Positions 1 through 57,886 of a stretch of DNA of 57,886 nt are shown piece by piece. This DNA comes from Pleurocapsa sp. CCALA 161 (GTDB lineage Bacteria > Cyanobacteriota > Cyanobacteriia > Cyanobacteriales > Xenococcaceae): assembly GCF_003003995.1 (NCBI RefSeq), contig NZ_PVWF01000018.1:1-57886 (forward strand), in the 5' to 3' direction. Position 1 is the first letter of the stretch. The number at the start of each line of letters is the position of its first letter. The notes below the pieces were generated by a model. The model saw only the letters and a list, made by a program, of their open reading frames with translations. It did no database searches and had not been told where the DNA came from. Position numbers and translations under genes: made by a program.

Positions 1-72
1 TAATAATAATAGTGCTTTGTCAATTAATTAATGATTGGTGAGCAAGCTTGGAGTAATGAGTAATGAGTTTTT

Positions 73-130
73 ACCTACTACCTACTACCTACTACCTACT
101 ACCTACTACCTACTACCTACTACCTACTAC
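73..130. repeat. heptanucleotide tandem repeat, about 8 copies
   Basis: A 7-bp unit (acctact) is repeated head to tail about eight times without obvious error. Short tandem heptamers of this kind (STRR sequences) are known from many cyanobacteria and lie between genes. No coding role is visible. Confidence 0.9.
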
Positions 131-192
131 TTAATCTCAACCCATCAATTAATATTTAACAAACTAATAGAGAGCTGCTGAAATAATATGCT

Positions 193-690
193 ATGCCAGA
201 TATAAATCCCCAATACCCCGATTCCTACAGTCAAGAAGACATTCAAGCAATTTTAAATCTGGCGATCGCCAATCATCATACCGATGAAGAATTGAGCCGA
301 CAACAGCTATGGGAAATTGCTGCCGAGTTAGACATCAGCAACAGCGTGATTCAAGCTGCCGAAAAAAGCTGGTTAGAACAAAAGACGATTGACCGTCAGC
401 GTAGTGCATTTAATTTGGTTCGTCGCCAAAAATTTCAACAGAAATTAACTAAATATGCGATCGTCAATACTTTCTTGGCTTCCTTTAACTTTATTTTGGC
501 TGGCACACTTTCTTGGTCACTGTATATCCTGCTATTTTGGGGATTGGGAGTTGCGTTGAGCGGGTGGAAAGCCTATCAATCGAGCGGCGAAGAATACGAA
601 CGAGCTTTTCAAAGATGGAGTTTTCAAAACGATGTTAAGCAAACCGTCGCTACTGTCTGGACAAAGGTTCAGCAAGTCTTGCAAGCTTGA
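193..690 (+). CDS. 2TM domain-containing protein
   Basis: This 165-residue protein has a soluble, charged N-terminal part (about residues 1-85) followed by two adjacent hydrophobic segments (about 88-110 and 112-130) and a short amphipathic tail. That layout fits the small '2TM domain' proteins common in cyanobacteria, where the two helices form a membrane hairpin; their function is unknown. The N-terminal part (residues 13-60) looks helical and resembles a SHOCT-like or regulatory helical segment, but I cannot assign it. The ATG at 193 is preferred over the out-of-frame ATG just upstream. The gene stands alone, convergent with ssrA. Confidence 0.75.
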   Translation: MPDINPQYPDSYSQEDIQAILNLAIANHHTDEELSRQQLWEIAAELDISNSVIQAAEKSWLEQKTIDRQRSAFNLVRRQKFQQKLTKYAIVNTFLASFNFILAGTLSWSLYILLFWGLGVALSGWKAYQSSGEEYERAFQRWSFQNDVKQTVATVWTKVQQVLQA

Positions 691-762
691 ACCAACAAAC
701 TATCAATCATTAAATAGTTGGAGATAGTTTGATTCAATCAGGATATTTTATTGATTATAGAG

Positions 763-1150
763 TGGAGCCGAGCAGAGTCGAACTGCTGTCCAAGCCAGCT
801 ATTCACTTGCCCATTCGTTCACAGGTTTAGCTCCTTTTACCCTTAGAGCGGGGGTCATCAATTATCCCTGATGGCAGGATTCTTTGATAAAATCTTTGCT
901 TAATAACCTACCAAAGAAAATTATTAAGCGCATCCGTTGGGGTTTTGTCTTTAGTCCTTAACGGAGTCAAACTAGAGACGAGCAAATCTGAAAGAGTTTT
1001 TCTAGATTTAGGCAGCTACTGCCTGACGCTCAAATTTTACGATGTTGTTTGCATCTATATTTAGTTTGAGTCTGATTTACGAGATGGTACTCACTCTCGA
1101 CCTGAATCACGGATTAGTTTTTACTAACCTGTCGAAACCTTTACGGCCCC
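763..1150 (-). ncRNA. ssrA: transfer-messenger RNA (tmRNA)
   Basis: Read on the minus strand, the gene starts GGGGCCG and ends CGGCTCC plus discriminator A, which pair as a 7-bp tRNA-like acceptor stem. The 3' end carries the T-arm (AGTTCGACTC type), and the 5' end has the conserved GGTTTCGACAGG. The tag reading frame runs from 1052 down to a TAA stop at 1010-1008 and encodes ANNIVKFERQAVAA, very close to the tags known from cyanobacteria. The terminal CCA is not encoded (genomic CTC follows the discriminator), so it must be added. With SmpB, the product rescues stalled ribosomes and tags the unfinished protein for proteolysis. Confidence 0.97.
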
Positions 1151-1163
1151 ATGTCTTTTTTAA

Positions 1164-1197
1164 AGCTCTTAGCTCTTAGCTCTTAGCTCTTAGCTTT
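1164..1197. repeat. heptanucleotide tandem repeat upstream of ssrA
   Basis: The unit agctctt occurs four times plus a partial copy. It begins only 14 bases upstream of the mature tmRNA 5' end, so it sits where an ssrA promoter might be expected, unless the precursor starts further upstream. Confidence 0.85.
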
Positions 1198-1460
1198 TGA
1201 AGAGCGGAGTTAATAACTAATAACTATGCTTTGTTTTAATATTCTAGCTAACTTTGAATTAGATAGCTATAAAGTACCAAAGCTTAAACATTACAAAACA
1301 TTGAGTTGTCTACTAGCTCATACTTTGACTGCAATATTCATTTTAAACTAGTAAATCATACCTAATCTAGATAGTTAAATCTTGAGGAAAAATATTTAGA
1401 TTAGTGCGTTGCCCTATAAAACCGAACTCCCAACTTTAGTACTTTAGTATAATAAATCTT
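1198..1460. other. divergent ssrA-hemB intergenic region
   Basis: This AT-rich stretch separates the divergent ssrA (minus) and hemB (plus) genes and must hold the hemB promoter and perhaps the ssrA promoter. I see TATA-like hexamers but no pair that I can assign with confidence. No ORF, tRNA or clear operator is visible. Confidence 0.5.
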
Positions 1461-2444
1461 ATGTTCCCCACTAATCGCCCTCGTCGCCTGCGTCAACATC
1501 CCCAACTACGTCGGATGGTGCAGGAAACTTTAGTTACGGCTAATGATTTGATCTATCCTCTATTCGCCGTGCCAGGAACATCTGTGGCTAATGAGGTTAG
1601 ATCGATGCCTGGAGTTTATCAGCTTTCGGTAGATAAAATTGTGGAAGAAGCCAAAGAAGTATATGGTTTGGGTATTCCTGCGGTAATTTTATTTGGCATT
1701 CCTGAAGATAAAGATTTGGAGGCTACTGGCGCATGGCACGATTGCGGAATTGTACAACAGGCTGCCACTGCCATTAAGCAAGCTGTACCTGACTTACTAG
1801 TAATTGCCGATACCTGTCTTTGTGAATACACTACCCACGGACACTGTGGATATTTAGAAACAGGCGATCTAACAGGGAGAGTACTCAACGATCCAACTTT
1901 AGAATTACTCAAGAAAACTGCCGTAGCTCAAGCGCAAGCAGGGGCGGATATTATTGCTCCTTCAGGAATGATGGATGGTTTTGTCAAGGCAATCAGAGAA
2001 GGGTTAGATGCAGCTGGATTTGTCGATACTCCTATTCTTTCCTATGCTGCTAAGTATGCCTCGGCTTATTATGGCCCTTTTCGTGATGCAGCCGATTCTG
2101 CCCCTAGTTTTGGCGATCGCCGTACCTATCAAATGGACCCTGCTAATGGTACAGAAGCCCTTAAAGAGATAGAATTAGACATTGCCGAAGGCGCAGATAT
2201 GCTGATGGTAAAACCCGCTTTGTCTTATATGGATATTATTTGGCGCGTCAAGGAAGCGACTAATTTACCCGTAGCTGCTTATAACGTTTCTGGGGAATAT
2301 TCGATGGTGAAAGCTGCTGCTCTTAACGGCTGGATCGATGAGAAAAAGGTAACCTTAGAAACCTTAACTAGCTTTAAGCGAGCTGGGGCGGATCTGATTC
2401 TGACTTATCATGCCAAAGATGCAGTACGCTGGTTAGCTGAATAG
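1461..2444 (+). CDS. hemB: delta-aminolevulinic acid dehydratase (porphobilinogen synthase)
   Basis: Condenses two 5-aminolevulinate molecules to porphobilinogen, the second committed step of haem and chlorophyll synthesis, in the cytosol. The protein is 327 residues, the normal family length. The two active-site lysines are visible: Lys198 in [17 protein letters not shown] and Lys251, the Schiff-base residue, in [12 protein letters not shown]. Cys119, Cys121 and Cys129 in [14 protein letters not shown] match the zinc site of zinc-dependent HemB proteins. The start at 1461 gives the usual N-terminus ([11 protein letters not shown]). It appears monocistronic, followed by a 530-bp gap. Confidence 0.97.
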
Positions 2445-2974
2445 GTTGTTTTGATGTTAAAAGTGCGATTAGGCTCCGCCTACGCTTCGCGATCGCGTCG
2501 AAAAATCTATTTTAATGACTGAACTATACAAAAACATTAAAATATCAAGGGCGATCGCCTTTTGCTTTAATGCTCTTAAAATCAATCTTGCAACCACAAA
2601 AATTGGACTGCTTTTTATTGCTAAATTCTCATAATTTGCAGCAGTAAATTCTAGTTCATCACAACTTTATCAGAAAACGTCGATTTCACTGAAACTTCAT
2701 AGTCTTAAAAGTGAAGTACATACTAATTTGCTCTATAATCAAATAATTATCAGCTACAAACACTTCTGCCCTATGCGTAACAGAGTCTTTGTACTTAATA
2801 ATTTAGTTAAATAGGCTTAACTTATCTTATCTGTTGCGCCGATAAATCGATACTAGTCTGACTAACAGCGCACTACGGTAAGACAAAAATTTGGATACAT
2901 ATTAATGCTGGCGATCGCTCTATTGAATCTCAATAGGCAAGCTTGCTCTGGAAATTTATTATCAGGATTACACC
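2445..2974. other. 530-bp intergenic region
   Basis: Contains two HIP1 sites (near 2489 and 2549), another GCGATCGC near 2911, and a G+C-rich dispersed-repeat-like stretch at 2470-2495 (ggctccgcctacgcttcgcg). The rest is AT-rich. No gene, tRNA or strong terminator is seen. It should include the promoter of the adhesin gene that follows. Confidence 0.5.
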
Positions 2975-3823
2975 ATGCAAGAATTCATAGTTTCTACTCT
3001 CGAAGACGAAAACGACGGCGATCATAATGCAGGAGATCTATCTTTAAGAGAGGCGATCGCCCTGGCTAATGAAAATGAAGGTGAAGATTCAATTACTTTT
3101 GACTCTAGCTTAAGTGGTGGCAGCATCGGCTTAACTCAAAGCGAACCTACCCCAAGGGGTGGCGAATTCAACCAAGACTTAGAGATTACTGATTCCTTAA
3201 ATATTGTTGGTTTGGGTGCGCAAAACTTAACTATTGATGGGCTTAGTCGTGGCAATGGTATCTTTGAAATCACGGGAGAAAACACAAACGTCAACCTCGA
3301 AGGACTAACCATCGCCAATGGCAGTGACGCACGATTCTTTTTCAATGATGCAGGGGTAGGCGGAGCAATTAAATTCTCAGGGGATAATCTCACTGTAAAA
3401 GATTCTTTAATCACTAATAGTTTTGCAGATATTGGAGGTGCGATTTCTAGCTCAGGTCATGTCAATATCAATGGAAGTACAATCAGTAATAATAGTGGAC
3501 CTGGTATTTCTGATCCAAGCGGAGCTATTGATGCCAGCTCGTTAGATGTCACCAATAGTACGATCAGCGATAATCGCGATCGTGGTATCTTGGCAGGCAC
3601 ACTGAATATTACTAACAGTACTGTTAGCGATAATAATACGAATAATACTAGCAACGGCAGCTCGGGTTTTGCTACTGAAATTCTTACCAAAGGCGGAACG
3701 GCAAATGTTACTAGTAGTATCGTTACGGGAAACAGCCAGGATCAGAACAGTGGTGATAAATTCACGGACTTGGGTGGAGAATTTATCAGTGGTGGAAATA
3801 ATTTAATTGCTGAGAGTGATTGA
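2975..3823 (+). pseudogene. N-terminal part of giant CSLREA/RTX adhesin, cut off by a frameshift
   Basis: Encodes the first of four CSLREA-type modules. The header (VVSTLEDENDGD..AGDLSLREAIALAN type) is at residues 5-35, followed by beta-helix repeats rich in NST and NNS turns that end in GGNNLI. The frame stops at TGA 3821-3823, exactly where the sister modules continue into FVNGENGDLVGT and the 'PQLGELQDNGG' segment. Skipping the T at 3821 restores the reading frame, so the intact gene would be 2975-8144, about 1720 residues. An AGGA about 7 bases before the ATG supports this start. There is no Sec signal. The cause could be a real mutation, phase variation or a sequencing error. Confidence 0.8.
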
Positions 3824-6800
3824 TGGTTCTAGCAGTTTTGTCAACGGTGAAAACGGCGATATAGTTGGCACTACTGACAACCCCATCGATCCACAACTAG
3901 GAGAATTACAAAATAATGGTGGTGCTACTCTAACTAAAGAATTACTGGCAGGAAGTCCCGCGATTGATACAGGTAGTAATCCTGATGGTTTAGCTACCGA
4001 GCAACGAGGAGAAGGCTTTAACCGTACTGTCGGGGATGGTACTGATATCGGTGCTTTCGAAGTTCAAACAATTCATGGTGGTGGAGGAACAATTCCTGAT
4101 GAACTTGTTGTTTCTACTCTAGAAGATGAGAATGATGGTGATTTTGGTGCAGGAGATCTCTCTTTAAGGGAGGCAATCGCCCTGGCTAATCAACAAGAAG
4201 GTGTAGATGCGATTAGCTTCGATTCTAATTTAAGTGGTGGCACAATTGCTTTTGCCGAATCTCAAGAGCGCAATCTAGCGATTAATGATTCGGTTTCAAT
4301 TAACGGTTTGGGTCAAGATAACTTAACTTTAGATGGTGGCTTTATTTTTAATGTTGCTAATGCCGAGGCTGATGTTGCCATTGATGGCTTAAATCTCACT
4401 GGCAGTAAAATTGACAGCTTTGGTAATTTAACCCTAACTAACAGCACTTTGAGTCAAACCCTGGATATTGCTGGTTTTTCGGACAATAGTGCGATTATTA
4501 GCCGAGGCACGACAATTATCAGCGACTCGACGATTAGAGATAATAGTGGCGGAAGTAATGTCGGAATTGTAGTTGAATCAGGAACAACCAATATTGAACG
4601 TAGTACAGTTGCCAATAATGAAGCTAATTATGCTAACTCAGGAATTACTGTCCGTAGTGATGCTACCGTAAATCTCAGTAATAGTACTGTTGCTAATAAC
4701 CAAGGCAGATCTCGTGGCGGGATTGATAATGATGGCACACTTAATGTCACCAACAGTACCATAGCTAATAATAATGGCGGTTTAAATGCAGGGGGCATTC
4801 TAAACTCTGGTAGTGCAAATATAACTAGTAGCATTGTGGCGAATAACAATCTTACTAGTACTCCGATTGGAGATATTTCAGGTGAAGGAGAGTTTGTTAG
4901 TGGAGGAAACAACTTAATTGGTAATGGTGATGATGCAGAAGGTTTCACAGATACCGATCTTGTGGGTACTATTGATAATCGTCTCGATCCGCAACTAGGT
5001 GAATTACAAGATAATGGTGGTGCAACTCCAACTAAAGAACTACTAGCAGGAAGCCCCGCGATTAATACTGGTAGTAATCCTAATGGTTTAACTACTGATC
5101 AGCGTGGAGAAGGCTTTGACCGTACTGTCGGGGATGGTACTGATATCGGTGCTTTTGAAGTTCAAACAACTCATGGTGGCGGAGGAACAATTCCTGATGA
5201 ACTTGTTGTTTCTACCCTAGAAGATGAAAATGATGGTGATTTTGGTGCAGGAGATCTCTCTTTAAGGGAGGCGATCGCCCTGGCTAATCAACAAGAAGGT
5301 GTAGATGCGATTAGCTTCGATTCTAATTTAAGTGGTGGCACAATTACTCTATCTTCGGGTGAATTACTAATTGATAAAAGTCTAAACATCGAAGGCTTGG
5401 GGGCTGAGAATCTCACAATTGATGCCAATGATGCTAGTCGAGTTTTCAAAATCAATGATGGTGATGCAAACAGCCAAATTGATGTAGGTATCAATGGATT
5501 AAAAATTACTGGCGGTAATGTCCAAAATCCTAATTTGGAGATTCCAGATGAAAGTAGAGGAGGAGGAATCCTTAATCAAGAAAGCTTAACTCTTGCCGAT
5601 ACTAACCTCACAGGCAATAAAGCCGTTGAAGGAGGAGGAATTTACAATCTGGAAGCTAGGGCTGAGATTATCGATAGCAATGTTAATGGTAATTCTGGGA
5701 GTGGAATCTATAATTCCCGATCTACGGTCAATATTAGCAGCAGCAGCATTAATGAGAATGATACAGGAGGCTTGAACGATCTATCGACTGGTATAAATTC
5801 TGATTCCTCAACAGTCAATATTGTTGATAGCACTGTTTCTTATAATTCATCATCGTTTGCCGGCAGTGGCGGAATAGGCATCGTCAACTCAACGATGAAT
5901 ATTAAAAACAGCTCTGTTAATAATAACAGTACATCAGTATTCGGTGAAGCGGGAGGAATTGATTCCGATAGTAATTCAACTCTACGTATTAATAACAGCA
6001 ATATCAGCAACAACTTTGGTGATCCTGGTAGTGAATTTGATCCAAAGGCAAGAAGAGCAGAAGCTAGTGGCTTAAAAACATCAGGCACAACTATTATTAC
6101 GAACAGTACTATCAGCAATAATACAGGGGTAGGCGATGGAGTGCTTAACTCTGGAAATTTAGATGTTAATAATACGACTGTTAGTGGTAATGCGGGTAGT
6201 GGAATAAGGACTGGTCAAGGTAGTGGAACTTCGACTATTAGCAACAGTACTGTTGCTAATAATGATGTAGGTGTTAGGTCTATTGATGCAGATAGCGTGA
6301 CAATTGTCAGTAGTATTGTGGCTGATAACAATGACACCGACTTGAATACACAGCAGGGAAATCCAGTTATTACTAGCGGTGGCAATAACTTAATTGGCGA
6401 TCGCGGTAATGTAGAAACATTTGTTGACGGAGAAAACGGTGATCTAGTTGGCACATCTGAAAGCCATATTGATCCTCAACTGGGAGAATTACAAGATAAT
6501 GGCGGTGCAACTCCTACCCAAGAACTTTTAGATGGCAGCCCTGCTATTGACACTGGGAGTAATCCTAATAATCTCACTACTGATCAACGGGGTGATGGCT
6601 TTAATCGCACGGTAGGTGAAGGAACTGATATCGGTGCTTTTGAAGTTCAAACAACTCATGGTGGCGGAGGAACAATTCCTGATGAACTTGTTGTTTCTAC
6701 CCTAGAAGATGAAAATGATGGTGATTTTGGTGCAGGAGATCTCTCTTTAAGGGAGGCGATCGCCCTTTCTAATCAAAGCGAAGGCGAGGACACAATTACT

Positions 6801-8144
6801 TTTGACTCTAGCTTAAGTGGTGGCGCGATCGACCTAACCGAAACTGAACCTAATGGCAGAGGAGGTGAGTTTAACCAAGACTTAGATATTACTGATTCGG
6901 TCAATATTATTGGCTTGGGTGCAAATAACCTAACTATTGATGGGCTTAGTGGTGGTAACGGTATCTTCAAGATCACAGGAGAGAACACCAATGTCAATCT
7001 CGAAGGATTAACTATCGCTAATGGCGATTACACAAGACTTTTTCTCAATGATCCCCTACCAGGTGGTGCAATTGATTTCGAGGGGGATAATCTGACTGTG
7101 AAAGATTCTGTAATCGTTGGCAGTGATAGTACTTTTGGTGGAGCGATTAACAACTCAGGCAACGCTACTATAATTAATAGCACTATTACCGACAGTTCAG
7201 GTGTTGATGATTCCTTTACAGGTGGTGCGATTTACAATACAGGAACATTAGATATATCTAACAGCACTATTAGCAATAATCGTAGTCGTGGTGTTGCTAA
7301 CGGAGGCACATTAGAAGTCAATAACAGTACTATCAGTGATAATTCTGGGGGTGGCGTTTTTAACAGCAATAGTGCCACTGTCACCAGTTCGATAATTGCC
7401 AATAATACTAGCTCTGATGTAATCTTTACGACTGTTACTCCTGGCACAAATACTGATGATGATGTGACAGGCACAAAGGCTTTTACCAGTGGCGGTAATA
7501 ATTTAATTGGCGTAGTCGATGGGTTTGGATCTTCTGCTTTTGATTCTCCTAGCACAGCAGGCTTTGTTAATGGTGAAAACGACGATCTAGTTGGCACTAG
7601 TGATAATCCCCTTGACCCAAAACTGGGAGAACTGCAAGATAATGGTGGTCTAACTCTGACCCAAGAATTACTAGAAGGAAGTCCTGGAATTGATGCTGGC
7701 AGCAATCCCAATGACCTAGCTACGGATCAACGGGGGGAAGGGTTTGAACGCACTGTAAGCAATGGTACTGATATCGGTGCTTTTGAAGTTCAAAATATCG
7801 ATGGTAATCCTGGCGGTGGCAATCTTCATCCAGGTGCGATGCCAACTTTTGGAGATGATACTTTGATTGGTACTCTCTGTAACGATCTGCTTGAGGGTCT
7901 AGAAGGCAATGATATCTTGAGTGGTGGCAACGGTAACGATACTTTTGTCATATCTTTAAATACAGGAACAGATACAATTGCCGATTTTAGTTATGGTCAT
8001 GATTTGATTGGCTTATCTTCTGAAATAAGTTTTGCTGACTTATCTTTTTCTGGTAACAATATTATTTGGAATAGTGAAACTATAGCAACTCTCAATGGAT
8101 TTGATACCGCTAATCTCACCGAGAGTAATTTTGTTGATGTTTAG
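3807..8144 (+). CDS. giant CSLREA/choice-of-anchor-Q adhesin-like protein with RTX tail (main part, frameshifted from its N-terminus)
   Basis: Continues the gene begun at 2975 in another frame; the nominal TTG start at 3807 is probably not used as such. Three more CSLREA headers occur (DNA about 4082, 5182 and 6664), each followed by a parallel beta-helix-like stretch with NSTI/NNST turns, GGNNLIG, PQLGELQDNGGATPT.ELL.GSPAIDTGSNP and GTDIGAFEVQ. The C-terminus has GDD/GND RTX nonapeptides and a terminal hydrophobic motif (SNFVDV), as in type I secreted proteins. The headers are nearly identical at DNA level, which points to recent internal duplication. Likely a cell-surface or matrix protein; the ligand is unknown. 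Confidence 0.85.
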   Translation: MLRVIDGSSSFVNGENGDIVGTTDNPIDPQLGELQNNGGATLTKELLAGSPAIDTGSNPDGLATEQRGEGFNRTVGDGTDIGAFEVQTIHGGGGTIPDELVVSTLEDENDGDFGAGDLSLREAIALANQQEGVDAISFDSNLSGGTIAFAESQERNLAINDSVSINGLGQDNLTLDGGFIFNVANAEADVAIDGLNLTGSKIDSFGNLTLTNSTLSQTLDIAGFSDNSAIISRGTTIISDSTIRDNSGGSNVGIVVESGTTNIERSTVANNEANYANSGITVRSDATVNLSNSTVANNQGRSRGGIDNDGTLNVTNSTIANNNGGLNAGGILNSGSANITSSIVANNNLTSTPIGDISGEGEFVSGGNNLIGNGDDAEGFTDTDLVGTIDNRLDPQLGELQDNGGATPTKELLAGSPAINTGSNPNGLTTDQRGEGFDRTVGDGTDIGAFEVQTTHGGGGTIPDELVVSTLEDENDGDFGAGDLSLREAIALANQQEGVDAISFDSNLSGGTITLSSGELLIDKSLNIEGLGAENLTIDANDASRVFKINDGDANSQIDVGINGLKITGGNVQNPNLEIPDESRGGGILNQESLTLADTNLTGNKAVEGGGIYNLEARAEIIDSNVNGNSGSGIYNSRSTVNISSSSINENDTGGLNDLSTGINSDSSTVNIVDSTVSYNSSSFAGSGGIGIVNSTMNIKNSSVNNNSTSVFGEAGGIDSDSNSTLRINNSNISNNFGDPGSEFDPKARRAEASGLKTSGTTIITNSTISNNTGVGDGVLNSGNLDVNNTTVSGNAGSGIRTGQGSGTSTISNSTVANNDVGVRSIDADSVTIVSSIVADNNDTDLNTQQGNPVITSGGNNLIGDRGNVETFVDGENGDLVGTSESHIDPQLGELQDNGGATPTQELLDGSPAIDTGSNPNNLTTDQRGDGFNRTVGEGTDIGAFEVQTTHGGGGTIPDELVVSTLEDENDGDFGAGDLSLREAIALSNQSEGEDTITFDSSLSGGAIDLTETEPNGRGGEFNQDLDITDSVNIIGLGANNLTIDGLSGGNGIFKITGENTNVNLEGLTIANGDYTRLFLNDPLPGGAIDFEGDNLTVKDSVIVGSDSTFGGAINNSGNATIINSTITDSSGVDDSFTGGAIYNTGTLDISNSTISNNRSRGVANGGTLEVNNSTISDNSGGGVFNSNSATVTSSIIANNTSSDVIFTTVTPGTNTDDDVTGTKAFTSGGNNLIGVVDGFGSSAFDSPSTAGFVNGENDDLVGTSDNPLDPKLGELQDNGGLTLTQELLEGSPGIDAGSNPNDLATDQRGEGFERTVSNGTDIGAFEVQNIDGNPGGGNLHPGAMPTFGDDTLIGTLCNDLLEGLEGNDILSGGNGNDTFVISLNTGTDTIADFSYGHDLIGLSSEISFADLSFSGNNIIWNSETIATLNGFDTANLTESNFVDV

Positions 8145-8378
8145 TCGATGACCAGACTATTTTCTGCTTTCTCTGAATCAGTTGCAGTTTAAATTTTTGG
8201 TTACGGGCGATCGCCTTAAAAAGCGATCGCATTTCTATTTAATGCCATTAAAAAGTTATCACCTCAGTAAATATACGGGATTCTATTCGCCAGAAAACAG
8301 GGGATAAATACTGTTTGCAAAACAATCAAGCTTGATTACATTGGAAGTTAAATATATTTCAATGATCGAGTAATTCCC
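8145..8378. other. intergenic region with HIP1 inverted repeat
   Basis: Two GCGATCGC octamers about 10 bases apart (8206-8230) form an imperfect hairpin, gggcgatcgcc then aaaaagcgatcgc, downstream of the adhesin stop. It could act as a weak terminator but has no clean T-tract. Confidence 0.4.
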
Positions 8379-10079
8379 ATGGTTCAACCTTCAGCATCTG
8401 AGCAGTATTTGCTCGAATTAATTAATCGAGCCCGTCTTAATCCCCAGTCAGAAGCAGATTTATTTGGCATAAATTTAAATGTTGGATTAGCTGATAACAC
8501 TATTTCTAGTAATTCTAAGCAGCCACTAGCTTTTAATTTATTGTTAATTGATGCAGCGCGATCGCACAGTCAATGGATGCTAGATACAGATACTTTTAGT
8601 CATACTGGCATCAACGCCACTAATTCTCAACAACGTATGACCAATGCTGGCTATCAATTTACTGGTAGCTGGGCTGCTGGAGAAAATATTGCGTTCAAAG
8701 GTACGAGTGCAACGATCAACCTTAGCAACTTCACTGCCGATATACACCGAAACCTATTTTTAAGTTCTGGTCATCGCACTAATATTTTAAAAGCAGATTT
8801 TAAAGAAATTGGCTTAGGTAATCTTACTGGAGATTATAAGGGTTACAATGCTTTGATGGTTACTCAAAACTTTGCCAAATCTGGCTCAAATGTCTTCCTG
8901 ACAGGTGTAGCCTATAATGACTTAGTTTTAGAAGATGAATTTTATAATATCGGCGAAGGTTTAGCAGGAATTAAAATAACCGCAGTTCGTCAGTCCGACA
9001 ATACATCATATACTACGGTAAGTATGTCGGCGGGTGGCTATCAAATGGCATTACCAGTAGGGACTTATAATGTCAGCTTTTCTGGAAATAATCAAACTCT
9101 AGGTAAGTCTACTCAAATTACTATTGGTTCAGAAAATATTAAATTAGACTTAAATACTGATAATATTCTTAATCTTTTCTATGGTGGTGATGGTAATGAT
9201 TCTTTATCTGGTGGCATAGAAAACGATACGCTCATTGGGGGATTTGGCAAAGATACTTTAATAGGAAATGCGGGTAATGACTCTTTAGATGGCGGAGCAG
9301 ATATTGATCTTTTTGATGGCGGTGATGGCGATGATACCTTAAATGGTGGTGATGGCAATGACAGACTCTATGGTAAAGCTGGCAATGATTTACTAATTGG
9401 CGGAAATGGCAATGACTATTTTAGTGGTCTTGATGGAGCGGATATTATTTATGGCGATCAAGGCAATGATACTTTAAACGGCGGCAATGGTAATGACAAA
9501 CTTGATGGTGGCATAGGAAACGATACCCTCATTGGCGGATCTGGCAAAGACACCTTAATAGGAAACGCGGGTAATGACTCTTTAGACGGCGGAGTTGATA
9601 TTGATGTTCTTGATGGCGGTGATGGCGATGATACCTTAAATGGCGGTGATGGCGATGACAAGCTCTATGGAAAAGTTGGCAATGATTTACTAATTGGCGG
9701 AAATGGTCATGACTATTTTAGTGGTCTTGATGGAGCGGATACTATCTATGGCGGTGAGGGCAATGACACTTTAAACGGCGGGAATGGTAATGACAAACTT
9801 GATGGTGGAAATGGTAATAACATCATGATTGGTGGTGCTGGTGCGGATATTTTTGCGATCGCATCAGGTCAAGGCACAATTGTTATTAATGACTTTGTTA
9901 ATGGAGTTGATTTCTTGGGTTTGACAGGTTCTTTAGCTTTCAATGACTTAAGTATTATTGATAATGCTACTGGAACAGGCACGATCATTTACGATCTGAG
10001 TAATAGTAATGCTGTTTTGGCGAGTATTGTTAACGTTAGTGCTGTTGCTTTTACACAAGAAGACTTTACTATTGCCTAG
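8379..10079 (+). CDS. CAP (SCP-like) domain protein with RTX calcium-binding repeats
   Basis: A 566-residue protein with an N-terminal CAP/SCP-like domain (about 1-170). Visible CAP motifs are LLELINRARLNP, ARSHSQWMLDTDTFSHTG, GENIAF and SSGHRTNIL, and the HSQWM/GEN/GHR residues match the CAP cavity. A beta-rich linker (about 170-265) resembles a carboxypeptidase-regulatory or SD-repeat-like fold. Residues about 268-490 are GGxGxDxLx RTX repeats that bind calcium in a beta roll. There is no Sec signal, so type I export is likely. The RTX block contains two near-identical DNA segments (about 9210-9430 and 9510-9745). CAP domains occur in secreted proteins of varied function; the role here is not evident. 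Confidence 0.88.
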   Translation: MVQPSASEQYLLELINRARLNPQSEADLFGINLNVGLADNTISSNSKQPLAFNLLLIDAARSHSQWMLDTDTFSHTGINATNSQQRMTNAGYQFTGSWAAGENIAFKGTSATINLSNFTADIHRNLFLSSGHRTNILKADFKEIGLGNLTGDYKGYNALMVTQNFAKSGSNVFLTGVAYNDLVLEDEFYNIGEGLAGIKITAVRQSDNTSYTTVSMSAGGYQMALPVGTYNVSFSGNNQTLGKSTQITIGSENIKLDLNTDNILNLFYGGDGNDSLSGGIENDTLIGGFGKDTLIGNAGNDSLDGGADIDLFDGGDGDDTLNGGDGNDRLYGKAGNDLLIGGNGNDYFSGLDGADIIYGDQGNDTLNGGNGNDKLDGGIGNDTLIGGSGKDTLIGNAGNDSLDGGVDIDVLDGGDGDDTLNGGDGDDKLYGKVGNDLLIGGNGHDYFSGLDGADTIYGGEGNDTLNGGNGNDKLDGGNGNNIMIGGAGADIFAIASGQGTIVINDFVNGVDFLGLTGSLAFNDLSIIDNATGTGTIIYDLSNSNAVLASIVNVSAVAFTQEDFTIA

Positions 10080-10127
10080 AATGTTAAACTTAACATTCTC
10101 GTCTGGGGCGAACAAGCCGTTCGTCCC
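10079..10127. repeat. two adjacent inverted repeats (REP-like)
   Basis: First a perfect 9-bp palindrome pair (GAATGTTAA/TTAACATTC, 2-nt loop) that starts on the last base of the CAP gene's stop codon. Then an imperfect stem of the GGGGCGAAC..GTTCGTCCC type, which resembles a palindrome dispersed in many cyanobacterial genomes. The first stem may terminate transcription, though the T-tract is poor. Confidence 0.6.
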
Positions 10128-10276
10128 TAAAATCCCTAATTAGCAGCAGTAAGATATTAAGTAATACAAAATAATGCTGTTAGCCAAAGCAAAACTTTAG
10201 AAAATATTATGATTTACCGTTGCCACAATCCTAATTGAGACACTAACGTTAACAAGGACAGTTAGGAATTTCAAAC

Positions 10277-11188
10277 ATGGGAACTATCATCAGCACCGTC
10301 AATATGAAAGGTGGGGTAGGTAAAACTACTCTGACTGTTAATCTGGCTACTTGTTTAGCACAAAGACATAACAAGCGAGTATTGGTTTTAGATTTAGATT
10401 CACAAATCAGCGCCACCTTAAGCTTGCTTTCGCCCCATGATTTTGCCAAGTTACGCAAGAAAAAGCATACCTTAAGCTATTTGCTAGAAAATGCGATCGA
10501 TCCCAATCCTTGGAGTAAATTAAATGTCGATGACATCATCGTCCCTCAGATTTGTGGGATTCACGGCTTAGAATTGCTGCCAGGAGACATTGAACTTTAT
10601 GATGAGTATCAAGTTTCACAAATGCTCCATCAACAGGCGATCGCTAAAGATGAACAAGAGTTTCAAAAGGTTTGGGACGATTTTGAACGGGTTTTAATTC
10701 GACAAATTCTTGATCCAGTAGTTGACTATTATGATTTTATTATTCTTGATTGCGCTCCTGGTTATAATTTATTGACTCGGAGTGGAATTGCTGCCAGCGA
10801 TTTTTATTTACTGCCTGCTCGACCAGAACCTCTATCTTTAGTGGGTATGCAGCTATTAGAAAGAAGAATTGCTAAACTGAAAGAAAGTCATAAAAATACC
10901 CACCCTGTCAAGGTTCAACTTTTGGGAATTGTTTTTATTCTTTCGGCTGGGGGGTTAATGGGCAGGTATTATAAACAGGTGATGAAACGGGTTGAAGACG
11001 ACTTTCTACCCGAACAACTGTTTAATCAATCAATTCCGATGGATGTCAACGTGGCTAAAGCAGTTGATTTATTTACGCCTGTTTCTGTAGCTATGCCCAA
11101 CTCAGGAGGGTCAAAAGCATTTATGAAATTAAGTGATGAATTGTTGGCTAAAACGACAGTTAAACAAGAGTTAGCTGCTGTAACTTGA
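10277..11188 (+). CDS. ParA/MinD-family ATPase
   Basis: A 303-residue P-loop ATPase. The deviant Walker A KGGVGKTT is at residues 11-18, Walker A' is LVLDLDSQ, and Walker B is FIILDCAPG. The family positions DNA, plasmids or protein complexes by ATP-dependent dimerisation on the nucleoid. No parB or centromere-like repeat lies nearby, so this is not a standard partition locus. The PEP-synthase-like gene follows four bases after the stop, which implies co-transcription and probably a shared task. Chromosomal Soj, McdA-like and orphan ParA are all possible; the cargo cannot be named from the sequence. Confidence 0.88.
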   Translation: MGTIISTVNMKGGVGKTTLTVNLATCLAQRHNKRVLVLDLDSQISATLSLLSPHDFAKLRKKKHTLSYLLENAIDPNPWSKLNVDDIIVPQICGIHGLELLPGDIELYDEYQVSQMLHQQAIAKDEQEFQKVWDDFERVLIRQILDPVVDYYDFIILDCAPGYNLLTRSGIAASDFYLLPARPEPLSLVGMQLLERRIAKLKESHKNTHPVKVQLLGIVFILSAGGLMGRYYKQVMKRVEDDFLPEQLFNQSIPMDVNVAKAVDLFTPVSVAMPNSGGSKAFMKLSDELLAKTTVKQELAAVT

Positions 11189-11192
11189 TGTT

Positions 11193-13433
11193 TTGAAAGA
11201 TATTTATTGGCTTTCTCAAATTCAATATGCAGAACAAGCGTTGGTTGGGAATAAACTATTTATTCTCAGCCAATTACTTCAAGATGGATATCCGATCGTA
11301 CCTGGGTTTGTTTTAGGGAACAATCTATGGCGCAAGTTTTTACAACTGATTGATGCGTCTTTGTTGACTACAAACGATCAAGATTATCGTAGTAGACAAG
11401 CTTTCGCGAGAAATAGTCGGCAGATTATTCAGCAGACTACCATACCGCAAATATGGCAAACAGAAATATTTCAGGCGGCACAACAGTTAAATTCTCCTGG
11501 TTTAATTCTGCAACCCTTCGTCACTACTCCCGATCACCACAAGATTAGAGAAAATACATTATGGCGATCGCATACCTGTAACTGTAATGGTGAAGCTTTA
11601 AATACAGCACTCAAATCAGTTTGGTCAGAGTTATTTAGTGCCAGCAGTCTAATTTATTGGCAGAAATTAGGCTTAAGCTACGATCTGATCGATTTAGCCG
11701 TATTAGTCAGACCTATTAAAAGTGCTTATGCTTCAGGGACTGTGGAAATTAGCGATGATTTTATTGAAATAAAAGCCAATTGGGGTTTAGAGTATAGCCT
11801 CCTGCAAGGAGATACTGAAGCAGATGAATATTATCTAGACCGCGATCTCAAGCAAATCATTTCTCAACACTTAGGACAAAAAAATTACGCCTATCGGGCA
11901 AAAAATGTTAGTCTATCTGCACCGCTTGATGAATGCTTAGAAGCATATCTCCCTGCCGATCATCTGGCTGCAACCTATGTCCTCGATCCTAAAGCGATCG
12001 CTCAATTAATTGAGCTTACTCAAAATATACTCGAACAACAGTCTGAGATCAAATATATCGTTTGGAATGCCTTTAACTCATCATTAAATGCAAATGCGCC
12101 ACTTCATTTTTACTGTACTCAGTTGAGCGATCTCTTAATTTCCCATAGCGCTATAGCTGATAAGATCGTGCAGAATCTTTCTTTACCTAAGATAGCGCCT
12201 TTACTTTCTGGGATGGCAGTATCCCCTGGTACTATTCAAGCAGAGATAGCTGTTATTCCGGATCTAATTCATCTTCCACCAATTGCTCCTGGTTCGATTT
12301 TAGTAACCAAAGTAATCGATCCTCAACACGTCAGTTTAATCAAACAGGTCAAAGGAATTATTACTGAGATTGGCGGGAGAAATAGCCATGCTGCCATAGT
12401 TGCAAGGGAACTTGGTATTCCAGCGATCGCCAATGCCTCTAATGCTAGTAAAATCCTGCATCATGGCGATCGCATCTTACTCAATGGGGATGATGGTCGG
12501 GTTTATCCTGCTACGGATGATTACCAAGTCAGTTCTCCTGCGTTAAAAGGCATACTGTCTCCCACCTATCCCATTGCGACGAAACTAATGGTAAATCTTG
12601 CTCAACCAGAGAGTATTGCTGGTGCATCAAAACTGCCGATCGATGGGGTGGGATTATTACGTTCAGAGTTGATGATGACAGATTTATTCTCTTCTCAGGT
12701 TTTAGCCCAGTGGCAGGAATCTTTCCAAAGGCAGTTGGTGTCAACTTTATGTAACTATTTGCGCCAGTTTGCTGTGGCATTTTTTCCTCGTCCTGTCTTC
12801 TATCGCTCTCTAGATTTATCTGGTCAAAACTCACTTAATCCAGTTTTGGGCGATCGCGGAGTCTATAGATATATCAGCGATCCTACTTTATTCGATCTGG
12901 AGTTGGAAGCGTTACAAACCATTGCCGCAGAAGGTCATCACAATATCAATTTAATTTTGCCTTTTGTACGTAGCGTTGACGAATTTAAGTTTTGTTATCA
13001 TCGTTTAGAAAACATTGGCTTAACTATTCAAGATTCCTTTCAAGTCTGGATTATGGCGGAAGTCCCTTCTGTTATTATGTTGCTGCCTGAATATATTCGC
13101 GCTGGAGTTCAGGGGATTGCCATTGGCACTAACGATTTAACTCAATTACTTTTAGGTGTTGATCGAGAACGAAACCAGTTTAGCGATCGCGGTTTAAATG
13201 CTAATCATCCAGCTATGCATAAAGCGATCGCCCAATTGATTAAAACTGCTCATGATTACGATCTCGAATGCTGTATTTGTGGTCAAGCACCAGTAGAACA
13301 CCCCGATTTAATCGATAAGCTAGTTCAGTGGGGAATTGATATCATTTCCGTCGAACCCGATGCTATTGCTCAAACTTATAAAGCGATCGCTCGTGCGGAA
13401 AAGCGCATGATTCTAGATGAACGACGCAATTAA
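11193..13433 (+). CDS. PEP-utilising enzyme (phosphoenolpyruvate synthase-like), divergent N-terminal domain
   Basis: A 746-residue protein with the order of PEP synthase/PPDK. The N-terminal ATP-grasp-like region (about 1-330) starts with a recognisable LVGNKL..LLQDGYPIVPGFVL but is otherwise strongly diverged. The swivelling phosphohistidine domain (about 335-430) has GGRNSHAAIVARELGIPAI, His active. The C-terminal PEP barrel has GVGLLRSELM, IGTNDLTQLLLGVDR and CICGQAP with the catalytic Cys. PpsA is somewhat longer, and the usual 'LQARP' end of the ATP-grasp domain is not recognisable. The start is TTG, since no ATG or GTG fits between the upstream in-frame stop and residue 1. It is coupled to the ParA gene. 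The true substrate may not be pyruvate. Confidence 0.8.
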   Translation: MKDIYWLSQIQYAEQALVGNKLFILSQLLQDGYPIVPGFVLGNNLWRKFLQLIDASLLTTNDQDYRSRQAFARNSRQIIQQTTIPQIWQTEIFQAAQQLNSPGLILQPFVTTPDHHKIRENTLWRSHTCNCNGEALNTALKSVWSELFSASSLIYWQKLGLSYDLIDLAVLVRPIKSAYASGTVEISDDFIEIKANWGLEYSLLQGDTEADEYYLDRDLKQIISQHLGQKNYAYRAKNVSLSAPLDECLEAYLPADHLAATYVLDPKAIAQLIELTQNILEQQSEIKYIVWNAFNSSLNANAPLHFYCTQLSDLLISHSAIADKIVQNLSLPKIAPLLSGMAVSPGTIQAEIAVIPDLIHLPPIAPGSILVTKVIDPQHVSLIKQVKGIITEIGGRNSHAAIVARELGIPAIANASNASKILHHGDRILLNGDDGRVYPATDDYQVSSPALKGILSPTYPIATKLMVNLAQPESIAGASKLPIDGVGLLRSELMMTDLFSSQVLAQWQESFQRQLVSTLCNYLRQFAVAFFPRPVFYRSLDLSGQNSLNPVLGDRGVYRYISDPTLFDLELEALQTIAAEGHHNINLILPFVRSVDEFKFCYHRLENIGLTIQDSFQVWIMAEVPSVIMLLPEYIRAGVQGIAIGTNDLTQLLLGVDRERNQFSDRGLNANHPAMHKAIAQLIKTAHDYDLECCICGQAPVEHPDLIDKLVQWGIDIISVEPDAIAQTYKAIARAEKRMILDERRN

Positions 13434-13447
13434 TAATTAATTATCAA

Positions 13448-13894
13448 TTACAAATTACAGTGGATTTGAGTTACTTGATGACGATAGCGGAACATATCTT
13501 TGAGTCGTAAATCGACCCACCAGCCTAAAAGTAACTCGGTGAAAAAGCCACCAGGAATTTCATAGGCGATCGCATCTATTAATCTAGTCTGGTTGCCTTC
13601 TGGGGCAAATTCGTGGCGGTGTATCCAAGATTCCATTGGGCCATCTGTTTGTTCGTCTACAAAAAGGCGATTTGGTATACATTCGATATGAGTTGCTACC
13701 CAGCGTATGGGAATACCCGCCAAGGAGAGTCGAAACTCGCTAATTGCCCCGACTTCTAAACCTCCTTCACGGCGGATAACCTTTACTGGTTGCCAAGGAG
13801 GAGTCAACAAATTGAGAATATCAGGACGTTCATAAAACTGCCAAACTGTTTCTATCGGTGCATCGATTACGCTGGTATATCTAAAATTGAGCAT
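13448..13894 (-). CDS. SRPBCC family protein (START/polyketide-cyclase-like)
   Basis: 148 residues with the typical SRPBCC opening YTSVIDAPIETVWQFYERPDILNLLTPP and a C-terminal amphipathic helix (FFTELLLGWWVDLRLKDMF). This helix-grip fold makes a hydrophobic ligand pocket; cyanobacterial members of this subgroup are often labelled 'cell division inhibitor-like' without experimental proof. It converges with the PEP-synthase-like gene (14 bases apart) and stands alone. Ligand and role are unknown. Confidence 0.8.
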   Translation of the reverse strand: MLNFRYTSVIDAPIETVWQFYERPDILNLLTPPWQPVKVIRREGGLEVGAISEFRLSLAGIPIRWVATHIECIPNRLFVDEQTDGPMESWIHRHEFAPEGNQTRLIDAIAYEIPGGFFTELLLGWWVDLRLKDMFRYRHQVTQIHCNL

Positions 13895-14005
13895 TAAAAT
13901 TTAAATAGCTCTAAGCTCTAGGCTGTAAGCTATAAGCTAGGGTTGAACTGTTAGATCGGTGAATTTATCAATACTAATTCGGATTAGACTTATAAATAAT
14001 AAAAT

Positions 14006-14812
14006 ATGGAAACCATTAAGGTTCGTACTTCTAATAATTTTAAAAGACTCCAGGCACGGTTACGAGGGCAGATGGGAAAAGCGATCGGCGATTATCAAAT
14101 GATCGAGAATGGCGATCGCATCATGGTCTGTCTATCTGGCGGAAAGGATTCTTACACGATGCTAGATTTGCTCTTGAGCTTGCAGCGTAAAGCACCTGTA
14201 AGCTTCGATTTATTGGCAGTTAATTTAGATCAGAAGCAACCTGGATTTCCTCAACATGTCTTACCAGAGTATCTTGAGGCTTTAGACGTTCCCTATCGCA
14301 TTGTTGAACAGGATACCTACAGTACAGTTACCAGAATTGTTCCAGCAGGAAAAACCATGTGCGGTTTATGCTCTCGTTTGCGTCGAGGTGTTCTTTATCG
14401 GGTTGCAGCAGAAGAGGGTATTAATAAGATTGCCTTAGGACATCATCGTGATGATATTATCGAGACTTTATTTCTCAATATGTTTTATGGCGGAAAGCTG
14501 AAAGCCATGCCACCCAAGCTGTTGAGTGACGATAGTAGCAATATTGTCATTCGCCCCCTAGCCTACTGTAGTGAGGCAGAAATTCAAAAATATGCCAGCG
14601 CTAGAAACTTTCCGATTATTCCCTGTAATTTATGCGGTAGTCAGGAAAATCTCCAGCGATTACAAATTAAGCAAATGCTGCAAACTTGGGAAAGAGAATC
14701 GCCTGGAAGAATTAATAGTTTATTTAATAGTCTGCAAAATGTTACTCCTTCTCACCTGGCAGATACAGAGTTATTCGATTTTGCTGGATTAGGCAAAACA
14801 AACAGCGATTGA
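14006..14812 (+). CDS. ttcA: tRNA 2-thiocytidine(32) synthetase TtcA
   Basis: Adds sulfur to cytidine 32 of some tRNAs using an Fe-S cluster and ATP. The PP-loop SGGKDS is at residues 44-49 and binds ATP. CxxC pairs Cys119/Cys122 ([11 protein letters not shown]) and Cys207/Cys210 (CNLCGS) agree with the TtcA cluster ligands. The length of 268 is slightly under E. coli TtcA. The ATG at 14006 follows an AT-rich leader without a strong Shine-Dalgarno. It is probably monocistronic. Confidence 0.93.
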
Positions 14813-14982
14813 TTGTGAGAATTTCTGGTAAATACAGTTTTGGTAAAGAATCCTTGGTTAGCGCGTCAGATTTGCTCAACAGTTAAAACTTTACTTCTAT
14901 CAAAAGAAAGTTTTTCTGCCTACGGAAGCTTGATAGAATGTTGCCTAATAGTTTGATGATTTTAAATCAGGGAGTAAGGCTT

Positions 14983-15465
14983 GTGTTAGACCAGAAAGCA
15001 AAAAAAACAATGCTGCGGAAAATTCCTCATGGACTCTACATTTGTGGTGTCAAGGAAGGAGAGGAAATGAATGGTTTTACAGTTAGCTGGTTAATGCAAT
15101 CATCTTTTGAACCCCCTTTGGTAGTTAACTGCGTCAAAAAAGGCACTATTTCCCATGAAATGATTAGCAATACTCAGGTTTTTGCGATTAGTTTTCTTGA
15201 ATCAACACAAAAAGATTTAGCAGCATCTTTCTTTAAACCTAAAACTCGCGTGGGCAATAAATTTGAGAACGTCGAATTTTATGAAGGAGAAGCAACAGGC
15301 TGTCCGATTATCCAGGACTCACTGGGATATATTGAATGTAAGGTAGTTGGTACAGTAGAAGAAGGCGACCACACAGTTTATGTTGGGGAAGTAATTGCCT
15401 CGGGAATTCATCGTGAAGGGGAGCAGCTATTATTATCTAGTACTGGCTGGGAATACGGTGGCTAA
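14983..15465 (+). CDS. flavin reductase-like domain protein
   Basis: A single flavin-reductase-like (FMN-binding split-barrel) domain, similar to the C-terminal module of cyanobacterial flavodiiron proteins, with MLRKIPHGLYICGV, NGFTVSWLMQSSFEPPLV and CPIIQDSLGYIECKV motifs. I prefer the GTG at 14983 (160 residues, MLDQKAKKTML) because GGAG lies 8 bases upstream. An ATG at 14938 would add 15 residues that do not look conserved. Likely an NAD(P)H:flavin oxidoreductase; the partner is unknown. A clear terminator follows. Confidence 0.85.
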   Translation: MLDQKAKKTMLRKIPHGLYICGVKEGEEMNGFTVSWLMQSSFEPPLVVNCVKKGTISHEMISNTQVFAISFLESTQKDLAASFFKPKTRVGNKFENVEFYEGEATGCPIIQDSLGYIECKVVGTVEEGDHTVYVGEVIASGIHREGEQLLLSSTGWEYGG

Positions 15466-15498
15466 CTCGATCTGTTAAATTTTATTTAGACTAAGTAA

Positions 15499-15523
15499 AG
15501 CCCTATGCTCAGGGCTATTTTTA
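15499..15523 (+). terminator. rho-independent terminator
   Basis: Stem AGCCCT/AGGGCT with a 6-nt loop followed by ATTTTT, 34 bases after the flavin-reductase-like gene. Confidence 0.8.
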
Positions 15524-15606
15524 ACAGTCAGTATTTATAGTAAAGATGGGTGTAAATAGAGTAACCATTTGATTTAATTTGAAACCCCTGCGATATCTGA
15601 CTCGCT

Positions 15607-15637
15607 ACTTGTTACTTGTTACTTGTTACTTGTTACT
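15607..15637. repeat. heptanucleotide tandem repeat
   Basis: The unit acttgtt occurs four times plus a partial copy, between the flavin-reductase-like gene and gloA. Confidence 0.85.
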
Positions 15638-15659
15638 CGCTACTTACAACAAAGCATTA

Positions 15660-16064
15660 CTAGTTCTTTGCCGATCCTTGCGTGCCAAGCTGAATTAACT
15701 CAATTTTATAACCATCAGGATCTTCGACAAAAGCAATAACGGTGCTACCATGCTTCATCGGCCCAGGCTCACGACTCACTTTTCCCCCTTGAGCTTTAAT
15801 GCGATCGCAAGTACCATAAATATCATCAACACCCAAGGCAATATGACCATAGCCTTTACCCAAGTCGTATTCTGACACGCCCCAATTGTAGGTAAGCTCA
15901 ATAACCGTGTTGTCTTTCTCCGCTCCATAGCCCACAAATGCTAGGGTAAACTCGCCCCCAGGGTAATCTTTACGCCGTAAAAGTTCCATCCCCAAAAGAT
16001 CGCAATAGAAAGCAATAGATCGATCTAAATCTCCTACTCGCAACATAGTATGTAGCATTTTCAT
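15660..16064 (-). CDS. gloA: lactoylglutathione lyase (glyoxalase I)
   Basis: Converts the methylglyoxal-glutathione hemithioacetal to S-lactoylglutathione. With the start at 16064 the protein is 134 residues, and all four metal ligands fall at the positions of E. coli GlxI: His5, Glu56, His74 and Glu122. AAGGAG lies about 8 bases before this ATG; an upstream TTG would overlap that ribosome-binding site and is unlikely. The lack of the long eukaryotic insertions suggests the Ni/Co-type bacterial enzyme. Confidence 0.95.
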
Positions 16065-16147
16065 GTTTATTTTCTCCTTGTTCAATAATCCTTAAGTAAT
16101 ATTTAGACTAGCGAATAACCCTAGAGATTTCTGGGAGGAAAGAAAAT

Positions 16148-16750
16148 TTACAGAGGAATTAATTCAGGAAAATTAAGCAATAGTTGTTCACCATCAAGTT
16201 CATCTCCTAACCTAGCGGGAGAAAAATGGATTTGAATTGCCCGCAGCTTTTCTTGGTAGTGCAAATTAATTAAAGCTTTGAGACCATATTCTAATGCTTC
16301 AACGTCTGCGAGATTGTTTTCTAAATCTGGCGATTCTCCTTCAAAAGCAACAATTAGCATAATTACTAAATTACGAGTTACAGGTAAAGATAGAGGCTCA
16401 TCATCAGTAACAGATTCAGCAGTATCTATGCCGCTTAAATACCTTTGAGCAGAATCAGTAAAAAGTTCGTTAACATAATCTCCTGCTTCTCCTTCATCCC
16501 AAAAAACATCCCCTTCATTCCCTACCGATTGCCAATATTCGCTCATCTGGAGTAGCTCTTGAACTAGGGAAACTAAACCCTCCCCCAGCACAGCTAAATC
16601 TCCGTCAGCTTCTACTGATTCTCTAGCAACACGATTGAGAGTACCAAGCAGAGGAGCAATTTCTGAACCTGCCATGTGGATAAAGATGCGGGATACCACA
16701 AAGCGAGTTTTACCACTAAACTGGGAAATGCGATCGCGCCAAGAAGTCAT
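16148..16750 (-). CDS. DUF1517-like cyanobacterial protein
   Basis: 200 residues, no signal peptide or membrane segment. The second half (LLQMSEYWQSVGNEG.., NLVIMLIVAFEGE, LRAIQIHFSPARLGDELDGEQLL..FPEL) follows the pattern of the C-terminal half of DUF1517 proteins of cyanobacteria and plastids. The glycine-rich and membrane part of full DUF1517 proteins is absent. Function is unknown. It lies 64 bases upstream of an uncharacterised interval before gloA on the same strand and may be co-transcribed with gloA. Confidence 0.6.
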   Translation of the reverse strand: MTSWRDRISQFSGKTRFVVSRIFIHMAGSEIAPLLGTLNRVARESVEADGDLAVLGEGLVSLVQELLQMSEYWQSVGNEGDVFWDEGEAGDYVNELFTDSAQRYLSGIDTAESVTDDEPLSLPVTRNLVIMLIVAFEGESPDLENNLADVEALEYGLKALINLHYQEKLRAIQIHFSPARLGDELDGEQLLLNFPELIPL

Positions 16751-16858
16751 AATGCTTATACTAAAGAATACTTAATTAAACTACCATTTTTATGGTGGCA
16801 AGCTAGATTATCGTTAAAATTGGGGCGAATTGTTAGCTCCTAATTTGCTCGCATAGTC

Positions 16859-18067
16859 ATGAAAATTTTATTTTTACATCCCAACTTTCCTGCTCAATTT
16901 CGCCACCTAGCTACAGTTTTGGGTAAAGACCCTCAAAATACAGTAGTTTACGCCACGAATCGCCTTGAAGGGAGTATTCCAGGGGTTAATAAGGTGGTAT
17001 ATGAAAAGTCTCGCGCTGCTCGTCCTGAGACTCATCATTACGTTAGACCGTTAGAAAATGCTGTTTTAGAAGCTCAAGGGGTCTATCGAGTCGCCCAGAA
17101 GTTGAAAGACCAGGGTTTTTATCCCGATGTAGTTTATGGTCATTCGGGATGGGGACCAACTTTGTTTATGAAAGATATTTTTCCCCAAGCAACTCTACTT
17201 TGCTATTTTGAATGGTATTACAATGCTTATGGGTCGGATGCCAACTTTGACCCCAGTGATCCCATTAATGCAGATGATGAAGCCCGAATTCGCACGAAAA
17301 ATGCGCCAATATTACTAGATTTGGTTAGTTGCGACCGTGGTTTATCCCCTACTGCTTGGCAGCGATCGCAATTTCCCCCAGAATTTCAAAGTAAGATTAA
17401 AGTCCACCATGACGGCATTGATACTAGCTATTTTCGACCAATGCCAGAAGCCAAACTAAATCTGGCGCGAATTAATCTCGACCTCACCGCAGCTGAGGAA
17501 ATTGTCACCTATGTCGCACGAGGTATGGAACCTTATCGAGGCTTCCCTCAGTTAATTGAAGCTATTTATCTCCTGCAACAACAACGACCCCAGTGTCACT
17601 TTGTCATTGTCGGTAAAAATCGCGTGGCTTATGGTAAAACTTTGCCTGATGGTAAAACCTATAAAGATGTCATGCTAGAAAAATTTCCTGTGGATCTGAG
17701 TCGAGTCCACTTTACCGATCTATTGCCTTATGACGAATATCTCCAAGTACTACAAGCTTCCTCAGCGCATATTTACCTAACTCGTCCTTTTGTTCTGTCT
17801 TGGTCAATGCTTGAAGCCTTATCTACAGGCTGTGTAATTGTTGCTTCTGATACTGCCCCTGTAACAGAGGTGATTGAGGATAATGTTAACGGTTTACTAG
17901 TAGATTTCTTCTCTCCTCAACAAACATGCGATCGTGTCATTGAAGCTTTAGAGCATCCCGAACAGATGGCAATAATCCGCACTCAAGCTAGAAAAACTAT
18001 TTTGGAAAAATATGACTTAGTTAAGTTACTTCCTCAACACTTACAATGGGTTCAAGATTTAGTTTAA
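16859..18067 (+). CDS. glycosyltransferase family 4 protein
   Basis: A 402-residue GT-B enzyme. The N-terminal Rossmann half opens MKILFLHPNFPAQFRHLA, and the C-terminal half has YVARGMEPYRGFPQLIEA, HFVIVGKNRVAYG and the sugar-nucleotide site LTRPFVLSWSMLEALSTGCVIVASDTAPVTEVI, with the E of the EX7E motif. The soluble form suggests cytoplasmic transfer of a sugar to a glycan or lipid precursor. The short MKILFLHPNFPAQF start is typical of a cyanobacterial subgroup. Acceptor and donor are unknown. Confidence 0.88.
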   Translation: MKILFLHPNFPAQFRHLATVLGKDPQNTVVYATNRLEGSIPGVNKVVYEKSRAARPETHHYVRPLENAVLEAQGVYRVAQKLKDQGFYPDVVYGHSGWGPTLFMKDIFPQATLLCYFEWYYNAYGSDANFDPSDPINADDEARIRTKNAPILLDLVSCDRGLSPTAWQRSQFPPEFQSKIKVHHDGIDTSYFRPMPEAKLNLARINLDLTAAEEIVTYVARGMEPYRGFPQLIEAIYLLQQQRPQCHFVIVGKNRVAYGKTLPDGKTYKDVMLEKFPVDLSRVHFTDLLPYDEYLQVLQASSAHIYLTRPFVLSWSMLEALSTGCVIVASDTAPVTEVIEDNVNGLLVDFFSPQQTCDRVIEALEHPEQMAIIRTQARKTILEKYDLVKLLPQHLQWVQDLV

Positions 18068-18101
18068 GCTAAGTTATCAAGAATTAAATGAGTGAGCGCT
18101 A

Positions 18102-18674
18102 ATGAAGAATAGAGCCAAGGCAAAATTGAGAAAGCTTGAATTATGGTTTGAAAACTTAATTTGGAATTTCCGCTTCTTCATCTTAATTCCCGTTATCTTT
18201 AGTTTACTCAGTGCCTTACGCCTAATTTTTATTGGCACAATGGATATTGGGGCAGGATTATCTATAGCTTTAGATTATCAAGATCCTGAAGGGAGCAAGA
18301 CAATTCAAACAGTTGCTTTTATTATCGGTGGAGTAGACTATTACTTAATTGGTATTGTCCTTTTGATTTTTGCATTTGGGATCTATGAATTATTTATTTC
18401 AGAAATAGAAATTAAGCATCAAGATGATTCAAGCATTCTCCAAAGTAACAGTTTAGAGGAATTAAAAGGTAAGCTAGTTAATGTGATTGTAGTGGCGTTG
18501 ATTGTTAGTTTATTTAAACAAATGCTAAGTATTGAAATTGGCAAACTTAGCGATATAATTTATATTGCTTTAGCAATTTTATTAATTTCTATTAGTCAAT
18601 ATTTATTACACTTGAGCCATACAAAATCTATCATACATACACCAAAGAGCGATCGCCTCACTACTCACGAGTAA
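18102..18674 (+). CDS. YqhA/UPF0114 family membrane protein
   Basis: 190 residues with hydrophobic segments at about 23-45, 70-95, 125-145 and 155-172. The motif FENLIWNFRFFILIPVIFSLL and the DYYLIGIVLLIFAFGIYELF segment match the UPF0114/YqhA family. Function is unproven. It follows the GT4 gene by 34 bases on the same strand and may share its transcript. Confidence 0.8.
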   Translation: MKNRAKAKLRKLELWFENLIWNFRFFILIPVIFSLLSALRLIFIGTMDIGAGLSIALDYQDPEGSKTIQTVAFIIGGVDYYLIGIVLLIFAFGIYELFISEIEIKHQDDSSILQSNSLEELKGKLVNVIVVALIVSLFKQMLSIEIGKLSDIIYIALAILLISISQYLLHLSHTKSIIHTPKSDRLTTHE

Positions 18675-18710
18675 TAGTAAATCCGTTTCGTATAGGTTAC
18701 TTGAAAAAAT

Positions 18711-18752
18711 GAGTAACAAGTAATAAGTAACGAGTAATAAGTAATAAGTATT
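18711..18752. repeat. degenerate heptanucleotide tandem repeat
   Basis: About six copies of a unit like aagtaat with c/t and g/a variants. The rest of the 292-bp gap (18675-18966) is AT-rich and shows nothing else. Confidence 0.8.
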
Positions 18753-18966
18753 AGTTATTCTGATCTTATCACCAAATTTTTACGCACACATTAAACATTA
18801 TTTTTGCCAAGCGGATTTGGTACAAACTAAACTTTGAAGAAGGACAAAAAAAGGGATCAAAAGGTTGCCCAATTGTTCCCCATGCATTGCTCTAACTCTC
18901 ACCTAATCAGCCAGACAAGTTTTACTGTTTCATCTTATTTTCTAGTAGTATTTAGTAGTTAATTGA

Positions 18967-19326
18967 CTACTCTTCTTCTATTACTTGACGAATACGTTGT
19001 TCCAACCGATCTAAATCCAAACCACCTTCATCACGATTGATTCGGCGCACAGTACCATTAATTTGACTTAAATCACTAAGTAAATCCCGCAAGATTTCTT
19101 GCTGTTGTCGAGATTGAGTAATTTCTTTTGGTTCTTGAACAATATCCCGCACAATAGTTGATTCAGAACGAGATGCTACTATTGGTGACTGTTCACCTTC
19201 TAAATGCACAAAGGTACGCCTTCCCGAACCTCTTTCTTCTTCAATTGGTACTAAAGCAGTAACGCGATCGCTACGCACATATTTACCAAACCCCAGGGGA
19301 ACTAGTACCGCTGACTGTATTTTCAT
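18967..19326 (-). CDS. RemA-like (DUF370) protein
   Basis: 119 residues. The N-terminal 60 (VLVPLGFGKYVRSDRVTALVPIEEERGSGRRTFVHL..SPIVASRSESTIVRDI) follows the DUF370/RemA fold pattern: an N-terminal I.IGFGN-like strand, a GRRT turn and the late strand with SR.E. RemA of Bacillus binds DNA and controls matrix genes. The C-terminal extension (about 65-119), probably helical and charged, is not in RemA. Whether the cyanobacterial protein binds DNA is not shown. It is monocistronic. Confidence 0.7.
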   Translation of the reverse strand: MKIQSAVLVPLGFGKYVRSDRVTALVPIEEERGSGRRTFVHLEGEQSPIVASRSESTIVRDIVQEPKEITQSRQQQEILRDLLSDLSQINGTVRRINRDEGGLDLDRLEQRIRQVIEEE

Positions 19327-19568
19327 AAAATATTTCTAAGTTGCAGATATATACTCATTTATTGTGCTGCATTGATATTATTATAAAAAACTTGAACAGC
19401 ATGTCATATATAGTTTTCACCTATTTTAGATAGTGATTTCTTCTCTGTCATCAACTTAAGTTTTCTGCTAGTTTTTTAGATGACTATTATGAGAATAAAT
19501 CTTTAGATAGAAGCGATCGCCTTACTAATTAACTTAAGTTCTATTAAAGTTATTAACAAATATTTTTG

Positions 19569-19970
19569 ATGACCTATATCGAAACTTCTTCAACTATTGC
19601 AGGAATTAGCAAGTCAGCTATTAGTGATTACTTTGTGACAGTCAATCAAGCAGAATTTGCTAAGACAGCATCTTTATTTGCTGAAAATGGCACATTACTC
19701 CCACCTTTTGAAAAACCAATTATAGGCAGGGCAAACATAGCAGCTTATTTAAGTAAAGAAGCTAAGGGGATGAAACTATTACCCCAGCAGGGAGTCTGTG
19801 AAGCTGAAACAGATTGGTTGAAATACAAAGTACTAGGTAAAGTTAAAACCTCTTTGTTTAATATTAATGTTGCCTGGCACTTTATTCTTGGTCAAGAAGA
19901 GCAAATTGATACAGTTCAAATAAAGCTACTAGCTTCTCCTCAAGAATTACTGAGTTTGCAGTCAAAATAG
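19569..19970 (+). CDS. OCP C-terminal domain homologue (CTDH), carotenoid-binding
   Basis: 133 residues with an NTF2-like fold equal to the C-terminal domain of orange carotenoid protein: LFAENGTLLPPFEKPIIG, GVCEAE, KVKTSLFNINVAWHF and IKLLASPQELLSL. By alignment from memory, Tyr21 and Trp103 match the OCP ligands Tyr201 and Trp288, and Glu64 matches Glu244; Trp277 is replaced by Leu96. A cysteine is present at residue 77 but not near residue 103, where the Anabaena CTDH has one. CTDHs carry a carotenoid and pass it to HCPs. The ATG at 19569 is preferred to the preceding TTG. The HCP gene follows on the same strand, 194 bases on. Confidence 0.92.
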   Translation: MTYIETSSTIAGISKSAISDYFVTVNQAEFAKTASLFAENGTLLPPFEKPIIGRANIAAYLSKEAKGMKLLPQQGVCEAETDWLKYKVLGKVKTSLFNINVAWHFILGQEEQIDTVQIKLLASPQELLSLQSK

Positions 19971-20164
19971 ACAATGTTTACTGACAACTGATTACTATTT
20001 GTGAATCATTATTCATTGCTCATATCTATCAATAGTCGAAGATCGATTTGGATGCTTATCTATCTTGTTATAGTTTCCTGTCATTTCAAACACCAATAAG
20101 TTAGTAACTAACGAGCTTAAACAACAAAAAGCTAGAAAAATAAACTTGGAGATCATAAAATCGC

Positions 20165-20647
20165 ATGGCTATAGACACTTCTGGGCAGAATATCTCTGCT
20201 GCACTCAGCTCTTACGGTAATCTTTCAACAGATGATAAATTAGCCTTTCTTTGGTATGTGTATACCAAAATGGGAACATCGGTTACGCCAGCAGCGCCTG
20301 GCGCAGCAGCAGATGAAATTGTAGAGGGATTATTTAATCAAGTAAAAGAGCTATCTCATGAGGAACAGTTAGACATACAACGTAAAATTATCGAATCACA
20401 AGACAGCCTCATTTCTCGCGAGTATGGTGCTTTTAGTGAAAACAGTAAACTATATTTTTGGTATCGTTTAGCCCAAGGAATGGAAGCAGGAACAATTATT
20501 CCTATGCCTGATAATTATGAGCCTAGCGGGAGTGTAACAGAGCTATTATCTCAAGTTGAAAGTATGGAATTTGAGCAGCAAATCACTTTGTTGAGAGATG
20601 CAGTTGTAGATGCAGGTGCTGAACCAAAATCTGGCGCAGACATCTAA
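20165..20647 (+). CDS. helical carotenoid protein (HCP), OCP N-terminal domain homologue
   Basis: 160 residues, all-helical, equal to the N-terminal domain of OCP without the linker. LAFLWYVYTKMGTSVTPAAPGA, SKLYFWYRLAQGMEAG and QQITLLRDAVVDAG are diagnostic. With a constant offset of 11, Tyr33, Trp99 and Arg144 match OCP Tyr44, Trp110 and Arg155 (the carotenoid ring contacts and the interdomain salt bridge). HCPs quench singlet oxygen or excited phycobilisomes, depending on clade. Together with the CTDH it makes a split OCP. Retention of the Arg-Glu pair suggests the two may still assemble; the clade cannot be fixed here. Confidence 0.93.
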   Translation: MAIDTSGQNISAALSSYGNLSTDDKLAFLWYVYTKMGTSVTPAAPGAAADEIVEGLFNQVKELSHEEQLDIQRKIIESQDSLISREYGAFSENSKLYFWYRLAQGMEAGTIIPMPDNYEPSGSVTELLSQVESMEFEQQITLLRDAVVDAGAEPKSGADI

Positions 20648-20709
20648 GCTGGCTAGTACCGCTACCTTAAAGGATATGCCTAAAAGGATTACCTGCGGAT
20701 AAGCTTAGA

Positions 20710-20729
20710 GCTTTTTTACCTAAAAAAGC
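20710..20729. terminator. inverted repeat after HCP gene, possible terminator
   Basis: Perfect 9-bp arms GCTTTTTTA/TAAAAAAGC with a 2-nt centre, 63 bases after the HCP stop. The AT-rich arms make a weak but bidirectional stop possible. Confidence 0.45.
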
Positions 20730-20753
20730 CGAATTATATCAATTTAGCTCGTC

Positions 20754-20804
20754 GGCGAGAAGCCCCACGTCCGTAATCTTTGATTCGGCGTGGGATGAAT
20801 CGCC
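20754..20804. repeat. subterminal hairpin of the IS605-type element
   Basis: Two nested paired segments, GGCGA/TCGCC and CCCACG/CGTGGG, with a loop of about 19 bases. Y1 transposases recognise such imperfect palindromes near the element ends. Confidence 0.7.
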
Positions 20805-20826
20805 AACGGCGCGTTTTGCGAGACAG

Positions 20827-21243
20827 TCAATCAACTGGCTTATCCTGATTCTCAATATACTTACGGAGAGTAGAGATAGTTACTCCACCACATGAAGCTA
20901 GAAAATAGCTGCTATTCCAAACTACCTTCTTTTTGTAATAAGTCTTCTCTAGTTCGAGTAAAAATTCCTGCCTTAACTTTCTGCTAGAAACACTTTTCAA
21001 ACTATTAACTAGTTTACTTAACTGTATCTCTGGATGGTACTGAAACAGCAAGTGAACATGGTCAGACTCTCCATTAAACTCGACGATTTTACATTCCCAC
21101 TTATCCAATAAAGATTCAAACACCTCATGAAGTCTGTCAATCATTGATGCAGTCAATACTTTACGCCTGTACTTGGTAGTTAAAACCAAGTGAATTTTAA
21201 TGTCAGATACAGAGCGACCTCTAGAGATAAAATCTTTCTTCAT
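20827..21243 (-). CDS. tnpA: IS200/IS605-family Y1 transposase TnpA
   Basis: 138 residues from the ATG at 21243. The HUH motif is seen as DHVHLLFQYHP, and the catalytic tyrosine is in LRKYIENQD. These single-strand transposases excise and insert the element as ssDNA and join ends without target duplication. Length and motifs are intact, so the gene may be active. A TTG 12 bases upstream is possible but unneeded. It starts 57 bases from tnpB, on the opposite strand. Confidence 0.93.
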   Translation of the reverse strand: MKKDFISRGRSVSDIKIHLVLTTKYRRKVLTASMIDRLHEVFESLLDKWECKIVEFNGESDHVHLLFQYHPEIQLSKLVNSLKSVSSRKLRQEFLLELEKTYYKKKVVWNSSYFLASCGGVTISTLRKYIENQDKPVD

Positions 21244-21299
21244 TAAATAATACAACCAAATATGCTATCATCAGTGTAGCTTAAAAACAAACTCTAACT

Positions 21300-22820
21300 T
21301 TGATTTACAATTACCAGTACCGATTAAAACCTACCACTGAGCAAAAGCTAGTACTCAATGACTGGCTTCGGATTTGTCAGTATTGGTACAATCGTCAGCT
21401 AGGAGAACGGTTTGATTGGTGGGAAAATAATCGCAGTTACACTGATAGGTGTCTTTTGGTATGTCATTTACCAGAGTTAAAAGACAAGCCTGAGTTTTAC
21501 GGGCAGAAAAAGCAGTTGCCCATAATCAAACAAGATTTGGTTTCTGTTGGGTGGAGTGGTGAATTGCTAGACTTTAACTCTGTGCCATCTCAGACACTAC
21601 AAGAAGTGTGTAAAAGAGTAGAGCTAAGTTTTAAGCGCTACATAGCTGGAGACAAAAACGGAAAACGTTCTGGAAAGCCTAGATACAAAAACACTGCGCG
21701 TTTCAGGTCAATGGTGTTTGAGGGATCGAAATTGCATTCTTGTTCCGTCGGGGGCAAATGGCTTTATATATCATTACCAAAAATAGGCTTGGTTAAAGTA
21801 CGGCATCATCGTTCATTGCCTGATGGATCGATTCTCAAGCAAGTTCAAGTAATTAAAAAAGTTGATGGTTGGTATGTCAACTTAAGACTTGAAGATAATT
21901 CTGTGCCTAATTTTGTACCAGATATCACTCCTACTTGGGATAACTCAATAGGCATGGATGCGGTTCTTCACGAAAATGATTATCTAGCTACTAGTGAAGG
22001 AGTCAAGCTGCCCAGTCTCAAGTCATTTAGGAAGTCCCAAGGTAAACTAGCGTCTATATCAAAGCGCAAATCTACCAAAAAAAAAGGTAGCAAATCAAGA
22101 CGTAAGCTAGCAAAAAGAGAAGCCAACCTGCACCAACAGATAGCTAGAGCCAGAAACGATCACGCTTATAATACTGCTCATGCACTTCTCAAGACGGGCA
22201 AACAAGTTTTCTTTCACGAAAAGCTTAATCTTGCGGGATTGAGCCGAAGGAATAAAGTTAAAACTGATGAACAAGGTAACTTTTTACCTAACGGACAGTC
22301 ACGCAAATCAGGACTCAACAAGTCCTGGACTGATGCTGCCTTTGCTCAGTTTTTTACCATACTAAAGTTCAAAGCCGAAAAAGCTGGAGCTTTGGTGATA
22401 CCAGTTAATCCACAATATACCTCAATGCTGTTGCCATACAAAGATGAGTTTGTCTTTACCGACACGAGTATTCGGGAGTATTGGGACGAGGAATTAAGTC
22501 TTTTGATTGATAGAGATATTTCAGCCTCTATCAATGTCAAAAGAGTGGGGCTGGACTTGTTCCCCACTATAAAACGCCGTAAGGGGAATCCCGTAGTAGT
22601 TGCTTCTGCTACTAATAGTACCCTAAAGGAAGTTTTGACTGCATATGCGAGGTTTTCAGAAGCCTACATCTGTACGCGAAGCGTCAGTGTAGGAGAAGTC
22701 ACCAACGATTCGGGCAGGCACACCCCAACAAGAATAAAAGCGATAGCGAATTCCACCACCGATCAGCAGCGTAAACCCAGTAGTATTGCTGACGGCATAA
22801 GTAATGAAAGTAGTAAATAA
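21300..22820 (+). CDS. tnpB: TnpB-family RNA-guided nuclease, C-terminus reading into flanking gene
   Basis: 506 residues, longer than usual (about 400). The N-terminal helix-turn-helix/WED region opens YNYQYRLKPTTEQK. RuvC residues are present: Asp220 (SIGMDAVL), Glu307 (FFHEKLNL) and Asp404/406 (LLIDRDISAS). The usual CxxC..CxxC zinc ribbon is absent: between NPQYTS and DRD there is an unrelated KDEFVFTD segment. After about residue 455 the frame passes through the right-end hairpin, and the last 35-40 residues are antisense to the disrupted flippase gene. The start is TTG. TnpB cuts DNA using an RNA from the element's right end; activity here is plausible but unproven. Confidence 0.85.
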   Translation: MIYNYQYRLKPTTEQKLVLNDWLRICQYWYNRQLGERFDWWENNRSYTDRCLLVCHLPELKDKPEFYGQKKQLPIIKQDLVSVGWSGELLDFNSVPSQTLQEVCKRVELSFKRYIAGDKNGKRSGKPRYKNTARFRSMVFEGSKLHSCSVGGKWLYISLPKIGLVKVRHHRSLPDGSILKQVQVIKKVDGWYVNLRLEDNSVPNFVPDITPTWDNSIGMDAVLHENDYLATSEGVKLPSLKSFRKSQGKLASISKRKSTKKKGSKSRRKLAKREANLHQQIARARNDHAYNTAHALLKTGKQVFFHEKLNLAGLSRRNKVKTDEQGNFLPNGQSRKSGLNKSWTDAAFAQFFTILKFKAEKAGALVIPVNPQYTSMLLPYKDEFVFTDTSIREYWDEELSLLIDRDISASINVKRVGLDLFPTIKRRKGNPVVVASATNSTLKEVLTAYARFSEAYICTRSVSVGEVTNDSGRHTPTRIKAIANSTTDQQRKPSSIADGISNESSK

Positions 22821-23075
22821 AATCCGCTTGCGACTCAGATAATGATTAAGTTGACGAAAAGCAACCAAATCATAGGTACTGATCACAAAATAACCCGTAA
22901 AAGCAAAGCATAAAGCCAAAGCCAATTGGCGATCGCTAATTAGGGCAAGACCTGCCAAAATATCGTCTAGGCTATAGCGACCTAACTCTTTTTGGAGAAT
23001 GTAAAGAGAAAAAGTCAACAGCAGCAATCCTATTATCGGATAAATCCAGCGAGTCCAGCTCCAGCGATCGCGCAT
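22656..23075 (-). pseudogene. truncated membrane flippase (UPF0104/MprF-like), N-terminal fragment
   Basis: The first about 120 residues match the membrane domain of lysylphosphatidylglycerol synthetase/flippase-type proteins: hydrophobic helices at about 10-28 and 50-72, and SNTTGFTLLIGGGIRYRFYSCWGV. After about residue 122 the frame enters the insertion element and stops. A full protein would have at least 300 residues. The missing 3' part is not on the other side of the element, where only about 100 bases separate it from the HCP gene, so a deletion or rearrangement accompanied the insertion. The ATG overlaps the gdpD stop (TAATG), a translational coupling. Confidence 0.8.
22663..22693. 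repeat. right-end hairpin of the IS605-type element, inside tnpB frame
   Basis: Arms CCTACA/TGTAGG enclose tctgtacgcgaagcgtcag, with further pairing inside. In related elements this is the right-end structure and the 3' part of the TnpB guide RNA scaffold. The bases just after about 22700 would then be flanking (guide-like) sequence. Confidence 0.6.
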
Positions 23076-23764
23076 TAGTCAGTGCAGTTAGAAATAACTT
23101 TTTCAGGGTAATTGGTAAAGATGCCATCCGCTCCTATTGCTTGCATAAGCTTAATATCATCAGGCTGGTTAACGGTATATATCCATACCCGCAAACCTTG
23201 TTGATGTGCAGACTCAATCAGTTCAGAAGTGACATAATCTAAATGAGGAATAATTAGATCTGCCTGTAGTTGTTGAGCGCTTGGTAAATATTGCCAAGGC
23301 AAACCATAAATTAGCATTCCTGTAATAATTTCAGGAGATATTGTCTTAACCTGATTCAGTTCATCATGATTAAAAGAAGAAACGATAAAATCTGAGTAAG
23401 ACCACCCCATTTTTATATATGTTTGAATTAGATCCACCACTAACTTAGCGGTATTACTGCCCTTTAATTCAATATTAACTATGACTTGACGATTTACTGT
23501 CTCCAACACCTCTTCTAAAGTAGGTATTTGCTCACCTTTACCAGCATCAAGGGATCGCACATAGGCAAAACTCCTATTCTCGAGATAACCTATACCATTA
23601 GTAGTTCGAGCTAAATCGCGATCGTGAATCACCACTAAATTATTTTCGAGGTTATAAACATCAATTTCTACTGCATCAACACCTAAAGCGATCGCCGCTC
23701 TTATGGATAACAAAGTATTTTCAGGCTCATGTCCCATTGCCCCACGATGTCCAATACACAGCAT
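23075..23764 (-). CDS. glycerophosphodiester phosphodiesterase
   Basis: Hydrolyses glycerophosphodiesters to sn-glycerol 3-phosphate and an alcohol. This 229-residue TIM-barrel has the GDPD signature: IGHRG (His6, Arg7), HEPENT, VEIDVYN (metal-binding Glu/Asp), VVIHDRDLARTTNG (catalytic His), then NIELKG and GADGIFTNYPEKV. No signal peptide is seen, so the enzyme is probably cytosolic like UgpQ. It sits first in a two-gene unit with the truncated flippase and is divergent from the ABC-F gene. Confidence 0.93.
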   Translation of the reverse strand: MLCIGHRGAMGHEPENTLLSIRAAIALGVDAVEIDVYNLENNLVVIHDRDLARTTNGIGYLENRSFAYVRSLDAGKGEQIPTLEEVLETVNRQVIVNIELKGSNTAKLVVDLIQTYIKMGWSYSDFIVSSFNHDELNQVKTISPEIITGMLIYGLPWQYLPSAQQLQADLIIPHLDYVTSELIESAHQQGLRVWIYTVNQPDDIKLMQAIGADGIFTNYPEKVISNCTD

Positions 23765-23883
23765 ATAAATTGATAATTAATTATTAATCATTGATAATTA
23801 CTCATTGGTATCTACTCTGGGAATTAGCTAAGAGCTTGACACTAATGAATTTGAACACAGCTATTCCTTAAAAAGCATTATAA

Positions 23884-25815
23884 ATGAGCATTTTAACTCT
23901 ACAGAATATTAAAAAAGATTTTGGCATCAAAGAAATATTACGAGATGCCAGCTTTAGCATCGAACCCAACGATAAAGTAGGCTTGATTGGGGTTAATGGC
24001 TCTGGTAAGTCTACTCTGTTAAAGATGATCGCTGGAATTGAGCCGACGGATGGTGGACAGCGCTTGCTGAAATCTGGAGCAAGAGTTATTTATTTACCTC
24101 AACAGCCAGAAATAGATGAAAATCTCACGGTAATCGATCAGGTATTTGCTGATAGTGGAGAGCAGATGCAGTTGGTGCGGGAGTATGAAAATTTATCCCA
24201 TCAGATTGGTCGAGCAAAAGGAAGCGATTTAGAGGCTCTGATGGCTCGTTTAGCCACAGTAACTGAAAAGATGGCGACTCTTGGTGCTTGGGATTTGGAA
24301 ACTAAAGCCAAAATTGTCTTGAGTAAATTAGGTATTGAAGATTTTGATGCCAAGGTTAAAGATCTTTCTGGAGGATATCGAAAACGTATTGCCCTGGCGG
24401 CTGCTTTGCTGAACGAACCCGATCTTTTAATGATGGACGAGCCAACTAACCATCTTGATGCTGAGTCGGTGGAGTGGCTACAGGAATACTTAGCTCGGTT
24501 TCAGGGAGCAATTTTATTGATCACCCACGATCGCTATTTTTTGGATAAAGTCACTAACCGTATTTTAGAAATTGACCGCGCCGATCTTTATGCCTACTCT
24601 GGTAATTATTCTTACTATCTAGAAAAAAAAGCTCTTCAAGAAGAGTCTGTCGCCAGTAGCCAACGTAAATTTCAGGGAGTTTTAAGGCGAGAGCTAGAAT
24701 GGCTCAAGAAAGGGCCTAAAGCCCGTAGCACTAAGCAAAAAGCCCGTATCGATCGCATTGGCGATATGCAGGAGCGAGAGTTCAAACAAGCACAGGAAAA
24801 AGTTGATCTTGACACTCCAGGCAGACGCATCGGCAAAAAAGTCATTGAACTGGAGAATATTGCTAAATCCTACGACGGACATACCCTGTTTCAAGATTTT
24901 AGCTATGAATTTACTCCCCGCGATCGCCTGGGTATAATTGGTGCTAATGGTGCAGGTAAGTCTACTCTGATGAACATTATTACAGGGCGAATCGAACCAG
25001 ACCAAGGCAAGGTTGATATTGGTAAGACCATTCATATCGGTTACTTTGACCAGCATTCTGAAAATATTTTGGCTGCTTTAGATGAAAATCAACGAGTAAT
25101 TGAATATATCAAAGAAGTTGCCGAAGTTGTAACCACTGCCGATGGGACTAAGATCACTGCTTCTCAGATGCTGGAGAAGTTTCTTTTTCCCCCCGATCAA
25201 CAATATGCACCGATACATAAACTATCTGGGGGTGAAAAGCGTCGGCTATTTTTGCTCCAGGTATTGATGGATGCCCCCAATGTGCTGATCTTGGATGAAC
25301 CTACTAACGACTTAGACGTTCAGACTTTAGCAATCCTTGAAGACTATTTAGAAAACTTTAACGGCTGCGTGATTGTGGTTTCTCACGATCGCTATTTCCT
25401 AGATCGCACGGTTGATTTTATTTTGGCGATCGAGCCAGACACTCAGGTAAAGCTATATCCTGGTAACTATTCGGTCTATTTAGAACATAAAAAGAAAACA
25501 GACAAATTAATCAAACAAGAACAAGCCATTGCCAAACCCCAAGAATCCAAGTCCAAAAATATCAGCAGCAGTAAATCTAGCGCTCAAGACAAGGCAAGCA
25601 AACCCCTATCTAATTTTGAACAACGAGAATATCAAAAGCTCGAAGCTCAAATTGCTCAACTAGAAATTGACAAACAAAAGCTCGAAAGCTCTCTGGCAAG
25701 CAACTGTAGCGATTTCAACCTCGTACAGGAATTGTCAGCCCAACTAGCGTCATTAAACGAAGAGATTGAGCGCTATACCGAACGCTGGATGGTATTGGCG
25801 GAAAGAGAAATGTAA
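23884..25815 (+). CDS. ABC-F family ATP-binding protein (Uup/EttA-type)
   Basis: 643 residues with two ABC domains and no membrane segment. The first Walker A is GVNGSGKS (36-43) with LSGGYRKR and LLMMDEPTNHLD; the second is GANGAGKS with LSGGEKRR and LILDEPTNDLD. A linker (about 240-310) and a C-terminal coiled coil (about 575-640, E/Q/K-rich) fit the Uup-like subgroup. ABC-F proteins act on ribosomes or, for Uup, affect DNA handling; the exact role is not decided by sequence. It stands alone. Confidence 0.93.
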   Translation: MSILTLQNIKKDFGIKEILRDASFSIEPNDKVGLIGVNGSGKSTLLKMIAGIEPTDGGQRLLKSGARVIYLPQQPEIDENLTVIDQVFADSGEQMQLVREYENLSHQIGRAKGSDLEALMARLATVTEKMATLGAWDLETKAKIVLSKLGIEDFDAKVKDLSGGYRKRIALAAALLNEPDLLMMDEPTNHLDAESVEWLQEYLARFQGAILLITHDRYFLDKVTNRILEIDRADLYAYSGNYSYYLEKKALQEESVASSQRKFQGVLRRELEWLKKGPKARSTKQKARIDRIGDMQEREFKQAQEKVDLDTPGRRIGKKVIELENIAKSYDGHTLFQDFSYEFTPRDRLGIIGANGAGKSTLMNIITGRIEPDQGKVDIGKTIHIGYFDQHSENILAALDENQRVIEYIKEVAEVVTTADGTKITASQMLEKFLFPPDQQYAPIHKLSGGEKRRLFLLQVLMDAPNVLILDEPTNDLDVQTLAILEDYLENFNGCVIVVSHDRYFLDRTVDFILAIEPDTQVKLYPGNYSVYLEHKKKTDKLIKQEQAIAKPQESKSKNISSSKSSAQDKASKPLSNFEQREYQKLEAQIAQLEIDKQKLESSLASNCSDFNLVQELSAQLASLNEEIERYTERWMVLAEREM

Positions 25816-25921
25816 ATCTCTGCCAATCTATTCAATCGAGAAAAGCTGATTCACATCAGACGTACCCCCATCAAGTAGAATACTGTGAGACATAAAAAGT
25901 TATTAAGGAATACAAACTATT

Positions 25922-26452
25922 ATGAAGCAGCAGGGTGTAGTCGTTTGGTTTACGGGATTTAGTGGGGCAGGAAAAAGTACGATCGCCCAAGCACTTACGG
26001 ACAAGTTGCAGTCTCAAGGATATCAACTAGAGGTTTTAGACGGTGACGAAATAAGAGAAAATCTGACCAAAGACTTGGGCTTTTCTAAAGAAGATCGAGA
26101 TACCAACATCCGTCGTATTGGCTTTGTTGCCAAATTACTAGCTCGTAATGGAGTAATTGTTTTAGTCCCCGTAATCAGTCCTTATCGCGCCATTAGAGAG
26201 GAGATAAGATCTAGTATCAATAACTTTGTAGAGGTTTTTGTAAACGCGCCCATCTCAGTCTGTGAAGAGCGGGATGTCAAAGGCTTATATAAGCAAGTCA
26301 GAGCAGGCAAAATTAAGCAGTTTACGGGTATTGACGATCCCTATGAGCCACCAACCAACCCTGAGGTTGAATGCCGCACCGATCTTGAAGAGGTATCACA
26401 AAGTGTCGCTAAAATTATCACTAAAATGGAAACCCTTGGCTACATAACCTAA
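25922..26452 (+). CDS. cysC: adenylylsulfate kinase
   Basis: Phosphorylates adenylylsulfate (APS) to PAPS, the sulfate donor for sulfotransferases and a step in sulfate assimilation. 176 residues with P-loop GFSGAGKST (12-20), LDGDEIRENL, GFSKEDRDTNIRRIG and the lid GIDDPYEPPTNPEV. It is a single-domain enzyme, not fused to ATP sulfurylase. A PAPS-dependent sulfotransferase-like gene lies about 8 kb away (34013), a loose functional link. Confidence 0.96.
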   Translation: MKQQGVVVWFTGFSGAGKSTIAQALTDKLQSQGYQLEVLDGDEIRENLTKDLGFSKEDRDTNIRRIGFVAKLLARNGVIVLVPVISPYRAIREEIRSSINNFVEVFVNAPISVCEERDVKGLYKQVRAGKIKQFTGIDDPYEPPTNPEVECRTDLEEVSQSVAKIITKMETLGYIT

Positions 26453-26561
26453 ACCAAGCTAGTTAGCCATTTAGTTTAAATTAGTTTAAATAACATGTTG
26501 TGTGGGTGATACCTATATTGAGTCATAGGAGTCTGGCAAATTTTGTAAGTTCGTGAGAGCG

Positions 26562-27041
26562 ATGGATAATATTATCTTCAATTCGATTAAGCTACCCTTA
26601 AAAATGGGTCAAATAGTCTGTTTAGAGCATCAAGGCAGTAATCTTTATGGAGAGGTGATTCAGTTAATTCCTGATCGTCAACTATGCTGGTTTAGACCAC
26701 TTTGCCTAGTCATCTGTGCTGATGTCCAAAGTAGCTTGAATTCTGAATTGAAAGAGCGATCGCTTGAATTCGGATTTGCGCAGCAGGAGAATTCATCCAG
26801 GTTGCTGCCAGCTTCGTTTGACTCCAGAAACGCTGAAGAAACTAAATTGATCGACTTGCAGTGTGGTTCAGATCTATTGTGGCCGGCTCATTTATTTCGA
26901 CCTGCTCTAGACACGGAAATAATTTATTTATTACCACAATTAAAAGATATTAGTCATCATTCTAAAGAGACAATCCCCTCGCAAAAGTATCTAAATAAGT
27001 TTATTCATTTATTTTGGCAGGCTCATCAAGATAAGTTTTAA
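26562..27041 (+). CDS. conserved hypothetical protein
   Basis: 159 residues from the ATG at 26562 (a GTG three codons upstream is possible). Near the N-terminus KMGQIVCLEHQGSNLYGEVIQLIPDRQLCWFRPLCL suggests a small beta-barrel, and LWPAHLFRPALDTEIIYLLPQLK follows. No signal peptide or membrane segment. The pattern looks cyanobacterium-specific, but I do not recognise a function. Confidence 0.6.
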   Translation: MDNIIFNSIKLPLKMGQIVCLEHQGSNLYGEVIQLIPDRQLCWFRPLCLVICADVQSSLNSELKERSLEFGFAQQENSSRLLPASFDSRNAEETKLIDLQCGSDLLWPAHLFRPALDTEIIYLLPQLKDISHHSKETIPSQKYLNKFIHLFWQAHQDKF

Positions 27042-27569
27042 ATATAGCTGAACCTGTTTTTAATAATATTTAGCTTCTCTTGGCTGGAAAGAATTCACTT
27101 TTTTCTAACTTTTTACTTTTTTAATCTACTTTTATTGATATTCCAAACAAATAAATAGTTATATTATGAAATTAGTAAACTCCAATACCAAATATTTATT
27201 TCAACTTAATCATAATAAACCTAGGTTAATATTGATAGCAGATTTTTGCAGATCAGTTTAAGCTTAAAGACTATTGATTGCGTAAATCTAAGCAAGCTGT
27301 CATCAGCTTTAAATTGATTACCAATACAGAATGTTTCTCATATTTAGGGTGAATGGAGTTTTCAATACATAACATGAGTCTAGGGAATGTAAAGCATTAT
27401 ACCTAGAGCAAAAATCGACAAAATTTAAGGTAAAAGTTTAGAGATACTTTATTTACTTATCAAGATTATGTAAATCAGACAAGAAATAGTAGATCTCCGT
27501 AAATATACAGACTAATCTTAAATCATAAAACCAGTTTTTGAGCAATATCATAAAACGAGAAACAATAAA
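27042..27569. other. 528-bp AT-rich intergenic region
   Basis: No ORF of note, tRNA, HIP1 site or strong hairpin is seen. It should hold the promoter of the STAS gene. Its length leaves room for a small RNA, but nothing marks one. Confidence 0.45.
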
Positions 27570-27908
27570 ATGAGCAGCACACAAATACGTACAAAATTTA
27601 CGACTTTTAGACCAGAAGGTTTCTTGAGCGCAGCAAATGCAGCCGAGTTTCTCGAACGTTTGACAGTAGAAGTAAAATCTTCAGTAGACTCTGCTTTACT
27701 AGTTAACATGGAAGCTGTAGAATTTATGGACAGTGCAGGATTAATGGCACTGATCAAAGCATTTCGTTTGGCAGAAAGTCTCGGACACAGGTTTGGGATT
27801 TGCTCTCTAGCTCCGTCGGTACGAATTATGTTTGAGCTTACTCAGTTGGACAAAGCTTTTGAGATTTTTGATGACCCAAATGCTTTTCAGGTAGCAGTCA
27901 ACAGATAA
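27570..27908 (+). CDS. STAS-domain protein (anti-sigma factor antagonist type)
   Basis: 112 residues, a single STAS domain. PEGFLSAANAAEFLERL and VNMEAVEFMDSAGLMALIKAFRLAE are typical; the serine of the DSAG motif (Ser55) is the residue phosphorylated by partner-switching kinases. Likely part of a stress or signalling switch whose kinase is not nearby. It resembles the many single STAS proteins of cyanobacteria. Confidence 0.88.
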   Translation: MSSTQIRTKFTTFRPEGFLSAANAAEFLERLTVEVKSSVDSALLVNMEAVEFMDSAGLMALIKAFRLAESLGHRFGICSLAPSVRIMFELTQLDKAFEIFDDPNAFQVAVNR

Positions 27909-28044
27909 TCAACAAGCATAAGATAAGTTAACTTCTAAGGAACAAAAGAATTTATTGGGGCTGGGCAAAAGTTAAAGGGTTGGTCGATCTGTTTTTTAAG
28001 CTTCATTGAAACTACTGATTTTTCGTTACTCTGTGTAACGTCAG

Positions 28045-28398
28045 TTAGCTAAATTGACTTGTGACTTTTCCTAAAATATTAGAAAATTTTATAGTTCCCC
28101 AGTGACGGCTATCGGTGCTAGCTCTGGCATTATCTCCTGTCACAAAATAACCATCATGATTGTTAATTGCGGTGATCCTCTTGACTATAGTTAGATCGCT
28201 CTGTAGGGGGTGCATGATAACTATAATGTCGCCAATTTGAGGTAAGCATTTTCTGTAAGCATCAGGATCGAGTAGAATTTCATCTCCTGGCTGTAGTAGT
28301 GGTAGCATAGACTCTCCAACAACCTTCAAACGTTTTCTTCTGCGTAGCAGCAAAAACAGGAGTTCTTTATAAGTTGTTTTCGGCAATGTTTTCGCCAT
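28045..28398 (-). CDS. S24/S26-family peptidase, nickel superoxide dismutase maturation protease-like
   Basis: 117 residues. VVGESMLPLLQPGDEILL carries the nucleophile Ser30, and TIVKRI the general base Lys73, with a late GDNARASTDSRHWG box as in signal peptidases. The short length and MHPLQ/VKRI context resemble SodX-type proteases that trim the N-terminus of Ni-SOD so that His1 can bind nickel. There is only a weak N-terminal hydrophobic stretch. No sodN gene is in this window, so the specific role is inferred. Confidence 0.75.
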   Translation of the reverse strand: MAKTLPKTTYKELLFLLLRRRKRLKVVGESMLPLLQPGDEILLDPDAYRKCLPQIGDIIVIMHPLQSDLTIVKRITAINNHDGYFVTGDNARASTDSRHWGTIKFSNILGKVTSQFS

Positions 28399-28589
28399 AT
28401 ATTAGAAAAACTACGAGAATATAAGTCAGTAATCCTAATTATAAATACTGTCAACACCACTTTAAATCCACGCAAAAGCCCTCAAGGACATTGTACCCTT
28501 GTGGTATGGTATAAACGATCGCTTTTTTAGAGACGATTTGATTAATTACCCAGTATCATGCGGAATAGACTTTTAAATCTTACTGGGTA

Positions 28590-30239
28590 ATGAGTATTAA
28601 TCGATTTTCTGCCCTTGGGCAACAACTGAGAAAAGTCAGTAAATATCTAATTTTATTTTCTTTTTGTTTTATTTTAGCGTTAGGCTGCAACAGTCAAAAC
28701 CAGTCGGATACAAATCCAATTGATAGTAATCGTATTTCTGTCGGGACAACCTTGAAGCCACGCACTCTCGATCCCGCCGATAACTACGAGCTGGCTGGGT
28801 TAAATATTATCTATAATGTGGCAGAAAGTCTTTATACCTACGAAGTTGGCACTACAAATATAAAACCACTTTTGGCAACGGAAATGCCAACCATCGACGA
28901 AGCTGGTTTGACTTATATTATTCCTCTGAGAACAGGGGTGACTTTTCATGATGGTGCAGCGTTCAACGCTAAGGCAATGGAGTTTTCTCTACAACGTTTT
29001 ATCGACAATGGCGGAAAACCTTCGTTCTTGTTAGGCGATGTGATTAAGTCAGTTGAGGCAACAGGGGAATATGAGCTGAAGATTACCCTGAAGCAACCCT
29101 TTGCTGCTTTTCCTGCCTTACTAGCTTTTCCAGGTGCTTGTGCGGTATCGCCTCAGGCATACAAAATAGGTGCAGGAGCATTTAATCCCAATAAGTTGGT
29201 GGGTACAGGAAGATATAAGCTAAATCAGTTTAAAAGCGATTCTATCAGTCTCGATCGCAATCCTAATTATTGGGGTCAAGCAACCGCTAATCAAGGGATT
29301 AATTTGCAAGTTTATGGTGGAAATTCAGCTAACTTGTTTAATAGCTTTGAGACAAAAGCGGTGGACGTGGCTTATCAATCTCTCGATCCCCAGCAAATAG
29401 AAAGCCTGCTAGAAAATAAAGAAAAGCATCGGGTAATTGAAAGTTCGGGAACAGTAGTTAATTACCTAGTCTTGAACTTACAGCAAGAACCCCTTAATCA
29501 GCCAGAAGTGCGTCAGGCGATCGCAGCCAGCATCAATCGTGGTTTAATCAATGACAGAGTTTTAAAAGGACAGGCTGAACCGATTTATAGTCTTGTATCC
29601 ACAGCATTTCCTAGTTATGAGCCAACATTTAAACAGCTATATGGCGAAGCTAATACGGCGCAAGCTCAAGAATTACTCACCAAAGCAGGTTATTCAGCGC
29701 AAAATCCAGCGATCGTCGAAATTTGGTATCCTAGTGGGTCAATTACTAGGGGGATTGTCGCAGAAACAATTAAAGCCTATGGTTCAAGCGAACTAGCAGG
29801 GATGATCCAGTTTGTCCCCAAGAGTGTAGAGTCGGCTTCCTTTTTTAGCAATCTCAGTCAAGGAATATATCCTGCTGCTTTAGTTGATTGGTATCCAGAC
29901 TTTCTCGATCCTGATAATTATCTTCAGCCTTTTCTTAGCTGTAGCGAAGGTTCAGTCAAGACTGGTTGTAAATCGGGGGCAGCCCAAAGTCGTGGTTCAT
30001 TCTACTACAGCGATCGCGCTAATAAATTAATTGAGCAATCTCGACAGGAACAAGATGTCGCTAAACGCCAAGCAATCTTAATTGAATTGCAGGAAGTAAT
30101 GAGTCAGGATGTGCCTTATATTCCCCTATGGCAGACTAAAGATTATGCCTTTGCTCAAAATGATCTTAATGGTGTAGTGATTAATCCTAGTCAAACCTTT
30201 CCGTTCTGGACAATCAAGCGAAGTAGCAATGAGCAATGA
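28590..30239 (+). CDS. ABC transporter substrate-binding lipoprotein, family 5 (DppA/OppA-like)
   Basis: 549 residues. The N-terminus has a hydrophobic segment ending in lipobox LALGC (Cys33), so the mature protein is lipid-anchored outside the inner membrane. SVGTTLKPRTLDPADNYELAG, VTFHDGAAFNAKAMEFSLQR, LVGTGRYKLNQF and VRQAIAASINRG are family-5 signatures for peptide, nickel or related ligands. No permease or ATPase gene is adjacent. The ligand is unknown. Confidence 0.9.
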   Translation: MSINRFSALGQQLRKVSKYLILFSFCFILALGCNSQNQSDTNPIDSNRISVGTTLKPRTLDPADNYELAGLNIIYNVAESLYTYEVGTTNIKPLLATEMPTIDEAGLTYIIPLRTGVTFHDGAAFNAKAMEFSLQRFIDNGGKPSFLLGDVIKSVEATGEYELKITLKQPFAAFPALLAFPGACAVSPQAYKIGAGAFNPNKLVGTGRYKLNQFKSDSISLDRNPNYWGQATANQGINLQVYGGNSANLFNSFETKAVDVAYQSLDPQQIESLLENKEKHRVIESSGTVVNYLVLNLQQEPLNQPEVRQAIAASINRGLINDRVLKGQAEPIYSLVSTAFPSYEPTFKQLYGEANTAQAQELLTKAGYSAQNPAIVEIWYPSGSITRGIVAETIKAYGSSELAGMIQFVPKSVESASFFSNLSQGIYPAALVDWYPDFLDPDNYLQPFLSCSEGSVKTGCKSGAAQSRGSFYYSDRANKLIEQSRQEQDVAKRQAILIELQEVMSQDVPYIPLWQTKDYAFAQNDLNGVVINPSQTFPFWTIKRSSNEQ

Positions 30240-30300
30240 ACAATTTAGGCTAATCTCCGCTCAAATTAAAGATACAGTTTCTGTTGGTAAGCAGAAAACT

Positions 30301-31275
30301 ATGAAACTGATTATTCAAATTCCTTGCTATAACGAGGAAGCAACGTTAGGTTTAACCCTATCGGAACTTCCTCGGCAATTACCTGGCATTGATGAGGTGG
30401 AATGGCTAATTATTAATGATGGTAGTCGCGATCGCACTGTAGAAGTAGCACAAGCTTGTGGTGTAGACCATATTGTTAATTTGCAGTCTAATCAAGGTCT
30501 AGCAAAAGGATTTATGGCGGGAATCGAAGCCTGTCTGGAGGCGGGGGCGGATATTATTGTCAATACCGATGCTGATAATCAATATTGTGCCGCAGATATC
30601 CCCAAGCTAATTGCGCCGATTTTAGCAGGGAATGCCCAGATCGTGATTGGCGCAAGACCAATTCAATCAATCAAACATTTTTCCCCGCTCAAAAAATTGC
30701 TGCAAAATTTCGGCAGTTTTGTCGTGCGTCTGGCTAGTCAAACCGAGATTCCTGATGCACCTAGCGGTTTTCGTGCCATAAGTAGAGAGGCTGCTTTAAG
30801 GTTAAACGTATTCAATGAATATACCTATACTCTAGAAACTATTATCCAGGCTGGTCAAAAGGGTTTAATTATCACCTCTGTTCCTATCCGTACCAACGGT
30901 TTTTTGCGTCCTTCGCGGTTGGTCAAGAATATCTTCGCTTATGTTCAGCATTCCATTTTGACCATTGTGCGGATCTTTATGACTTATCGTCCGCTTAAGT
31001 TCTTTATGATGCTGGGTAGTGTTCCCTTTAGTTTAGGATTTTTACTTTGCTGTCGTTGGTTATTATTATTTTGGGGAATTATTGGCAACGATCCTGCCAA
31101 ACCGCGTGTACCCAGTTTGATCCTGGCAGCTATGCTAATTCTCATTGGTGTTCAGCTGTGGATATTTGGTTTGATTGCCGACTTAATGGGCGTAAATCGT
31201 CAGCTACTGGAAGATATTCAGTTGCGTTTACGTCGTCAAGAATATAAACCTAAATCACAGGAAAAAAGCGATTAG
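30301..31275 (+). CDS. membrane-anchored glycosyltransferase family 2
   Basis: 324 residues from ATG 30301 (MKLIIQIPCYNEE, the natural GT2 start). An ATG at 30229 would overlap the previous gene by 11 bases and add a non-conserved leader. The GT-A domain has INDGSRDRT and NTDADNQY (DxD-like) with GFRAISREAALRL. Two C-terminal membrane helices (about residues 235-265 and 275-303) resemble polyisoprenyl-phosphate sugar transferases such as GtrB/Dpm1. Likely makes a lipid-linked sugar for surface glycans; the sugar is unknown. Confidence 0.88.
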   Translation: MKLIIQIPCYNEEATLGLTLSELPRQLPGIDEVEWLIINDGSRDRTVEVAQACGVDHIVNLQSNQGLAKGFMAGIEACLEAGADIIVNTDADNQYCAADIPKLIAPILAGNAQIVIGARPIQSIKHFSPLKKLLQNFGSFVVRLASQTEIPDAPSGFRAISREAALRLNVFNEYTYTLETIIQAGQKGLIITSVPIRTNGFLRPSRLVKNIFAYVQHSILTIVRIFMTYRPLKFFMMLGSVPFSLGFLLCCRWLLLFWGIIGNDPAKPRVPSLILAAMLILIGVQLWIFGLIADLMGVNRQLLEDIQLRLRRQEYKPKSQEKSD

Positions 31276-31334
31276 GTTTTCCTAAGGGATTCCCAAAAGT
31301 GAGGCGGGGAGTTTAGAGTTGGGAGTTGGGAGTT

Positions 31335-31844
31335 TTAATTACGATCAACTTTACGCTTGACAATGACAATTTTCCATTGTCCCAACTGGCTCGCTTGAAA
31401 AGCAACTTGACTACCATTACCACTAATAGTAGGATTCTGGGCAGAGCCTTTGACATTAACCGTTAACAATTCAGTTTTTTGCTGTTGGCGATCGTAAACA
31501 AAAATATCACTTTTACCCCTTTCTGTGGATACATAGGCAATATAACGACCATCTGAGCTAAGAGCAGGTTGATCTTGTACAGAATCTCGACGATTGAGAT
31601 TGGGCAAAGAGATTAAACGTTTTGCCTGAAGATCGTAGAGAAAAATATCTCTTTGACCACGCCTATCTGAAGCAAAAGCTAAATAACGACCATCTTGGCT
31701 ATAGGACGGATATTCTTCGGGAGAGTTACTGTTGATCCCTCCAGGAATAATCTCTGGCTGCGTTAATAAACTACCACTACAACTACTGCAAACGCTAACC
31801 AGAGTAACCGCTAACAGTAATCGTCTGACGACTCGCTCAAGCAT
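31335..31844 (-). CDS. lipoprotein with PD40 (TolB-like beta-propeller) repeats
   Basis: 169 residues. A signal sequence ends in a lipobox-like VCSSC (Cys22). Three PD40 repeats follow, with the pattern P.YSQDGRYLAFASDR.G..DIFLYD (about 44-85, 90-130 and 133-165). Full TolB propellers have six or more blades, so this is a short form that may assemble with a partner. No tol-pal genes are near. Function unknown. Confidence 0.8.
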   Translation of the reverse strand: MLERVVRRLLLAVTLVSVCSSCSGSLLTQPEIIPGGINSNSPEEYPSYSQDGRYLAFASDRRGQRDIFLYDLQAKRLISLPNLNRRDSVQDQPALSSDGRYIAYVSTERGKSDIFVYDRQQQKTELLTVNVKGSAQNPTISGNGSQVAFQASQLGQWKIVIVKRKVDRN

Positions 31845-32250
31845 ACGCTATTGAGATCCAACTTGACTATGTTTTAATTTGATTGTGACGCGAAGGACGC
31901 GAAGCTAATCCTTTAGGGCTAATACCTTTAGGGCTGATATTTATAATTATGAGCTTTTTTTAAGTCAAAATAGTTAGCGATCGCAGAACAAACAATCTAA
32001 TGACACAGTAACATGATCGCGATTTTTGAATTTTGAAGCTGCCGTGCGCATAACACCGTAAACTATTATTGAGTTCAGGTGAGGTTAAAAGGTTCTCATA
32101 TAACAATTGTTACCCAACCTAGGTCGACGTGATCCCTCTGCCGACCTATCTAAATAAAAAGCGCGATCGCTTCAGAGTCTCTGAGTCTAGGATAAGATCT
32201 GAATGATGAAATGCTCATGCATTAACAATGAATAATGGTTAAAATTTGAT
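31845..32250. other. intergenic region with dispersed repeat
   Basis: Holds a copy of a repeat (31888-31920) that matches, inverted, one at 45529-45561, and a HIP1 site near 32163. A second partial copy (cctttagggctgat) follows directly. No gene seen. Confidence 0.55.
31888..31920 (-). repeat. dispersed repeat, copy 1
   Basis: Reverse complement runs AGCCCTAAAGGATTAGC then TTCGCGTCCTTCGCGTC and is identical over about 33 bases to 45529-45561. The core is also found at about 55893-55912. Confidence 0.75.
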
Positions 32251-32730
32251 ATGGAAGAAATATTAGAACTTAAACAAAGTTTGTTATCAGGTAATATTGA
32301 CAGGGCTTTATGTATTGCAGAAGAGCTTGAAGAAGTGGGTAGAAAATCTATTATTGAAAATTTAGAGTCTTTTTTAGTAGTTCTTTTAATTCACTTAATC
32401 AAAAATCAGGTTGAGCAAAGATTAACTAGCTCTTGGAAAAAGTCAATTTTAAATAGTTTGGTAGCAATTCAGAAAAAAAATAAGCTAGGTAAAAAGGCTA
32501 ATTATATCTATCAAGATGAATGGTTGGAATATATTGAATTTAATTATCCTAGTGCTTTGTTGAATAGTAGTTATGAAATTCTTGGAGGAATTGATTATCA
32601 AGAATTAAAAATGCTAGTTGATCAAGAAAAGCTATTTAATATAACCACAAGCTTAGTTAATTTGACTTATGTCAAAAATCAAGATGAATTAATTTTAGTT
32701 GTAAGCAAAGAGTTGGAAAAATTAATCTAA
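32251..32730 (+). CDS. DUF29 family protein
   Basis: 159 residues, helical. ELKQSLLSGNIDRALCIAEELEEVGRKSIIENLESFLVVLLIHLIKNQ follows the DUF29 pattern (E.LEEMGR...L.S.L..LL.HLLK), though the usual N-terminal 'YxxDFxxWxxxxAxxL' portion is replaced. Many cyanobacteria carry numerous DUF29 copies of unknown role. The AT-rich codon use differs somewhat from the housekeeping genes. Confidence 0.7.
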   Translation: MEEILELKQSLLSGNIDRALCIAEELEEVGRKSIIENLESFLVVLLIHLIKNQVEQRLTSSWKKSILNSLVAIQKKNKLGKKANYIYQDEWLEYIEFNYPSALLNSSYEILGGIDYQELKMLVDQEKLFNITTSLVNLTYVKNQDELILVVSKELEKLI

Positions 32731-33003
32731 TTTATGAAACAGAAAATAAATATTGGGCGACCACCGTGTTGAAATTATCAATCGAGAAAGTGTGATCGCT
32801 TCAAAAAAATTAGATTTCTTTATCTGTATTCTCTGTCAATCTTCAAGATAGCGCTCATACTTAACCTTAATCATCTTTGTTTAGGTAGTCAATAATGGGA
32901 GCATATCAGTTTGGCTAGAACATTGTAACTGCGTAAGAGATTTTGGCGGTCATAATTACCAGTTGTATTATTACTTAGTAATCTCCCACAATAGTAAATT
33001 TGA

Positions 33004-33873
33004 TTAAACAAAACTTTTTTCAATAATTTCTCTAGGTATCTCTCTATAGTATTCTAAGTATTTTTCAATTATTTTAGTTGGATTATAATCCTGATTTTCA
33101 ATTTTGTATTCTAAAGAGTTAGAAAACTTTAATTGTAAATTTTGATAATGAGACTCATAAATAGGATAAACTGTATGAGCAAGAGGATCTTTTAAAAAAG
33201 TAACTTCGTCTTTAATCGTCAGAAAATCTAAAATTGCTTTACCCAAGTAGATAAATAAAGGTTTACTGGGATGATTTACTGTATGAAACAATCGCTCTTT
33301 TTGATAATTATCTCTAATAAATTTGCTTACTTTAATATCTATTTGTTTTTCAGAGCCGAAAATACTAGACTCTCTTCTTTCAAGTTCCTTCAGCGATTCT
33401 TCAACTGCCTGCAAAGAGAATTCTTCTGAATAAAATTTATCATTAAGTATAAAATCTTGAGGTTGAGGATTAGCTTCTGACAAAAAATATTTCATCATGT
33501 TTTTATCATGATAATCAAATTCATCTTTATTAACGCCATCTCTAATTAACTTTGTATGTTTTATTTCAGGAGTATAGCCATTAAAATAGCAAGAAGGAAA
33601 TGAAATTGAAATTGCATCAGATTTTAGTTTAGACAGCAAAAAATTAGTTGAATATCGCTCATTGTTGTTATACTTTTCAGAAACTGGCTGAAAGATAAAT
33701 AAATCTAAGTGGGGTAATACTTGATCAATATAATAATCTATCTCTTCAGTTCTAATCATGTGTACTGCTTTAATATCTACATATTCAAACGTACTTTTAA
33801 ATATTTTAGAGGAATTTAAAACTCTTGGTAATATCCTCGCCTGACAGTTACCATAAACTGTGTATTTTTTCAT
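33004..33873 (-). CDS. WcbI-type polysaccharide biosynthesis protein (putative acetyltransferase)
   Basis: 289 residues. The opening TVYGNCQARILPRVL is the hallmark of the WcbI family, where YGNCQ forms part of the CoA site and may support acetyl transfer during capsule synthesis. DLFIFQPVSE and ISFPSCYFNGYTPE follow, as in the family. No signal peptide. It is the last gene of the minus-strand glycan run, AT-rich and without HIP1. The acetyltransferase role is predicted from structure of relatives only. Confidence 0.8.
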   Translation of the reverse strand: MKKYTVYGNCQARILPRVLNSSKIFKSTFEYVDIKAVHMIRTEEIDYYIDQVLPHLDLFIFQPVSEKYNNNERYSTNFLLSKLKSDAISISFPSCYFNGYTPEIKHTKLIRDGVNKDEFDYHDKNMMKYFLSEANPQPQDFILNDKFYSEEFSLQAVEESLKELERRESSIFGSEKQIDIKVSKFIRDNYQKERLFHTVNHPSKPLFIYLGKAILDFLTIKDEVTFLKDPLAHTVYPIYESHYQNLQLKFSNSLEYKIENQDYNPTKIIEKYLEYYREIPREIIEKSFV

Positions 33874-34012
33874 TTTTTAAGTTCATTAGTATTAGTTTTT
33901 TTTGCACAAAAAATAAATTAATTTAGCTAATTTAACTCAAATATATTATTTTGTAACTAACATATAATCTATGGGTAAAAAATTGATTGCTAATCATAAT
34001 ATTTTAGTTTTG

Positions 34013-34849
34013 CTATACATATAAAAGATATTCAAGACCAGCATTATGTAACTTTTTTTTAAATTCTACAGAATCTATAATTTTATTAGCAATATTGGCT
34101 CTTTGATCTTGTTTTTTATAAGACGTATCAAATTTTATCTTGTTAACTACATTTTGCAATTCGAGATTAATGCCAACTGTTCTAAGAAAATTAATTAGAT
34201 AAATAAATTTGTCTTTATCAGATTTTTGCCAATGTAATCCCTCATAGCTAATAACTGAAAAGTTTTGTCCTATATTTATAAGCTCATTCTCAAATAATTG
34301 ATACCATTCATTGACCCAATTAAACCATTTTAAGAATTCATCAAAATTTATTTTCACTTGTATTTTAGATGTATCTACATGTCCCCATTTTTTTGACTCA
34401 AGAGCTATCTCTCTAGATATATAAACATCTAGTAAGTTTCTTTTTATTAAAATCTTTTTAATGCTATTGTCACTTATAATTATTTTTTTTATTAAATCTG
34501 TTTCTAATTGTCCTGGAAAAATTTTGAAACTAAAATAATTTTTAATGCTACTTTTTTTAAGTATAGTAAATAATTTATCAGGATGATCATGTATCCATTT
34601 GATCAAACTTATATCTTTATAATTTAAAAAACTTCTGGAATATTCGTCATTAATGAGACTAATTATTTTTTTGTTATCTCTGGCATAAAAATTATGTCTA
34701 TGAAAAATTTCATAGTGAGATATAATCTTATAATGATTATGCAGTAATTCGCAAATATAATTTGTTCCAGTTCTAGGTAGAGATATCCAAGCAATAGACG
34801 TAGCTGGTTGATAGCTATTATTAATCAACTTAATTTCCTCCAAATTCAA
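34013..34849 (-). CDS. sulfotransferase-like protein
   Basis: 278 residues. IAWISLPRTGTNYICELLHNH resembles the PAPS 5'-phosphosulfate-binding loop, and IKKILIKRNLLDVYISREIALESKKWG matches the 3'-phosphate-binding region (R.N..D...S). Likely sulfates a sugar or lipid using PAPS from CysC. It is AT-rich and probably acquired with its neighbours. It could be a distant member of the Stf0 or sulfotransferase-3 groups; the acceptor is unknown. Confidence 0.7.
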   Translation of the reverse strand: MNLEEIKLINNSYQPATSIAWISLPRTGTNYICELLHNHYKIISHYEIFHRHNFYARDNKKIISLINDEYSRSFLNYKDISLIKWIHDHPDKLFTILKKSSIKNYFSFKIFPGQLETDLIKKIIISDNSIKKILIKRNLLDVYISREIALESKKWGHVDTSKIQVKINFDEFLKWFNWVNEWYQLFENELINIGQNFSVISYEGLHWQKSDKDKFIYLINFLRTVGINLELQNVVNKIKFDTSYKKQDQRANIANKIIDSVEFKKKLHNAGLEYLLYV

Positions 34850-34890
34850 ATAAATGTTAGACAGTATTTATTGTTAAAAAGATTTGTACA

Positions 34891-35550
34891 TTAGTTAAGA
34901 GTATTAAAAATCATAATTATGCATTCTCCTCTAACTCTCCAACAGAAATTCGTATAAATGTGATATTCAAGGGGGTTTAACTTAGTAACAAAATCACTAT
35001 CTATTGTTTGAAGATGCCCTTGTCTTAGATCTTGTTCATTATATGGACAGGCAATGATAGCGTATTTTTTTGTTAATTTCCTAAGTTTTTCAACAAATGG
35101 AACTGGATCGGAGAGATGTTCAATCACATGGCTACATATAATCAGATCCCAAGTTTGATCTTCAGGAATTTTAAAAATATCTTGTTTGACAAAATTAAAT
35201 GATGGATAGCACAATTTCATATAATCGTGAAAATTATCAGTAATATCTAACCCCATTACATTCATTTTTAAATGATTGTAGCTTCGTTTGTTATGTAGTT
35301 CTGCCAATAATCCAGTACCAGCTCCACTATGAATGCCAACATCCAAAACGTTGAGAACTGTACCTTGGGGAACGTTATAAAAAAGACGATAAATATGAGG
35401 GATAATATCAATAATAAACAAGCGTGATTGCTGTACACTTTTTCTATCAATTGCGAAAACCTGATCTGATAAATTACCCAAGCTTTTTTGCTTAATCTTA
35501 TTAAATTCATGATGAAAATTATGGATATCACTATTATTAATATTAATCAT
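34891..35550 (-). CDS. class I SAM-dependent methyltransferase
   Basis: 219 residues. Motif I is VLNVLDVGIHSGAGTGLL, motif II is MNVMGLDITDN, and motif IV is WDLIICSHVIEHLSDPVPFVEKLRKL, as in methyltransferase-11/23 proteins. It lies between the sulfotransferase and the multi-module glycosyltransferase on the same strand, so it may methylate a glycan residue. The C-terminus is short after the core. Confidence 0.82.
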   Translation of the reverse strand: MININNSDIHNFHHEFNKIKQKSLGNLSDQVFAIDRKSVQQSRLFIIDIIPHIYRLFYNVPQGTVLNVLDVGIHSGAGTGLLAELHNKRSYNHLKMNVMGLDITDNFHDYMKLCYPSFNFVKQDIFKIPEDQTWDLIICSHVIEHLSDPVPFVEKLRKLTKKYAIIACPYNEQDLRQGHLQTIDSDFVTKLNPLEYHIYTNFCWRVRGECIIMIFNTLN

Positions 35551-35630
35551 TATTTGTAATTTTTAGCAGATGTTTTTGTTGAAGACATTATAATATACGA
35601 TAAATAATATAGCAACTTAATTTTTATTTT

Positions 35631-38600
35631 TTAAATATCTGCAAATAGGTTATTGGCAACATTTTCCCATGATAAATGTTCAATAGTTTTATAAGATCTC
35701 TTTCTTAATTGTTTTTTTTCTTTGGTCTTTAAAGCTGCAATTTTAAACATTACTTGAGTAAGAGATGCTGTATCTCTTAATTCATATAAGAAACCGTTAG
35801 AACCACTTTCGAGTATCTCTTTAGTCATGCCTACGCGAGGAGCAATTACTGGACAACCAAAAGACATGGCATTTAATAAGGACCCAGAAGTTAGTATTTT
35901 CTGATATGGTAATACTGTGGCATCTGCTGCATTAAAAAATAATTGTAGTTCATTATCTAAAATATATCTTTCAATTAAAGTAATTCTTGATTTAGTTTCT
36001 GGCTCAATATCTAACTCCTCAAGATTTATCTGATCCATGGGTTTTCCTGCAACAAGTAAGTGAGTATGCGAAAATTTTTTCTGAACTTGATTAAAAGCAA
36101 TGATCAGATCTTCAACACCTTTATATTTACGTATTTGTCCTAGAAACAGAAATACTGTTTGTTCCGAGGTGAAATTGAAATGCTTTCTGGCTTCTTCTCT
36201 CGTTATGGTATTAGGATAAACTCCAACATAATTTCCATGAGGAATTACTACTACTTTTTCTGAAGGAACATTGAGATGCTTTTTAATTTCTGGCAATGAT
36301 GATGCAGAATGAATATAAATTTTGCTAGCAGCAATACAAATAATATTTCTTAGCTCAATTTCCTGTTTTAAATAAAGACAATCATGAGGTAAAACATTGT
36401 GAATAGTCCAAATTAAACTACCTCCTGCGGCTAAAAATTCAAACAATTTTTTGATAAAGATATTTTTTAGTCTTTCTGCATCTTCGAGGTTGTTTGCCTC
36501 TCTGAGAATATAATTAGTCCAGTGCAGGTGAAAAACTACCTTACCAATACCATCTCGTATTGCCTGTAAAGCATTACCGATGTCTCCAGAATATAAAGCA
36601 TAATTATCAGGAAGGTGTGAATACAATAGATTTTGATAAATATTGCTCTTGCGATAATCAGGGAAGAAAAAAACATTGGTGATAGGATGTTTACGTCGAT
36701 AAGAAACTTTCCGTGGTTGGCTAGCATCAGGAGCATATACCTCCCACTCATCAGCTAAGTGCATCCTCTCTAAAGCATAAGTTAGAACTACATGCGTATT
36801 GCTACTTTGTTTGTTTTCATTGACAAAGGAGGTGTTGTTTCCGTGCCATCTTCTGAGATAAAGCATCTTTTCGACATGATAGAAAGCACAAACTTCGCTA
36901 AGTTTGAGAAACATATCGTAATCGACGGCATTAAGCAATTCTTCATTAAATCCGTCTGTCCGCAGCCAATCTCGCCTTCTAAACATCCTAAAATGATGAG
37001 CGATAGAAGTAATCATCATTTTTTCGCGGGAGAATGTGGGGTAGCTATATTCATCCTGAAGATAATTACCTTGGGCATCAATTCTTTCACAAGAACTATA
37101 GACGCAACCATATCCAGTATTATCTAAATAATCTACCATGGTGGCGATCGCATCGGGCTTGAGCAGATCGTCAGAATCTAATTGACCAATATACATCCCG
37201 CGACACATCCTTACCGCCGTATTGGAAGCTTTACCAATACCGCCATTGACTTGAGTTACCCATCTAACCTTGGGGTTATCTTGAAAGTTGTCGGTCAAAA
37301 CTTGCAAGGTATTATCAGTTGAACCATCATCACAAATGCACACTTCAACATCTGTATAGGTTTGATTGAGTACGCTTTCAACTGCCTCTTTGATGTATTT
37401 ACCATTATTGTAAGAAGGTATATAGATCGATACTTTTGGTATTTCGTAAATTACACCAGGCTCATAATTGCGATACCATTCCACGGGACATTTCTGTTCA
37501 AATAGCTTTTTTTGCTCTTGATGACTTGCTTTCTTATTATGCTGTTCCCTTCCTTCAGTTAAGTTTAGGTGTAGCCCCAAAGCATCAGCTACAGGAATAA
37601 AATAATATCCTGCATTGTAAATACGATAGCCTAATTCCTGATCTCGATAGCCCCAATGAGTAATGCTTTCATCGAAACAGCCCACCTGGTCAATTAATTT
37701 CTTAGAGAAGGCAATGTTCGAGCTAACAAAGGCTCTGAAAGGATAGCGGTCTTTTTTTAGCTGATCGGATTGTGCAAATAGTTTTTGTTGACTATGAAGT
37801 GTTTTGAGGTCGTCCTGTCGCGCAAGTTGTTCACTGCTAATAGCATCACTAATATTTGCTACTGCTACTGGATGATTTTTCAGTAGCTCTTGTTCTAGAG
37901 AATCCGCATCCACAAACAAGCGATCGCCTATCGTAACGATACGATCACTGACATGGAAATATTTCATGTAGCTTTCGACCAAGGAAGATAAGGGCAACAA
38001 ATCGCCATCTAAAATAATTAAATAATCATGCTGCGCCTTTTTGATTCCCGCATTTTGGAGTTGTTGAACTGCCATTGGTTTGGACTCAAAAACTATTTTA
38101 AGACCAGAATGTTTGCTGTCTAAAGCTTCAGCTTCTTGAGCTAGATCAGTACTCACTATGACTACTTCAATTAAATGTTGGGGATAAGTCTGATGAGCGA
38201 TCGCGTCTAATATTTGAGGTAACGCTATTGAGGAATGGTAACAAGCAATAATTATCGATACAGACAAAAAGTAAGGTTGTTTGCTGGCAACAAAGTTTTG
38301 GACACTTTGTTTAATTAAAGAATAATCGTTGTGTTCTCCAGGAAAAGGAGGTAGAACTAAGTCCGCAGGAAATCTTTCAAGCTGCGCCTGTTGATATTTT
38401 TTGACTATAGGTTTTAAATATCCAGTAGCATTACAAGCTGAGGCAACTACTGAAAACTTAAGCGGATTATTTTTTAGCTCTAGAGGATGTAAGCAAGTTG
38501 CTAATTTCTGGTTTTTATCTAGATCAATTTTTTTTTCTGACTGCTGACTTGCTTCTGTTTCAGAAGAGAAATTTTTTAACTTTAGTGTGATGTTGAGCAG

Positions 38601-39626
38601 CTTTTTCCACTGGCTAGAATTAGTTAAAAGATTAACATCAAAGCTTTTGCCTCGTTCTAGAGAAAACCGCTTAAAATTACTCAACCAATGAGATATATTC
38701 TCCACCCGCAGATAAGGACTAAAATCTAGAGACTGATGCAAAAATCTTGCCATGTCATTCAAATTACCTGCATTATATTGATACCAGGCAATCCAAACCA
38801 AAGTATGGTAACGAATTTGCTGTTCTTGCTTGCCAATTGATTCTGGTAAATCGTTACGGGCAAAGAACTTATCTAATACTGCTTGAACGTATTTTGCTTG
38901 TTTTAAACTATCTTTAGTCGTGTTGCCATCATGTTGTCGATAACATACCGTTTCTTCCTTAAGCCATTCCGTTTTACAGCCAGCCAGAGATAAACGTAAA
39001 ATTAAGTCTACATCATGAGATTGTCTGAGTTCAGTGTCGAAACCGCCAACTTTCTCTAGCCATGGGCGACGAAACATCATGGCGCTGGTACGAACACATT
39101 TTTTCTTCAACCAGGTTTCTAAATCTAGCTGGGGTGCTTTATGCCAAGGCTGTACTGTCTTGATATGTTTACCTTCCCCATCAACTATTTTCCAGCCAGT
39201 ATTAATTCCGCCCAAATCTGGATTTTTTTGAAAACAAGCTACTTGCTTTTCTAACTTTGCTGGCATTGACCAAAAATCATCAGAGTCGAGAAAGGCAACC
39301 AGATCCCCCTGAGCCAATTTAATCCCTAGGTTGCGTGCTGCTGCCGATCCCTGATTGTTCTGAAAGATATAAAGAATTTTATCTCCATATAGCTCTAATT
39401 TTTGACGAGTCTCGTCAGTTGAGCCATCATCCACCACAATAATTTCATAATTGCCGTAGGTTTGATTTAATACGCTATCGATCGCCTTCTGGATATATTT
39501 AGCGCTATTGTAAACAGGGATAATTACACTAACTAGTGGAGTATCTATTTGAGCTATTTTGACTGAGTTAGTGACGGGAGTTGACTCAATTATTTGGGTA
39601 GAGGAATTGTGGGTGATAGTATTCAC
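35631..39626 (-). CDS. four-module glycosyltransferase (GT2-GT2-GT2-GT4)
   Basis: 1331 residues. Module 1 (about 31-290) has VSVIIPVYNSAKYIQKAI, VVDDGST and FLDSDDFW. Module 2 (about 453-700) has VSIIIACYHSS, LIILDGD and a C-terminal W.GYRDQELGYR as in two-domain galactosyl or chondroitin-type enzymes. Module 3 (about 730-960) has VSIYIPSYNNGKYIKEAV, CDDGST and QLDSDD. Module 4 (about 983-1331) is GT4-like, with FLFLGQIRKYKGVEDLI and LNAMSFGCPVIAPRVG. One chain could add several different sugars in order. A linker at about 320-450 has no recognised domain. No membrane segment. Confidence 0.9.
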   Translation of the reverse strand: MNTITHNSSTQIIESTPVTNSVKIAQIDTPLVSVIIPVYNSAKYIQKAIDSVLNQTYGNYEIIVVDDGSTDETRQKLELYGDKILYIFQNNQGSAAARNLGIKLAQGDLVAFLDSDDFWSMPAKLEKQVACFQKNPDLGGINTGWKIVDGEGKHIKTVQPWHKAPQLDLETWLKKKCVRTSAMMFRRPWLEKVGGFDTELRQSHDVDLILRLSLAGCKTEWLKEETVCYRQHDGNTTKDSLKQAKYVQAVLDKFFARNDLPESIGKQEQQIRYHTLVWIAWYQYNAGNLNDMARFLHQSLDFSPYLRVENISHWLSNFKRFSLERGKSFDVNLLTNSSQWKKLLNITLKLKNFSSETEASQQSEKKIDLDKNQKLATCLHPLELKNNPLKFSVVASACNATGYLKPIVKKYQQAQLERFPADLVLPPFPGEHNDYSLIKQSVQNFVASKQPYFLSVSIIIACYHSSIALPQILDAIAHQTYPQHLIEVVIVSTDLAQEAEALDSKHSGLKIVFESKPMAVQQLQNAGIKKAQHDYLIILDGDLLPLSSLVESYMKYFHVSDRIVTIGDRLFVDADSLEQELLKNHPVAVANISDAISSEQLARQDDLKTLHSQQKLFAQSDQLKKDRYPFRAFVSSNIAFSKKLIDQVGCFDESITHWGYRDQELGYRIYNAGYYFIPVADALGLHLNLTEGREQHNKKASHQEQKKLFEQKCPVEWYRNYEPGVIYEIPKVSIYIPSYNNGKYIKEAVESVLNQTYTDVEVCICDDGSTDNTLQVLTDNFQDNPKVRWVTQVNGGIGKASNTAVRMCRGMYIGQLDSDDLLKPDAIATMVDYLDNTGYGCVYSSCERIDAQGNYLQDEYSYPTFSREKMMITSIAHHFRMFRRRDWLRTDGFNEELLNAVDYDMFLKLSEVCAFYHVEKMLYLRRWHGNNTSFVNENKQSSNTHVVLTYALERMHLADEWEVYAPDASQPRKVSYRRKHPITNVFFFPDYRKSNIYQNLLYSHLPDNYALYSGDIGNALQAIRDGIGKVVFHLHWTNYILREANNLEDAERLKNIFIKKLFEFLAAGGSLIWTIHNVLPHDCLYLKQEIELRNIICIAASKIYIHSASSLPEIKKHLNVPSEKVVVIPHGNYVGVYPNTITREEARKHFNFTSEQTVFLFLGQIRKYKGVEDLIIAFNQVQKKFSHTHLLVAGKPMDQINLEELDIEPETKSRITLIERYILDNELQLFFNAADATVLPYQKILTSGSLLNAMSFGCPVIAPRVGMTKEILESGSNGFLYELRDTASLTQVMFKIAALKTKEKKQLRKRSYKTIEHLSWENVANNLFADI

Positions 39627-39682
39627 TGTTGTGATCGTTGTGCTGGCTAGGTGAGTTGGCGCAAAAATTTCGGCAAAACTAA

Positions 39683-42001
39683 CTATATAAGTTGGGATTG
39701 CAACTTTTTAAGCTTGGTGGCGATTTCCAGATTGTCGGGCTGGATCTGTAAAGCGATCTTATAAAAGGCGATCGCCTGGTCAGAATTTCCCTGAGATTGA
39801 TACAATCCAGCTAATTTGCCATAGATTTCGGGATCGTCGGGGGATACTTCTAGAGCTTTGAAATAGGCAGTCTCATCTTCAGGTTCTTGTTCGAGGGATT
39901 TTTGATAGTATTGCTTAACTTTTTCTAGATCCGAGTTTGATCTTTGTCGCAGCACATCACTGAGCTTGTCTTCCGTCTTCGGCAGATCTGGAGTAATTTC
40001 TAAAGCACGTCGATAGGCACTAACTGCCCCATCCCAGTCTTGAAGCTCTGCCTTGACATCGCCCAATTTATGGTGCGCCCAATCAAAATCAGGATGTAAT
40101 TCAATTGAATTACTTAATGCCTCTGCTGCTGGCTGCCATTGTTTTAGTTCCAGCAAAGCCGAACCTAAACCATAATGTGACCAGGAGGAAGTCGAACCAA
40201 GCTTAATTGACTTGGTATAGGCATTTACTGCTTCTTGCCACTGTTGCAATTCTAAATAAGCTTGACCTAAGCCGTGATATGCATAACCAGAATTATTATT
40301 AAAGAGGATCGCCTTTTCATATGCGCCGATTGCCTCCTGCCATAATTGCTGCTGGCTCAAGCTATTACCTAATTGATAATAAGCCTGCCAAGATTCGGGA
40401 TTTTTGCTGATAGCCTGTCGGAGAATTTTTACTGCTTCAGCATATCGCTCTAACTTAGTCAAAGATTCGCCTAAATTGCAGTATATATCTGCATTGTTTG
40501 GTTCTAAGGTAGCTGCCTGCTGAAAATAAGCTATTGTTTCCTGCCAGTTACCTAGCTGGGCGAGGGTTTTCCCGATGAAAACATAGTTTTGTGCTTGCTC
40601 TGGCGCAATTTTTGCTGCTCGACGATAACAACTTAAGGCTGTCTGAAAATCTCCCTGTTTAGTGGTAATTTCGCCGATGCGCCAATAAGCCTCAATAAAA
40701 TCAGACTTATTACTGATAGCTCGACGATAACAGGCGATCGCTTCTTCAACTCGATTGTGTTGGAGTAGCTTATCTCCTAGTAAATAGTGATTTTTGGCTG
40801 AGGCTTCTTGAGGGTTAAGGCTGAAGCCTTGATAGTAGGCTAAATTGGCTTGGTCATGATTATTAATTTTTGACCAGGCTTTACCTAGATGGATGTAATA
40901 CTGGGCTTCTTGGGGGGCAAGTTTGGTTGCTTTCTGATAACAAACAATTGCTTTTTGCCACTGCTGCTGTGCAAAATATAGTTGACCTAGCTCAAACAGA
41001 ATTGATGCTGAATTAGGCTGTTGAGCTGCTGCTTGAAGATATAGTTTGATTTTATCTTCTGTGGTGGTTGTGGCTGGCTGTAGTTGAGGTGGATTCGCAG
41101 CTTTACTTTCGGGGAGCCTACTCATTACTGATTGAGTATTAGAGGCTGTAGGCGCATCAGGGTTAAGCAGGGCGCTGATTTGCTGCCAAGATTTTGATTG
41201 AGCTGGCGGTAAGCTAGGTTCTGTTTGTAGTTGAGCAAGTTTTTGATAATAAGACAAAGCAAGTTCCGTCTGACCATCTTGTTCCAAGGCATCCGCTAAT
41301 CTTGCATAGGCGTTTAGAAAATTGGGATCGAGATCTACACAACTTTTATAGCAGGCGATCGCCTGCTGCCTATTTCCTTCTGCGAGTAGATTATTTGCTA
41401 AGTTAAAGTGATTCTGTGGCGACAGCATATTCGGTTGAATGGCGATCGCCATAAAGAAGCACTCAGCAGACTTATGCTCTTCTCCTAGTTCATTCCAGAC
41501 TCTAGCCAAATTACGATATGGGAGGGCAAAATCTGGATTAATTGTGCTGGATTTTTGATAATGTTCAATTGCCTGCTGCCATTTTCTTTGTCGAGCATAA
41601 ATACTGCCTAAATTGCAGTAAATCTCTGCCATGTCGGCTTTAGCTTCAAGAGCTTTGGCATAAATGCCGATTGCTTCGGCGCTTCTACCTGAACATTGAA
41701 GACAATTTCCCCAAATCTTATATGCCATTGCCATTTTAGGCTGAACTCTTAATGCTTCCTGACAAGCAGCAATACTTTCTGACCATTGCTGTTGTTCAAA
41801 ATACAATAAGGCTTGTTGAATATATAATTCCGCAGCAGGCATTCCTTCTGAAGGGAGTAAATTTACCTCTGTTTGACCGACACGAGGCAGTAAAACAAAC
41901 TGCTCGCTTTGCCGAGATGATAGATCAATGCTGTTATCATCGGCCGAAGCATGAACCAGCTCTGAGTTAGTCAAATTAGACTCTAAAGACTTATGGGGCA
42001 T
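39683..42001 (-). CDS. large tetratricopeptide-repeat protein
   Basis: 772 residues, mostly TPRs of 34 residues (A..Y..LG..L...G....AI..Y..AL...P), about 15 or more copies in two blocks (about 60-265 and 320-765) with a Q/P/T-rich linker at about 266-315. No enzyme domain. A scaffold for protein contacts. It lies 56 bases upstream of the multi-module glycosyltransferase on the same strand; TPR proteins with glycosyltransferases recall O-GlcNAc-transferase-like or matrix-glycan systems, but this protein has no GT41 domain. Confidence 0.9.
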   Translation of the reverse strand: MPHKSLESNLTNSELVHASADDNSIDLSSRQSEQFVLLPRVGQTEVNLLPSEGMPAAELYIQQALLYFEQQQWSESIAACQEALRVQPKMAMAYKIWGNCLQCSGRSAEAIGIYAKALEAKADMAEIYCNLGSIYARQRKWQQAIEHYQKSSTINPDFALPYRNLARVWNELGEEHKSAECFFMAIAIQPNMLSPQNHFNLANNLLAEGNRQQAIACYKSCVDLDPNFLNAYARLADALEQDGQTELALSYYQKLAQLQTEPSLPPAQSKSWQQISALLNPDAPTASNTQSVMSRLPESKAANPPQLQPATTTTEDKIKLYLQAAAQQPNSASILFELGQLYFAQQQWQKAIVCYQKATKLAPQEAQYYIHLGKAWSKINNHDQANLAYYQGFSLNPQEASAKNHYLLGDKLLQHNRVEEAIACYRRAISNKSDFIEAYWRIGEITTKQGDFQTALSCYRRAAKIAPEQAQNYVFIGKTLAQLGNWQETIAYFQQAATLEPNNADIYCNLGESLTKLERYAEAVKILRQAISKNPESWQAYYQLGNSLSQQQLWQEAIGAYEKAILFNNNSGYAYHGLGQAYLELQQWQEAVNAYTKSIKLGSTSSWSHYGLGSALLELKQWQPAAEALSNSIELHPDFDWAHHKLGDVKAELQDWDGAVSAYRRALEITPDLPKTEDKLSDVLRQRSNSDLEKVKQYYQKSLEQEPEDETAYFKALEVSPDDPEIYGKLAGLYQSQGNSDQAIAFYKIALQIQPDNLEIATKLKKLQSQLI

Positions 42002-42503
42002 TTTTGTTGATTAGCTTGTTGACTCAGTGTACTTGAACTTAGATTGGCAGCTGAAGACTTAGAGAAGTCTGTCACACTTTCTTGCAGCGAAAGATGCTCG
42101 GAATTTGCTTTGTCTTTGACTATAGTTTTGGCTTAATGTTAATAATAAAAGTTGTTGAACAAGCAAAAAATATTTGTTTAAGCAACTAATGATATCAAGG
42201 TTATTTTTGATTGAATTTTATGAGTTAGAATTTTAATCTATCAATTTCAATATTTTTAAATACTCTAATTAAATGATATTTATAACCTAAATATCGTCAA
42301 TTGTCTTTATTCATTAATAATTAGTTAATAATAGTAAATATACGCAAGTTTAATGTAAGTAATATAACTAGAGGCACTGATGAACATATTCATCTTGTTA
42401 ACAAGACATATTTACTAAGTTTCTCGTTATTTTTGAAAAAAGTATCATGTCCACATAATTATGGAAATATGATTTCAAGCTAGTTTTTAAGATTGCGATC
42501 GCA
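42002..42503. other. AT-rich intergenic region upstream of the TPR gene
   Basis: About 500 bases, very AT-rich, that must hold the promoter of the minus-strand glycan run. One HIP1 site at 42495. No ORF or RNA gene recognised. Confidence 0.45.
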
Positions 42504-42533
42504 CAAAAAACGGCACAATAAAATTATGTGCCG
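42504..42533 (-). terminator. rho-independent terminator of the RTX gene
   Basis: On the minus strand, CGGCACA..TGTGCCG (7-bp stem, 9-nt loop) is followed by TTTTTTGTG, about 75 bases after the RTX gene stop. Confidence 0.85.
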
Positions 42534-42609
42534 ACTTCAAAAAAATATCATTGTTTATACTTAGATAAACAGTAATATCTTAAGCAAAAAGATAACTGTA
42601 ATTTACAGT

Positions 42610-43182
42610 TTAAAGCAACTCAAAATCTTCGGTAGAATTTACAGAAGCATCTAGATCTTCAAATTTAATTACTTCTTCACCATCTATGGAAACTATTCCA
42701 GTAGCAGCATCGAAGTTAACTGAGTTGTTGTTTGACAAACCTTGGATAGAAACCTGATCCTGATCGATGTCAAAATCAGCAACTGTGTCCATTGAACCAT
42801 CTTCAAAGTTTTCTAGGTCAAATACAAAAATGTCTTTGCCTTCACCACCAAAGATAATATCGTCGCCTTCACCACCACGGATAATGTCGTTGCCTTCACC
42901 ACCATGAATTACATCATCACCTGTGTAGGCGAAAATTAAATCGCCACCTGTTCCTCCCAAGACGCTATCATCACCATCGCCACCACCGATAGTATCGTTG
43001 TCAGCGCCACCAAGGATAAAATCATCTCCATCACTAGCTGAAAGAAAATCATCCCCAGCCAAGCCATTCATTAGTTCACCATCGTTGGTGCCATATAAAA
43101 CGTCTGCATTTTCTGTTCCAATAATATCTAATCCTTCACCGTTAAAATCGGCAACATCAAGATTTACTACGATCGATGACAT
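42610..43182 (-). CDS. RTX calcium-binding protein
   Basis: 190 residues, strongly acidic. Residues about 18-125 hold around ten GGxGxDxI/L nonapeptides (GGEGNDIIRGGEGDDIIFGG type), then FVFDLENFEDGSMDTVADFDIDQDQVSI, the usual C-terminal cap of type I secreted proteins. There is no catalytic domain, so it may be a structural surface or matrix protein or an export carrier. It has its own terminator. It lies upstream of the glycan run and could be its acceptor, which is only inference. Confidence 0.88.
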   Translation of the reverse strand: MSSIVVNLDVADFNGEGLDIIGTENADVLYGTNDGELMNGLAGDDFLSASDGDDFILGGADNDTIGGGDGDDSVLGGTGGDLIFAYTGDDVIHGGEGNDIIRGGEGDDIIFGGEGKDIFVFDLENFEDGSMDTVADFDIDQDQVSIQGLSNNNSVNFDAATGIVSIDGEEVIKFEDLDASVNSTEDFELL

Positions 43183-43819
43183 ATGTTTTCCTCTACAATC
43201 TTTCTTTATCTACTGAAATTTTTCCAAGCTGCCAAGGTAACAGCTTATTGTCCTTTTACCAAGGCTCAAAAGCTATGATATTGCCAAAATTTTCAATCAT
43301 CAACTCAATGATCTTAAGCAAAAAAACATTGTAATCTTTGTAACTGTTGATAACAAAGATATTTAAACATTATTAATGCATTTGTAGTACAAAAACCGAT
43401 TAATTTTTTTCGCCTGTAGGTGACGAAAAAAGCTTAAAAAGAGCCTTTTCGCTATGACTGAATAAATATTAATTTTTATGACAAAATTGAACTCTGCTGT
43501 ATTTCGTGAGTAATTTCACTTAGAAGCAATTTACTATCTACGTATATATATGTAAATATAGCTTTTAAGCTTTTTGTGTAATCGGCAGAATCCCCTGAAT
43601 TTTTAATTAGCTTAATCTTTTTGGAAAAATATTGTAATACTTTTTAATAATTAATTTATTGATAAATATTTGCAATAAACTTTCAAAAATGATAGGTTAT
43701 TGATATCTGGTAAGTCGACCACTGCTTCAGTACTTACATGTTATTTTGCCGATTACTGACTAAATAAACCTCATGACTAATTCCAAATATTACTAATAGT
43801 TAATTAACAAAAAGTAATC
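43183..43819. other. 637-bp AT-rich intergenic region
   Basis: No HIP1, tRNA or clear ORF. A weak imperfect hairpin (gacgaaaaaagc..gccttttcgc) is near 43421-43453. It includes the RTX gene promoter. Confidence 0.45.
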
Positions 43820-43960
43820 ATGAACCCATCTAACAAGAACAATAAAAATAAACTTCCCGAATGGCAATCAGCAAAAATGAGAAATCTGATTGAGGAACGT
43901 TGGTCAGAAGTATGGAAAATTGTTATGGATAGAGAACGTTCTGCTCAAAATTCAGATTGA
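43820..43960 (+). CDS. possible small protein, 46 residues
   Basis: An ATG-started frame encoding a basic and aromatic-rich peptide (LPEWQSAKMRNLIEERW, then SEVWKIVMDRERSAQ) that looks like an amphipathic helix, without low-complexity bias. A ribosome-binding site is not clear. It stands alone between the RTX gene and a coiled-coil gene. Function unknown; it may be chance. Confidence 0.35.
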   Translation: MNPSNKNNKNKLPEWQSAKMRNLIEERWSEVWKIVMDRERSAQNSD

Positions 43961-44085
43961 GGTTTACAGCCAGGTTAAAGCGATCGCTTGATCGAGAGAA
44001 GCTGATCTTAATTACCAATAAAGTCGATGTAGGATCGCTTCTGCCATCTAGTCAAAAACTATGCTTTAGTTTACTGAAAATCATA

Positions 44086-44856
44086 CTAGGAATTTTTTTC
44101 CTGAAAAATTTCTCTAACTTCGTGCCAAAGTTCCTTTAATAGCTGCTTTACCTGTTTCTCCTTGCGTGCTACAGCACTACCTGTCGATCCTAACTTCTCT
44201 TCAAATTCTGCTCTTTTGCGCTTAGTTGGTTCGGTAAAAACTTCTGGATCTTCTTTGGCTTTGTTGTACCATACCTTTGCGTCTTCTAGATATTTGCCAA
44301 CTTCTCCATACTGTTCACCATAGCGATTGGCTAAATTTGCCTGTAGTACAGCGATTTGTGCTTTAAGACGAGCATAGTGTTTTTGCAGAATAGCAAATTC
44401 TTCACTATTACTGATATTAATTAGCGCTTCGGCGATCGCCTCTTTAACCTTATCAGGTTGAGTATCACTGTTGGTTTTAACTTCTGCCAAAGCCTCATCA
44501 ATTTCAGTTTGTAATTTTTGCTCGTCTTCAACTACTTGAGCCTCTAAAGTAGTGATTTCCGATTGAGTTTGCGCAATTTTCTCTCTTCTGGCTTGACTAA
44601 CACCATCAATTACTCCCTGAATGGATGCCGTCACTTCTTCTTTAACTTCGCCACCAGATTCTTTGACAGTTTCTGTCACAGCAGCGATCGCATCCTGTAC
44701 TAAGTTAACGATTTCACTTCTACCCGACTTAACTTCAGAGACTGTTTCGGCGATCGCATTTTTAATAATTTCGCGAATCCTTTCGGTTTTTAGTTCTCCC
44801 GTTTGTTTTGCCTGCTTTAAATCGGCAACAATTCTTTCTTTGCTTGATTCCGACAT
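44086..44856 (-). CDS. coiled-coil, LEA/apolipoprotein-like protein
   Basis: 256 residues, highly charged (E, K, A, Q) and predicted helical throughout. Residues 1-90 hold repeats of the AIAETVSEVKSG / AIAAVTETVKESGGEVKEEV type, and residues 90-130 and 155-180 are coiled-coil-like (TLEAQVVEDEQKLQTEI, LKAQIAVLQANL). No signal, membrane segment or catalytic motif. LEA-like or structural helper roles are possible but not shown; I do not recognise a named family. Confidence 0.65.
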   Translation of the reverse strand: MSESSKERIVADLKQAKQTGELKTERIREIIKNAIAETVSEVKSGRSEIVNLVQDAIAAVTETVKESGGEVKEEVTASIQGVIDGVSQARREKIAQTQSEITTLEAQVVEDEQKLQTEIDEALAEVKTNSDTQPDKVKEAIAEALINISNSEEFAILQKHYARLKAQIAVLQANLANRYGEQYGEVGKYLEDAKVWYNKAKEDPEVFTEPTKRKRAEFEEKLGSTGSAVARKEKQVKQLLKELWHEVREIFQEKNS

Positions 44857-45118
44857 GATTTAATACCTCTTACTACCTATCTTGAATGAATCATTAAGTC
44901 TCGTAACACTTCGATCTTAGAATTTTCACGAGAGTTTTGTACCGTTCTTAAGGTAGAAAAAACCAGACAAAAGTGATGCTTGGAGGCAGAAGTGCAGTTA
45001 CTCAAAGTCCATTATTTTCACCGAGTTCACAAGAACTGCTGTCGATGGTAATTTTTGATTGGGACAAATCAGTTTAAGATAATATAATCGCAATAAAACT
45101 TAATACTTGCATTTAATT

Positions 45119-45373
45119 ATGGCAGCAAAAGTAGAAATATATACCTGGAGTCGTTGTCCGTTTTGTGTCCGAGCAAAAGGACTATTGGATCGAAAAGGAG
45201 TTGAGTATACAGAATATTGTATTGATGGTGATGAAGATGCTAGAGATAAAATGAGATTAAGAGCTAATGGCAGATCGAGCGTACCACAAATCTTTATTGA
45301 CGATCGCCATATTGGCGGATGTGATGATATTTATACTTTAGAAAGAAAAGGAGAATTAGAAGCTTTATTGTAG
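45119..45373 (+). CDS. grxC: glutaredoxin 3
   Basis: 84 residues from ATG 45119; a frame extension of four residues upstream lacks an ATG and is unlikely. A dithiol active site CPFC (Cys13, Cys16) in IYTWSRCPFCVRAK, the cis-Pro SVPQIF, and GGCDDIYTLE for glutathione binding. It reduces disulfides with glutathione in the cytosol. It is monocistronic. Confidence 0.95.
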   Translation: MAAKVEIYTWSRCPFCVRAKGLLDRKGVEYTEYCIDGDEDARDKMRLRANGRSSVPQIFIDDRHIGGCDDIYTLERKGELEALL

Positions 45374-45528
45374 AGAAGTATTCTTAAGCTGTATTTTATT
45401 AAGATCAAAGAGAATTTGTTTGAAAAAAAAGAACGCTGTATGAACCTGTAGCAATCCTCTCGATTTTATTCATTGAAACTAGTACAGCAATTAGTAATCA
45501 GTCCTAAAAGACATTCTCCTAAAGGATT

Positions 45529-45577
45529 AGCCCTAAAGGATTAGCTTCGCGTCCTTCGCGTCCTTCGCGTCCTTTGC
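45529..45577 (+). repeat. dispersed repeat, copy 2, with 9-bp tandem units
   Basis: Identical over about 33 bases to the reverse complement of 31888-31920, and preceded by a duplicated ctaaaggattagcc. The end carries the unit cgtccttcg about three times. Confidence 0.75.
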
Positions 45578-45624
45578 ATCACAGCTCCGCATATGGTATA
45601 AGCTTCGCAAATAATCAGTAATTA

Positions 45625-45957
45625 ATGTACGCATTATCAATTCCTACTTGGATAGTTCATGTCTCTAGTGTTTTAGAATGGGCTGCTGCAATTTATTATA
45701 TTTGGCAGTATGGAGAAGTTACGGGCGATCGCGCCTGGTATAACTTATCTTTTGCAATGTTACCAGCCTTAGTTAGTGCTATGTGTGCCTGTACCTGGCA
45801 CTTTTTTGACAATACCCAATCCTTAGACTGGCTTGTGATTCTTCAAGCAGCAATGACGGTAGTGGGTAATTTTACCGTATGTATAGCAGCCTGGGGAATC
45901 TGGCGTAATGGAACAAAGTCATCGAAGGATGAGACAAGGGTAGTTGAACATGAATAA
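45625..45957 (+). CDS. DUF2499 membrane protein
   Basis: 110 residues with three hydrophobic segments (about 8-28, 42-62 and 68-94). PTWIVHVSSVLEWAAAIYYIWQYGE and MLPALVSAMCACTWHFFDN are typical of DUF2499, found in cyanobacteria and plastids. It overlaps the following DUF3593 gene by 8 bases, a strict coupling that suggests one complex. Function is unknown, probably in the thylakoid or plasma membrane. Confidence 0.88.
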   Translation: MYALSIPTWIVHVSSVLEWAAAIYYIWQYGEVTGDRAWYNLSFAMLPALVSAMCACTWHFFDNTQSLDWLVILQAAMTVVGNFTVCIAAWGIWRNGTKSSKDETRVVEHE

Positions 45958-46246
45958 AGAAAGTCTATTTGCTATTTCTTTGTTTCCCTATCTAGGTTTC
46001 TTATGGTTTATGACTCGTTCAGGCAAAACACCGCGTTTAGCCTTAATTGGTTTTTATGTACTGTTGATTTTTGTGGCGGTGACAATTCCTGCGGGAATTT
46101 ATGCCCAAGTACATTATGGAAAAGAATTAGCCAATGTAGATTGGCTACATGGTAGTGCTGAACTATTTTTAACTTTGTCAAATATCTTAGTAGTTTTAGG
46201 CTTTCGTCAGGCAGTTATTGAGCAGAAAAATAAGTCAAACAAGTAA
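45950..46246 (+). CDS. DUF3593 membrane protein
   Basis: 98 residues from the ATG at 45950, inside the DUF2499 gene end; a TTG two codons before is unlikely. Three hydrophobic stretches, with SLFPYLGFLWFMTRSGKTPRLALIGFYVLL and YGKELANVDWLHGSAELFLTLSN. DUF2499 and DUF3593 occur as a pair in cyanobacteria and related plastid proteins. Function unknown. Confidence 0.88.
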   Translation: MNKESLFAISLFPYLGFLWFMTRSGKTPRLALIGFYVLLIFVAVTIPAGIYAQVHYGKELANVDWLHGSAELFLTLSNILVVLGFRQAVIEQKNKSNK

Positions 46247-46433
46247 TGTTAGCATCTGATTAGTTGGAAACGATTGGCGATCGCGTCTCGGTTTAGTCAG
46301 ACATCCTCTCAAACCATCAGAGTTATATCAGCTTGGAACAAAATCACCAGTAACATTGATTTAGATCGTGCCTTTTTCAAAAGCAAATGTCGAAAATATG
46401 ATCAAATAACTTATTTGATGATCGACATCGACT

Positions 46434-46610
46434 ATGAAAAACTCTAATTTTGCTGTCAAGATATTATCAAGCACTCTGTTTATCTTCCCTACATTAATGA
46501 TATCTATGATGCCAGTAAATGCAGCGCCTGATTCGTGTAAAAACTCAGCTATTACATTAATCAAAAATACAAGTATTTTGGAAACAAATATATACAATTT
46601 GAAAAAATAA
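46434..46610 (+). CDS. small exported peptide, 58 residues
   Basis: The frame opens MKNSNFAVKILSS and continues into a hydrophobic core (TLFIFPTLMISMM) and PVNAAPD, a good Sec signal with an AxA-type cleavage site near residue 30. The mature part would be only about 27 residues, with one cysteine (DSCKNSA). A minus-strand frame covers the same bases, but its protein has no such features. The short mature part could be a truncated gene or a real small secreted peptide. No SD is evident. Confidence 0.5.
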   Translation: MKNSNFAVKILSSTLFIFPTLMISMMPVNAAPDSCKNSAITLIKNTSILETNIYNLKK

Positions 46611-46677
46611 ACGAGCAAAGCTATAAGCTATAAGCCAATCAGAAATAGTTTTAAACTACTCCTGATTGTACAGTAGA

Positions 46678-46702
46678 CTACCAAACTTTGTTTGGTAGGG
46701 GT
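46678..46702. terminator. hairpin between convergent genes
   Basis: Perfect 9-bp stem CTACCAAAC/GTTTGGTAG with a 3-nt loop, followed on the plus strand by GGGGTTTT. It may end transcription of the upstream plus-strand gene, and perhaps of prfB. Flanking heptamer runs (ctataag, agcttac) lie at 46619-46637 and 46717-46745. Confidence 0.5.
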
Positions 46703-46812
46703 TTTAAACCCTCTAGCTTAGAGCTTACAGCTTACAGCTTTTGATAAATCAAAATATCAATTTTTAATAGCTTTACATTCCAATTTCTATCGTTTTGTAG
46801 AGCTATTTATTG

Positions 46813-47923
46813 TTAGCTCAATTGATTTTCCTGTCTTAAATAAGCTTCAATTAAAAAGTTCAAATTGCCATCCATTACGCCGTTAACGTCAGTTGTCTCA
46901 GTTTCAGTGCGTAAATCCTTGACCATTTGGTAGGGATGAAAAACATAGTTACGAATTTGATTTCCCCAAGCAGCTTCGACAATATCACCGCGAATTTCGG
47001 CGATTTCCTGCGCTCGTTGTTCTTCTGCGATAATTAGTAGTTTGGCTTTCAAGAGAGCTAAGGCGCGTTCTTTATTTTGCAATTGCGATCGCTCTTCAGT
47101 ACAGCGCACAGCAATTTTAGTCGGTAGATGAACGATTTGTACCGCTGTTTCTACCTTATTGACATTTTGCCCACCCGCGCCACCAGAACGAGAAGTCTTA
47201 ATCTCTAAATCCTTATCGGGAATCTCTAACTTTAATGCTTCATCGCCTAAATTGGGCATTACTTCCACTCCCGCAAAGCTAGTTTGTCGCTTACCGTTAG
47301 CATTAAAGGGAGAAATTCTAACTAGACGGTGAGTACCTTTTTCACCTTTTAAATAGCCGTAGGCATAGCGTCCGTCAATTTCTAGAGTAGCGGATTTAAT
47401 ACCTGCTTCATCTCCCGCCGAAGATTCGGCTAGACGAACTTTGTAGCCTTCTTTCTCTCCCCAGCGGGTATACATGCGCAAGAGCATTTCTGCCCAATCT
47501 TGAGCATCTGTCCCTCCTGCGCCAGCATTAATAGTTAATACTGCGCCTTTGGTGTCATAAGTGCCAGATAAAAGTTGCTGGAGATCCCAGAGTTCTAACT
47601 CTTGGTTTAACTGTTCTAGGCTAGTTTGAGCTTCCGTAGCCAGGGATTCGTCTAATTCTAATTCCAATAATTCAGCGATCGCTTTGGCATCTTCGAGAAT
47701 ATTCTGCCAACGTTGATACTGCTCCAAACTTGACTTGGAATCATTTAATTCTTGTAAAACTTGCTGTGCTGTAGTCTGATCGTCCCAAAATTCAGGCTGT
47801 GCTGCTCTTTGCTCCAAATCTTGAACTTTAGCCCTAATTGCAGGAGGGTCAAAGATATTCCTGAGTTTTACCCAGGCGTAAGGCGATCGCTTCGATACTA
47901 CGCTTTAATTCGGATACTTCCAT
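46813..47923 (-). CDS. prfB: peptide chain release factor 2, with programmed +1 frameshift
   Basis: Recognises UGA and UAA stops and frees the peptide. The first frame starts at ATG 47923 ([17 protein letters not shown]..) and stops after 24 codons at TGA 47851-47849 in CTT TGA C. Skipping one T joins it to the long frame, for a total of 369 residues, the normal RF2 length. The class motifs are seen: SPF (in RISPFNANG), the stop-codon tripeptide, and GGQ ([16 protein letters not shown]). An SD-like CAGGA lies just before the slip site. The control is autoregulatory, as in most bacteria. Confidence 0.97.
47848..47854 (-). promoter_or_regulatory. prfB programmed +1 frameshift site
   Basis: Minus-strand CTTTGAC with an upstream SD-like CAGGA four bases away from the CTT. 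The standard signal is CTT TGA C, with a weaker SD than in E. coli (AGGGGG). Confidence 0.92.
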
Positions 47924-47971
47924 GACAGAAACTAGTTACTGTTGGCTATTTAATTATTAATTATTTAGTGA

Positions 47972-48202
47972 TTAATTTTCCATTAATTTAAGGTATTGAC
48001 TCTCTAATAAAAAAGCCCCTTGAACAAAACGAATCCCATAATAACCTCCAGGACGACGATCTAAGATCGTACCTGCTTCGCCAATAGCTAGAACATCAGG
48101 CGATCGCAACATGGGCATTGGTTCTGCGGTTTTAATATAGGCAGGTAGAGCTATGATCTTAACGCGATCGCCTACCTTAAAATTCTTTGGTTCATTGTTC
48201 AT
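47972..48202 (-). CDS. sipA: SipA (DUF3148) regulatory protein
   Basis: 76 residues, SH3-like barrel. FKVGDRVKIIALPAYIKTAEPMPMLRSP and GEAGTILDRRPGGYYGIRFVQGAFLLESQYL match the cyanobacterial SipA family, which binds the sensor kinase NblS (Hik33) and affects its activity. Located just after prfB in opposite reading order (upstream on the same strand). Soluble and conserved. Confidence 0.92.
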   Translation of the reverse strand: MNNEPKNFKVGDRVKIIALPAYIKTAEPMPMLRSPDVLAIGEAGTILDRRPGGYYGIRFVQGAFLLESQYLKLMEN

Positions 48203-48254
48203 AAGTACCTAAAGCAAAACTTCTTGTGTCAAAAAAACTTAAGGCAAGCAAAAA

Positions 48255-48851
48255 TCACCGTCCTCCATAACGTTGTTCTGCCCAGGGTTCACCTCGCATA
48301 TGATAGCCATTCCGTTCCCAGAATCCCGCTTCATCGTGGTCCAAGAACTCAATACCGTTAATCCACTTGGCACTTTTCCAAGCATAGAGATGAGGCACTA
48401 CCGACCGCAAAGGCCCACCATGATCCGCAGGTAAAGGCTCGCCATTGAGAGTATGAGCCAGAAAGTTTTCGGGTCGAGCAAAGTCTTCTAAGCTTAAGTT
48501 GGTCGTATAGCCACCATAGCAGTGCTGTAAAACATGGGTCGCTTTGGGGTCGATCTTCAGCGCAGCAAATAGATCGGTAATTTTTACTCCCCTCCAGGTA
48601 ACGTCTAGCTTTGACCAACGAGTTACACAGTGAAAATCGGCAGTAAACTCTTGCTGAGGTAAATTCATCAAATCCGACCAGTCGAAAGATTTGTTCTCTA
48701 CTAGTCCCCAGACCTTAAATAACCACTGATCCGTACTGACCTGGGGAGTTTCTCCATAAGAAAGCACAGGAAAACCCTTGGCTAAATACTGACCAGGAGG
48801 AACGCGATCGCTTTGGGATAGTTCTGGTTTCTCAAAAAATTTTCTGGACAT
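48255..48851 (-). CDS. sulfite oxidase-like molybdopterin-dependent oxidoreductase
   Basis: 198 residues, one SUOX/YedY-type molybdopterin domain. DFHCVTRWSKLDVTWRGV carries the Mo-ligand Cys75, and YGGYTTNLSLEDFARPENFLAHTLNGEPLPADHGGPLRSVVPHLYAWKSAKW follows the family. No Tat signal is seen, so it is probably cytosolic, unlike periplasmic YedY/MsrP. The substrate is unknown; sulfoxide and nitrite reductions are possibilities from relatives. Confidence 0.9.
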   Translation of the reverse strand: MSRKFFEKPELSQSDRVPPGQYLAKGFPVLSYGETPQVSTDQWLFKVWGLVENKSFDWSDLMNLPQQEFTADFHCVTRWSKLDVTWRGVKITDLFAALKIDPKATHVLQHCYGGYTTNLSLEDFARPENFLAHTLNGEPLPADHGGPLRSVVPHLYAWKSAKWINGIEFLDHDEAGFWERNGYHMRGEPWAEQRYGGR

Positions 48852-49277
48852 AACTTAAATCATGAACATCAAAAATAGCAGATGCTTAAGCAATACTTCT
48901 AGATTAACTCGCTTCTATCAATCATAAAGGTTTTGCAAGGGACAAAATTATGATTTCTCAATTCTCTAAACAAACTATGGTCACATTAATGCTAAAACCG
49001 CCAGAAAAAAGATTAGTAGCCTTGCGTCAATAATACCTATAAGGTTTATTTACTCAAACAACTAAAACAAAAATACAAACACTTACTAAAGCTTTTTTCT
49101 ATATAAATAGGACAATTCAATTTAAGCTTATAAACCTAGGGATCAAGACCTATTTATCTTTAATGGTTACTTATCTATTTAAGCGATTTTAAAATATATC
49201 TTTAGAAGTAGCAAATTTTTCTATAAATATGGTTTATTAAAAAATCAATATTATTATTTAGGCAAGATAGTAGAGTT
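48852..49277. other. 426-bp AT-rich intergenic region
   Basis: Divergent promoter region for the sulfite-oxidase-like gene and cphB. No ORF above noise, HIP1, RNA gene or clear hairpin. Confidence 0.45.
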
Positions 49278-50123
49278 ATGGTGATAGTTGAGTCAAAAAA
49301 GAGCGACAATGACGCAGATGCTGTTAACAAATCTCAATCAGGACAGTTAATTATCATTGGTGGTGCGGAAGATAAAGAAGGGGAATGTCAAATACTCAGG
49401 GAGTTTATCCGTCGTGCAGGAGGTAGAGATGCCAAAATTGTCATCATGACTGTAGCAACATCTTTGCCAGGGGAAGTCGGTTCAGACTATCGATATTTAT
49501 TTGAAAAGTTGGGTGCAGATCGAGTAAAAATTGTTGATACTGAACAAAGAGAAGATGCCAGTGACTCAGGTAATCTAGAAGTGATTGAAAATGCCACTGG
49601 AGTGTTTTTTACAGGAGGCGATCAGGCACGTATTACTAATGTGCTTAAAGACACTGCAATTGATGACTTACTTCACCAAAAATTTGAGCAGGGTTTGGTA
49701 ATAGCAGGTACAAGCGCAGGTGCGGCTATGATGGCTGACATTATGATTGTCGAAGGAGAGGGAGAGACTAATCCTCGTCTGGATACAGTTACTTTAGAGC
49801 CAGGAATGGGTTTTTTAAGCCAAGTAGCGATCGATCAGCATTTTTCCCAAAGAGGAAGATTAGGTCGATTTGTGTCTGCCTTAATTCAACAACCTGCCGT
49901 CTTAGGTTTTGGCATTGATGAAAATACAGCGATCGCCGTTAACGGAGATGAAATTGAAGTCCTGGGCGAAGGTGCAGTCACTATTGTTGATGTAGCTAAT
50001 ATTAGTCATACTAACTTAAAAGAATCTCTACATGATGAAGCTTTAGCAATCTGCGGTGCTAAATTGCATATTTTACCCAATGGTTATCGTTTTAGTTTGA
50101 AAAAACGAGATTGCCTGTGTTAA
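49278..50123 (+). CDS. cphB: cyanophycinase
   Basis: Breaks the storage polymer cyanophycin into beta-Asp-Arg dipeptides. 281 residues of the peptidase S51 fold. The nucleophile Ser146 is in AGTSAGAAM, with FFTGGDQARI and AIDQHFSQRGRLGRF for catalysis and substrate binding. No cyanophycin synthetase (cphA) is adjacent, in contrast to many genomes. The first 22 residues are hydrophilic and variable; no signal peptide. Confidence 0.95.
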   Translation: MVIVESKKSDNDADAVNKSQSGQLIIIGGAEDKEGECQILREFIRRAGGRDAKIVIMTVATSLPGEVGSDYRYLFEKLGADRVKIVDTEQREDASDSGNLEVIENATGVFFTGGDQARITNVLKDTAIDDLLHQKFEQGLVIAGTSAGAAMMADIMIVEGEGETNPRLDTVTLEPGMGFLSQVAIDQHFSQRGRLGRFVSALIQQPAVLGFGIDENTAIAVNGDEIEVLGEGAVTIVDVANISHTNLKESLHDEALAICGAKLHILPNGYRFSLKKRDCLC

Positions 50124-50245
50124 TTGCCGATCCTTGCCACCTCTTGTTTCATGGACTCAGCAATTGCCAAAATCTGACTTAAGCCAGATAGCAAGAGTTA
50201 AACTACAGTGTTTAAATAATCTGTATTAATTAACCTGGGGTAACT

Positions 50246-51184
50246 ATGGCTACGGGAATGATGGTCGAAGGAACATGGACGAACGAAGAGTATCAACAGG
50301 ATAAAAAAGGACGCTTTCAACGTAATCCGACTACCTTTCGCCATCAGATTACTGCCGATGGTTCGAGCGGTTTTCCCGCCGTTGCCAACCGCTATCATCT
50401 TTATGTCTCCTACGCCTGTCCTTGGGCGCATCGCACTTTAATTATGCGTCAGTTGAAAGGATTAACGGAGGCAATAAGTATTTCTGTAGTCGATCCTTTG
50501 ATGGCACAAGATGGTTGGGAATTTAATAACTTTCCAGGAACTATTCCTGATACGGTGAATCACGCCAGGTATTTAAGAGAAGTATATGCGATCGCCGATG
50601 CAAAATATACGGGAAGAGTTACAGTCCCAATCTTATGGGACAAACAAACTGGATCTATAGTGAACAATGAGTCTCGTGAAATTATCCGCATGTTGGATAC
50701 CCAGTTTGGAGACATAGCTCAAAACCAAATCAATCTATATCCCCATGAATTGCAGGAGACAATAGATCGAGCGATCGACGATATTTATGACCCCATTAAT
50801 AATGGAGTCTATAAAGCTGGATTTGCCAAATCCCAAGAGGCTTACGAAGAGGCAGTTAAAAAATTGTTTGCTGCTCTAGATTACTGGGAAGATATGCTGG
50901 CAAAACAAGATTATCTGTGTGGAGACAGTTTAACCGAAGCAGATATTTGTATGTTTACTACCCTCTTTCGTTTTGATGCAGTCTATTATGTGCATTTCAA
51001 ATGCAATCTGCGCCACATTTGGGACTATCCAAATCTATGGAACTATGTCAAGAAAATTTATCAACATCCTCAAGTAAAATCCACCTGCAATCTTGAACAT
51101 ATCAAGCTGCATTATTATCAAAGCCATCCCCACATTAATCCTAGTGGCATAGTTCCCTATGGGCCAGCGATCGAGTTTACTTAA
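50246..51184 (+). CDS. glutathione S-transferase family protein, glutathionyl-hydroquinone reductase (Xi class)
   Basis: 312 residues. The active-site CPWA is seen at residues 58-61 in SYACPWAHRTLIMRQL, then FNGTIP-type strands and the C-terminal helical domain (LFAALDYWEDMLAKQDYLCGDSLTEADICMFTTLFRFD). The length and motifs match YqjG/ECM4 proteins that reduce glutathionyl-hydroquinones. It lies alone, upstream of a transposase relic. Confidence 0.92.
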   Translation: MATGMMVEGTWTNEEYQQDKKGRFQRNPTTFRHQITADGSSGFPAVANRYHLYVSYACPWAHRTLIMRQLKGLTEAISISVVDPLMAQDGWEFNNFPGTIPDTVNHARYLREVYAIADAKYTGRVTVPILWDKQTGSIVNNESREIIRMLDTQFGDIAQNQINLYPHELQETIDRAIDDIYDPINNGVYKAGFAKSQEAYEEAVKKLFAALDYWEDMLAKQDYLCGDSLTEADICMFTTLFRFDAVYYVHFKCNLRHIWDYPNLWNYVKKIYQHPQVKSTCNLEHIKLHYYQSHPHINPSGIVPYGPAIEFT

Positions 51185-51257
51185 CAAGTGACTATTTGAT
51201 CCCAGCCTGTAGGGGGGCTTTGCCAATATATTTCCATTGAAGCTAGTATGCTACCGT

Positions 51258-51389
51258 GTAGCTGGCATGGTCAAAAACCGTAAACTCAGCCGAGCAATTA
51301 GTGATGCTGGGTGGAGTAAGTTCAAAACCATGCTAGAATCTAAATGCGATAAGTACGGTAAAGATTTAACTATTGTATGTCCTAGCTAG
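51258..51389 (+). pseudogene. relic of a tnpB-type transposase gene
   Basis: A frame encodes VAGMVKNRKLSRAISDAGW then SKFKTMLESKCDKYGKDLTIV, a good match to the middle of IS891/IS1136-type TnpB proteins ('NV.GM..N..L...I.D.GW..F...L..K'). There are no flanking parts; the first residues are damaged and the zinc-ribbon end is missing. It abuts the 3' end of the AAA ATPase gene, whose last codons lie inside the relic. Confidence 0.75.
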
Positions 51390-52658
51390 TTCCATCAAAG
51401 CTCCCCAATCTGCTACTTTTGCCTCATGTATTTTTTGATGCACGAACGTAGCTGTACTATTAGTTTGGTCCTTGATCTTGGTAACTTGATCGCTCATTAT
51501 TTCGATCATATTCCCTGATGCGGCTGTTTTGACCCATTGCGTCGTAGAAGAGAGAATCATTTCTTGCAAGGAAGCGAAAGAGAGCTGATCTGTTAATTCT
51601 GCAATCTGATCGATCCCAGCATCTGATAGACCCATTGGCGATCGCTTTGGCGATTTTTTGACACTATTATTCCACTGCTCAATATAAGAGGCACGTTCTA
51701 TTATGCCTGGTAATTTAAACTCATACTTGCTATCAAAACGACCAGCACGATCGCGCAACGCTGGGTCGATTCTTTCAGGATGATTGGTTGTCGCTAAAAT
51801 CAAGACACCTTGATTAGAGCCAAAACCATCAACTACGTTTAAAAAGGACGAGCGATTGCTATCATCGATTAAGGAATCGAGATCTTCTAGAACAATAATA
51901 CAAGGTGCCATCTGCCGTGCCTGCTCAAATACCCTGCTAATGTTACTAGAGGAAGTCCTACAGTAAGACTTAAAGCTTTTCACGTACAAACAGGGTTTTT
52001 GTGCTTGATTAACTATAGCTTTAACAGTGTGAGTCTTGCCGTTACCCGGCGATCCAATGAATAAAATGCCACGTTTCCAAGATACGCCGTAATCTTCATA
52101 AATTTTACGTGAGGCGAAAAAGCTGCTGATTTCGTCTTCAATGTCCTCTTTAAGAGTCCCGCTCAAAATTAAGTTATCAAAATTTGAACTTTTGATCGAC
52201 TCAAACAGTTCTTTATCTTTTCTCCAGTCGCCGTTTTCATAGACTAAATTCTCACCTTTAACTTTCGTATTTGATTTACAAACCGCACTCAAGAAATCGT
52301 TCGCAACTTCTTTAGTGTTAGCTAAAATCCAGTAGTATTGAACTGGATGAGAACCCTGTTGCCACGTCATTAAGAGCAAATTGAGCTTATTTTCTTGCCA
52401 TGTGACCTCAAAATAGCCATTTACCGGGGTTTCGTAAAGTCCATAGCTCCTATACCACGTAGTCTGGCTCTGGTTGTAACAATATCTTGCCGACTTCACA
52501 ATACAAGGATTTGCCTTGGCAAAAGCTGTCACATTAAAGGCACAATCATGACCTTCGATGAATTCTTTGTTGGGAAATTTCGAGAACAATGACTGGCTAA
52601 CATAATAGGAAATTTCATTAGGGCTGAGACTGAGGGCTTTTTTAATGATCTTTTTCAT
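51366..52658 (-). CDS. AAA+ ATPase (BCS1/spastin-like core)
   Basis: 430 residues. The N-terminal about 185 residues are not recognised. The AAA core has Walker A GSPGNGKT (202-209), Walker B IIVLEDLD (254-261), sensor 1 LATTN (288-292) and the second region RDRAGRFD (302-309) with arginine-finger candidates. Residues about 320-380 are the helical lid (LTDQLSFASLQEM). It has no membrane segment, unlike mitochondrial BCS1. It is divergent from the TIR gene, with a shared 238-base promoter region. The last residues (ELARTYNS) are encoded inside the tnpB relic. Function unknown; a role with the TIR protein is inference. Confidence 0.82.
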   Translation of the reverse strand: MKKIIKKALSLSPNEISYYVSQSLFSKFPNKEFIEGHDCAFNVTAFAKANPCIVKSARYCYNQSQTTWYRSYGLYETPVNGYFEVTWQENKLNLLLMTWQQGSHPVQYYWILANTKEVANDFLSAVCKSNTKVKGENLVYENGDWRKDKELFESIKSSNFDNLILSGTLKEDIEDEISSFFASRKIYEDYGVSWKRGILFIGSPGNGKTHTVKAIVNQAQKPCLYVKSFKSYCRTSSSNISRVFEQARQMAPCIIVLEDLDSLIDDSNRSSFLNVVDGFGSNQGVLILATTNHPERIDPALRDRAGRFDSKYEFKLPGIIERASYIEQWNNSVKKSPKRSPMGLSDAGIDQIAELTDQLSFASLQEMILSSTTQWVKTAASGNMIEIMSDQVTKIKDQTNSTATFVHQKIHEAKVADWGALMELARTYNS

Positions 52659-52896
52659 TGTTTTGATTTGTTTAAAAGGTTTATTTTAGGACTTCTTTAG
52701 ATTAGCTGAAACAACTTTATAACTCAATTTTTCCAAGAATTAAAAATTTAAATCCTCTTAAGCCTCTTAGCGTAAGCATTATAGTTTAGGGCTACAGTAT
52801 GTTCAGAAATCTAATTTTCTTGGTTGGGGGGTATTAAATTCACGTCAAACGTTCTATACTAGAAGACAAATAATTCACAAATAATTTTTTAAAACA

Positions 52897-54621
52897 ATGC
52901 CAAAGTTGAGTTACGGGTCGACTATAGAAAAGCGAGCTTGGACACTTTTGTCAGTCCTAATCGAGCGTGCAGGACAGTCAGGTGTGCAAATGTGTCAAAT
53001 GGGAGATGGAAAACCCTACCTGAAGGTAGAGGCAACGCTCGAAACCATATCAACCTGGGCAACTCAATCAGATTCAAATTGTCCATTGGCAATTGAGCAA
53101 ATACGTCTGCTCCTGACCCAAAATTTTGGACAAAAGTTCTTAGGCATTATGACTGACCTGATAACAGAAAGAGGAGGTCCACAAGCAAGACCCTGGAGAT
53201 TTAAGATAACTATATGGTCTAAAAATAAGTCTGACAATGAATCGTACTTCGCTTCTGCATGGTCTGTTGCCAAGGAAAACCAACAATCAACTAACTCTTC
53301 TCAGGTGTTGAACTCGAGTCATCAGATATCATGTGAAGAGCGATATGATGTTCTCTTGTACTATGACGAAGAAGATAAAAATATAGTTAAAGAGATTGAA
53401 GAAAAACTAAGCAGAGAAGGAATAAAAGTGAGAACTGCTGAGCAGAATCGATGCCCTGGTCAAAGCAATTATAAAGAATGGGAAAAGCAGAGCATAGAGC
53501 AATGTAATTCAATCGCAGTTTTTGTTGGCAGTCATGACTCGGCTCTCTGGCAAGACAAGAAAAAACTTTCCTTCTTAAACAAATTTTACAAAAGTATTAG
53601 GTCAGACGCAAAAAAACGTTTTCCGATACCTGTGCTTCTCCCAAATGCTCCCTTAAATGCTTTCGAGCAAAAATCAGTTCCTCGCTACCTCAAGGGAGAT
53701 AGAAATGCTGTTGATTTTACCCAGGGAGTTTTTACTGAGAAGATTAACGATTTAATCTATGGGATTACAGGAGAGGATCAATCCAAAAAACAAAAGTTTT
53801 TGACACTTATAAGTCATAACCATAAAGATTTAAAGACTGATCAGTCTACAGAAGTAATTATTCCAGTATATGCTATGAAAGCATTAGAGCCAAAAAATGA
53901 GACTGAGGCCGCGAGTTTACCGTACAAAGCAACAGAAAATCTTCTAAACGAAAATAAAAATATTTACAACGCAAATTTGAATGATGTAAATGCTTATACA
54001 AGTATAACGCATGCATATAATGACAACAATTTGCCTATGCCTGATTTGATTGGAAATCATACAAGGGACGGAAACAATCTTGGTCTTTTGGAACAAAAGA
54101 AACAAAAGGAAAAAAATCATATTTTGATAGGACTTTCAACTCACATATTATATTTGCTTCAAAAAGAGAAGAGTATTAATAGTCTGACTAAAGGGCAATA
54201 TTTTTACGTCGGTACAACTCCAGATAAGAAATCAGATGAGAAAGAATACAATTTATTCTGGATAAAATGCGGTCGCTTTTATAAGCACAATGAACTATCT
54301 CTAGATACTAAATGGAGTTATTACAAACAGAATAAAAATAAAAGGTATGACTATGCGATATTTGCAAAGTTTGCAGCTCGCAGTAAAACAATAATGGTAT
54401 ATGGTGGGCTAACAGCAATAGCCACTGAAAGACTTGCACTTTATTTTAGGGACTATTGGGAAAAAATTTATGACAAATTGAAAGATGAAAAAGGTGGAAG
54501 CTTAAACCCTAGCGATGCATTTGCAGTGGTTATTGAAATTCCTGGGGTTGAGGTATCCGATCAAGAGCTAGAGTTAAGAGAATGTAAAATTGTAGAAGTA
54601 TGTATTAACAAAAATCCTTAA
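52897..54621 (+). CDS. TIR-domain protein with unrecognised C-terminal domain
   Basis: 574 residues, in order: an N-terminal helical/beta region (1-125), perhaps an effector-associated domain; a low-complexity linker (126-147, S/N/Q-rich); a TIR-2-like domain (149-292) with YDVLLYYDEEDKNIVKEIEEKLSREGIKV, EWEKQSIEQCNSIAVFVG, PIPVLLPN and VPRYLKG.R..VDF; a linker (300-405); and a C-terminal domain (about 407-570) that I cannot assign. Glu194 is the best candidate for the NADase glutamate, but the alignment there is ambiguous. TIR proteins often act as NAD hydrolases in bacterial immunity. A TATACT-like -10 lies at 52854. Confidence 0.8.
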   Translation: MPKLSYGSTIEKRAWTLLSVLIERAGQSGVQMCQMGDGKPYLKVEATLETISTWATQSDSNCPLAIEQIRLLLTQNFGQKFLGIMTDLITERGGPQARPWRFKITIWSKNKSDNESYFASAWSVAKENQQSTNSSQVLNSSHQISCEERYDVLLYYDEEDKNIVKEIEEKLSREGIKVRTAEQNRCPGQSNYKEWEKQSIEQCNSIAVFVGSHDSALWQDKKKLSFLNKFYKSIRSDAKKRFPIPVLLPNAPLNAFEQKSVPRYLKGDRNAVDFTQGVFTEKINDLIYGITGEDQSKKQKFLTLISHNHKDLKTDQSTEVIIPVYAMKALEPKNETEAASLPYKATENLLNENKNIYNANLNDVNAYTSITHAYNDNNLPMPDLIGNHTRDGNNLGLLEQKKQKEKNHILIGLSTHILYLLQKEKSINSLTKGQYFYVGTTPDKKSDEKEYNLFWIKCGRFYKHNELSLDTKWSYYKQNKNKRYDYAIFAKFAARSKTIMVYGGLTAIATERLALYFRDYWEKIYDKLKDEKGGSLNPSDAFAVVIEIPGVEVSDQELELRECKIVEVCINKNP

Positions 54622-54702
54622 TTTATCTAAAAAAGTATTTTAAGCTAAAACTGAGTTTGTCAAACCTTAACTTGTACATCAATCTTGTGTTTTCGTGCAA
54701 AG

Positions 54703-55383
54703 TTATTTTGCCTGCATCAATTTTTGGTAATCATAGTAAGACATTTTTACTGCCTTATCAAAGTCGCAGGTTGCTACCTGAGAGAAATTATTAGTATGTG
54801 GTTGAATATATTTGTCGGTTATATTCAGTGTCGAAATTCCTACATCTGATGGCATCAAAGTGTGATTCACAAAACGAGGAAAACAAACGACACTAGCAAA
54901 ATCAAAGGGTATTCTAACAACAGTATCAAATTCTAATCTTGGGTCATGAATCACAAAATCTGCACTTGTTAATTTGTATTTAGATGTAGCAATAATAATT
55001 GAATCGACTTCATGGTAATGCGGCTCAATATTATACTCATTAAATTTAATGTCTTTAGATTTATCATCATGAGGCGAGTCGTGAACAAGCCTTGCTGCAA
55101 ACTCTTTCATGTATAGTAGAGTTGATGTCGAAGGTAGTTGATGTGGTAGATAAAAAGGGGCTGTTTCAAACAGTTTATCTTTATCTAAAGTATTAATGAG
55201 TTCGAGACTAGGATGGTAGCATTCATCCACGTTAAATAAAATCTTTCCCTCGTCCCAACTTTGGCGAATAAAATCTTTGAATCTCTGCTGGGTTATATCT
55301 CCAACGATAGAGTTTACAATCTTTTCAATTTCATTATGAATACTTGAAATTAAAATCGTTTTGTCACTTAATTGATTTTGCAT
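54703..55383 (-). CDS. cupin-like protein
   Basis: 226 residues. The N-terminal half is helical with no recognised domain; the second half has PHYHEVDSIIIATSKYKL, a metal-binding HxH-like strand pair, then VRIPFDFASVVCFPRFVNHTLMPSDVGISTLNITDKYIQP, compatible with a cupin jelly roll. No membrane segment or signal. Convergent with the TIR gene, 81 bases apart. It could be a dioxygenase, an isomerase or a binding protein; I do not recognise the family. AT-rich, without HIP1. Confidence 0.6.
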   Translation of the reverse strand: MQNQLSDKTILISSIHNEIEKIVNSIVGDITQQRFKDFIRQSWDEGKILFNVDECYHPSLELINTLDKDKLFETAPFYLPHQLPSTSTLLYMKEFAARLVHDSPHDDKSKDIKFNEYNIEPHYHEVDSIIIATSKYKLTSADFVIHDPRLEFDTVVRIPFDFASVVCFPRFVNHTLMPSDVGISTLNITDKYIQPHTNNFSQVATCDFDKAVKMSYYDYQKLMQAK

Positions 55384-55629
55384 TTATTCTTGTTTAAACA
55401 ACTAACCCGCCCCTATGCAGTATCCTTCTAAAAACACCCTGACTCAACCCTATTAACGGGACTTAAACATAACATATAAAAGTATAAGCACAAAAAACTA
55501 GAATGAAATGTGCCTTTTCAAACTTTTATGTCTAATGGTAGGCTTTTTTTCCATCATTATAGATGGGTTGTTACCACTACATTGTCATTATCTGTTTTGT
55601 GAGGTAGTGCGTTGGGCGGTTTCACCGAC
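55384..55629. other. intergenic region right of the TIR block
   Basis: AT-rich, with no ORF or hairpin of note, leading into the IS701 relic. Confidence 0.4.
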
Positions 55630-55930
55630 TTGAAGCAACTACCAAACTCGAAAAGCCAATTTCTCCTATATATTGACGACCCACTCCTGCGGTGAAATTG
55701 CCCACAGCCCGCGAGTCAACGGTTTCCTCAGCGTATAAAACGGAGCAAGCAACCACTTTTACAATGCCCCGAATCATCAATAATCAGGCTTAATCCTCTA
55801 CTTATTCTGGTTTGGCATTTGTTCATCACCTCTAAAAGACGCTTATTTATCTCGTCCGCAGACCAAGTAGCTTCAGTTACAAAGCGATGCAGCGGACGCG
55901 AAGCTAATCCTTTGAGTTTACTTAACAAAT
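55630..55930 (-). pseudogene. relic of an IS701-family transposase
   Basis: Minus-strand fragments LHRFVTEATWSADEINKRLL, then RGLSLIIDDSGH.KSG and, in another frame, VGRQYIGEIG match the DDE transposase of IS701 (the D of IIDD and the 'RQYIG' box). At least one frameshift and both ends missing. A copy of the dispersed gcgaagctaatccttt repeat is at 55897-55912. Confidence 0.75.
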
Positions 55931-56042
55931 CTCTATTTACGACAGGTTAACAATAAAACTGCAACAAAAACTGAGTGCGAATCTACAAGGAAACACACCC
56001 ATTATTTTACTGATTTACCTGTCAACGTTTGCACAGCAAAAT

Positions 56043-56219
56043 CTATTCTTCGTCTTCGTCTTCATCATCTTGAGGATAAACAAAACTATTAGAACGTCCA
56101 GACAAAACTGATTTGCCTAAAGATAAAGCTTTTTGAGCTTCTACCGCAGCTTTACGCTTCCAAACCGCTTTACGACTATCACGTTTCGATTTAGAAGTTT
56201 TCTTCTTGGGAACTGCCAT
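56043..56219 (-). CDS. rpmF: 50S ribosomal protein L32
   Basis: 58 residues, starting [20 protein letters not shown], then [21 protein letters not shown], the usual L32 basic start, and a very acidic cyanobacterial-type tail (DDEDEDEE). The zinc-type CxxC residues of some L32 proteins are absent, as in many cyanobacteria. Located after a conserved hypothetical gene on the same strand. Confidence 0.96.
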
Positions 56220-56273
56220 ATTATTTAATTTAAAAAGACAACCTTACTATTGTAATGGTTCTGTTCCAAAAAA

Positions 56274-57053
56274 CTAGAGGGTTTGACCAGGAAATAAGCT
56301 CATTCCTCCAACAAACTGAGTTTCATCAGCTTCAGGCGAGTCTAAAAACTTTTGGTGAACAATGTTGCGAAACTCTTCTAAGTCTGTTTTCCAGTGATTG
56401 AGAAAGTTAGTCATCTGAGTCATTATGCTAGATGATTCTACTGCGCCTAGGTTGACGTTGTAATTAAAGTTACCTGAAAAAAGAATTGCTGCGATGGGAC
56501 TTTCTTGGGGCTTTTGTAATTTTGCCTCAGAAATACTAATCGTCAGTTGGCATCTTTCTAGATGATACATAAGGTTAATACCTGCCTGGAGCGGAGTTTT
56601 GCCAATAAATTTCCATGCCCCTGAACCGAGTAAAGATTCGGTTATATATTGACGCACTGCTTGAGGAGTAGCAGGAAACGGAAGTAAAATTTTAGGACTA
56701 AAGCTCAAGCCCATATATTTGGCGTGAGGCAGTTTTTCCACGTATTTGCCTGCCACTTGCTGGATTGCTATGTCTTGTGATTGTTTATTGGTGAGAGATT
56801 CACTAAAAGTAATGGTGCGAGGTTGAGCATTAATGCCGACACCGTTAGTGAAATTTAATTGAGCAAAATTAGGATTTACTACTGGTTGTTGAGCTAATTG
56901 CCAATCTTGAGGAATAATACCGCTCAATTTGAGAAAATCTTGACCGATTGTGGTGGGAATTAAATCCTGGGCGGCGATAATCAGAGATATTTCTTCAATC
57001 GATTGGGTATTACTTGGTGAATTAATTACGGATGCTACATTTGCTGTTGTCAT
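56274..57053 (-). CDS. conserved hypothetical cyanobacterial protein
   Basis: 259 residues, no signal or membrane segment. EEISLIIAAQDLIPTTIGQDFLKLSGIIPQDW and QLNFTNGVGINAQPRTITFSESL are regular and probably conserved. Mixed alpha/beta, with no catalytic motif seen. It lies 54 bases upstream of rpmF and may share transcription. Function unknown. Confidence 0.65.
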   Translation of the reverse strand: MTTANVASVINSPSNTQSIEEISLIIAAQDLIPTTIGQDFLKLSGIIPQDWQLAQQPVVNPNFAQLNFTNGVGINAQPRTITFSESLTNKQSQDIAIQQVAGKYVEKLPHAKYMGLSFSPKILLPFPATPQAVRQYITESLLGSGAWKFIGKTPLQAGINLMYHLERCQLTISISEAKLQKPQESPIAAILFSGNFNYNVNLGAVESSSIMTQMTNFLNHWKTDLEEFRNIVHQKFLDSPEADETQFVGGMSLFPGQTL

Positions 57054-57297
57054 GAGGATTTAGTCAGCCAAAACTGCCACTTAAGGTGTACAGCCATTCC
57101 CTCCCGCAACGATCCCAAATAATGGGAGTCTTAATTACATCTAAATGTCTTGATAGCAATAAATTTAGTCGCAAGTTTTAGGAATGACCATAAATTAATT
57201 TGCCCAAAAGAGCAGCAAAATACACCAGATTCTAGAATCTCGTCAGCCAGCTAGCGCGATCGCGAATTCCTCAAAAAGAGCTAAGTTTTACTCCTGC

Positions 57298-57886
57298 TTA
57301 GTTGGTTTTTAACTGGTTTGGTTTAGCCTGGCTATTGCTCAAAGGCTCTGGAGTTTTGCTGCCAGTATTAATTGCTTCACTCTTAAGTGTTGATACTGCT
57401 TTGGCGTATTGAGGATCCGCTGGCGTTGCCACTAAATCTGGATTGGTGCTGAGATTAGTTTGATCTGCACGGCTTAAGTCAACCGTAATATCGGGGGCAA
57501 TACCTTTTTTGTTAATATCAACTCCACTAGGAGGATAGTAACGAGCGATCGTTACTGCTAAACCAGAACCATCGGAGAGAGAATGGACAGACTGGACAGT
57601 GCCTTTGCCGTAAGTACGACTACCTACTACTGTCGCTCGGTGGTTTTCTTTTAACGCTCCTGTGAGAATCTCACTGGCGCTGGCAGAATAGCCGTCAACC
57701 AAAACTACCAAAGGTAAGTCAGTTAAAGCTTTACCGTTAGCAGAGAATTTTTCATTCCCTCCTTTGCGGTCAATAGTGGAAACGATCGCTCCTTGAGACA
57801 TCCACATCCGCGCAATTTCTACACCAGAGAATAACAATCCACCTGGATTGCCCCGTAAGTCTAAGATAAAACCAGAAGCTTTTTGT
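57298..57886 (-). CDS. S41 family peptidase (carboxyl-terminal processing protease), 3' part
   Basis: The gene enters the window from the right; only the C-terminal about 195 residues are seen. GFILDLRGNPGGLLFSGVEIARMW, VDGYSASASEILTGAL (catalytic Ser) and GSRTYGKGTVQ (catalytic Lys) are the S41 active site. The tail (about 40 residues, N/T/S/K-rich) is not conserved. Related CtpA proteins process photosystem II protein D1; which Ctp this is cannot be told from the 3' part. Confidence 0.9.
   Translation of the reverse strand, partial: QKASGFILDLRGNPGGLLFSGVEIARMWMSQGAIVSTIDRKGGNEKFSANGKALTDLPLVVLVDGYSASASEILTGALKENHRATVVGSRTYGKGTVQSVHSLSDGSGLAVTIARYYPPSGVDINKKGIAPDITVDLSRADQTNLSTNPDLVATPADPQYAKAVSTLKSEAINTGSKTPEPLSNSQAKPNQLKTN

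Follow-up and report, generated by a model that had tools for sequence, protein, structure and literature searches.

A possible two-gene EAD4 conflict module in a cyanobacterial insertion: a TIR-like protein with replaced active-site residues and a convergent cupin-like protein

Introduction

TIR domains of bacteria are commonly taken to be destroyers of NAD, and animal adaptors use TIR domains as assembly parts. In the published scheme of EAD-coupled conflict systems, the EAD of an effector is matched by the same EAD on a core protein, both encoded in one genome (PMC7159879). The locus described here resembles the EAD-coupled systems, as outlined in PMC7159879 and PMC8195603, in that an N-terminal EAD4 is fused to a TIR-type domain. 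This terminal fusion of EAD4 to an effector or signalling domain is present both in the protein studied here and in its homologue from a second genome (locus L126). The locus departs from the scheme in that a cognate EAD4 core protein was not found in the genome and the active-site residues of the TIR domain are lost.

The locus lies in a window of 57,886 nucleotides, the whole stretch of DNA that was analysed, which belongs to the 5.37-Mb genome (249 contigs) of Pleurocapsa sp. CCALA 161. A preliminary description of this DNA had joined an AAA ATPase, a TIR protein and a cupin-like protein, placed between two transposase relics, into one candidate defence module. Here, we present evidence that two of the three genes may form a rare conflict module of their own, and that the third probably does not belong to it.

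Results

The block is an insertion

The three open reading frames of the preliminary description were recovered at exactly the same coordinates, and its tnpB and IS701 relics were found at the ends of the block, with profile matches below cut-off. The features of the block and its junctions are as follows:

51173..51187, plus strand: 15-bp direct repeat GAGTTTACTTAACAA, left copy, at the end of the GST gene
51196..51236, minus strand: 41-bp scar at the left junction, resembling the gene at 56274-57053 and 97.6% similar to L043 14075-14115
51267..51386, plus strand: tnpB (TNB domain) relic of 40 aa (PF07282 E 7.2e-4, below cut-off)
51366..52658, minus strand: AAA ATPase gene (PF00004 E 7.2e-25), its last codons overlapping the tnpB relic
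52897..54621, plus strand: gene for a 574-aa protein with EAD4, a degenerate TIR and a unique C-terminal region; core gene 1 of the pair
54703..55383, minus strand: gene for a cupin-like protein of 226 aa; second core gene of the pair, facing gene 1 tail to tail
55728..55928, minus strand: IS701 transposase relic ORF (NF033540 E 1.2e-8, below cut-off)
55914..55928, plus strand: 15-bp direct repeat GAGTTTACTTAACAA, right copy; a single copy is present at the empty site of G399 (L043)

The same site was compared in 12 other genomes of the genus. In G399 (L043), GST sits next to the gene at 56274, with about 0.37 kb between the two, and one copy of GAGTTTACTTAACAA is found where the window has two, the arrangement of an insertion with target duplication. 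In G402 (L042), the 56274 gene is 97% identical, GST is reduced to a 59-bp match to its end, and the block is absent. In the 10 remaining congeners GST is absent, and the gene at 56.27 kb directly adjoins that at 48.25-48.86 kb. The block is a real insertion, and it is the empty site, not the gap in HIP1 octamers, that establishes this. The HIP1-free stretch noted in the preliminary description is real (51638-57256), but it is no independent sign of foreign origin, since it spans native flanking DNA and since a gap that long as the longest has a P of about 0.09 with 64 uniformly placed sites, which is not significant as a sign of transfer. A further candidate explanation, that the 15-bp repeat is part of the IS701 gene, was rejected because three IS701 genes (L119, L120 and L121) differ there in residues and bases; the DNA similarity of IS701 genes to the window begins near 55894 and extends leftward.

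Neither the TIR gene nor the cupin gene had a match in any of the 12 congener stretches, and one congener (L051) has a 27.6% match to the AAA protein, AAA-domain-like only and at another place. The history of the site is not limited to the block. GST is missing from 10 of the 12 congener stretches, with only a tail in one more, and cyanophycinase had no match in all 12; the site has therefore accreted more than once. With relics at both ends, the block itself may be partly decayed. Such an accreting site, together with the relics, the 41-bp scar and the unequal G+C of the three genes (AAA, 0.401; TIR, 0.365; cupin, 0.333), favours the possibility that the block is passenger DNA, i.e. a transposition-made patchwork of unrelated genes in which the proximity of the TIR and cupin genes is fortuitous or reflects a shared island.

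The TIR and cupin genes travel together

The cupin query alone led to a second pair in G522, a 5.3-Mb genome of the same order. Its locus (L126) encodes, 3.3 kb from the cupin gene, a protein of 570 residues that is homologous to the TIR protein over its whole length, and the two genes are tail to tail (convergent) in G522 as in the window. The TIR and cupin genes therefore form a travelling pair. In G522 they are separated by a 978-aa TPS-domain gene on the strand of the TIR gene, and this separation is a point for the passenger reading. That reading has to accommodate, however, that the second pair was found by a cupin search only, that a proximity of 3.3 kb in the same relative orientation in a genome of 5.3 Mb has a chance of about 0.001 before rarity is considered (a rough estimate), and that the cupin is under strong protein constraint (76% identity). 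On balance, we consider passenger DNA a rather unlikely explanation of the pair.

The two partners differ in how fast their proteins have changed, the cupins being 76% identical between the window and G522 and the TIR-like proteins 33% over their whole length. At four-fold sites of conserved codons, identical third bases were counted at 39/56 and 34/59 (Fisher P 0.245). In this weak test, the similar four-fold divergence fits joint descent of the two genes with a much stronger protein constraint on the cupin.

The exact pair was found in two genomes only. The cupin occurs in 1/386 genomes of the phylum, namely its own, whether queried with one sequence or two, and in 2/335 genomes of the order, own included, the two draws overlapping to some degree. 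Plasmid records gave one match among 72,556 and phage records none among 50,697. A full-length relative of the TIR protein was absent from the 386 phylum genomes, where 18 matched and the non-own matches cover EAD4 or TIR only, and from 27 family genomes, four of which had a match. The C-terminal region of the protein was found in two proteins only, those of the window and G522, with no further member in genome contigs (six patterns). Searches for further members in phage records were negative, as were those in viral contigs, which are weak in using two to six short patterns each, and plasmids gave none at useful E-values and three at E 1 to 6.

A more distant association is seen on the Acaryochloris plasmid pMB08, where a 28% cupin relative directly follows a TIR gene and an FGE-sulfatase gene. 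The TIR protein in question is short and different, with no detectable similarity to the TIR-like protein of the window.

The TIR-like protein carries EAD4 and has lost two activity-linked residues

The TIR-like protein begins with an EAD4 domain (PF19959; residues 7-123, 40.7 bits, cut-off 27), followed by a TIR_2 match (residues 152-285, 33.3 bits, cut-off 28) and by about 270 residues that match no family. In the L126 homologue, EAD4 is found over cut-off (72 bits) and TIR_2 below it (15.1 bits). The EAD4 domain was absent from the preliminary description of this protein. Folded alone, the protein gave an unusable model (mean pLDDT 35.0).

The glutamate of the WxxxE motif is needed by most bacterial TIRs, and mutation of D167 inhibits the activity of AbTir (PMC11374754). 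Judged by eye and not from an alignment with AbTir, the aspartate of the WLD motif would be the counterpart of D167. The window protein was compared with 18 cyanobacterial TIR domains, the best TIR match per locus with re-fetched duplicates dropped, which come from all 12 TIR-type places in the phylum search, one plasmid match and all five non-own places in family genomes. For one of them (L111), whose place was listed with stops, a single frame was used to read the TIR piece. The glutamate position is Glu in 18/18 of these best-matching TIRs and Lys in both members of the family studied here; the aspartate position is Asp in 18/18 and Ala in both members. Variation at the motif tryptophan was seen in L110, which has Tyr. 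Five further TIR-like domains, four in two tandem ORFs of L041 and one in L100, were kept apart from the 18. Glu is kept in four of the five and Asp likewise in four, one of the tandem L041 domains having Val for Glu and another Asn for Asp, and none is without both. Including these, Glu is present in 22/23 domains and Asp in 22/23, and 0/23 lack both; degeneration of a TIR domain is not peculiar to the family studied here. The Acaryochloris TIR, which is outside both counts, aligns poorly at the two positions and has Ala or Asp, depending on the alignment, in the Glu column and Ser in the Asp column.

Of the features of an NAD-degrading TIR effector, the TIR domain is thus present and the WxxxE glutamate is not. 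Because both the Glu and the Asp position are replaced in both members, an NADase reading, which the preliminary description had implied in citing TIR domains as NAD-consuming effectors of several immune systems, is not supported. The protein could still be an NADase or nucleotide enzyme with a rearranged site, or carry an enzyme in its C-terminal region, with the cupin as regulator or antidote. The TIR_2 match spans nearly the whole domain in the window protein, 49/165 residues of the C-terminal region are conserved between the two members, and the Acaryochloris TIR likewise aligns uncleanly at Glu, all of which would suit an enzyme. Two positions linked to activity (PMC11374754) are nevertheless replaced in both members, and the C-terminal region matched no known enzyme family; an NreA-like match (E 0.0015 in the window protein) was rejected when the two-sequence profile gave nothing. 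We regard an enzymatic TIR-like protein as unlikely.

The cupin-like protein

Neither the window cupin-like protein nor its L126 counterpart has a Pfam match at E 0.1, and a 28% relative (L040) matches Cupin_2 below cut-off (E 3.1e-4). The residues of an HxH...H pattern (H122, H124 and H174) are kept in 3/3 relatives. The protein folded alone gave an unusable model (mean pLDDT 29.9). The assignment to the cupins, made from these matches and residues, is weak.

EAD4 in other cyanobacteria and in the own genome

EAD4 was found at eight places in other cyanobacteria, and all eight proteins match STAND-type NTPase models, L063 below cut-offs only; six of the eight also have TPR or HEAT repeats. 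In L064 a WD40 gene comes after the EAD4 gene, and L059 is interrupted by the contig end. In the own genome, no second EAD4 protein was found among three candidates scored, at E up to 0.1, a search that a divergent partner could escape. The genome shows one EAD4 place, in this gene, so the docking partner that the published scheme predicts is missing. The TIR-like protein either binds itself, or has a partner too divergent to see, or is an orphan.

The AAA gene is probably a bystander

The AAA protein keeps the Walker A motif GSPGNGKT and has the Walker B and RFD regions common to its relatives, and its best solved relative by sequence is YjoB (7w42; E 2.3e-43). When GTDB genomes were scanned with its N-terminal domain, 36 loci came up: 34 in cyanobacteria, one myxococcal, and a single weak match in a Prevotellaceae contig. 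At 1e-40, matches occur in at least 4 of the 386 phylum genomes, own included, a minimum obtained with 4 first-look candidates scored per genome; at 1e-30, 1 of the 27 family genomes has a match, namely its own. In 22/36 AAA loci, the AAA gene is preceded on its own strand by a second one of about 400 residues, 117 to 1909 bp upstream and in 19 of the 22 within 520 bp. For this second gene the own genome has AAA-domain-level matches only.

The preliminary description had suggested that the AAA protein could be a sensor or regulator for the TIR protein, and its scheme can be put as a three-gene module in which AAA senses or regulates, TIR degrades NAD and the cupin assists. All three reading frames are intact within one insertion, the AAA protein retains its ATPase motifs, and PADLOC models of IetA score it at up to 79 bits. 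Against such a module, a related TIR, EAD4 or cupin gene was found at 0/36 AAA loci by tblastn at 1e-3 over 520,903 bases; the queries were the TIR protein of the window, four further TIRs, two EAD4 domains and two cupins. A TIR profile (HMM) added one locus of the 36, L100, where the TIR gene is about 5.5 kb from the AAA gene. Conversely, no AAA relative was present in the stretches examined around the two other cupins, and the replaced Glu and Asp of the TIR domain also speak against a module that degrades NAD. The AAA protein was rejected as a module member on the basis of the tblastn result and the other cupins, and we hold a three-gene module to be very improbable. In a tree, the window AAA protein is a long branch (1.71) outside its relatives, and the loci of these relatives therefore speak for it only in part.

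From the idea that the gene set is one module, the gained block, seen in the empty site, and the recurrence of the TIR and cupin genes stand; the link to the AAA gene does not, and the three genes were not found together at the 36 AAA loci or in the stretches examined around the two other cupins. The AAA gene is a divergent member of a mostly cyanobacterial family and probably a bystander. Together with the transposase relics, it would belong to the same patchwork insertion and lie outside the functional module.

An alternative identity of the AAA protein as IetA of an IetAS system was also considered. The PADLOC models of IetA score 33-79 bits, and the NCBIfam model IteA NF042959 gives 65.4 bits against a cut-off of 510. 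The block holds no IetS-type protease ORF, and the genes for S51 and S41 peptidases are located outside it. With a score that far under cut-off and no protease neighbour in the block, an IetAS identity was rejected.

Discussion

We propose that the pair is a rare two-gene EAD4 conflict module composed of a non-catalytic TIR-like protein and a conserved, convergent cupin, a reading to which we give somewhat less than an even chance. EAD4 would dock the protein by like-with-like contacts, with either the protein itself or a STAND-type sensor as the partner. The TIR-like domain may serve as a scaffold or decoy for assembly and not as an NADase. The fast-evolving TIR-like protein would be the part that recognises the invader. 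The constant, probably metal-binding cupin could bind a small molecule, acting as a ligand sensor or as an enzyme that sets or reads a signal. Together, the two may constitute a rare intracellular module against invaders that is moved by insertion. A sharper division of labour within an immune module of two genes, with a metal-binding cupin as the constant part that signals or catalyses and the fast-evolving EAD4 protein, with its non-catalytic TIR, as a receptor-scaffold, appears doubtful for now.

If the proposed two-gene module is real, it would point to bacterial TIR domains that act purely in assembly, as in animal adaptors, and cupins would join the immune signalling proteins. Finding a TIR match in a presumed defence island does not in itself identify an NADase.

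Several known systems invite comparison. Thoeris ThsB has the TIR-type domain in common with the window protein, but the PADLOC match is weak and partial (14.8 bits, E 0.0037) and the architecture is unlike. No ThsA-type partner was found among the ORFs of the block, and with such a score and no ThsA-type neighbour a Thoeris identity was rejected. Closer by sequence are cyanobacterial TIR-GUN4 and TIR-EAD6 proteins, which are among the nearest TIR domains; of six nearest-type TIR proteins scanned, four are TIR-GUN4, one is TIR-EAD6 and one is TIR alone. In contrast to the window protein, which is without both residues, the TIR-GUN4 and TIR-EAD6 proteins retain both the Glu of WxxxE and the Asp of WLD, and they carry other partner domains.

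We found no description in the literature of a pair of EAD4-TIR and cupin, and the word cupin occurs 0 times in the main texts of PMC7159879 and PMC8195603, such that the cupin companion sets this locus apart from the EAD-coupled systems as presented there. No cupin partner for an EAD-type system appeared in the literature searched. The two-gene EACC1 system combines a constant small component with a more variable effector-type protein, as is seen here; in the account of PMC7159879, EACC1 itself is a membrane-helix domain and the gene next to it is often of the caspase type, whereas the small protein of the present pair is cupin-like and has no Pfam match. In conclusion, the systems most like this pair are the EAD-coupled conflict systems, of which STAND-EAD4 proteins are found in other cyanobacteria and in which, as described in PMC7159879 and PMC8195603 and as observed here, a fast-evolving partner is accompanied by a constant companion.

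The site of the insertion

By sequence comparison, window positions 48860-56274 are an accreting site. The cyanophycinase gene, the GST gene and the block carrying the AAA ATPase, TIR and cupin-like genes are each missing from genomes of the genus. In 10 of the 12 congeners compared, the gene at 48.25-48.86 kb directly adjoins the one at 56.27 kb. Within window 55600-55894, the IS701 relic at one end of the block contains a segment of about 50 bp that is missing from six of nine IS701 loci; the alignment continues across this segment in L116 and L123, and does not cover it in L122.

A second long stretch without HIP1 (4981 bp) lies at window 32163-37144, with a G+C content of 0.245-0.354 per kb (minimum 0.245). 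Composition marks foreign DNA more clearly here than in the AAA/TIR/cupin block.

Related loci

A conserved pairing (L024, L071-L100) brings together two distinct AAA genes, one of about 400 aa and one of 406 aa, in 22 of the 36 loci of the AAA family, and a GNAT gene is present in 11 of the 36. A relative of the window cupin lies in this row on Acaryochloris plasmid pMB08:

L040 6018-9510, consecutive genes: TIR, FGE-sulfatase, cupin-like, 8xMP membrane protein

L041 3593-5312, from a plasmid of Calothrix NIES-4101, contains a pair of ORFs that carry the annotations TPR and hypothetical and can each be read as two tandem TIR-like domains. The Glu of WxxxE is missing from one of these four domains. 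The tandem ORFs are adjoined by a TIR-bearing WD-repeat protein.
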